A stretch of 36,423 nucleotides of DNA from Chloroflexota bacterium (GTDB lineage Bacteria; Chloroflexota; Anaerolineae; Aggregatilineales; J027), in assembly GCA_022616515.1 (NCBI GenBank), contig JAKEEQ010000484.1:1-36423 (forward strand). The letters are read 5' to 3'. A program made the translations under genes and the position numbers. The notes under the pieces were generated by a model. The model did no database searches. It was not told the DNA's origin and saw only the letters and a list, made by a program, of their open reading frames with translations. Below are positions 1 through 36,423 of the stretch, piece after piece (the stretch's first letter is position 1; every line of letters begins with the position of its first letter).

Positions 1-876
1 CCACGCACCGGCACAACCGCCCTCTATACCTATTTGCAGGACCACCCGAACGTGTTTATGTCTGAGCCGAAAGAGCCACACTTTTTCGCAGAGACATCGT
101 TGTATCGGCCCATAAAATCACTCGACGCATACATGAATTTGTTTGTGCACGCTTCCAATGAGCATACTTGTGTGGGCGAGGCATCAACAGGCTATCTTGC
201 CAGTGCCGATGCGATTCAGAAAATCCGGGAATTCAGCCCGGACGCACGACTGCTTGCGATGTTAAGAAATCCGCTAGAACTGGTACATTCCTACCACCAA
301 GATCTGATTCACTATAATCGTGAGGATGTCACTGATTTCGAGCAGGCATGGGATTTACAGCCGCTGCGGGCAAAAGGCGAACACCTACCTCCTCTTGTCA
401 AAATCCAATATCGCCCCGGTAATGTCGTGCTTCAATATACCGAACTGGGAATGCTGGGTAAGCAGGTCAAATGTGTGCTGGACACCTTTCCTGACGAGCA
501 GGTGATGCTCATCCTTCAGGAAGATTTCCGCGCCAATCCAGCACAGATTTATCAGGATGTGCTGCATTTTTTGGATTTACCCGATGACGGTCGACAGGAT
601 TTTGAAACCGTCAATCAAACAGGCGCATACCGTCTCGGTAAGTTTGGCTTCACGCTGCGACACAGCCGCCAGTTTCGAAAATTGCGCCGTGTGGCTTTCA
701 AATCACCATTGCTGAAGCGTGTACTTAACAAGGCAATGATTACCGAGCGCAGCGAGCGGCAGCCATTGTCCCCGGCATTTCGCGACAGGCTCATCGAGAC
801 CTATCGCGATGATATTTTGCTGCTGGCGGATTTACTGGACCGTGATTTGAGTCACTGGATATCTGAACAAATGTGA
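1..876 (+). CDS. Sulfotransferase family protein (5' end cut by window edge)
   Basis: Open from the first base, so the true start lies outside the window; 291 codons are visible. The first residues, PRTGTTALY, form the 5'-phosphosulfate-binding loop of PAPS-dependent sulfotransferases, normally near the N-terminus, so probably only a few residues are missing. RNPLELVHSYH matches the 3'-phosphate-binding motif (Arg then Ser seven residues later). The family moves a sulfuryl group from PAPS to a hydroxyl or amine on carbohydrates or small molecules; the substrate cannot be read here. An in-frame TTG at 34 could be mistaken for a start, but it lies after the phosphosulfate loop. A hairpin at 907-935 follows the gene. 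Surface glycan modification is a reasonable guess only. Confidence 0.85.
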   Translation, partial: PRTGTTALYTYLQDHPNVFMSEPKEPHFFAETSLYRPIKSLDAYMNLFVHASNEHTCVGEASTGYLASADAIQKIREFSPDARLLAMLRNPLELVHSYHQDLIHYNREDVTDFEQAWDLQPLRAKGEHLPPLVKIQYRPGNVVLQYTELGMLGKQVKCVLDTFPDEQVMLILQEDFRANPAQIYQDVLHFLDLPDDGRQDFETVNQTGAYRLGKFGFTLRHSRQFRKLRRVAFKSPLLKRVLNKAMITERSERQPLSPAFRDRLIETYRDDILLLADLLDRDLSHWISEQM

Positions 877-906
877 ACCTGAAATTTAGTAGGTAGTATA
901 AAAACG

Positions 907-935
907 AAAACGCCAGACAAGTTATCTGACGTTTT
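907..935 (-). terminator. Hairpin terminator behind tRNA-Leu, possibly bidirectional
   Basis: An 11-base arm at 907-917 pairs with 925-935 across a 7-base loop, with one G-T pair when read on the minus strand. On the minus strand it follows the tRNA 3' end by only a few bases and runs into a T-rich stretch. On the plus strand it sits 30 bases after the sulfotransferase stop and also ends in TTTT, so it may serve both genes. Confidence 0.7.
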
Positions 936-940
936 GATTG

Positions 941-1025
941 TGCCGGAGGTGGGAGTCGAACCCACACTCCCGTAATGGGAACTACGCCCTGAACGTAGCG
1001 CGTCTGCCAATTCCGCCACTCCGGC
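941..1025 (-). tRNA. tRNA-Leu (anticodon CAG)
   Basis: An 85-base class II tRNA folds by eye. The acceptor stem GCCGGAG/CTCCGGC has 7 pairs with discriminator A. The anticodon stem CTACG/CGTAG encloses the loop TTCAGGG, giving anticodon CAG, which reads CUG. A long variable arm has a CCC/GGG stem, and the T-arm GTGGG-TTCGACT-CCCAC is intact. The 3' CCA is not encoded, so CCA-adding enzyme is needed. The long variable arm and anticodon agree on leucine. Confidence 0.95.
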
Positions 1026-1076
1026 AACATAGTAAATTGTACTCGTTTATGAAGCAGATAGTCAAGGGAGAAAAAC

Positions 1077-1976
1077 GTGGATATTGCAATCATGATCGAA
1101 GGCCAGATGGGGGTGAATTGGGACAACTGGAAACGAACTGTAAAGGCTGTGGAAGACCTCGGATTTGCCGGGATTTACCGTAGTGATCACTTTACGAATG
1201 GAAACACACCAGATTTTGATTCACTTGAGTTGTGGGTATCACTGGTCTGGGTTGCCGACAATACACAGCGTATAGACTTCGGACAGCTCGTATCACCTGT
1301 CTCGTTCCGGCATCCAGTCTGGCTGGCGCGACAAGGTTATCAGATTGATGATCTGTCCGGCGGGCGTTTTACTTTGGGGGTCGGAGCTGGCTGGCAGGAT
1401 CGCGAACACAATATGTTTGGCTTTCCACTATTGTCCGTCAAAGAACGGCTGGATCGTCTTGAAGAAGGCATGCAGGTGATTACTGGTCTTATTCGCTCGA
1501 ATGAGCCTGTTTCGTTTCAGGGAGAGTATTATTCCTTGCAGGACGCACACTTACTGCCGAAACCACGACGTAAAACTCCTATCCTGATTGGTGGTAATGG
1601 CAAGAACCGCATCCTGCCGATGGTTGCCCGATACGCTGATGAGTGGAATGGGACTTCTATGCATACTACTGTTTTGAAGGAAAGACTTGAATTGCTGGAT
1701 CAATACTGCGAAGAAAACAACCGCAGTCCATCTGAGGTGAAACGGTCGATGATGACTGGACTTATTTTTGGACGTGACGATGCTGAAATGAAATCAAAAT
1801 CTGAGGGCCGCGACATCAACGCCATACGTGAACGGGGGATGATCGTTGGTACACCGTCACAGGTGCAAGATCAGCTCGGGGAATTGGCGGAAACGGGCAT
1901 CTATCGTGTGATGCTGCAATGGCTTGATCTGGATGATATGGACGGGCTGGAAGCCCTCGCTAAAGTTGTTTTATAA
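1077..1976 (+). CDS. LLM-class (luciferase-like) F420/flavin-dependent oxidoreductase
   Basis: The 299-residue protein starts at GTG 1077, with an AAGGGAG ribosome site at 1064-1070. It has the luciferase-like TIM-barrel pattern: an N-terminal strand followed by AVEDLGFAGIYRSDHF, the central LSGGRFTLGVGAGW segment typical of the family, then PILIGGNG near residue 165 and a late VGTPSQVQDQL. The class uses reduced flavin or coenzyme F420 to oxidise or reduce small organic molecules; neither cofactor nor substrate can be assigned from sequence alone. The last codons run into the ribosome site of the ankyrin-type gene 13 bases downstream, so the two are almost certainly co-transcribed. Confidence 0.88.
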   Translation: MDIAIMIEGQMGVNWDNWKRTVKAVEDLGFAGIYRSDHFTNGNTPDFDSLELWVSLVWVADNTQRIDFGQLVSPVSFRHPVWLARQGYQIDDLSGGRFTLGVGAGWQDREHNMFGFPLLSVKERLDRLEEGMQVITGLIRSNEPVSFQGEYYSLQDAHLLPKPRRKTPILIGGNGKNRILPMVARYADEWNGTSMHTTVLKERLELLDQYCEENNRSPSEVKRSMMTGLIFGRDDAEMKSKSEGRDINAIRERGMIVGTPSQVQDQLGELAETGIYRVMLQWLDLDDMDGLEALAKVVL

Positions 1977-1989
1977 GGAGAATTTGAAA

Positions 1990-2397
1990 ATGTCTGATAA
2001 TGAACGTCCACCGCAACTTGACGGTGAACTTGTCCAGCAGTTTGTTATCGCCTGCCATCGTGATCTGGAAGAGGTGAAACAATTTCTTGCACAGGAACCC
2101 CGGCTGCTGAATGCAAGCTGGGATTGGGGCGGCGGTGATTTTGAGAACGGATTGGAAGGCGCGGCGCATACCGGTCAGCGCGAGATTGCTCTGTACCTGA
2201 TTGAGAACGGTGCGCGGGTCAGCTTGGTTGCAGCGGCTATGTTAGGCCAGCTTGAGGTTGTCAAAGCCATTATTGATGCCAACCCGGCGGCCCTTGAAAG
2301 CAAAGGAGCGCATGGTATCCCGTTGATGCGTCATGCGCTCATGGGCGGCGATCAAGCCAAAGCCGTCGTCGAATTTCTGGAATCACGTCAGGTTTAA
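1990..2397 (+). CDS. Small ankyrin-repeat-type protein
   Basis: The 135-residue start at ATG 1990 is chosen because TAAGGAG at 1974-1980 lies nine bases before it; an in-frame upstream ATG at 1924 is inside the previous gene. Helix-turn-helix units resembling ankyrin repeats are visible: GAAHTGQREIALYLIENGA, then AAMLGQLEVVKAIIDANP, then a partial third. There is no signal peptide or membrane segment, so it is likely a cytosolic protein-protein contact module. The flanking LLM oxidoreductase is the obvious candidate partner, but nothing shows binding. Its last 15 bases overlap the 3' end of the convergent mtnA gene. Confidence 0.82.
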   Translation: MSDNERPPQLDGELVQQFVIACHRDLEEVKQFLAQEPRLLNASWDWGGGDFENGLEGAAHTGQREIALYLIENGARVSLVAAAMLGQLEVVKAIIDANPAALESKGAHGIPLMRHALMGGDQAKAVVEFLESRQV

Positions 2398-3435
2398 TGG
2401 TCGCTCCTGCACAACACGAGCAATATTCTCAATGAATGGTGCGCGTACAATCCCGTTTTCGGTGACAAGGCCGGTAATGTACCTGGCGGGCGTGACATCG
2501 AAGGCGGGATTGCGCACCGGATAATCCTCCGGGACCAATGCTTTGCCGTAAGGTGTTCGCAATTCGTCGGGGCCGCGTTCCTCAATTGGAATGTCTGCCC
2601 CGGATTGGATATTCATGTCAATCGTGGATGTCGGCACCACCGGATAGAAGGGCACACCATTTTCTTTCGCGAGCACGCCGAGATGATAGGTGCCGATCTT
2701 GTTGGCGGTATCGCCATTGGACGCCACCCTATCGGCCCCCACCAAGACAATATCTACCTCACCATGCGCCATAAAATGACCCGCCGCCGAATCGGGGATG
2801 ATCTCAAATGGAATACCTAACTGCTTGCATTCCCATGCCGACAGACGCGCTCCCTGCATCCGGGGACGGGTTTCATCCAGCAAGACGTGAATGTTCTTGC
2901 CCTGCTCATGGGCCATACGGATAACGCCCAGTGCCGTGCCGTAATCCACTGTTGCCAGCATACCCGTGTTGCAGTGATGTAAAATCGTATCGCCGTCCTT
3001 GATGAGTGTGGCTCCATTGGCTGCCATCCGACGGTTAATGACGACATCATCATCGGCAATATTTTGTGCCTCTTGCAGCAGGGCTTCACGCAGTTCTTCA
3101 GCCGTCACAAGGTCACTTGACGTGGCAAGTCGCAGGATGCGGTCGACCGCCCACATGAGGTTAACAGCGGTTGGCCGTGCTGCCTTTAACCGTTCTCCAG
3201 CTTCTCCGAGATACTGTTGCAGTGCCTTTAAATCACTGGTGGTGTTCTGATTGGCGGCTAAAACCATGCCAAAACTGGCCGCCGCGCCAATCGCCGGAGC
3301 GCCACGTACCACCATTTCTTTAATCGCGGTGGCGACGTCTTCGTGTGTTTCAAAGTCAACGTGAACAAATTCCCACGGAAGCTGGCGCTGGTCGATCATC
3401 TTCACCTTGCCAGCATTCCACTCTACGGTTCGCAT
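2383..3435 (-). CDS. mtnA: S-methyl-5-thioribose-1-phosphate isomerase
   Basis: The 350-residue protein matches the usual length of MtnA in the eIF-2B alpha/beta/delta-like superfamily. It converts methylthioribose-1-phosphate to methylthioribulose-1-phosphate in methionine salvage. The catalytic cysteine sits in HCNTGMLA (C155) and the catalytic aspartate in VGADRVASNGDTANK (D235). VRGAPAIG and DETRPRMQGARL are further family signatures. The start is ATG at 3435, with GGGAGA a few bases upstream. No other methionine-salvage gene lies nearby. It diverges from mnmA, and its 3' end overlaps the ankyrin-type gene by 15 bases. Confidence 0.93.
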   Translation of the reverse strand: MRTVEWNAGKVKMIDQRQLPWEFVHVDFETHEDVATAIKEMVVRGAPAIGAAASFGMVLAANQNTTSDLKALQQYLGEAGERLKAARPTAVNLMWAVDRILRLATSSDLVTAEELREALLQEAQNIADDDVVINRRMAANGATLIKDGDTILHHCNTGMLATVDYGTALGVIRMAHEQGKNIHVLLDETRPRMQGARLSAWECKQLGIPFEIIPDSAAGHFMAHGEVDIVLVGADRVASNGDTANKIGTYHLGVLAKENGVPFYPVVPTSTIDMNIQSGADIPIEERGPDELRTPYGKALVPEDYPVRNPAFDVTPARYITGLVTENGIVRAPFIENIARVVQERPLNLT

Positions 3436-3491
3436 ATCGTCATCTCCCTACTGTGCTGGAATTTTTTCAATCAATATTAACATTATTTATC

Positions 3492-3520
3492 TTGACCGCC
3501 GTCCGGTAAAAGTTTACGAT
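3492..3520 (+). promoter_or_regulatory. Sigma-70-type promoter for mnmA
   Basis: TTGACC at 3492-3497 and TACGAT at 3515-3520 are separated by exactly 17 bases. Transcription would begin near 3527, about 26 bases before the mnmA ATG. It lies in the 117-base region between divergent mtnA and mnmA. Confidence 0.55.
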
Positions 3521-3552
3521 GCTTATTGTAACCAAGTGTAGAGGCTATTGGT

Positions 3553-4650
3553 ATGGAAACAGTTGTCGTTGCGATGAGCGGCGGAGTGGATAGTTCGGTG
3601 GCGGCAGCCCTGCTGGTTGAACAGGGCTATAACGTCATCGGTATGATGATGCGTCTGTGGTCGGAGGAGAGCGTGAACGGTTATGGCGGTCATAACCGCT
3701 GCTGCACCCCTGACCAGATGGCAGATGCACGCCGTATCGCGAACAAAATCGGCATCCCATTTTATGTTATAGATACCCGCGAGTTCTTCTATAAGACCAT
3801 CGTGGAATTTTTCATTGACCAGCACGACGCCGGGCTGACTCCCAATCCATGCCTGCAATGCAACCGCCATATCCGCTTTGAATGGCTGCTGAACCACGCG
3901 CTGTCGATGGAAGCCGATTATCTGGCGACGGGACATTATGCGCGAGTTACAACCGCCGAAGATGGAAAAAAGCAATTACGTAAGGCGTATACGCTTGAAA
4001 AAGACCAGTCCTATGTCTTGAGTGTGCTGACTCAGGAAAAGTTGCAAAAAGCCATGTTCCCCATTGGCGAGTACACCAAGCCAGAAGTTCGTGAACTGGC
4101 CCAGAAATTTGGTTTGCCCGTCGCCAGCAAAGGCGACTCGCAGGATTTGTGCTTTCTGGGAGATGGTGATTACCGCCGCTTTTTGATGCAGCATCGCCCT
4201 GAGATGTTTGAGACAGGGCCAATTACGTTGTCGGATGGCACAGAAGTTGGTGAGCACAACGGCCTGCCCAATTATACGATTGGTCAGCGCAAGGGTCTGG
4301 GCATTAGCTATCATGAGCCGCTGTACGTGCTCAAAATGGATGTCCCCAATAATATTCTAATTGTCGGCACACGCGATGAACTCGGCACAGACAGCCTGAC
4401 CGCCCGCAATTTCAACTGGATTGCCGGGGAACCACCCTCAGCAGAGTTTGAGGCGGAAATCAAAATTCGCTACAAGGCAAAGCCAGCCCTTGCTATAGTG
4501 ACGGTGTTGGACGATGGTCGTGTTCGGGCGCGATTCGATGAACCGCTGCGTGACATCACGCCGGGGCAGGGCGCGGTCATCTATCAGGATGATTTGTGTC
4601 TGGGCAGTGGCCTGATTGAACGCCGGGAGTTTATCCGCGAACCTGCGTAA
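3553..4650 (+). CDS. mnmA: tRNA-specific 2-thiouridylase MnmA
   Basis: The 365-residue enzyme thiolates U34 of tRNA for Lys, Glu and Gln, using ATP and sulfur relayed from a cysteine desulfurase. The N-terminal PP-loop is MSGGVDSS (residues 8-15), with ATGHYAR near 125. The catalytic cysteine is C103 in NPCLQCN, and the persulfide cysteine is C200 in DSQDLCF. The C-terminal beta-barrel ends in the usual PGQGAVIY and LGSGLI pattern. Where the E. coli enzyme has DxxC, this one has CxxC (C100 and C103), plus a CC pair at 50-51; this variant also occurs in other bacteria. A GAGG ribosome site lies upstream. A YndJ-like gene follows closely and may be co-transcribed. Confidence 0.95.
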   Translation: METVVVAMSGGVDSSVAAALLVEQGYNVIGMMMRLWSEESVNGYGGHNRCCTPDQMADARRIANKIGIPFYVIDTREFFYKTIVEFFIDQHDAGLTPNPCLQCNRHIRFEWLLNHALSMEADYLATGHYARVTTAEDGKKQLRKAYTLEKDQSYVLSVLTQEKLQKAMFPIGEYTKPEVRELAQKFGLPVASKGDSQDLCFLGDGDYRRFLMQHRPEMFETGPITLSDGTEVGEHNGLPNYTIGQRKGLGISYHEPLYVLKMDVPNNILIVGTRDELGTDSLTARNFNWIAGEPPSAEFEAEIKIRYKAKPALAIVTVLDDGRVRARFDEPLRDITPGQGAVIYQDDLCLGSGLIERREFIREPA

Positions 4651-4668
4651 ACAGGAGTGTGCGCTGCG

Positions 4669-5625
4669 ATGCGCAATGTGTATATCGGGCTGGCAAGCTG
4701 GATAGTCATTCTGGCTGGAACTCTCCTCACAACATCCATCAATTTTATGGATGAAGTATCGCTAATCATCACTTTCGCGATGCTGGTGCTCGCGCCGCTG
4801 GTGTTGGCACTCCTACCAACCGATCATCGCCTGTACACTTTGCTAACTCAAATGCATCCTATTGCGGCCCTCATCGCATCAGCCGCATTCCTGTTCAATC
4901 CCGGCATTCTAGCGGTGTTATTTGCGCTGATATGGCTGGTCTTCACCGTGTTGGTAGCGCTGCTGGGCGTTATTCGCCTGCTCGATCATGGCTGGGGATT
5001 GTGGGAAGAATTTGCCGTCAATCTGGGGCTGATTTATCTCCCGGTGGGGGCGGTGTGGCTGGTGATGGACCGGGCGGATTTCCAGCCGCTGGAGTTCAGT
5101 GCTGCCATTGTCCGCCTAACCGCCGCCCACTTTCACGTCATCCCGCTTGGCGCACTGGTCATTGCCGGTATGATTGGACGATTAATTCACCAACATCGCC
5201 CCTCGCTGTGGAAGTTTTATCTGCCCATCATAACAAGTGTCGTGATTGCGCCGCTGTTCGTCGCATTGGGTATAACTTTCTCAGATGCCATCGAGGTGGT
5301 GGCCTCAATCTGGCTGGCGTTGGCGCTGTTTGGTGTGGCGCTTGTCGTGCTGATTGTTATTTTGCCCGCTATCTCCGATATGATGACCAAAACACTACTG
5401 GCGGTGTCGGCATTGGCAGTGATTGCCACGATGCTCTTTGCCAGCTTATATGCACTGGGTAGTTTCAACATCCCCACGATGGTCAGTATTCATGGATGGG
5501 TAAATGCAGTTGGGTTTGCATTTATGGGGCTATTGGCCTTGAGCCAACTCAAGCCAGCAATGCGCGAAAAGATTACACCTGTTCCGCCAGTATGGGAACG
5601 GTTACGCTCCTTACGACTGTCATAG
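4669..5625 (+). CDS. YndJ-like polytopic membrane protein
   Basis: The ATG at 4669 is preferred: AGGAG at 4653-4657 overlaps the alternative GTG at 4657, so that site cannot serve it. The product has 318 residues and is almost entirely hydrophobic, with about nine membrane segments. LTAAHFHVIPLGALV near residue 145 resembles the histidine-containing signature of the YndJ family, whose function is unsettled. The gene begins 18 bases after mnmA but has no obvious role in tRNA modification. I see no transporter or enzyme motif beyond the HFH segment. Confidence 0.72.
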   Translation: MRNVYIGLASWIVILAGTLLTTSINFMDEVSLIITFAMLVLAPLVLALLPTDHRLYTLLTQMHPIAALIASAAFLFNPGILAVLFALIWLVFTVLVALLGVIRLLDHGWGLWEEFAVNLGLIYLPVGAVWLVMDRADFQPLEFSAAIVRLTAAHFHVIPLGALVIAGMIGRLIHQHRPSLWKFYLPIITSVVIAPLFVALGITFSDAIEVVASIWLALALFGVALVVLIVILPAISDMMTKTLLAVSALAVIATMLFASLYALGSFNIPTMVSIHGWVNAVGFAFMGLLALSQLKPAMREKITPVPPVWERLRSLRLS

Positions 5626-5723
5626 AATTAACAGATACTCTCGCAATGTCGTTTTCCCATCAACAAAATTTCAATTTCTAGAATATAGTTGATATAACCC
5701 TGTGAATTGTGCATATCGACCAG

Positions 5724-5751
5724 TTTACAACGCATATATACATGTTATAGA
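5724..5751 (+). promoter_or_regulatory. Candidate promoter of the ABC export operon
   Basis: TTTACA at 5724-5729 and TATAGA at 5746-5751 are spaced by 16 bases. The palindromic elements at 5754-5774 would fall at about the transcription start, a typical place for a repressor. The -10 match is only moderate. Confidence 0.4.
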
Positions 5752-5753
5752 AT

Positions 5754-5774
5754 TTCTAGAACCAATTTTGGTTC
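5754..5774. promoter_or_regulatory. Operator-like palindromes upstream of the ABC export operon
   Basis: TTCTAGAA (5754-5761) is a perfect 8-base palindrome. It overlaps an inverted repeat with 7-base arms, GAACCAA at 5759-5765 and TTGGTTC at 5768-5774, separated by two T. The 11-base word AATTTCTAGAA occurs at 5673-5683 and again at 5751-5761. The position just before the ribosome site at 5788 suggests control by a dimeric regulator, which is not encoded in the window. Confidence 0.45.
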
Positions 5775-5798
5775 ATAAAAGCTCAAAAAGGAGTGAAT

Positions 5799-6824
5799 AT
5801 GCAAGCGGTCCGGTTACACAATCTCAAAAAGACCTTTAAGTTGAAACGCAAGGCACCGGGGCTAATGGGCAGCATCCGGTCACTGTATAAGCCTGAGTGG
5901 AATACTGTCGAAGCCGTCAAAGGGATTTCACTTGAGATTGAACAGGGAGAACTGCTGGCCTTCATTGGTCCCAATGGCGCAGGCAAATCCACCACCATTA
6001 AGATGTTAACCGGCATCTTGCATCCATCCGAAGGGGAAGCTGAAGTTCTGGGCTACGTCCCTTACAAACAGCGACAACAGCTTGCCTATCACATCGGCGC
6101 GATTTTCGGACAAAAACCGCAGCTCTGGTATCACCTGCCACCCATCGACACCTTTGAATTATTCGCGCATATCTACGAACTCGATTACACCGCCTACCAG
6201 AAACGCCGTGATTTTCTGGTGGAGGCACTGCAAATTCAAGATTTTCTGGAAACCCCGGTGCGAAAACTGAGTTTAGGCCAGCGGATGCGCTGCGAAATTG
6301 CCTCCAGCCTACTCCATGCGCCCAAAATCCTGTTTCTGGATGAGCCGACTATCGGGCTGGATGTCATCGCCAAGCAGCACTTGCGCGAGGCAATCAAGAC
6401 ACTGCACGAAGAAGAAAACCTGACCATCTTCCTGACCAGCCACGATGTTGGCGATGTCGAGGCATTATGCAAGCGGGTGGTCATCATCAATCATGGGCAG
6501 GTGATTTTTGACGACAAGACATCCGCACTAAAACGCCAATATCTGACCCACAAAATCATCGGAGTACGCTTCGGGCGCGAAATACCGGAAGATTTCTCGG
6601 TGCGTGATGCGGAACTGCTCAAGCGCGGAACATGGGGAGCCAAAATCCGGCTGGACACGTCAATCCGCCCTGTCGATGATCTCATCATGGCATTAATGAG
6701 TTATGCGCCGGTGGTGGACCTGACCATTGAAGACCCGCCGATGGAAGAAGTCATCCGCGAAATCTATACGGCTCAAGAGTCCATCCATCTGAACCACAAA
6801 GAACAGCAGGAGGTTCCTGCATGA
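5799..6824 (+). CDS. ABC-2 type exporter, ATP-binding protein (COG4586-like)
   Basis: The 341-residue ATPase starts at ATG 5799, with AAAGGAG six bases before it. Walker A is GPNGAGKST (residues 57-65), the ABC signature is LSLGQRMR, Walker B is ILFLDEPTIGLD and the H-loop is in TSHDVGDVE. The N-terminal insertion before Walker A, carrying charged residues and PEWNTVEAVKGI, is typical of the COG4586 group. That group pairs with two DUF990-like permeases, exactly the two genes that follow. Its stop overlaps the next start by four bases (ATGA), giving translational coupling. Substrate unknown; related systems export toxic or hydrophobic compounds. Confidence 0.93.
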   Translation: MQAVRLHNLKKTFKLKRKAPGLMGSIRSLYKPEWNTVEAVKGISLEIEQGELLAFIGPNGAGKSTTIKMLTGILHPSEGEAEVLGYVPYKQRQQLAYHIGAIFGQKPQLWYHLPPIDTFELFAHIYELDYTAYQKRRDFLVEALQIQDFLETPVRKLSLGQRMRCEIASSLLHAPKILFLDEPTIGLDVIAKQHLREAIKTLHEEENLTIFLTSHDVGDVEALCKRVVIINHGQVIFDDKTSALKRQYLTHKIIGVRFGREIPEDFSVRDAELLKRGTWGAKIRLDTSIRPVDDLIMALMSYAPVVDLTIEDPPMEEVIREIYTAQESIHLNHKEQQEVPA

Positions 6825-7654
6825 CGACATTTGCGGCTGATGCGGGTACGTGGCGGGCCAAAGCACGTAAGTATCGCGCCATTGCCAGAGCCAATGTCCA
6901 GAACAGTCTGGCCTATGCGTGGGATGCGCTGACACCGGGTATCTTTGTCACCATCTTCATCTTTATTTTCGCCCAGATCTGGAAAGTGACGTTTGCCAGC
7001 CAGAATACCAACGTCATCAATGGCCTTACCCTGAATATGACCATCTGGTACTTTGTGTGGGCGGAACTGGTGCAGCTTTCCAAGATAGATCCGGTGACGA
7101 CCATTCAGAACGAAGTCAAAGATGGCAGTCTGGCCTATACACTGGGCCGCCCCTATAACTACGTACTGTACCATTTCTTTCACGGGTTGGGCGGTGTAGG
7201 CATTCGGCTGGTCTCCGTACTGGCTTTCGGATCGTTCGTAGCCGGGACACAGGCCGGACTGCTGGCAAGTTTTCGCCTTGAAGTCATGCCGCTGGTGCTG
7301 TTTGTGACGGTCTTGGCCTTTGTGCTGGATTACTGCATCATGGCGATGATCGGACTGCTGGCGTTCTTCTTCGAGGATGTGATGGCCTTCCGTTTCATCT
7401 ATAGCAAAATCACGTTTGTGCTGGGTGGCCTGCTCATTCCGGTGGACTTTCTGCCGGATACAGTCCAGAGCATTGCACGGGTGCTGCCGTTTAATCTGGT
7501 GGTCTATGCGCCGTCGAAGCTGTTTGTCGCCTGGGATTGGGAACAGTTCGGCTTTGTTGTCATCATGCAGTTTTTCTGGATAGGCGTTATGGCGGGGCTG
7601 TTAACTCTGTTCTACCGCTATGGCGTCAAACGTGTCACGATTAATGGAGGATAG
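6821..7654 (+). CDS. ABC-2 type exporter, permease (first, COG4587-like)
   Basis: The 277-residue protein has six predicted membrane helices after a basic N-terminus. The first hydrophobic segment is around ALTPGIFVTIFIFIFAQIW and the last near residue 260. The NEVKDGSLAYTLGRPYNYVLYH-like region between helices two and three carries the G-x-L-xx-LxRP pattern of DUF990 permeases. The start overlaps the ATPase stop by four bases. It probably forms a heterodimeric channel with the next gene, powered by the ATPase. Confidence 0.87.
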   Translation: MTTFAADAGTWRAKARKYRAIARANVQNSLAYAWDALTPGIFVTIFIFIFAQIWKVTFASQNTNVINGLTLNMTIWYFVWAELVQLSKIDPVTTIQNEVKDGSLAYTLGRPYNYVLYHFFHGLGGVGIRLVSVLAFGSFVAGTQAGLLASFRLEVMPLVLFVTVLAFVLDYCIMAMIGLLAFFFEDVMAFRFIYSKITFVLGGLLIPVDFLPDTVQSIARVLPFNLVVYAPSKLFVAWDWEQFGFVVIMQFFWIGVMAGLLTLFYRYGVKRVTINGG

Positions 7655-7658
7655 CGCG

Positions 7659-8444
7659 ATGTTAAGGGAGATCAAGTTTGTCCTGCAACTGATCAAACTC
7701 AATATTGCCAGTGCGATGGAGTACCGGGCCAGCTTTCTGATGCAAGCGGTTGGTATGTTCATCAATAACGGCATCTATTTCGTGTTCTGGATTCTGTTTT
7801 TCGATAAATTTGGAGAACTGCGTGGTTACAGTATTGACCAGATTTTCCTGCTGTTCGCTATCATTACGCTGGGATTTGGGATGGCGCTCACGTTTGCCGG
7901 AAACGCCAATCGTATTGCCGAATTTGTGGCACAGGGTCGTCTCGATTACTATCTCACTCTACCCCGTCCGGTGCTGCCCCATCTGCTCTTTAGCTGGATG
8001 AATCCGTTCACATTTGGGGACCTTTCATTCGGGGTGATTTCGTACTTCTTCACAGGACGCTTTGACCCGGTTTCGATAGTGTTGACATTTGTCAGTGCTG
8101 TGCTGGCGGCGGTGATATTTGTGTCCGTTTTTGGCATTTTTGGTAGCCTCGCCTTTTACATTGGCAATGCGAAGGAAATCACGTTTTTCCTCGGCAATGC
8201 CATGATTAGCTTCTCTCTATACCCTATAGGGTTGTTTCAGGGAGCGGTACGCCTCATTCTATATACTCTGATCCCGGCAGCGTTTGTGGGGGCCGTTCCG
8301 GTTGAGATTGTCGAGACAGGAAATCTGAAATTGCTGGGTTATCTGGCAATTGCCGCTGCAATAGGAGCCACCCTGATGACGGTCGTTTTCCAGACGGGGT
8401 TACGTCGTTACGAAAGCGGCAGCGCCATTAACGTCAACATGTAA
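7659..8444 (+). CDS. ABC-2 type exporter, permease (second, COG3694-like)
   Basis: The start at ATG 7659 follows GGAGG at 7646-7650; an upstream in-frame ATG at 7620 lies inside the preceding gene. The 261-residue protein has six hydrophobic segments and the pattern AQGRLDYYLTLPRPVLPHLL, the same loop as in its partner permease. The end lies 70 bases before the response regulator, with no clear terminator between. With the two genes upstream it makes a complete ATPase-plus-two-permease exporter. Confidence 0.87.
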   Translation: MLREIKFVLQLIKLNIASAMEYRASFLMQAVGMFINNGIYFVFWILFFDKFGELRGYSIDQIFLLFAIITLGFGMALTFAGNANRIAEFVAQGRLDYYLTLPRPVLPHLLFSWMNPFTFGDLSFGVISYFFTGRFDPVSIVLTFVSAVLAAVIFVSVFGIFGSLAFYIGNAKEITFFLGNAMISFSLYPIGLFQGAVRLILYTLIPAAFVGAVPVEIVETGNLKLLGYLAIAAAIGATLMTVVFQTGLRRYESGSAINVNM

Positions 8445-8514
8445 TGCATTCGCCCGCAAGATACAAAATGTGGTAGGATTTGGTTGTCGTGATGGGGAGA
8501 GAGGTAGATATTTC

Positions 8515-8871
8515 ATGACAACTATCCTTATTGTTGATGACGACGCCGAATTGCGGGGAATTTATCGCCAGACACTGGAACGTCAGGGGTATAGTGTCTC
8601 AGAGGCAGAAGATGGCGTCGATGCTATCAAACAAATCAACTTCAGTAAGCCAGATGTCCTCATTCTGGATATGATGATGCCGCGCATGGCAGGAACAAAT
8701 GTCTTGAAAATGCTATCCGAAAGTGAAATGCTAGAATCAATCCGGCGCGTGGTGGTGACAGCCTATCCAAACTATCGCGACACTGCTCTCAACTATAACG
8801 TTGACCAGTTTCTGGTAAAGCCGGTACGGCCTTCAGACATAGTAAATGCTGTTAAGTTTGCGTTAGATTAA
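8515..8871 (+). CDS. Single-domain response regulator (CheY-like receiver)
   Basis: The 118-residue protein is only a receiver domain. The acidic cluster is D8-D10, the phospho-acceptor is D52 in LILDMMMP, the switch threonine is T82 in VVVTAYP and the conserved lysine is K102 in FLVKP. ATG 8515 is chosen because GAGAGGT precedes it and the receiver fold begins at once; the upstream extension adds nothing recognisable. It has no DNA-binding or enzymatic output domain, so it must act by protein contact or in a phosphorelay. No histidine kinase is encoded nearby. Confidence 0.93.
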   Translation: MTTILIVDDDAELRGIYRQTLERQGYSVSEAEDGVDAIKQINFSKPDVLILDMMMPRMAGTNVLKMLSESEMLESIRRVVVTAYPNYRDTALNYNVDQFLVKPVRPSDIVNAVKFALD

Positions 8872-8881
8872 AATTTGCTAC

Positions 8882-8910
8882 TTGGCAGAAGTTGGTTAAA
8901 TGCGTAAAAT
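8882..8910 (+). promoter_or_regulatory. Sigma-70-type promoter for the HU gene
   Basis: TTGGCA at 8882-8887 and TAAAAT at 8905-8910 are 17 bases apart. This would give a leader of about 33 bases before the ATG at 8950, with AAGGAG in between. The strong match suits an abundant protein. Confidence 0.6.
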
Positions 8911-8949
8911 GTGCGGCGCTATAACTTTGTCAAGGAGCTATCAAAAACC

Positions 8950-9228
8950 ATGAATAAAACAGATTTTATTGCCGCCGTTGCAGAAAAAGCAGGGATTACT
9001 AAAGCAGACGCGCAGCGCACCGTGAACACCGTTCTGGACGTCATTACCGACACACTCGCCAGCGGTGATCGTATCGTTTTGACTGGATTTGGGTCATTTG
9101 AAGTACGTGAGACCAAGAAGCGTCAGGGTGTTAACCCGCGTACCAAGGAAAAGATCACCATTCCAGCGTCCAAGCGCCCGGCTTTCTCAGCAGGTGCGGA
9201 ACTCAAAAAGGCTGTTTCAGACAAGTAA
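8950..9228 (+). CDS. HU-family DNA-binding protein
   Basis: The 92-residue protein has the full HU/IHF signature: GFGSFEVRETKKRQGVNPRT, then the DNA-contact arm with IPASKRPAFSAG and the closing LKKAV. The start is ATG 8950, with AAGGAG at 8934-8939. HU forms dimers that bend and wrap DNA without strong sequence specificity. It stands alone between its own promoter and a hairpin, so it is likely monocistronic. HU and IHF subunits cannot be firmly separated by eye, but the sequence fits HU. Confidence 0.96.
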   Translation: MNKTDFIAAVAEKAGITKADAQRTVNTVLDVITDTLASGDRIVLTGFGSFEVRETKKRQGVNPRTKEKITIPASKRPAFSAGAELKKAVSDK

Positions 9229-9238
9229 TAGCATCGCA

Positions 9239-9262
9239 TCGCCCGGAACATACACCGGGCGA
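9239..9262 (+). terminator. GC-rich hairpin after the HU gene
   Basis: TCGCCCGG (9239-9246) pairs perfectly with CCGGGCGA (9255-9262) across an eight-base loop, ten bases after the HU stop. The tail is not a clean T run, so termination may be partial or aided by Rho. Confidence 0.5.
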
Positions 9263-9398
9263 ATGTATTTCTATCCCCTTTCAAACCTCTACTCTTCTTT
9301 CAAACAACGCCCACCTGATGCTTGCCTGATGGCTGGCGCATTTATCGTAAACTATGTACAGTTAATCTCAGCTTACTTATTCGTCATGGAGACCATCT

Positions 9399-10856
9399 AT
9401 GCTAGCAAAGACACGCCTCGCCAAGTTAGGCATCATTGTACTGCTGGTAGCTGCCCTCGCAGTGGTGCTGGCCCCATCGGTTTCAGCTCAGGGCGGGCAA
9501 ACCTATACAGTGCAACCGGGCGACAATCTCTATCGCATTTCGGTGCGATTTGGCACGACCATTCAAGCGCTCGTCGCCGCGAATAATATCGCGAACCCAA
9601 ATTTGATTTTTGTCGGTCAGGTGCTGGTTATTCCAGAAGGAGCAACCACTCCGCCCGACACACCACCAACGAATCCTACGCCTCCACCCTCGAACCCGCC
9701 ACCAAGCAGCGAGATTGTGACCTACACTGTCGTGAGCGGCGATACACTGTTCAAAATTGCCCAGCGTTTCAACACTACCATTCAGGCAATTGTGGCGGAA
9801 AACAACATCGCCAATCCCAACCTGATCTTTGTCGGTCAGGTGCTGCGTATTCCATCTGGTGGAGGCACTACACCCCCACCCACCACGCCCGCTCCCGGTA
9901 ACCCACCGCCGCCTGTGCCACCGGGGACGAGTGGTGCATTTGAGTTGGGTGGACACGTTGCCGGATACGGGCGCGTCGGCGAAATGCGATCCGCCGGTAT
10001 GATCTGGGCCAAGAAACAAATTCGCTGGAACCGGGGGGAAGGCACGGGGGCTGCTGCCGGAGCCATCAATGAGGCGCACAACAACGGCTTCAAGATCTTG
10101 CTGGGTATCGTCGGTGTTCCGAGCCAGATGGGTGACTTCAACCAGTATGTTCAGGAATACGCGGCCTTTGTGGGTGAGGTCGCCGCGCTCGGCCCCGACG
10201 CTATCGAGGTATGGAACGAGCCAAATATCGACCGTGAATGGCCTGCCGGACAGATCAGCGGCGGTAACTATACACAGTTACTGGCGTCCGCTTATACAGC
10301 AATCAAATCCCGCAACTCCAATGTGATGGTCATCAGCGGCGCACCCGCACCTACCGGATTCTTCGGTGGAACGTGTCAGGCAGGTGGCTGCGACGATAAC
10401 GTCTTCCTTGCCCAGATGCGCTCGGCTGGAGCATCCAATTACATGGACTGTGTGGGTGCGCACTACAACGAAGGCATCATCAGCCCGGACTTCCGCAGCG
10501 GCGATCCGCGCGGCGGTCACTATACACGCTACTTCTGGGGCATGTTGGACCTGTATTCCAACACCTTTGGCGGGGCACGCAAGGTCTGCTGGACCGAACT
10601 TGGCTATCTCTCGCCCGAAGGTTATGGCCCGCTGCCCGGTCACTTCTCGTGGGCGTCGGATACCAGCGTTGCTGAACATGCCGAATGGCTCGGTCGGGCG
10701 GCGGCATTGTCACGCAGCAGTGGTCGGGTACGCCTGATGATTGTTTGGAACGTCGATTTCACCGCGTATGGCGACGATCCGGTGGGAGGCTACGCCATTG
10801 TCCGGCCTGACGGAAGCTGCCCGGCCTGTGGTTCGCTTTCGGCGGCGGTACGATAA
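9399..10856 (+). CDS. Secreted protein with two LysM domains and a GH-A-like catalytic barrel
   Basis: The 485-residue protein begins with a signal peptide (about residues 1-30, cut near VSAQ). Two LysM domains follow (about 35-80 and 108-152), nearly identical in their second halves: both contain IANPNLIFVGQVL, and the DNA shares the run TTTGTCGGTCAGGTGCTG. They sit among proline-rich linkers. From about residue 185 comes a TIM-barrel domain with IEVWNEPN (E274, candidate acid/base) and CWTELGY (E400, candidate nucleophile), the arrangement of clan GH-A glycosidases. LysM binds N-acetylglucosamine polymers, so the likely site of action is the cell wall or an external glycan. Exact substrate unknown. 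A strong terminator follows. Confidence 0.85.
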   Translation: MLAKTRLAKLGIIVLLVAALAVVLAPSVSAQGGQTYTVQPGDNLYRISVRFGTTIQALVAANNIANPNLIFVGQVLVIPEGATTPPDTPPTNPTPPPSNPPPSSEIVTYTVVSGDTLFKIAQRFNTTIQAIVAENNIANPNLIFVGQVLRIPSGGGTTPPPTTPAPGNPPPPVPPGTSGAFELGGHVAGYGRVGEMRSAGMIWAKKQIRWNRGEGTGAAAGAINEAHNNGFKILLGIVGVPSQMGDFNQYVQEYAAFVGEVAALGPDAIEVWNEPNIDREWPAGQISGGNYTQLLASAYTAIKSRNSNVMVISGAPAPTGFFGGTCQAGGCDDNVFLAQMRSAGASNYMDCVGAHYNEGIISPDFRSGDPRGGHYTRYFWGMLDLYSNTFGGARKVCWTELGYLSPEGYGPLPGHFSWASDTSVAEHAEWLGRAAALSRSSGRVRLMIVWNVDFTAYGDDPVGGYAIVRPDGSCPACGSLSAAVR

Positions 10857-10884
10857 CCTGATAATCTCAACAAAATAGAACACG

Positions 10885-10919
10885 AACTGCTGTGTGGATA
10901 GTCTGCACAGCAGTTTTTT
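10885..10919 (+). terminator. Rho-independent terminator after the LysM gene
   Basis: AACTGCTGTG (10885-10894) pairs with CACAGCAGTT (10906-10915), ten perfect pairs, followed by a run of six T at 10914-10919. Confidence 0.9.
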
Positions 10920-10997
10920 GATATTACCCCGCAAGAATTCGATAAACAGGAAACTCCTCCGATGATATGATATTTGAAAGCATGAGACGAGGAATCG

Positions 10998-12026
10998 ATG
11001 GACACATATTGGGACGCCATAACCAACCGTAACACTGATTATGACGGCAAGATTGTCTATGCGGTGAAGACAACAGGAATTTACTGCAAACCGTCTTGCC
11101 CTTCCCGCAAACCAAAGCGTGAAAATGTTGTGTTTTTCAACGTACCGCATCTGGCGGAGACGGCAGGCTACCGGCCCTGTAAACGCTGTATGCCAACTGC
11201 CCATATCGATCCACAGGTGGAGCAGGTCGAGGCCATCTGCCGCTACATTGAGGCCAATCTTGAGAACGCATTGACGCTTGAGCATTTGAGCGATGAATTT
11301 GCGTTGAGTCCGTTTCATCTCCAGCGTACCTTCAAGGACATCGTTGGTATATCGCCACAGCAATACACCGAGGCGCTGCGCTTGCAGCAGATTCGGGCCG
11401 CGCTGGGCAATGGCGAGAACATTATCGAAGCCATTTACGCCGCCGGATATTCGTCAACCAGCAAATTGTATACATGCGCGGATATGGTGTTGGGCATGAC
11501 ACCGGGCACTTACCAGCAAGGAGGGAGCAATATGAACATCCTATACACCATTGTGGATTGTAATCTCGGCAAGCTGCTCGTCGCTGCAACTGAGCGTGGG
11601 CTGTGTGCGGTACGCTTAGGTAATGATGTCGATTCACTCGAAACGGAACTGATGCGTGAATTCCCTTCAGCAGGGCTTGAACGCGATACCATCGTGCTGA
11701 CAGGCTGGGTCAACGAGATTCTGGCCTATCTTAGCGGCAACCAACCTCATCTGGCGCTACCTCTCGATGTGCAGGCAACAGCTTTTCAACGTCAGGTGTG
11801 GCAGGCATTGCAAGAAATCCCCTATGGCGAGACACGCACTTATGCGGATATTGCGAACGCGATTGGTCAACCTACGGCAAGTCGCGCGGTAGCCAACGCC
11901 ATTGGCTCGAATCCGGTGGCGATGGTGATACCCTGTCACCGCGTGGTTCGCTCCGATGGCAGTCTGGGAGGCTATCGCTGGGGTATTGATCGCAAAGAAT
12001 CACTGCTGGCCGTCGAACACGCCTGA
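10998..12026 (+). CDS. ada: Ada: methylphosphotriester / O6-methylguanine DNA methyltransferase and AraC-type regulator
   Basis: This 342-residue protein has all three parts of E. coli-type Ada. The N-terminal zinc domain carries C30, C34, C61 and C64 (GIYCKPSC and YRPCKRC); C30 is the expected acceptor of methyl from phosphotriesters. An AraC-type helix-turn-helix follows at about 80-175 (LEHLSDEFALSPFHLQRTF). The C-terminal O6-alkylguanine methyltransferase has the active-site motif IPCHRV with C313. By family knowledge, methylation of the first domain turns the protein into an activator of alkylation-repair genes. GAGGAA precedes the ATG. No other alkylation-repair gene is nearby. Confidence 0.95.
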   Translation: MDTYWDAITNRNTDYDGKIVYAVKTTGIYCKPSCPSRKPKRENVVFFNVPHLAETAGYRPCKRCMPTAHIDPQVEQVEAICRYIEANLENALTLEHLSDEFALSPFHLQRTFKDIVGISPQQYTEALRLQQIRAALGNGENIIEAIYAAGYSSTSKLYTCADMVLGMTPGTYQQGGSNMNILYTIVDCNLGKLLVAATERGLCAVRLGNDVDSLETELMREFPSAGLERDTIVLTGWVNEILAYLSGNQPHLALPLDVQATAFQRQVWQALQEIPYGETRTYADIANAIGQPTASRAVANAIGSNPVAMVIPCHRVVRSDGSLGGYRWGIDRKESLLAVEHA

Positions 12027-12042
12027 TCTACCTCCACTGTAA

Positions 12043-13410
12043 TCATTGTACTTCAGGCTCGGTGTGGATGGTCACTCGGTGAAACTGTGGGAAGTTGGTG
12101 CGCAGGTGCAGTTCCGCATCTTCAGCAATAGCGTGAGCGGACTCGATACTCATATCACCCGGCAGATGACAGTGAGTGGTCAGCACAAACCCGCGCCCAT
12201 CACGCCGCACTGTCGCGGCATGCCAGTTGCCCTGAGGAAAGAATTGATTGAGCTGGTCAAGCGCCTGCTGCCGGAAAATTTCCATCTGTGGCGTCTCATT
12301 AGGGGTCGCGGTAGGGGTGGCCTGTGGTTCAATATGGGTGACAATATCGACCAGCTCAAGTTCCTCATGTAAACGTGCCTCAAAAGCATCAATCTGGTGG
12401 TGCGCATCCTCAAGCGTCGCACCACCCGGCACCTCTACATGCAATTCCAGCACACGACCATCCGGCGTTGATACCCCGATAACTTCATGAACACCCAGCC
12501 CCATCGCATCTGCTGCTGCTCGTGCCGCTGTCACATAATCCAGCTTTTCGCTGTTATCTGCCGATAACTGCACACGCACTTCATCAATTTGAGGGAAAGC
12601 CTCGCAAATGCGCTGCTGTAACGTGGATGCCAGATTTTGGGCCAGTTCTGCACTTATCACACCCGGAACCTGAACATCAAGGTCAACCTGTATGTTATCT
12701 TCCCTTCCTCGACTCCGTGCCCGCAGCACCTTCTGTACACCCGGTGTATCTTCAACCGCTGCTTTAAGTTCCTTCGCAGTCAGGGGGGCCGAATCGACCA
12801 GCACCATGCTCGTATCGCGGATAATGCGCCAGCCAACCCGACCGATGAAGCCCACAATTAATAGCGCAATTACGGCATCCATCCAGCCCAAACCTGCTTC
12901 CACGAGCACCAGACTCAACATTGCGGAAATCGTTACCCAGATGTCGGTTGTTGTATGCTGCGCATCTGCCAGCAGTAGTTGCGACTCAAGGCGTTTGGCC
13001 TGTCTCCGCTCGTAGGTTGCCACACCGATATTGATAACCAGTGTGCTGATCAGGATACCAAATTGCAGGGGGCCAATCTCAGGCGCAGAGCCTTCCAACA
13101 ACCGCTCAATGGCTATCTGCAAAATCTCCCAAGCACCGAGCAGCAGTAAACCACCAATTGCCAGCGTCGCCAGCGTTTCAAAACGTTCATGACCATACGG
13201 ATGATCTTCGTCAGGCGGTCGTGATGCCATGCGCTGACCGATTAGCCCGACAATGTTGCCCGAGGCGTCAGTGGCGCTGTGAAATCCGTCGGCAATGATG
13301 GCAATAGTGCCGGTCATCACACCAACAATGATTTTCCCTGCCGCGACCAGCGCATTCAAGATAAGAAGTTGCTTGAGTACCTGCTCGACCGCCTGCGCTT
13401 TTAAATTCAT
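12043..13410 (-). CDS. Cation diffusion facilitator transporter with extended C-terminal region
   Basis: ATG 13410 is chosen because GGAG lies five bases before it; an upstream TTG at 13428 would add six residues. The 455-residue protein has a six-helix CDF transport domain (about 1-210) with the metal-site motifs IADGFHSATD and LADAQHTTTD and the intervening DEDHPYGHERFE loop. After DSAPL come three consecutive cytosolic segments that each look like a ferredoxin-type dimer domain: about 215-285, 290-365 and 375-455. Most CDF proteins are near 300 residues with one such domain. Likely a Zn/Fe/Mn proton antiporter exporting metal. It converges on ada with a 16-base gap. Confidence 0.9.
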   Translation of the reverse strand: MNLKAQAVEQVLKQLLILNALVAAGKIIVGVMTGTIAIIADGFHSATDASGNIVGLIGQRMASRPPDEDHPYGHERFETLATLAIGGLLLLGAWEILQIAIERLLEGSAPEIGPLQFGILISTLVINIGVATYERRQAKRLESQLLLADAQHTTTDIWVTISAMLSLVLVEAGLGWMDAVIALLIVGFIGRVGWRIIRDTSMVLVDSAPLTAKELKAAVEDTPGVQKVLRARSRGREDNIQVDLDVQVPGVISAELAQNLASTLQQRICEAFPQIDEVRVQLSADNSEKLDYVTAARAAADAMGLGVHEVIGVSTPDGRVLELHVEVPGGATLEDAHHQIDAFEARLHEELELVDIVTHIEPQATPTATPNETPQMEIFRQQALDQLNQFFPQGNWHAATVRRDGRGFVLTTHCHLPGDMSIESAHAIAEDAELHLRTNFPQFHRVTIHTEPEVQ

Positions 13411-13447
13411 TGCCACTCCACAAAGCAATCAATGGCGACATTGTATC

Positions 13448-13474
13448 AAAAAGACCCCGCTATTAGGCGAGGTC
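13448..13474 (-). terminator. Rho-independent terminator after the PPC-like secreted protein gene
   Basis: On the minus strand GACCTCGC pairs with GCGGGGTC (plus-strand arms 13453-13460 and 13467-13474), with one G-T pair, followed by TTTTT. It separates the secreted protein gene from the CDF gene. Confidence 0.8.
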
Positions 13475-13503
13475 CAAGTTGAAAGTTTACCGTGTCTAAT
13501 TAT

Positions 13504-14802
13504 TTAGTCGATATCGACCGTCGGTGCTGTTCCGATAATCAAGATCGCATATTCGCCCCGGCTGCGGCTGTCCGATGAGCCAAAAACATACAATAGCGGC
13601 TCGGTCGTCTCCGGCACAAGCTGGATTCCGGCGTCAAAGCTGCCCGTAATGTAGGTGCGTCCGTTGGCAATATCAATGCCACCACCCGGCAGGGCAGGTG
13701 TGCCTTCTTCACAATTGAACGAACCTGCGTCGTCACATTCGGCAATGAAGAACGCATTATTGTAGTCAATCAGGTCAGGAAAGAATTCGCCCTGAGTGGA
13801 GAACACACCATCCAGACCTTCACCAGCCGCAATTTGCAGGTGTGGATCAAGATCGGTGTAGCGGCTTATCATGTAGACACTTAAGGTTTCATCGGCCAGT
13901 GCTTCGGGAACACGGATGACGAAGCCGTCAAGTTCGGTGCTCGGCTCGATAGCCAGTCCTTCAATCACCATTGCAAATTGACCACCTTGACCATCGAAAC
14001 TGCCGACCGTAACAACCGGGCTGCCAGCCCGTGGCATCGAAAAACGCACCTGAGCGGTGTTGGCACTAGCGAACAGATTACCCGCGCCGGGTACAACCGC
14101 AAAACTGCCAGCGGCGTTACGTTCATCATCATTGCAGCTTCCAACGCGGAATTCGGTTTCAACGGCAAGCACAGGATCAAAGTCATCAATGCCGAATACG
14201 GTCACGGTATAGCTGAAACCGGGATTGATGCTGATGAAGCCGAATTGCAGACCGCCATACAGCGTTTCACCAGTATCACAATCAAGTGTGATGACCTCCG
14301 ACGGGTCGGCAACATCGCTGTTCTTATCATCGTCGCTGCCGCCTTTCGTCCCTCCGCCGGTATTCTTACTACCGCCTGTCCGCGTCAGCGTAAGCTCAAA
14401 GTTGCCGGTGCTGTCGCCTTCTTCAAATTCATAGCGGGACACAAAAATCAAATAATCGCCATCTTCGGGCAGAGTGGTCACAATTTGCGAGTTGGTATTG
14501 CCATCCTCTACATCGTCATTTTCTTCATAGAGAGTCTCGATGTTGTTATCCCACAGGCGCACGAGTGTATCAAGGTCACCACTGGTACCTTCCACGTCGA
14601 TTACAATCTCATCGCCTTCTGCGCCTTCAAAACAATAAGCATCAAAATAACCGTTTACATCATTCGTGATGCTACCTGTGGCGCTATCTCCGTATTCGAT
14701 AAATGTGAGCGTCTCACAAAAGTCTTCGTCCTGTGCGCTGGCAACGGGAACCGAGGCCAGGATTGTTAGGACCAATATAATAAAAATAATGTTTTTGCGC
14801 AC
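13504..14802 (-). CDS. Secreted protein with an N-terminal PPC-like domain
   Basis: The 432-residue product starts at GTG 14802, seven bases after AAAGGAG. A signal peptide covers about residues 1-23 (cut after VASAQ). Residues 30-140 resemble a bacterial pre-peptidase C-terminal (PPC) beta-sandwich: ITNDVNGYFDAYCFEGAEGD, then DTLVRLWDNN and LPEDGDYLIFVSRYE. A Gly/Asp/Lys-rich linker (about 145-165) leads to about 265 residues of beta-rich, acidic sequence with scattered cysteines that I do not recognise. There is no C-terminal anchor or LPxTG sorting signal, so it is probably released or wall-associated. PPC domains usually accompany proteases, but no protease motif is visible. Confidence 0.8.
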   Translation of the reverse strand: MRKNIIFIILVLTILASVPVASAQDEDFCETLTFIEYGDSATGSITNDVNGYFDAYCFEGAEGDEIVIDVEGTSGDLDTLVRLWDNNIETLYEENDDVEDGNTNSQIVTTLPEDGDYLIFVSRYEFEEGDSTGNFELTLTRTGGSKNTGGGTKGGSDDDKNSDVADPSEVITLDCDTGETLYGGLQFGFISINPGFSYTVTVFGIDDFDPVLAVETEFRVGSCNDDERNAAGSFAVVPGAGNLFASANTAQVRFSMPRAGSPVVTVGSFDGQGGQFAMVIEGLAIEPSTELDGFVIRVPEALADETLSVYMISRYTDLDPHLQIAAGEGLDGVFSTQGEFFPDLIDYNNAFFIAECDDAGSFNCEEGTPALPGGGIDIANGRTYITGSFDAGIQLVPETTEPLLYVFGSSDSRSRGEYAILIIGTAPTVDID

Positions 14803-14937
14803 TTTGCAACTCCTTTAAGTGGGAACGGGTACTTTTTAGTCTAGAGTCATTCAAATTTCTGCGCAAATGGCGCTCACGTGGGCAACAATTATTTATTGGT
14901 TTTGTTTGGGGCAAGAAACAACCAGTGGTGAATGTTG

Positions 14938-14970
14938 AAAAACAGACGGACTCACCGTTGCGAGTCCGTC
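14938..14970 (-). terminator. Rho-independent terminator after the hydrolase - Nudix - aldo/keto reductase operon
   Basis: GACGGACTC (14945-14953) pairs perfectly with GAGTCCGTC (14962-14970). On the minus strand the hairpin is followed by TGTTTTTC. It lies 24 bases after the aldo/keto reductase stop. Confidence 0.88.
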
Positions 14971-14993
14971 CTTATATTTGAGGGAGTTTTTAA

Positions 14994-16010
14994 TTAATCC
15001 TCAGCTTTTCTGCGTCCGTAATTCTCGATAAAACGATATGGATACATTTCCGGGAGGCGACTGGCCTTATCCAACCGTTGGAGTTCCTGGTCACTCAGTT
15101 CGATGTCAGCGGCTCCCAGATTATCCTCCAGTTGCTCCATGGTGCGCACGCCTACGATGACACTCGACACGGTTGGCTGCTGGCGGGTCCATGCCACCGC
15201 AACCTGAGAATAGGTGATGCCGCGCTCTTCGGCAATCTCACCCACCGCATCGATAATGGCCCAGTTGCGCTCCGTGCTCCGGCGATGCCATGCTTCTTCG
15301 GTGTCATCTTCCATGACAGCAATGCGACCATCATCAGGCTTGTCGCCGCGCTGATATTTACCCGTCAAAAAGCCACCGCCAAGCGGTCCCCATGGGGTCA
15401 GGCCGATGCCTTCGCTCTCGAACAAGTCAAAAAATTCGTACTCAATATCACGAATTACCAGACTGTATTGGAATTGCCCGGCAACAAACCGCTCCATACC
15501 ACTGGCATCACTGACCGCCAGCGATTTCATCACCTGCCACGCCTTGAAGTTGGACATACCGATATACAGCACTTTCCCCTGCCGGACGAGATCATCAAAA
15601 GCCCGCAGTGATTCTTCAATCGGCGTGTTAAAATCCCAGCAGTGCATATAATACAGGTCAATGTAATCGGTATCGAGGCGACTCAGACTGTCTTCCACCG
15701 CCTTGATGATGTTGAACCGAGATAACCCGTGATAGTTGGGGTTATCACTCATCGGCGCGTTTACTTTGGTGGCAAGGATAATCTGGTCGCGTACGCCTTT
15801 GACAGCTTTGCCTGTAATTTCTTCAGAGCGACCACCAGCATAAATATTGGCGGTATCGAGATGGTTGCCCCCTGCATCAAGATAGGCATGGATAATGCGC
15901 TCCGCTTCATCAGGCGGGGTGCCACGCGGTCCCGTCTCCCCAAAAATCATCGTACCCAGCGCAATATCAGACGTCAGCAGCCCGGTATTGCCTAAACGTT
16001 TGAGCTTCAT
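14994..16010 (-). CDS. Aldo/keto reductase
   Basis: The 338-residue protein has the complete catalytic tetrad: D52 (HLDTANIY), Y57, K82 (LATKV) and H123 (YYMHCWD). LGNTGLLTSDIALGTM at the N-terminus and TPWGPLGGGFLTGKY in the C-terminal half are typical of bacterial NADPH-dependent members related to the Kvbeta/YajO group. The enzyme reduces aldehydes or ketones; the substrate is unknown. AAAGGA lies six bases before the ATG. It is the last gene of a three-gene minus-strand operon, 13 bases after the Nudix gene and just before a strong terminator. Confidence 0.93.
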   Translation of the reverse strand: MKLKRLGNTGLLTSDIALGTMIFGETGPRGTPPDEAERIIHAYLDAGGNHLDTANIYAGGRSEEITGKAVKGVRDQIILATKVNAPMSDNPNYHGLSRFNIIKAVEDSLSRLDTDYIDLYYMHCWDFNTPIEESLRAFDDLVRQGKVLYIGMSNFKAWQVMKSLAVSDASGMERFVAGQFQYSLVIRDIEYEFFDLFESEGIGLTPWGPLGGGFLTGKYQRGDKPDDGRIAVMEDDTEEAWHRRSTERNWAIIDAVGEIAEERGITYSQVAVAWTRQQPTVSSVIVGVRTMEQLEDNLGAADIELSDQELQRLDKASRLPEMYPYRFIENYGRRKAED

Positions 16011-16023
16011 GAAAATTCCTTTA

Positions 16024-16494
16024 CTACAAAATCGACTCTTCGATCAAACGCTCTGGCGTGTTATACACAAATTTGCCCCGCCAGAGCGCTGAATCATCCC
16101 CTAACAGATGTTCCCAATACCGTGTATCAGCATAGGGACGATTATAGCTCGCAATCTCATGAAGCCCAATCCAGCGCAGTTCGCCTTCTGTGCTCTGTAT
16201 CAAATCTCCGGACGGATTATCTGCGCGGAAGATAAACAACAGCCAGTGGACCGGAAAGGCAATATCAATTGCTGTTTCAATTCCACGCAGCACTGGATTG
16301 CTAATATGTAGGCCGGTTTCTTCTTTAATTTCGCGGACAGCGCATTCTTCGAGTGTTTCACCGATTTCTATTTTGCCGCCGGGTGGCGACCACAATCCTT
16401 CATGGGGCGCATGCTTCCGTTTAATGAGCAGCACCTTAGCATCCCAAAACACGTAACACAGCGAACTGGCTACTACATGATCAGGAAATGTCAT
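16024..16494 (-). CDS. Nudix hydrolase
   Basis: The 156-residue protein contains a perfect Nudix box, GX5EX7REUXEEXGU, at residues 40-62 (REIKEETGL at its end). The family cleaves nucleoside diphosphates linked to another moiety; the sequence resembles MutT/ADP-ribose-type members, but the substrate is not decided by the box. The ATG overlaps the stop of the upstream alpha/beta hydrolase gene by four bases (ATGA), so translation is coupled. Confidence 0.93.
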   Translation of the reverse strand: MTFPDHVVASSLCYVFWDAKVLLIKRKHAPHEGLWSPPGGKIEIGETLEECAVREIKEETGLHISNPVLRGIETAIDIAFPVHWLLFIFRADNPSGDLIQSTEGELRWIGLHEIASYNRPYADTRYWEHLLGDDSALWRGKFVYNTPERLIEESIL

Positions 16495-17555
16495 GGACGA
16501 ACCCCCAGTTTTGTGTTGAAAAATTCATAAACGCGCTCCATGAACAGTACCCAATCATCTCCATCAAAAAGATGCCCCTGGCCGCGATATGAGTGATACT
16601 CAACATCTTTGCCGATATTGAGCAGCCCCCAGTAGAGATTTTCCGACCAGGCGGGCGGTGTTTGATCGTCGGCGGTACCGATGTGAATCTGAACAGGTGC
16701 AGTAATCAAATCCAGATAGAAATAAGGCGACATGCGGCGCATCATCTCATTGTTGAGAATGGCATCATTGTAGGCATCAATAATATTTTGCGGCAGATCT
16801 TCAGGCAAAATGTCGGCCCGGTTACAGCGCACGCCCGGTGTCCGTGAAATACAGCCCCGTCCCCATCGTTCGATGATCTCGGCGTCATTGCTGCTGTTCG
16901 GTGCATATAGTACGGCTGCTCTCACCCGCCGGTCAATCGTCAGCACCTTGGTCGTAATGCCACCGCCCATGCTGTGCCCCCACATGCCAATGCGATTCAA
17001 ATCCGCATAGGGTAGTGATGATAGTGAGCTAACCAGATTAAGCACATCTGTCACCAGCCCGGCATGAAAGAAACTACTTCCCTCATCGGATTCGCCCCAT
17101 GTACGGTAATCCGGTGCAATGGTCATATAGCCACGCAGTGACAGATAATCTGCCGCTTCCCATGTTCCAGCTCCAGGCCAATAATCGTCGCGCCGGATGT
17201 ATCCATGATTCAGAATAATTACTGGAAACGGACCATTTCCCTGCGTCGGAACCTGCAAAATGCCGGTAATGGTCAGGCCGTCACTCGGATACGTAATCAG
17301 ATAGCGAGTGTAGTCATCGAATGAACGCAGTGTCTCGCGAATATGGATCTCACCACCGGGATAGGCTCGTGCCCGCAGCCCTTCAATCGTGTACGGACTC
17401 ATTATATGAGACGTTACCGGCGTCGCTGTAAATTTCAGTAAGGGCGCTTCTGCCATTGGGTTGGCTGGTGAAACTGGAGCGTGTGCCGCAACCAGCCCCG
17501 AACTAACAATCAGGAACAGCAGCAGTAATGTGAGGAGGGCGAATTTTAATTTCAT
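16491..17555 (-). CDS. Secreted alpha/beta hydrolase (S9-peptidase-like)
   Basis: The ATG at 17555 is preferred because a signal peptide begins there (KLKFALLTLLLLFLIVSSG); the in-frame ATG at 17591 would put twelve polar residues before it. Neither has a strong ribosome site. The mature part is a single alpha/beta-hydrolase domain. The nucleophile serine is in GMWGHSMGGG, the oxyanion region is at ILNHGYIRRDDYW, the acid residue is in IGTADDQTPP and the histidine is in GQGHLFDGDDW. The pattern resembles prolyl-oligopeptidase/dienelactone hydrolase relatives, so esterase or peptidase activity is possible outside the membrane. First gene of the operon with the Nudix hydrolase and aldo/keto reductase. 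Confidence 0.85.
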   Translation of the reverse strand: MKLKFALLTLLLLFLIVSSGLVAAHAPVSPANPMAEAPLLKFTATPVTSHIMSPYTIEGLRARAYPGGEIHIRETLRSFDDYTRYLITYPSDGLTITGILQVPTQGNGPFPVIILNHGYIRRDDYWPGAGTWEAADYLSLRGYMTIAPDYRTWGESDEGSSFFHAGLVTDVLNLVSSLSSLPYADLNRIGMWGHSMGGGITTKVLTIDRRVRAAVLYAPNSSNDAEIIERWGRGCISRTPGVRCNRADILPEDLPQNIIDAYNDAILNNEMMRRMSPYFYLDLITAPVQIHIGTADDQTPPAWSENLYWGLLNIGKDVEYHSYRGQGHLFDGDDWVLFMERVYEFFNTKLGVRP

Positions 17556-17680
17556 GGCATTTGCTTCAACGTATTGACTGGTGAGTGTCATATTTTAAAA
17601 GTGTCAAATTAAATAGAAAACCCACGATTATTCTGTGATAGGATTGGTAGGCGTTTCGATTTTTTAGTAAAGGGTCGTCA

Positions 17681-18850
17681 ATGATTCGACGTGCACGCAT
17701 TGCTATCGCCGTTTTCTTCGCCGCCAATGGCTTTGTTTTTGCCGGATGGGTATCGCGCATTCCTGAAGTTCAGGACAAATTAGCGATGTCTGAAGGAACA
17801 TTGGGTCTTGTGTTGCTCGGTATGGCAATTGGCCTGATTTCGGCTCTGCCCCTCATTGGCGGGGTTGTCTCGCGTTATGGCAGCCACCGGGTTACAACCG
17901 TAGCGGGTATTGTCTATTCGCTTGTACTTCCATTCTTGAGTATCGCGCCGGTGCCAATTGTATTGTTTGGAATCCTGTACTCTTTTGGTGTCATGACCGG
18001 CTTCATGGATATTTCGATGAATGCTCAGGCAGTTGTCGCCGAAAGACTTCACGGCAAATCAATCATGTCATCATTTCATGCTACATTTAGCATCGGTGGC
18101 ATGATTGGGGCGGCATTGAGCAGTGGACTGATTGCATTGGGACTAAGCATACTACCTCACCTGATATTGATGTCTGTCATTTCAGCCTTGAGTTTGCTGT
18201 ATGTCTCTCGCTTTCTCCTGGAAGATGATCCTCAGCCAGATCAAGACAAAGCCCCTGTCTTCAGTTTGCCGTCAAAGGCGCTGCTGCCAATCGGTATCAT
18301 TGCCGCGTGTTCCACAATTGGTGAAGGCTCAATGGCCGATTGGTCAGCTATCTATTTGAGCGACACGGTAAACACATCCGCGAGTCTGGCCGCCATCGGA
18401 TTTGCCGCATATTCACTGATGATGACCATCGGGCGTTTCTTTGGCGATTATCTCATTAACCGCTTCAAACCGGTGTTTATGATAAGAGTTGGTGGTGCGT
18501 TTGCAGCCTCCGGGTTTACTTTGGCGGTGCTGATTCCGCAACCAGTGCCAACTATCATGGGTTTCTGCATGATCGGAATTGGCCTATCCACTGTAATTCC
18601 AATTGCTTTCAGTCATGCCGGAAACATGCCCAATATCCCGGCTGGACGCGGCATCGCTGGAGTGGCTACTCTGGGTTACAGCGGATTTCTGGCAGGACCG
18701 CCACTGATTGGTCTCATCGCCGATGCAACGAGTTTGCGTGCCTCGTTTATCGTCGTAGCGATATTATTGCTTGGAATGGCCTCACTGGCATTTACTCTGC
18801 GCCCTAAAGTAGCTACGACTCGAGCACTTCAGGACGCACAAGCCATATAG
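17681..18850 (+). CDS. MFS transporter (YbjJ-like)
   Basis: The 389-residue protein has twelve hydrophobic segments in two halves. The opening, NGFVFAGWVSRIPEVQDKL followed by GTLGLVLLGMAIG, matches the YbjJ/FucP-related group of the major facilitator superfamily. The substrate is unknown; relatives include sugar and drug transporters. AAAGGG lies eight bases before the ATG. It diverges from the secreted hydrolase operon and is followed after 23 bases by the metallopeptidase gene, so the two are likely co-transcribed. Confidence 0.88.
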   Translation: MIRRARIAIAVFFAANGFVFAGWVSRIPEVQDKLAMSEGTLGLVLLGMAIGLISALPLIGGVVSRYGSHRVTTVAGIVYSLVLPFLSIAPVPIVLFGILYSFGVMTGFMDISMNAQAVVAERLHGKSIMSSFHATFSIGGMIGAALSSGLIALGLSILPHLILMSVISALSLLYVSRFLLEDDPQPDQDKAPVFSLPSKALLPIGIIAACSTIGEGSMADWSAIYLSDTVNTSASLAAIGFAAYSLMMTIGRFFGDYLINRFKPVFMIRVGGAFAASGFTLAVLIPQPVPTIMGFCMIGIGLSTVIPIAFSHAGNMPNIPAGRGIAGVATLGYSGFLAGPPLIGLIADATSLRASFIVVAILLLGMASLAFTLRPKVATTRALQDAQAI

Positions 18851-18873
18851 CATTCAGGACACATCACAACACA

Positions 18874-19581
18874 ATGGCAAGAAAAAAGACGGTTCCCGGC
18901 ACCGATATTGAATATGAACTGGTTCGCTCAACACGCAAAACGCTTGGCATTACGGTTTATCCAGACCTGCGCGTGACCGTTCGCGCACCCCAAAAAGTGG
19001 GCATGGCAGATATTGAAAATATGCTGCAAGATCGCTCCGATTGGATACGCAAGCAGCTCAAGCGTTTTGCTGCTAATCACCCACCCCTCGAAATAACATA
19101 TTCCAGCGGCGAAACACATCACTTTCTGGGAAAGCCCTACCAGCTTCAGGTCGTGGTCGCCAAACGGAATCGCATCGAACTGGATGGGGAATACATGATT
19201 CTCTATGTAACAGACGCCTCCGACATAGACCTGCGCGAAAACACGGTCAAAAAATGGTATCGTAAACAGGCCAAAATCATCTTTGAGGAGCGTTTACAGG
19301 CGGTGTATCATCGCGTAGAACCCCTCGGTATACCCTATCCAGAAATCCGGGTAAAGGATATGAAAACACGCTGGGGGAGTTGCAGCGGAATGGCTAAGCG
19401 CGTCAACCTCAACCTGAGGCTCATGCAGGTTCCGGTGGCTCACGTAGATTACGTCATTATCCACGAGCTATGCCATTTCATCCAACGTAATCATAGCAAA
19501 GCGTACTATGATTTACTGGCAAGCGTACTGCCTGAATGGAAACGGCTGCGTAAGGAACTCAACCGCTTCCGCGTAGTCTGA
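18874..19581 (+). CDS. YgjP-type (DUF45) metal-dependent peptidase
   Basis: The 235-residue cytosolic protein ends in the DUF45/WLM-like zincin pattern: TRWGSCSG near residue 166, LNLRLMQVP, then the zinc site HELCH (H197, E198, H201) with a third ligand in RNHS (H207). There is no signal peptide. YgjP-like proteins are putative zinc metallopeptidases of unclear role, sometimes linked to restriction systems; no restriction gene is visible here. The ribosome site is weak (AGGA about 13 bases upstream), consistent with reliance on the MFS gene just before it. The last 23 bases overlap the 3' end of the convergent P450 gene. Confidence 0.9.
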   Translation: MARKKTVPGTDIEYELVRSTRKTLGITVYPDLRVTVRAPQKVGMADIENMLQDRSDWIRKQLKRFAANHPPLEITYSSGETHHFLGKPYQLQVVVAKRNRIELDGEYMILYVTDASDIDLRENTVKKWYRKQAKIIFEERLQAVYHRVEPLGIPYPEIRVKDMKTRWGSCSGMAKRVNLNLRLMQVPVAHVDYVIIHELCHFIQRNHSKAYYDLLASVLPEWKRLRKELNRFRVV

Positions 19582-20758
19582 ATGATTTCAACCCACGAAT
19601 AACAAAAGCTGGATGAAATTCCGGGGCTTCAACAATCTCCAGGTTGGGTAAACGTTGCAGAAGGGTGTGCAGAGCTATTTGCAACTCCAATCGTGCCAGT
19701 GGCGCACCCAGACAATAGTGGATGCCAACACTGAATGTGATATGGGGGTTAGGATTGCGCGTGATGTCGAATGCATCAGGGCGATCAAAGACTGCCGGGT
19801 CATGATTGGCTGCCCCGAACAGAAACGCTATTTCCTGCCCCAGTTTGAACTGAACGCCGTTGTACGCAAAATCTTCCAGCACCCAGCGCCGAAACATTTG
19901 CAGCGGCGAGTCATAACGAAGCATTTCTTCCATCGCACCCGGTACAAGATCAAGATTTTTTCTGAGCATGATGTATTGCTCCGAATGTTTGAGCAGGGCC
20001 AGCATACCATTACCCAGCGCGTTCACCGTCGCCTCATGGCCTGCATTCAGTAACAAGATACAGGTTGCTATCAGTTCATCTTCACTCAGCGTCTGCCCGC
20101 CATCTTCCACCGCGGCCAGTCCGCTGATTAAGTCATCTTGTTGATTTACCCGGCGCTGTCTGGACAGTGTTCGCAGATACTCTGTGAATTCGCTGGCGGC
20201 CTGCACCGCCTTCTGTGCCGTGTCTTCAGAAGGATTAAGCTCATACATGCGCACAATCGCGGCTGACCATGGTCGCAATTTCCCCCGGTCCGCTTCCGGG
20301 ATGCCAAGCAATTCCGCGATGACCATCACTGGCAGCGGTACGGCATACTCTTCCAGCAAATCAAACTCACTGTCCATGTCATCAATCAAATGGTTACAAA
20401 TAACGGCGATTTTATCCCGCAATTGCTCCACTCGTCGCGGTGTAAACACTTTATGCACCAGAATTTTGATGCGGGTATGTTCCGGTGGTTCCTTGTCGAA
20501 CATTGAGTTGTCGCTGAGCATATCAAACGCTGCATTCGCGGGATGGCGCGGCGGGATGCCAACCGCTGCCGGGTCAACAATATGCGTGATTTGACGCCCT
20601 AACCGTCGGTCACGCAGCAAGGTCGTCAGGTCGTGATGGCTGCTCACGAACCACATCCCATCATGCCAGAAGATCGGCGTGTCCTGATGCAATTTTTTAA
20701 AGGTGGGATATGGATTGGCAATAAAATCTGGCTGCGCGGGGTCAAAATAGGCAGGCAT
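19559..20758 (-). CDS. Cytochrome P450
   Basis: The ATG at 20758 follows AAGGACC closely; an in-frame upstream start at 20776 lacks a ribosome site. The 399-residue soluble protein has every P450 landmark: the I-helix oxygen-binding segment LLNAGHEATVN, the K-helix ExxR in EEMLRY, and the heme loop FSVGIHYCLG with C349 as thiolate ligand. Length and lack of a membrane anchor place it with class I bacterial P450s (CYP107/CYP1xx-like), which need a ferredoxin and reductase. Neither is nearby, and the substrate is unknown. The gene ends head-on with the metallopeptidase gene. Confidence 0.95.
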   Translation of the reverse strand: MPAYFDPAQPDFIANPYPTFKKLHQDTPIFWHDGMWFVSSHHDLTTLLRDRRLGRQITHIVDPAAVGIPPRHPANAAFDMLSDNSMFDKEPPEHTRIKILVHKVFTPRRVEQLRDKIAVICNHLIDDMDSEFDLLEEYAVPLPVMVIAELLGIPEADRGKLRPWSAAIVRMYELNPSEDTAQKAVQAASEFTEYLRTLSRQRRVNQQDDLISGLAAVEDGGQTLSEDELIATCILLLNAGHEATVNALGNGMLALLKHSEQYIMLRKNLDLVPGAMEEMLRYDSPLQMFRRWVLEDFAYNGVQFKLGQEIAFLFGAANHDPAVFDRPDAFDITRNPNPHITFSVGIHYCLGAPLARLELQIALHTLLQRLPNLEIVEAPEFHPAFVIRGLKSFRLRGSG

Positions 20759-20815
20759 AAAGGTCCTTAATATCACTACCGCAATAATGTCCCTAGCCTA
20801 CAACGATTCACCAGC

Positions 20816-20852
20816 AAACAAAAGACCCGCCACCGGAGAACGACAGCGGGCC
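20816..20852 (-). terminator. Terminator after the DUF427 gene
   Basis: On the minus strand GGCCCGC pairs with GCGGGTC (plus-strand arms 20846-20852 and 20824-20830) with one G-T pair, followed by TTTTGTTTG. The G-T pair becomes an A-C mismatch on the plus strand, so the signal fits minus-strand use. Confidence 0.65.
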
Positions 20853-20863
20853 AAGACTACATT

Positions 20864-21148
20864 CTATGCTTCAACTTTCACACCACGCCAGAAGGCCACG
20901 TAATCCTTGATTTTCGACGCGGCGTTACTTGGGTCGGGATAATACCACGCGGCGGCGGTATTAACCTCACCGTTGACCGCGATGTTGTAATAACTCGCGG
21001 TCCCTTTCCAGAAGCAGACCGTTTTTCGTTCAGACTCCTGCAAGAATTCTTTGTTCACTGATTCCGGCGGGAAATAGTGATTTCCCTCGACTACAATCGT
21101 TTCATCACTTTCGGCAATGACAGTACCGTTCCAGATTGCTTTTACCAT
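20864..21148 (-). CDS. DUF427 domain protein
   Basis: The 94-residue protein has the DUF427 pattern: AIWNGTVIAESDETIVVEG at the start, then YFPPESV, KTVCFWKGTASYYNI and AAWYYPDP. This small beta-rich fold is widespread in bacteria and its function is not established. GGAGAAATA precedes the ATG. It has its own terminator, so it is likely a single-gene unit separate from the P450. Confidence 0.9.
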   Translation of the reverse strand: MVKAIWNGTVIAESDETIVVEGNHYFPPESVNKEFLQESERKTVCFWKGTASYYNIAVNGEVNTAAAWYYPDPSNAASKIKDYVAFWRGVKVEA

Positions 21149-21240
21149 TACATATTTCTCCAGCGAATCGTGGTTATAATAATTTCGTCGACCTGAAATG
21201 CAAAGTTCTTACGACTACCTCATGGATGACTTAATGCTGC

Positions 21241-21285
21241 TCTAACAAAATCTAACAAAATCTTTGCTACGCTTTCCCTTATAAT
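21241..21285 (+). promoter_or_regulatory. Two tandem 10-base repeats next to a -10 box, upstream of the sugar transferase
   Basis: TCTAACAAAA occurs twice in immediate tandem (21241-21260), spaced one helical turn. A perfect TATAAT lies at 21280-21285, but the -35 position has no good match to TTGACA. A weak -35 behind in-phase direct repeats fits an activator-dependent promoter. The leader to the ATG at 21316 would be about 24 bases and carries AGGAG. Confidence 0.45.
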
Positions 21286-21315
21286 GACGCGGGGAGACAT
21301 AATAGGAGACAATTC

Positions 21316-22908
21316 ATGCAGGACAATCCACTTTTGTTTATTACCCGCAACATCACGAACTTGCGAATTGTTGCGCTGGTTGCCATTATTTGGTTTACGC
21401 TTTTTTTTAATCTGGAACGATTGGACCTTAACGGCGAACCCATCATCAATTTCACAAATATCGCCTATCTCATGGTGGTGATGATTGGCTTTGGCATTTT
21501 GGCCTTTCCGAATTTGGGCAAGATTGACTTCGTGAATTCGGTGGCTTTTGTGCTTGTCATCGAGCAAGCGTTGTACATCCTTGATGGGACCCGTGTACAC
21601 CAGCTTGATAGAATGGTAGCAGATTTTATTGTGGTGAGCGTTACGCTGCTCGTCATGCGTCAGGTCAGCCATTATCTGGTCAATACCGAAAATGCGTTCA
21701 ACAACTACATCATGACCAGCGAAACGTCCCACATTATGCCCTTCGACACTGCGCTCCGACGCGCCGCTGAAGAAATCCAGCATCTGAAGCGTCTTAATGC
21801 AAATCTGGCGCTAATTTATGCCCGCGTATACAGCGATGATGCCTATTTAGCCGCAAGCCGCCATAACGGCGAGGTTGTTGACCAGCACCTCGCCCAGAGC
21901 TTCTATGCTCGGTATCTACAAGTTCAACTTGGTCGATATGTGATGGGAATCACGTACAGCACAGATATTGTATTTGAATACGGTTATGGGATTGCGGTAT
22001 GTCTGCCTGAAGCGGATCATGAGGAAGCTCAAAAATTCATCCACCAGCTTTTTGGCTTCATCAAGTCTGATGAACGCTTAACACTATGGACCGGTGTGGC
22101 CTATTTCCCTGAAGATGCTAACGATGTCGATGACCTTTTAGACATCGCACGTAACAATATGGAGGTTCACAAGAATGAAACTGAGATTGCTGATGATATA
22201 TCCCGGCATGGTGATGTGAGTGTCAGTATCACTGATCGCCTGCGTATCCAGGATCAGTCAGGTTGGGTTGGCAAGCTAGCCTATCAAAGTCCGACCTCAC
22301 GCGCTATTTATCGCCCCGTCAAACGACTGATGGACATTGCCGCTGCTTCGGTCATCTTGACCGCACTTTCTCCACTTTTTGCTGTGGTGACTGTACTGAT
22401 CATCATTGATGACGGTTTGCCTGTATTTTTTAAACAGAATCGTGTTGGCCTTGGCGGAAAATACTTCCGCATGTTTAAATTCCGCTCAATGTATAAAAAT
22501 GCTCCGCCTTTGCAGCCAACCATCGTCAAATTGAGTAATGGCGAGATTCGCTATGATTGGCCCGACAAAACCAGCGACGATCCACGAATTACCCGCATTG
22601 GCAAATTCATTCGCAGGGCCAGCATTGACGAGCTTCCCCAGTTGATAAATGTCCTGAAGGGTGACATGAGCCTGATTGGTCCCCGTCCCAGTTCATGGGG
22701 ATTAGAGCAGCATACCCTGCACCAGACCGCCCGTCTGACAGTAAAGCCCGGTATTACCGGCCTGTGGCAGGTGTCAGCCCGCGACAGCACAAACTTTGAC
22801 GAGCGCTTGCTGTGGGATTTAATGTACGTCGAGAAGATGGGGTTGTGGCTCGACATCCTCATCTTGGTGCGCACGTTGGGCGCGGTGCTTCGCCGGTCGG
22901 GTAACTAG
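21316..22908 (+). CDS. Polyprenyl-phosphate sugar transferase fused to a membrane / degenerate GGDEF-like module
   Basis: The 530-residue start at ATG 21316 follows AGGAG by seven bases. Residues 1-125 hold about four membrane helices. Residues 140-290 look like a GGDEF-type fold without its active site: the core ends in [19 protein letters not shown], typical of diguanylate cyclases, but the GGDEF position reads [13 protein letters not shown]. Residues 325-530 are a complete bacterial sugar transferase: KRLMDIAAA, a membrane helix, [38 protein letters not shown] and [14 protein letters not shown]. This class starts exopolysaccharide or glycan synthesis by loading a sugar phosphate on undecaprenyl phosphate. 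The middle domain may sense c-di-GMP or nucleotide; that is inference. Faces a paralogue of its first half. Confidence 0.9.
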
Positions 22909-23748
22909 GTTGAAAACAGTCTGACGAGGAACAGGCAATCTTTCGTTGGACTTGAGCGTTTCCAGCAAATCATCATATACCAACCCATCATCGGGGAAAT
23001 AAGCAACGGATACAGATGCATCAATATCCATCACATTTTTGAGGACCTGCGCAACCTGTTCAGCAATCATTGATGCACGTTCCTGCGTTGGACCTTGCAA
23101 GCACAAAATCAGGTTGCCCTGGTTCCATGCTCTGCCATCCGTTTCCCACAACAAAAACGTAACCAGTTCGGCAATCCGTAGTTGCAGATACATATATTTA
23201 ATTTCTTCACGTTGATTGAAGATGCGCGTATATTCGCTTTTGCTCCAACTATGATTAATTTTTACATAAAGCAGTGCCAATCTACGATCAAAACGGCGTG
23301 CCTGAGCAATTTTCTGCCGGATGGCGAGTTCGCCATGATGGGTGTGTTGGATAAGTGTATTGGTTGGATTAAGTACTGATTCTCGGATGGCATCCCCGAA
23401 TGAGAAAATAGACTGTGCAAGTTTTCGGCTGATCACGACAGTTATGCCCAGACCAACTATCTCAAGGACCATGATATACGTGTAGGTTGCTGCATCCATG
23501 CCGGAATTGAATGTCAGTATCTTACCAATGATGTACATGGCTCCGAATAGCGCCAGAATCACCTGCCATGACATCCGGTTCATCTGGACCAGTACGAGAT
23601 GACTGATCATGATGAATGCGCCAATCACATATACAAATGAACTGATATTGATGTGGCCCAGGAACAGTAATTCGTCCGGGCGTTCAATATTCAGCGCAAG
23701 AAATAACCATGCAATAGTAGCAATAATAAGCAACCTGAAACGATACAT
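22819..23748 (-). CDS. Membrane / degenerate GGDEF-like protein, paralogue of the neighbouring sugar transferase N-terminus
   Basis: The 309-residue product starts at ATG 23748; a TTG at 23754 is closer to AGGAG and cannot be excluded. About five or six hydrophobic segments (1-120) precede a GGDEF-like domain (130-285). It aligns by eye with the first 290 residues of the facing gene: [13 protein letters not shown] against [21 protein letters not shown] against LALIYARV, and [16 protein letters not shown] against [16 protein letters not shown]. The GGDEF motif is again missing, so cyclase activity is unlikely. No sugar transferase follows; the last 30 codons run antisense to the neighbour's 3' end. 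Function unknown; a partner or regulator of the transferase is plausible. Confidence 0.82.
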
Positions 23749-24068
23749 GTTCAATTATTCTCCTGATTAGCAGGTTTATGCTTGGGAGAGGGGGCACAAG
23801 ACTACTGTTATATATCCTATTAAAAATATCATATGTCCTGCGATAGATTTAATGGCTTCTTTACAATTTTCAAACAAAACTTGAGCTTCAATGAAGCCAT
23901 CACTAAATGGCTTTAAATGCTTTTAAATGTGTATTCTGTAGGGAGTTTGTCAGCCAGCGTGAAGGTAAATATTGACATATTTATTTTACGTACATTAATT
24001 TGTTTTCGGTTATAATTCTGACGGTAAACAAACCAATAAAATAATATCCACATCCATCTGATTAGCGG
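23749..24068. other. Non-coding AT-rich stretch between the GGDEF-like gene and aroQ
   Basis: No open frame of note. It should hold the promoter of the GGDEF-like gene (TATATAAC on the minus strand near 23810 is a weak candidate). A hairpin with arms AAGCCAT (23894-23900) and ATGGCTT (23907-23913) is present. TTGACA at 23972-23977 has only a poor -10 partner on the plus strand. I see no clear terminator after aroQ. Confidence 0.5.
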
Positions 24069-24497
24069 TTACTCGTTCACGCGATGTACTAGTCCCTCCA
24101 GCGCCAGCAGATAACTCCGCCAGCCAAATCCGCTCACCTGACCAACACACACCGGGGAGATATAAGAATGCTGGCGAAAAGGCTCACGCGCATGGATGTT
24201 GGACAGGTGACACTCAACGGCTGGCAGCCCAACGCCGGATATGGCATCGCGTATCGCCACCGACGTATGGGTATATCCACCCGGATTAATCAAAATGCCG
24301 TCAGCGTCTGTTTGCTGGATAAGATCAATTAGCTCACCTTCATGATTCGATTGATGAATATCCACCGTCACGCCAAGCGACTCTGCTTTGTTCAACAATT
24401 TCTGATTGATATCAGCCAGTGTCATCGACCCATAAATCTCCGGCTCACGTTGGCCCAGCAGATTCAGGTTGGGGCCATGCAGCACGAGGATTTTCAT
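24069..24497 (-). CDS. aroQ: Type II 3-dehydroquinate dehydratase
   Basis: The 142-residue enzyme removes water from 3-dehydroquinate to give 3-dehydroshikimate, the third shikimate step. Type II hallmarks are complete: [16 protein letters not shown] with catalytic Y22 and R17, [24 protein letters not shown], and [14 protein letters not shown] with catalytic H102. Family members form dodecamers. Its ATG overlaps the aroKB stop by four bases (ATGA). It is the last gene of the aro operon. Confidence 0.97.
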
Positions 24498-26056
24498 GTT
24501 TCTTTCAACCTCTCCAAAACCACCAACACCGTTTCACGCGGCACGCCCTTCACAATCACCGGTTTGCCGATGCCTTGCAGGGCAATGAAGTGGGACTCAG
24601 CGTCTTTCCATTTTTTATCCATCGCCATCGCCTCATAGATTTTCTCCGGTGCGTAATGGCGATAACATGTCGGTAAGCCCTGTTCGCGGACCTTTTCTCG
24701 AACGTAGTTCACGGTTTCGGCGTTAATCATGTGCAGTTGCTGGGAGAGCAGAGCTGCCCCAACCAGTCCAACTCCAACCGCATCACCGTGTCGCCAGCTA
24801 TAGCCGCTCACCTGCTCAAGGGCATGGGCGAAGGTATGGCCTAAATTCAGATGAGCACGTTCCCCGCGCTCATAGGGATCACGCTGCACAATATCAATCT
24901 TCACCTGAACTGCCCGCTTAATTGTTTCCAGCATCGTTAAATTCTCCTCCAGCAGTTCAGGGTCCGCCAGAAAACCCGCTTTGATGACTTCTGCCATTCC
25001 AGCACGTTTTTCCTCCGGCGGTAAGGTATCCAGTACACGCGGGTCTATTAATACCAGTTCCGGCTGTTTGAATGCCCCCACCAGATTCTTCCCCATTGCT
25101 GTATCGACACCAACTTTCCCGCCGACGGAAGAATCGACCATCGCCAGCAGGGTAGTCGGGATTTGCACCAACCGCACACCGCGCATGTACGCTGCCGCCA
25201 CATAGCCCATCGTATCGCCGACCACGCCGCCGCCAAGAGCGATGATGAGACCGTTACGGTCGAGTTTGTGCCGCGCGACCGCATCAAGCATACGAACAAC
25301 GCTGTCCAAATTTTTGTATTGTTCCCCGGCAGGCATGACGACCAGTTCTGCTTTTGGAAACCGCGCCATCAATGCCTCGCCGTAGAGAGGCGCAACATGA
25401 GTATCTGTGGCGATGATCGTTCTGCGATGAGCTAGTCCATAGACATCCAGAATATCGGGAAGATTATCGAGTAAGTCCTCCCCGATGAGCAGTGGATAGC
25501 TGCCTTCTGGTGATTGCACACGCTGTTCCGGTTCGCGAATGGCAGTGTCTTGCTTCCATATATGACTAACATGAGAAACAAGTTCGTTTATGTGTAGTCC
25601 TGACGTGTCCACCCGCCACCGGAAGCTTTCATAAACTGGCGCACGTTTCCACAGCAGTACTGCAATTTCCACCTGTGGGTCCTCGACATTGAGCAGCGGT
25701 CGATTGACATCATCTTTGATGCGGTCATAAATGACGACAGGTTGTGCTGTCAGGCAAATGATTGTTGCATCGCCAAACGCCATGCGATTGGCAGGATTTA
25801 GTAGTGCGCCGCCGCCCGTTGCCACAATCAGTGCCCCCTCCCGTGCAGCGATGTCGTGGCAAACTGCCTGCTCCCATGAGCGAAATCCAGCCTCACCTAT
25901 ATCAACAAAAATCTCAGGGATTGTCTTGTCTGCCCGCTCCACAACCACATCATCAATATCCACAAACGGTACACCATGTACTTCTGCGAGCGCTTTGCCA
26001 AGCGTCGTCTTCCCCGTGCCCATAAACCCCGTCAATACCAGCTTACGGGTAGACAT
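24494..26056 (-). CDS. aroKB: Bifunctional shikimate kinase / 3-dehydroquinate synthase (AroK-AroB fusion)
   Basis: ATG 26056, inside the last codons of aroC, is the start: the kinase fold begins directly after it, whereas upstream in-frame sequence is antiphase aroC. The 520 residues hold two enzymes. Residues 1-165 are shikimate kinase, with Walker A GFMGTGKT (10-17), DIDDVVVE and the GGGALL segment. Residues about 170-520 are dehydroquinate synthase, with the NAD-binding [37 protein letters not shown], and metal ligands in [21 protein letters not shown] and [10 protein letters not shown]. The two steps are not consecutive in the pathway. AroK-AroB fusions are known in some lineages such as Thermotoga. 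Confidence 0.96.
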
Positions 26057-27227
26057 AACCAAACCGCCATTCGGTGTTATGTAATTTGAATTCGTCAATT
26101 TTGCCCCGGCGCAGGGCATCAAACCGGGTGTGGAGTTCGGCAATGGTATCACCGCCCAATTTCTCCAGCAGTTCATCCGCCATAACGATACTTACCATTG
26201 CTTCAATGACAGGCACTGCACGCGGTGTGGCACAAAAGTCACTCCGCTCGTAGGTGGTCTGATCCGGTTCACCTGTTGCGAGATTCACCGAACCAAGCGG
26301 TGTCAACGTCGTACTGATAGGTTTCATCGCTGCTCGCACAATCAACGGCTCACCTGTTGTCATGCCACCTTCAAGCCCTCCGGCCCGGTTGGTGTGACGG
26401 CAAAGAGTACCGCTGTCATCAAGGTAGATTTCATCATGAACCTGTGTACCGCGTTTGCGGGTATTCTCAAATGCAGAGCCGATTTCGACACCCTTGATAC
26501 TCTGCACGCTGCACACCGCCGCCGCCAATTTGCCCGTCAAGCGCCGGTCATAATGCACATGCGACCCTAGACCGGGCGGCAAATTGAGGACCACGACCTC
26601 GATAATTCCACCCAGCGTATCTTTATCAATTTTTACCTGCCGGATGGCTTCCTGCATTTGCACAGAAGCATCAGGGTCAGGGCAGCGCACCTCCGACTCC
26701 TCAGCAGCGGCAAACCGGGCGGGATAATCTGGCGGCTCGTCACTAAGATTTGCCTCAATATCACCGATGGAGCGGACGTATCCACCAATCTCGACGCCGA
26801 ATTCGTTCAGCAATTTGCGACAGACTGCACCCACCGCAACGCGCATCGCTGTTTCCCGTGCACTGGCCCGTTCCAGCGCCAGGCGCAGGTCGTCATAATC
26901 GTATTTGATGGTTCCCGTTAGATCGGCATGTCCAGGGCGCGGGGTGGGCATCGGGGCAATATCGCGTTCGGCCCAGTTTTTCCAGTCGCGGTTATGGACC
27001 AGCATACTGATTGGCCCGCCCGTAGTTTTTCCAGCGATGACCCCGCCAGTAAATTGAACCTGATCCTGCTCAATTTGCATTCGACCACCGCTGCCATATC
27101 CTTGCTGGCGACGCAGCAGGTGTTCATTGACATCCTCTGCCGATAGTTCAAGCCCGGCGGGCATCCCTTCAAGAATAGCCGTCAGCAGCGGACCGTGACT
27201 CTCTCCAGCGGTTAAAAATCTTAACAT
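26043..27227 (-). CDS. aroC: Chorismate synthase
   Basis: The start at ATG 27227 is where the family begins (MLRFLTAGESHGP); the longer frame upstream has no homology. The 394 residues carry the known signatures: RRQQGYGSGGRM, GGVIAGKTTGGPI, RPGHADLTGTIKY and ERASARETAMR. The enzyme makes chorismate from EPSP using reduced FMN as a non-consumed cofactor. The ribosome site (GGGAA) is weak. Its stop lies 14 bases inside aroKB, and a 101-base gap separates it from the pentapeptide gene upstream. Confidence 0.97.
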   Translation of the reverse strand: MLRFLTAGESHGPLLTAILEGMPAGLELSAEDVNEHLLRRQQGYGSGGRMQIEQDQVQFTGGVIAGKTTGGPISMLVHNRDWKNWAERDIAPMPTPRPGHADLTGTIKYDYDDLRLALERASARETAMRVAVGAVCRKLLNEFGVEIGGYVRSIGDIEANLSDEPPDYPARFAAAEESEVRCPDPDASVQMQEAIRQVKIDKDTLGGIIEVVVLNLPPGLGSHVHYDRRLTGKLAAAVCSVQSIKGVEIGSAFENTRKRGTQVHDEIYLDDSGTLCRHTNRAGGLEGGMTTGEPLIVRAAMKPISTTLTPLGSVNLATGEPDQTTYERSDFCATPRAVPVIEAMVSIVMADELLEKLGGDTIAELHTRFDALRRGKIDEFKLHNTEWRFGYVYP

Positions 27228-27328
27228 AAATGCAATTTCCCATAGTGTCGTTTCAATGGTAGATACGATAAACGCCTCTATGGGAAATGGCAAGCAGGTT
27301 TGTGCGTTTTAATAGAAGTCCGCCGCGT

Positions 27329-28072
27329 TTATTCTTCGAGATTCTTCACATTGTCCATAACTGCGCCATCAAAATTGGTCTGGTAGAGCGTAGCACCCTT
27401 AAAGTCAACATCAGTTAAAATTGCATTTGCAAAGTTCGTATTTGTTAAATCAGTGCGGCGCAGCTTGGCCCCGGTCAGGTCACTTTCGATGAGAAGGGCG
27501 CGTCTTAAGTTGGCATCATTCAAAAATGTTTCGACAAATCCACACTGTACAAAACTCACACTCTGAAGATTGGCTTCCCCCATATCAGCCCCGCTGAAAT
27601 CAGCCCGTGTCGCCTGAGCGCCATTAAAGTTCGCACTGGTAAACTGAGCGTCTCTGGCATTGACGTCAGTCAAATTGGTCTTTATGAAATAAGCTGACCC
27701 GGCATCAGCATCCATAAGCACTGCCATACGCAAATCACTATTGGTCAAATTGGCGTAATGCAAAATAGCGGCTTCAAGATTAGCCTCAACCAGCCGACAG
27801 CCATGCAGTTTTGCGTGAGACAGCCTGGCTCGCACAAGGCGCGTAAACTCAAGGTCCGCTTCAGCCAGATTAGCCCCGTTCAGGTCGGCATTTTCGAGGT
27901 TGGCATTGGCAAAACTGGCTTCTTTCAAGGTCGCATACTGGAACTTTGCCCCCCGCATGTCGCAACCGGAAAAATTGAGACGACTTAAATCCAACCGACT
28001 CATATCCATCCCGACAAAACGCCGTTCCTTCTCCAGAATGACGCGAACTTGATTGTACGATATGGTTGCCAT
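27329..28072 (-). CDS. Pentapeptide-repeat protein inside the shikimate operon
   Basis: The 247-residue protein is built of A(D/N)Lxx-type pentapeptides from about residue 22 to 240: runs such as ANLENADLNGANLAEADL and DLTGAKLRRTDLTNTNF. These fold as a right-handed square beta-helix. There is no signal peptide. Its ATG shares one base with the aroE stop (TAATG), so translation depends on aroE. Known pentapeptide proteins include DNA-gyrase mimics (Qnr, MfpA), but most are uncharacterised and nothing here shows gyrase binding. Confidence 0.93.
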   Translation of the reverse strand: MATISYNQVRVILEKERRFVGMDMSRLDLSRLNFSGCDMRGAKFQYATLKEASFANANLENADLNGANLAEADLEFTRLVRARLSHAKLHGCRLVEANLEAAILHYANLTNSDLRMAVLMDADAGSAYFIKTNLTDVNARDAQFTSANFNGAQATRADFSGADMGEANLQSVSFVQCGFVETFLNDANLRRALLIESDLTGAKLRRTDLTNTNFANAILTDVDFKGATLYQTNFDGAVMDNVKNLEE

Positions 28073-28914
28073 TAGTCCTCCCTTAATGCGTTTTCTGCCG
28101 CCTGATACATCACATCAACTGGTGCCTCTTGCCCGGTCCACAATTCAAACGCCAGCGCTCCCTGCTGGACCAGCATCCCCAGACCGCCAATAACGGTCAT
28201 TCCGGCATCTTCGGCCTGTTTCATCAACAACGTCTGACGCGGACGATACACCATATCATATAGCACTGCCCCATGTGGGAACAAAACATCCTCGGGCCAG
28301 ATAGATTTTTCGATGTTGGGATACATGCCAACCGACGTACAATTTACGATCAAATCGACATCCGGCGCTATCTTACTTAATGCACTCATCGACTGAACAT
28401 GGATCATCAGTTGGCGCGATACCCCACGCCGTAAATTATTGCGCAGGTCCCACCCGGCCTGCTCTCGTCGGGTAATAACCGTCACGGTTGCGCCTTTGTT
28501 GGAAAGTCCAAGCGCCGCCGCATGGGCTGCCCCGCCTGCTCCCAGCACCAACGCATGTTTGTCATAAACGGGCACACCATGTGCTTCCAGATCCAGCAAA
28601 AAGCCTGCGCTGTCCGTGTTGTGCCCAACTAACTGCCCATCTTCAATCGTAATGGTATTGACGGCGTTGATGGCACGTGAGGCGAGTACGAGCACATCCA
28701 GATGCTCCATCACAGCCTGTTTATGGGGAATGGTCACATTCGCGCCCGCGAAATCTCCACCACGCAGTGAGGCGATACGTTCCTTGACCGTCTCCGGGGG
28801 CGTGAGGAGCAAATCATAATGCCAGTCACTCATCCCCATGTGTTGAAAGGCAGCATTGTGCATAGCAGGTGATACGCTGTGTTCGACAGGATAACCGATT
28901 AATCCCACTCGCAT
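28072..28914 (-). CDS. aroE: Shikimate dehydrogenase
   Basis: The 280-residue enzyme reduces 3-dehydroshikimate to shikimate with NADPH. It shows the substrate loop GYPVEHSVSPAMHNAAF, the catalytic lysine in ANVTIPHK, NTDSAGF with the catalytic aspartate, and the Rossmann glycine motif VLGAGGAAHAAALGL. Length is normal for the family. The stop overlaps the pentapeptide ATG by one base. The ribosome site is poor (GTGGG region), and 54 bases separate it from the lipoprotein gene upstream. Confidence 0.96.
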   Translation of the reverse strand: MRVGLIGYPVEHSVSPAMHNAAFQHMGMSDWHYDLLLTPPETVKERIASLRGGDFAGANVTIPHKQAVMEHLDVLVLASRAINAVNTITIEDGQLVGHNTDSAGFLLDLEAHGVPVYDKHALVLGAGGAAHAAALGLSNKGATVTVITRREQAGWDLRNNLRRGVSRQLMIHVQSMSALSKIAPDVDLIVNCTSVGMYPNIEKSIWPEDVLFPHGAVLYDMVYRPRQTLLMKQAEDAGMTVIGGLGMLVQQGALAFELWTGQEAPVDVMYQAAENALRED

Positions 28915-28968
28915 GAAGACCCACTTAATGTGATTGCGAATATCCTATTTAACTATAACGCAAATCTG

Positions 28969-29823
28969 TCAGGGGTGGGTGGGCAAGGGTGCATACTGCT
29001 GTGCGATGAGTGATTGACCTTCTGTTTGTGCCCACAAAATGAACTCATAATATCCATCACCGGGGGTGGGTGCGTGAGGACCGACAATCAAGAGTGGCAT
29101 TCGCAGCGGATAGGTTTCGTCAAAGATGGTGGGCAGTGTTGGTATTTGTCCGGGTAGATCAGCGCTTGCCGCTACCGGAACCAACCGAACGCCTTCATTG
29201 ACAAGCGCAAAACTGATAAACCCAATGGCACCCGGCGTGGAGGCAATAATATCCAGCATCGCCTGACTCGACGGAGCCAGTCGCGCGTTAAATGTTATGC
29301 GCCTGCTGCCCATTACGAGGTCTTGAAACGCCAGCCGTGTAGCCGAATATTCTTCCCGGCTAACCACAACAATCTCGCCGACTTGATTGCTAATCTGAGA
29401 CCACCGGGTTACCGCACCGGAAAAAACGGCTCTCAGATCACTGGCGGTTAATTTTTCGAGGCGTAATTCGGGGTGAGAGATGATAGCAATGCCATCCTGT
29501 CCAATCGGGGCAGACCATAGCTGCTGGTCTGGATATAAATACGTCGTAAGGGCATAGGTCACATCATCGCGGTCGCCGGATGACAGCACCTGAGGAACGG
29601 TCAAGCCATGTTCAGACTGCTCAATAATAGCGACGAGCGCGTTGTCCCGCTGATAGTTGGCCGCAAGCGTTCGTAGAATAGACGTCGTGCTGTTGGTTGT
29701 AACAAAATTCAACGACACAATGTCCGGGGTCGGGGTAACCGCCTGAATCGGCGCTCGACATCCTGCTATTGCCAGTGTCAGAACTGCCAGCGTTCGCTTG
29801 GTTTTTTCGGCTGCGCCAAACAC
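28969..29823 (-). CDS. PstS-like substrate-binding lipoprotein
   Basis: The 284-residue product starts at GTG 29823, with GAGG eight bases before it. A lipobox IAGC (C22) ends a short hydrophobic leader, so the mature protein is anchored by lipid. The rest resembles the phosphate-binding PBP type 2 fold: LTASDLRAVFSGAVTRWSQI, SREEYSATRLAF and TPGAIGFISFALVNEGVRLV all match PstS-type signatures. No ABC permease or ATPase is beside it. The ligand may not be phosphate. It begins three bases after the uppP stop and precedes aroE by 54 bases. Confidence 0.86.
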   Translation of the reverse strand: MFGAAEKTKRTLAVLTLAIAGCRAPIQAVTPTPDIVSLNFVTTNSTTSILRTLAANYQRDNALVAIIEQSEHGLTVPQVLSSGDRDDVTYALTTYLYPDQQLWSAPIGQDGIAIISHPELRLEKLTASDLRAVFSGAVTRWSQISNQVGEIVVVSREEYSATRLAFQDLVMGSRRITFNARLAPSSQAMLDIIASTPGAIGFISFALVNEGVRLVPVAASADLPGQIPTLPTIFDETYPLRMPLLIVGPHAPTPGDGYYEFILWAQTEGQSLIAQQYAPLPTHP

Positions 29824-29826
29824 GAT

Positions 29827-30666
29827 TTAACCTCGCACCAACACTCCCCCCAGACTCACTAAACCGAACAAAAGACAATACCCGGCGAATCCATAGAAAC
29901 CGTAGTGACGTACAAGTCTGAGTAACAAGACGATACATAAGAAACCGACGATAGCCGACGAAACAAATCCAGCCGCCAACGCAGTAACTAATCCATCTTC
30001 TAAACTCTTTTGGCTTGTAACAACCTCAAATGCTTGCATGACACCTGCCGCCAGAATGACCGGCGTCGCGAGCAGGAAGCTGAAGCGTGTTGCACTGCTT
30101 CTATCCATTCCGCGTGCCATCCCGGCTGCTATTGTACTTCCTGAACGCGAAACTCCCGGCAGGATAGCCAGTGCCTGTGCCGACCCAATGATGAACGAGT
30201 CCGTCACACCGATCTGCCGGGAGTCATCGAGTAGCATTTCTGAGTGATGTGTCGCCCATTCTCCATATATCAGTAAACCTGCCGTAATGAACAAATTTAT
30301 ACTGACAATTGCGGGAGTCGAAAAAAGCTCTTCAAAAAAGTCCGCCAACAGGAAGCCAATTACAGCGGCGGGGATTGTTCCAACTATCAGAAGTGTCAGC
30401 AGGCGTGTTTCGAGGTTTTGGTTCCAATGAAAATTGCGGGTTTTGATTGCCCGGAAGCCTGCCTGGAGCAATTGCCACCAATCTTTCCAAAAAAATAGCA
30501 GGATTGCCAGCGTTGTACCCAGATGAACCATCACGGTATAAATCAACGGCGGAGAATCCAGCCCTAACCACCAGGATACCAGCACCAGATGCCCGGAACT
30601 AGAAACAGGTAAAAATTCGGTTGCGCCTTGCACAATCCCAAGAATAATTGCTTCTAGCAAATCCAA
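29827..30666 (-). CDS. uppP: Undecaprenyl-diphosphatase (BacA family)
   Basis: The 279-residue integral membrane protein starts at TTG 30666, eight bases after AAGGA. It carries both catalytic signatures of the family: GIVQGATEFLPVSSSGHL near the N-terminus and PGVSRSGSTIAAGMARGM in the middle. UppP recycles the lipid carrier for peptidoglycan and other surface polymers by removing a phosphate from undecaprenyl diphosphate, and confers bacitracin resistance when overproduced. The same carrier is used by the sugar transferase at 21316. It lies 30 bases after tgt. Confidence 0.96.
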   Translation of the reverse strand: MDLLEAIILGIVQGATEFLPVSSSGHLVLVSWWLGLDSPPLIYTVMVHLGTTLAILLFFWKDWWQLLQAGFRAIKTRNFHWNQNLETRLLTLLIVGTIPAAVIGFLLADFFEELFSTPAIVSINLFITAGLLIYGEWATHHSEMLLDDSRQIGVTDSFIIGSAQALAILPGVSRSGSTIAAGMARGMDRSSATRFSFLLATPVILAAGVMQAFEVVTSQKSLEDGLVTALAAGFVSSAIVGFLCIVLLLRLVRHYGFYGFAGYCLLFGLVSLGGVLVRG

Positions 30667-30696
30667 ATGAGCGTTCCTTTCATCGATGCGCTGCGA

Positions 30697-31950
<1,254 letters not shown>

Positions 31951-32016
31951 TCAAGAGTATACCGTTATATACCTGAAGATTCTTTCCCGGCTGCGAAAAT
32001 TTCCGGGGGACAAAAA

Positions 32017-32619
32017 ATGCATCGCTGGTTACTGCTGCTATTTCTTATAGGCTGGGGGGCCGTTCGGACGACGCTCATCTTGATTCCGTCCGAGCAAACC
32101 CCATGGCATGCGTTAGCTACGCGCTGCAACAATGGCAGGGCCTGTTGGTTAGGTATTTCTGCCGCCGGTACCACCGCTGAAAACGCCCAAAACCGCATTT
32201 TGCAGCTTTCAGATGAGTTGATAGTTGATGCGTCGCCGGGGCAGAATATCCAGTGGACACATCCAGAAGGCTATCAGGGCATGATGTCGTTCAATCGCTC
32301 GTCGATTTCTTTTCTTGAGCTTAACATTCCTGTTGATTTACCGAATAGCCGACGAATTCGCGCTGGAGATGTGATCTTAACCTTCGGGCAGCCAGACGAG
32401 ATTGAGCGGCGCAGGTCTGGAGAAGCAGTGCTCTATTACTACAACTGTCTGCTCATTGTACACATCGAGCCCGCCAATCCGTTCCGTTTATCGCCCACTG
32501 ATCCTGTGAATAGGATAACGATGCCTTCGCCCTACGGTTCCTGGATGGACATGTCGCGCCAGAGAAATCAACGACGAGCATGGTATGGATTTGGATCACT
32601 TTCCACTCGCCTTGAGTAA
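32017..32619 (+). CDS. Uncharacterised secreted or membrane-anchored protein
   Basis: The 200-residue frame starts at ATG 32017, a few bases after GGGGGA. An N-terminal hydrophobic segment (about 4-22) acts as a signal or anchor. Two cysteines near residues 37 and 43 (RCNNGRACW) could form a disulfide. The segment RAGDVILTFGQPDEIERR followed by VLYYYNCLLIVHI recalls the 'G-dV-lG-Pd ... Y' pattern of SmpA/BamE-like folds, but the match is weak and I assign no function. It diverges from tgt. Confidence 0.7.
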   Translation: MHRWLLLLFLIGWGAVRTTLILIPSEQTPWHALATRCNNGRACWLGISAAGTTAENAQNRILQLSDELIVDASPGQNIQWTHPEGYQGMMSFNRSSISFLELNIPVDLPNSRRIRAGDVILTFGQPDEIERRRSGEAVLYYYNCLLIVHIEPANPFRLSPTDPVNRITMPSPYGSWMDMSRQRNQRRAWYGFGSLSTRLE

Positions 32620-32688
32620 GAAGTTGCGAAATTTCTAATTCAATTTAAGATAAGAAGTACTTGGCTTCGAGAGAGTTGGGAGAAATTG

Positions 32689-33021
32689 ATGTTAACCATC
32701 AATAGTTGGGACAAAGATGGAAAGCAGGTCTTTGTCATAGATGGCCGCGTGGACACCGACGGTGCACTTCAAATGGAGGAGTACCTGAATAAGTCCATCA
32801 CCAACGGCAATTATCATATCGTGCTCGATCTTTCCGAGACGAATTATCTAAACAGTGCGGGCCTGCGCATATTGGCAGATGTGCTTACCCAATGCCGCGA
32901 TAAAGGTGGCGATGTTAAACTGGCAGCCCCCAATATCAAGGTGATGCGTGTGCTCGAAATCATTGGGTTTGACAAGTTTTTTAATGTCTTTCCCACAGTG
33001 GACGATGCACTGGCCGCGTGA
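32689..33021 (+). CDS. STAS-domain protein (anti-sigma factor antagonist type)
   Basis: ATG 32689 follows GGGAG by six bases. The 110 residues form a single STAS domain: GRVDTDGALQMEEYL, then VLDLSETNYLNSAGLRIL, where S56 sits at the conserved phosphorylation position of SpoIIAA/RsbV-like proteins. Such proteins release sigma factors from an anti-sigma kinase or act in other partner-switching systems. No anti-sigma kinase, phosphatase or sigma factor is encoded nearby, so the partner is unknown. Confidence 0.92.
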   Translation: MLTINSWDKDGKQVFVIDGRVDTDGALQMEEYLNKSITNGNYHIVLDLSETNYLNSAGLRILADVLTQCRDKGGDVKLAAPNIKVMRVLEIIGFDKFFNVFPTVDDALAA

Positions 33022-33023
33022 AT

Positions 33024-33055
33024 CAAAAAAGCGACTGTCAGAATTTCAGTCGCTT
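33024..33055 (-). terminator. Terminator shared by the STAS gene and the small membrane protein gene
   Basis: AAGCGACTG (33029-33037) pairs perfectly with CAGTCGCTT (33047-33055). On the minus strand it is followed by six T, so it serves the gene ending at 33079. On the plus strand it lies just after the STAS stop and may also act there. Confidence 0.85.
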
Positions 33056-33078
33056 CATCTTGCAGGTGCTTCGACTGT

Positions 33079-33369
33079 CTAGATAAACGTAAGTGAGACT
33101 GCCACCATACCTACAAATAAAATCAAAGCCAGGATCGCCATGCTGCGCAGGTCTTGAATGACGTATCCATATTCCCGTGAAAGTTCGTCCCGGGTCATGG
33201 TTTTCTTAAAACTCCGCACGACCTGCTGCTTTGGCTTGCTTTCCGTAACGCGCTCTCTGGGAGTTTCTTCTGTGGTAACATCCACATCGCCCTCAAGGGC
33301 CAGTTCAGCGCGTGCCCGGTCCAGAGCCTGTGAAGATATATTGGGTTTTCGTCCCTTTTTCTTTGCCAT
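33079..33369 (-). CDS. Small basic protein with a C-terminal membrane helix
   Basis: ATG 33369 (product beginning MAKKKGRK) is the likely start, though an ATG twelve bases upstream at 33381 is possible. The 96-residue protein has a lysine-rich N-terminus, a charged middle, and one hydrophobic helix near the end (MAILALILFVGMVAVSLTFI), so it is tail-anchored with a cytosolic body. I do not recognise it. It begins 35 bases after the sortase stop and ends at a shared terminator, making it the last gene of the methyltransferase - sortase unit. Confidence 0.7.
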   Translation of the reverse strand: MAKKKGRKPNISSQALDRARAELALEGDVDVTTEETPRERVTESKPKQQVVRSFKKTMTRDELSREYGYVIQDLRSMAILALILFVGMVAVSLTFI

Positions 33370-33404
33370 CGTCTTCCCCATAATAAACGAAAAATGTCGT
33401 GATG

Positions 33405-34508
33405 TTATTCTACCAGAGCCGCCTGCACTATCCAACGTCTGTCATTTACTCGATAAGGCCAGCAGGTGATAAGTGTCGCCCCGACGCCATTATTGGGATC
33501 GAGAACCTGTACATCAGTGGGTGCGACATCATCGCTGAATGTGACCCGATAGGTATGCTGGCGTCCGCTGTTATCCCGAATAGAAAATTCGTCGCCCACT
33601 TGCAGTTCTTCTAAGCGTTTGAATACTTCACCATAAACATCGTTATGTCCCGTCAAAACAACATTTTGATCTGTTCCAGGGCGTCCACTGTCAATACGAT
33701 GACCTATCCCAGATTGCAGCGCATACCAGTGATCACCGCCGACAATAGATGCATTGGATATATCGATTGCCGGTATGTCTATTGCAACCGGGTCGTTGGG
33801 CAGTTCAGGTTGAGCGACTACACGGTTGTTTAGTACCTCACGTTCGATGGCAGGTCGCACATTCGCAGGAACATTATCTAACTCGTCATAGTTGAACTGC
33901 GACTGTCCATTCTCATCGGGGGGAGTGTGCCCGCCCGGCAAAATATAATTCCCCACATTCAGGATCGGCGTGGGGCTTGGTGTGACACGACCCTGCGCAA
34001 TGGCCTGACTTAGTTCCTGCTGGGTGCGGTTTGTGTTGTCCTGAATACTCTCCAGCCCCACAAATGCCCGGTAGAGGATAATCGCCAGCCCACCAATGAA
34101 GATAATTTCAAGCGCCAGCAGCGCATATTCCACTGCTTTTTGCTTGGGGCTTTTTTGCCCGTCCGGCAGCGTAATCACGCGGTTTCGCGATTGCGGTTCC
34201 TCAATGTCCTCAACGAATGCCGGTTCCTCGGACAAATAGTACGACTTTTCTTCGATAACGGCGAGGTCATCCTCAAACTTCGGCGCGTCAACCGTCAGGT
34301 CATAACTTACCGGTTCCATAGGGGCTGGGACATCCGCCGCTCGTTCATGCTGCACGGGTTGTATATGGTTGTTGGACGGAACGTTAACCGTGCGCTGGTC
34401 ATCCTTATGCTGCCGGAAACGACTCATGCGTTCTTCGCGGCGCTTGATTGCCAGAATTCGTTCCAGCTCTTCAACGCTTAGTTCGTCCACAGGTCTTTTA
34501 TCACGCAT
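33405..34508 (-). CDS. Sortase family protein with long cytosolic N-terminus
   Basis: The 367-residue protein has an unusual order: about 130 residues of charged, probably disordered sequence, a membrane helix (YALLALEIIFIGGLAIILY), a proline-rich spacer, then a sortase domain. The catalytic histidine is H288 (VVLTGHNDVYG), the cysteine is C349 (LITCWPY) and the arginine is R357 or R358 (NDRRW). Sortases cleave a sorting motif on secreted proteins and join them to the wall or to each other. No LPxTG-like substrate is visible in the window. The class (D/E-like) is uncertain. The ATG lies eight bases inside the upstream methyltransferase gene. Confidence 0.9.
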   Translation of the reverse strand: MRDKRPVDELSVEELERILAIKRREERMSRFRQHKDDQRTVNVPSNNHIQPVQHERAADVPAPMEPVSYDLTVDAPKFEDDLAVIEEKSYYLSEEPAFVEDIEEPQSRNRVITLPDGQKSPKQKAVEYALLALEIIFIGGLAIILYRAFVGLESIQDNTNRTQQELSQAIAQGRVTPSPTPILNVGNYILPGGHTPPDENGQSQFNYDELDNVPANVRPAIEREVLNNRVVAQPELPNDPVAIDIPAIDISNASIVGGDHWYALQSGIGHRIDSGRPGTDQNVVLTGHNDVYGEVFKRLEELQVGDEFSIRDNSGRQHTYRVTFSDDVAPTDVQVLDPNNGVGATLITCWPYRVNDRRWIVQAALVE

Positions 34509-35325
34509 TGTTTTTTGCTGCTACCCCAAATACTTCTCTTTCAAAAAACCATCGCATGGGTATCCACTTAAACAATATATAACGAATAGCTGCTAGAAGA
34601 AAATTTTCTGTTCGATTTTGTGGCGGAGAGTCGAGCCACACTTTGCCGTCAAACCCATTTCGCCGCAACGCCCGGCGCAAGCTCCACCACGACTGCTCGT
34701 TCACATGCACATCCTGATTCTGATTCACCAGAAAGGCACGTGGATTTTGGGGATATTCTGAACCCTGCCCCATCAACCGCCGGAAGAAGCGCACGACCGG
34801 ATAGGCATAACGGTCATACCACACATTGGGTGCCGTGTGAACAATGAACCGTCCCTCCGGTTTGAGAACACGATAAACCTCACGCATCGCCTCATCCAGT
34901 TCCCACGGATGCAAATGTTCGACCACATCAAACATCAATGCCCGGTCAAAGTATCCATCGGGGAACGGCAGATGTTTGGCGTCGGCCTGTGATATGCCGA
35001 CCTGAGAAGTAATCCCTTCTTCTTCGACCTTTTCCAGCAATTTTTTACTGAGCGACATCGCAACCGGCGCGTAATCAATACCATAAGCATCTGCTCCCAA
35101 TCGTGCACAGTGCAAGAGAATTTCGCCGCGCCCGCACCCAACATCTAATACCCGCATACCAGGTTCTATCGTCGCCAGTTCAAAAGCCGCCTTCAAGCGC
35201 CGTGACAAATGCTCGCCTTCGCTGTCCAGAAACTCAGAATAGCCTTCGCAGGCCGTTGTGAAATACTCCTCCGTATACAGTGATGGCGGGAGGGGTTTCT
35301 CTTTTACGGAATTATCTCGACCCAA
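34501..35325 (-). CDS. SAM-dependent methyltransferase (class I)
   Basis: The 274-residue protein has a class I Rossmann methyltransferase core. Motif I is VLDVGCGRGEILLHCARLG near residue 58, motif II contains GIDYAPVAM, and DRALMFDVVEHLHPWELDEA and EVYRVLKPEGRFIVHTAPN follow in order. The C-terminal 90 residues are family-specific and unassigned. No good ATG is available; TTG 35325, about ten bases after AAGGA, is the best start. It overlaps the sortase ATG by eight bases, so the two are coupled. Substrate unknown; the neighbouring sortase suggests envelope work. Confidence 0.88.
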   Translation of the reverse strand: MGRDNSVKEKPLPPSLYTEEYFTTACEGYSEFLDSEGEHLSRRLKAAFELATIEPGMRVLDVGCGRGEILLHCARLGADAYGIDYAPVAMSLSKKLLEKVEEEGITSQVGISQADAKHLPFPDGYFDRALMFDVVEHLHPWELDEAMREVYRVLKPEGRFIVHTAPNVWYDRYAYPVVRFFRRLMGQGSEYPQNPRAFLVNQNQDVHVNEQSWWSLRRALRRNGFDGKVWLDSPPQNRTENFLLAAIRYILFKWIPMRWFFEREVFGVAAKNNA

Positions 35326-35340
35326 CAGTTCAATTTCCTT

Positions 35341-35550
35341 GTGACGACGGTTGCATTACATTGGGTTATTGTAGACGAATATTCACCGGATTTCACCTTC
35401 GATATTGATGACAACGTACATGCAAATCTTGCGTAACGCATAACTACTGAAGAGGCACTATTCTTGCTCGAATCGTTTTATATGAGAGGACAGTGACCTG
35501 CCGCTACACGAGCGATAGTTTATGAAATTGAAACATGCATCGGAGGGTGA
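35341..35550 (+). pseudogene. Possible decayed gene remnant
   Basis: One reading frame from GTG 35341 gives protein-like text (VDEYSPDFTFDIDDN), then TAA at 35434, then ITTEEALFLLESFYMRGQ up to TGA at 35494, then AATRAIVYEIETCIGG up to TGA at 35548. Three protein-like segments in one frame, split by stops, suggest a former small gene. I cannot name the family, and chance is not excluded. Confidence 0.2.
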
Positions 35551-35686
35551 TTTCAGAGATTGGACAGAGATTTGTGAGTGGGCGCAGAATTTGCAGGAAA
35601 AGTTGGTCAGTTCCCAAAAAAGAAAGTGGGGCGAAGTGATCGCCCCATGCCCTCTAATAATTAAAGCCGCTTTACAATTTTTGTAA
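35522..35686 (+). CDS. Short open frame of doubtful coding value
   Basis: A 54-codon frame runs from ATG 35522 to TAA 35684. It lacks a ribosome site, and its middle is the terminator hairpin at 35627-35647. The product (MKLKHASEGDFRDWTEICEW at the start) shows nothing recognisable. It may be a chance frame overlapping the decayed region. Confidence 0.18.
   Translation: MKLKHASEGDFRDWTEICEWAQNLQEKLVSSQKRKWGEVIAPCPLIIKAALQFL
35616..35647 (-). terminator. Hairpin terminator for the right-edge methyltransferase
   Basis: TGGGGCGA (35627-35634) pairs perfectly with TCGCCCCA (35640-35647) across a five-base loop. Read on the minus strand, it is followed by a T-rich tail (CTTTCTTTTTT). It lies about 220 bases after the methyltransferase stop, leaving a long AT-rich 3' leader-out region. 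Confidence 0.72.
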
Positions 35687-35871
35687 CTCTATTAAAAAGA
35701 ACTTTTTAGTGAAGAATTCTTTATTCAAGAACTTTTTATGCAAGAGTATCTTTAGCTCTAATTGTATTCTCATATAAGAATAGTGTTAATTTTTGTAAAT
35801 GTCAAGCAATTGCCCAAAATTTCTTTAAATTTCTTTAACGCACTTCAGAACCCGCTTGTTCCGGGCAGTCG

Positions 35872-36423
35872 CTACTTGGTGCGCTCAAACACAACCCAGT
35901 GGGATAATCCAAAAAAACGTAAAGGTGTGTGCTCCGCCGCATACAGCACTGCCCGGATGATGCGTCCCGCTGTGGGGTAGCGTCGCACAATGTTGTCGTA
36001 GCCGCCGAATATCCTGGAGTGATGAATAACCCGCACCGGCAAATCACTGAAAACACGCTGGATACCCCGTGCCGTATAGGTGCGCACATGCGGGGCCAGC
36101 CGGTTGCGCAGTGGATCGGGCAGGTAATTGATTAAGGGCGTGTTGCCAAAATGATATTCCCCGCGCCAGTAGTGACCGTGCTGCTCCACCGGATACCAGC
36201 GGTTGGGGCAGAAAATGGCAATCCGGCCACCCGTACGTGTGACCCGCACTATTTCAGCGGCAAACCCCCTATCATTCTCCACATGTTCGATCACTTCGTT
36301 GGAGAACACAACGTCAAAATAGCGGTCGGGATAGGGCAAATTTTCTCCTCTGGCAACGATAACATGGGGAACAAAGGGTTTTGCCTCTCGAACACGCGGC
36401 TCCTCAATATCAAAGGCTTCAAC
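35872..36423 (-). CDS. SAM-dependent methyltransferase (5' end cut by window edge)
   Basis: Open through the right edge; 183 codons of the C-terminal part are visible, and the usual N-terminal glycine motif lies beyond the window. The first visible residues (VEAFDIEEPRV) fit the acidic strand-2 end of a class I methyltransferase. Next come LPYPDRYFDVVFSNEVIEHV, which is motif IV of Methyltransf_11-type enzymes, and ATRTGG-like strand-5 sequence (VTRTGGRIAIFCPNRWY). A TTG at 36339 is only an internal codon. Substrate unknown. Not closely similar to the methyltransferase at 34501 outside the shared fold. Confidence 0.85.
   Translation of the reverse strand, partial: VEAFDIEEPRVREAKPFVPHVIVARGENLPYPDRYFDVVFSNEVIEHVENDRGFAAEIVRVTRTGGRIAIFCPNRWYPVEQHGHYWRGEYHFGNTPLINYLPDPLRNRLAPHVRTYTARGIQRVFSDLPVRVIHHSRIFGGYDNIVRRYPTAGRIIRAVLYAAEHTPLRFFGLSHWVVFERTK

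Follow-up and report, generated by a model that had tools for sequence, protein, structure and literature searches.

Two facing genes at the locus

Analysis of the window (the whole stretch of DNA that was analyzed, 36,423 nucleotides of Chloroflexota contig JAKEEQ010000484.1) revealed two genes that lie tail to tail on opposite strands. Gene A (positions 21316 to 22908, plus strand) is an intact open reading frame of 530 amino acids in which a membrane/degenerate-GGDEF module is fused to a monotopic phosphoglycosyl transferase (PGT), and its ATG is preceded by a Shine-Dalgarno-like AGGAGA. Hydropathy and structural modeling predicted four hydrophobic segments, followed by a long helix that runs into the core (residues about 7 to 134; 21334 to 21717, plus strand); in the AlphaFold model, helices span residues 5 to 37, 48 to 69, 72 to 90, and 97 to 137. 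The core, assigned from profile, model, and motif scan as a degenerate GGDEF fold, covers residues about 135 to 287 (21718 to 22176, plus strand), and a hairpin (17 protein letters) occupies the place of the GGDEF loop. Behind this module part of approximately 280 amino acids, the Bac_transf catalytic domain PF02397 was matched at residues 336 to 525 (22321 to 22890, plus strand) with an E value of 1.1e-62 and 211 bits against a curated cutoff of 27. The best fold match of A was PglC (8e37; Foldseek E value, 4.6e-11). A DE dyad and a PRP motif are the active-site motifs of monotopic PGTs (PF02397); A carries both, as D438-E439 and P456-R457-P458, and they are invariant across the fused family. 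NCBIfam matches in A span only about residues 321 to 529, and PF13727 was not found in A by the Pfam search.

Gene B (22819 to 23748, minus strand) is a stand-alone copy of the module. It encodes 309 amino acids from the ATG at 23748 or 311 amino acids from an alternative TTG at 23754, and its predicted degenerate GGDEF-fold core, located with Foldseek and VIA-align, comprises residues 128 to 274 (22927 to 23367, minus strand). The Pfam search of B gave no match at all. B has no transferase domain, and the LPET stretch is missing from it. These features agree with the first-pass annotation, which had described the plus-strand gene as membrane helices, a GGDEF-like core without its motif, and a complete transferase and the minus-strand gene as the same helices and core without transferase.

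The two open reading frames overlap by 90 bases (22819 to 22908), which the first-pass annotation had missed, and approximately the last 30 residues of B, its C-terminal tail on the minus strand, are read from the complement of the 3'-terminal part of A. The orthologue of B in G783, a genome of another family, aligns with B over residues 3 to 265 only. The tail of B, which falls outside this alignment, thus probably lies outside the functional domain.

Positions 24069 to 28914 (minus strand) hold a shikimate operon comprising aroE, a gene for a pentapeptide-repeat protein, aroC, aroK-aroB, and aroQ, several of which overlap; aroK and aroB appear by eye to be fused (24494 to 26176, minus strand). 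Neighborhood comparison showed that an aro operon beside the module is not conserved in relatives, so the position of these genes next to B is probably incidental. About 6 kb from the pair, a gene for a BacA/UppP-type undecaprenyl-pyrophosphate phosphatase was found (29830 to 30666, minus strand). Phosphatases of this type recycle the carrier lipid, on which A would depend.

A and B share a GGDEF fold without its motifs

Alignment of A with B yielded an E value of 8e-12 and 22% identity over 285 columns, covering residues 12 to 281 of A. The patterns common to the two proteins (73 protein letters), from which their N-terminal regions had been proposed to be related, are therefore real. Both proteins have four hydrophobic segments ahead of the core. 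Comparison of a profile of 17 module sequences with the PDB returned diguanylate cyclases, with DosC as the best match (E value, 3.2e-5). In a structure search with the AlphaFold model of B (mean pLDDT, 74.8), the highest-ranking matches were all GGDEF proteins, and superposition of the core of B on 4urq by VIA-align gave a Z score of 15.8 and an rmsd of 3.0 over 138 residues, the AF2 models being of moderate confidence (pLDDT of 71 to 75). Structure prediction and search thus support the cyclase-like fold that had been suspected from the sequence.

The Pfam search gave no PF00990 match above the curated cutoff in A or B; weak PF00990 matches occurred in 13 of the 17 module sequences, the best with an E value of 1.6e-4. 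In the motif scan, the GG(D/E)EF catalytic motif was absent from A, from B, and from all fused relatives. The RxxD inhibitory site (I-site) is absent as well, the corresponding residues reading YSTD in A and WETD in B. These results indicate that the cores of A and B are, as modeled, GGDEF folds without catalytic or I-site motif. No cyclase activity is expected because the GGDEF motif is lacking. A search for conserved residues lost in a complementary fashion between A and B, which would hint at a heterodimer, was negative (Fisher P = 1.0).

The module accompanies phosphoglycosyl transferases across Chloroflexota

Neither Pfam nor NCBIfam contains a model for the module, which by its sequence distribution is an uncurated family of Chloroflexota. 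Within the order of the window (Aggregatilineales), 24 of 154 genomes carry it. In nearly all of these 24, a single gene encodes the module followed by the transferase, and contig ends truncate two; fusion is thus the usual state in this order, and B is the unusual gene, also a point missed in the first-pass annotation. Elsewhere in Chloroflexota, the other orders and classes with the module encode it separately, as a protein of about 280 to 350 amino acids. Among 33 loci with stand-alone modules in the class, a same-strand PF02397 gene accompanies the module in 32; it lies directly downstream of the module in 30 and within about 100 bases or overlapping in 29, and the one locus without it is near a contig end. 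Pairing with PF02397 was also observed at 15 of 20 additional loci from the phylum and class. Of the five without a nearby PGT, three are among the most divergent members and one is near a contig end. The stand-alone module and the small PGT presumably form one operon. Outside the order of the window, module and PGT often lie in Wzx/Wzy-type clusters, and sampled module clusters contained genes for glycosyltransferases, Wzz, Wzy, and a flippase. The pairing across genomes strengthens a role of the module in glycan initiation, as had been proposed for this locus in the first-pass annotation.

A search of genome contigs with a narrow module alignment returned 15 loci, in Chloroflexi, Anaerolineae-type, and Aggregatilineales MAGs, and a plasmid search with the A-B gene pair returned no match. 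The literature search returned no paper on a GGDEF-PGT combination of this sort, which may nevertheless be mentioned in the domain-architecture survey of O'Toole 2021 (PNAS).

Three further arrangements were observed in the course of this comparison. In G051 (L047), a stand-alone module (2625 to 3680) directly precedes a fusion of a receiver (REC) domain with PF02397 (3717 to 4562), and by its domain content this locus possibly places two regulators on one transferase. A distant relative at L176:8730-9578 has an intact GRLGGDEF together with RxxD and, judged from these motifs, may be an active relative of the dead module. Wzz proteins with a C-terminal degenerate GGDEF domain are encoded at L104:11287-12459, L088:3707-4807, L159:4773-5876, L033:12006-13277, and about 15 more positions; several of these GGDEF domains carry RxxD, and the clusters also hold module and transferase. 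Dead GGDEF domains may be a common building piece of polysaccharide machines.

The facing pair recurs and derives from an old duplication

A fused and a loose module occur together in only two of the 154 genomes of the order, both of them MAG-like assemblies: the window genome and G783. In G783, the fused A' (531 amino acids; L210:152-1747, plus strand), the counterpart of A, and the loose B' (296 amino acids; L210:1841-2731, minus strand), the orthologue of B, lie end to end in the same layout as in the window. A and A' are 49% identical, B and B' are 39% identical over 263 residues, and each couple forms a sister pair in the tree with support of 100/99 or 100/100. The 5.5-kb contig of G783 showed no match to any window gene besides the pair. 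The A-B pair behaves as a unit. This recurrence bears out the conservation of a stand-alone partner that had been anticipated from the single locus, and B is probably not a mere relic, since the pair recurs as orthologues of both genes. Since their split, B and B' have each accumulated nearly one change per column and no stop, and B is probably kept by selection.

The pair had been explained at first by an inverted duplication, and a simple event of that kind within this lineage is not supported. The grouping of A and B as sisters, as expected for a recent inverted duplication, was rejected (AU test, P = 0.003), and so was the grouping of A, A', B, and B' as one clade (P = 0.002). Both rejections indicate that, as far as the tree can be read, the duplication behind A and B is old. 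In the tree, A and B group with fused proteins (100/100). A topology that holds all fused sequences together without B was not rejected (P = 0.35 and 0.39), and B is either a formerly fused gene now without its transferase or a sister that was never fused.

Proposed role of the module and alternative explanations

From the homology, the fold, the motif loss, the gene pairing, and the recurrence of the pair, we infer with somewhat better than even confidence that the module is a noncatalytic membrane subunit that gates the PGT, with A as its fusion to the enzyme and B as a loose partner subunit of A. Such a module would consist of about four membrane helices, the long helix, and the dead GGDEF fold and would dimerize via the latter two. 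It would hold or gate the transferase, acting in cis within A and in trans where it stands alone, and B would act as a trans subunit that contacts the module of A. By position, the module would replace the front of WbaP, in which four membrane helices and a cytoplasmic PF13727 domain lie ahead of the catalytic domain; this front dimerizes the enzyme and has been proposed as a UMP sensor (PMC10942596). A precedent for control by direct contact is EpsW, a response regulator of Myxococcus that activates the PGT EpsZ, probably by aiding dimer formation (PMC12802240).

Comparison with known systems revealed partial likenesses. The large monotopic PGTs (WbaP, WcaJ, and EpsZ) have, like A, membrane helices followed by a cytoplasmic alpha/beta domain and PF02397, and the same reaction class is expected. 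Hydropathy and the model place four N-terminal membrane helices in A as in these enzymes, whereas their middle domain is PF13727 and that of A is a GGDEF fold, which is encoded apart from the transferase in most lineages. PelD, with membrane helices, a GAF domain, and a degenerate GGDEF domain, likewise is a membrane-bound dead GGDEF protein beside a polysaccharide machine, and RxxD is present in many stand-alone relatives of the module. However, no GAF domain was found in the module, its partner is a monotopic PGT and not a synthase, and RxxD is missing in A and B. Membrane diguanylate cyclases have membrane helices, a long signaling-type helix, and the GGDEF fold in common with the module, which differs from them in lacking the GGDEF motif. 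In the EpsZ-EpsW system, a signaling-type partner acts on the initiating PGT, as proposed here, and in G051, a stand-alone module even neighbors a fusion of REC and PGT; the partner at the present locus, in contrast, is a dead-cyclase membrane module and not a receiver domain.

Two alternatives concern B, and both appear unlikely. B could be the decaying, functionless remnant of another, second gene for a fused transferase, as its lack of a transferase, the antisense position of its tail, the loss of the LPET stretch, and its place within or beside the fused clade would suggest. However, an orthologue in the same layout exists in another family, both genes are full-length open frames despite the divergence given above, neither has acquired a stop, and the fold of B is predicted to be intact. 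Alternatively, B could serve another transferase in trans rather than A, such as a short PF02397 protein of the genome. The window genome encodes six PF02397 proteins, two of which are short (201 and 255 amino acids), and in other lineages, the loose module goes with a small PGT. Nevertheless, the gene for B adjoins A and not the genes for the short proteins, and the arrangement repeated in G783 is that of A with B.

The remaining alternatives concern what the dead GGDEF domain would bind. That it is a docking piece joining the initiation enzyme to a Wzz protein with a dead GGDEF domain of its own is equally improbable: Wzz proteins with a C-terminal GGDEF-like domain occur in about 20 module loci, Pfam GGDEF and Wzz were both matched in all 7 sampled, and full-length forms are present in several genomes with fused modules (G020, G001, G005, G045, and G822), but the window genome, G783, G021, and G425 yielded matches to Wzz parts alone and none to the full-length form. 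Slightly less probable still is a module that works as a c-di-GMP receptor of the PelD kind, whose dead GGDEF domain would bind the dinucleotide at the RxxD I-site and switch the transferase. PelD of Bacillus cereus works as an I-site c-di-GMP receptor (PMC7112168). Properly placed RxxD was present in 38 of 53 stand-alone sequences, nearly all without GGDEF, and many genomes with stand-alone modules encode strong GGDEF proteins (6 to 22 in G379, G421, G581, G567, and G681). RxxD is missing, however, from all 18 fused sequences, from B, and from both G783 genes, and the RxxD-bearing genomes G365 and G281 gave no GGDEF match at 1e-10; these comparisons rest on incomplete genomes. RxxD and cyclases are thus only loosely linked in their occurrence. 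Several other fused-module genomes also gave no GGDEF match at 1e-10. In the window genome (80.6% complete), no GGDEF match was better than 8e-9, and EAL and PilZ gave no match. The sole GGDEF matches there, both weak, are two receiver-domain proteins (C432:4253-4576, L184, and C499:10476-10790, L185) whose GGDEF-like tails have GGDNF or DANDF in place of the motif. Because A and B have neither GGDEF nor RxxD and this incomplete genome shows no clear cyclase, EAL, or PilZ protein, c-di-GMP is, as judged from sequence, an unlikely ligand of A and B, and the nucleotide gating of this type put forward in the first-pass annotation was not upheld for them. By analogy with PelD, the stand-alone branch that keeps RxxD could consist of I-site c-di-GMP receptors.

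A broader version of the gating subunit reading is more speculative, although less improbable than these alternatives: dead GGDEF domains, on PGTs and on Wzz, might be assembly or gating parts of Chloroflexota polysaccharide machines, with a ligand-independent hetero-oligomer of loose B and fused A controlling initiation in the window's lineage.

Significance for control of glycan initiation

Control of the first committed step in Wzx/Wzy-type glycan synthesis has been described as poorly understood (PMC10942596, PMC12802240). The module, conserved but uncurated, nearly always lies next to the initiating enzyme or is fused with it and so offers a direct handle on this control. A dead cyclase fold sits where WbaP has its proposed nucleotide-sensing domain, and branches that keep RxxD can be compared with those that lack it. 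Since one branch carries the I-site motif and the window branch does not, the role of the front domain is testable by branch comparison. The pairing of the module with PGTs in many Chloroflexota, with a fused copy facing a loose one here, suggests, probably without c-di-GMP in this organism, an undescribed mode of control over glycan initiation.
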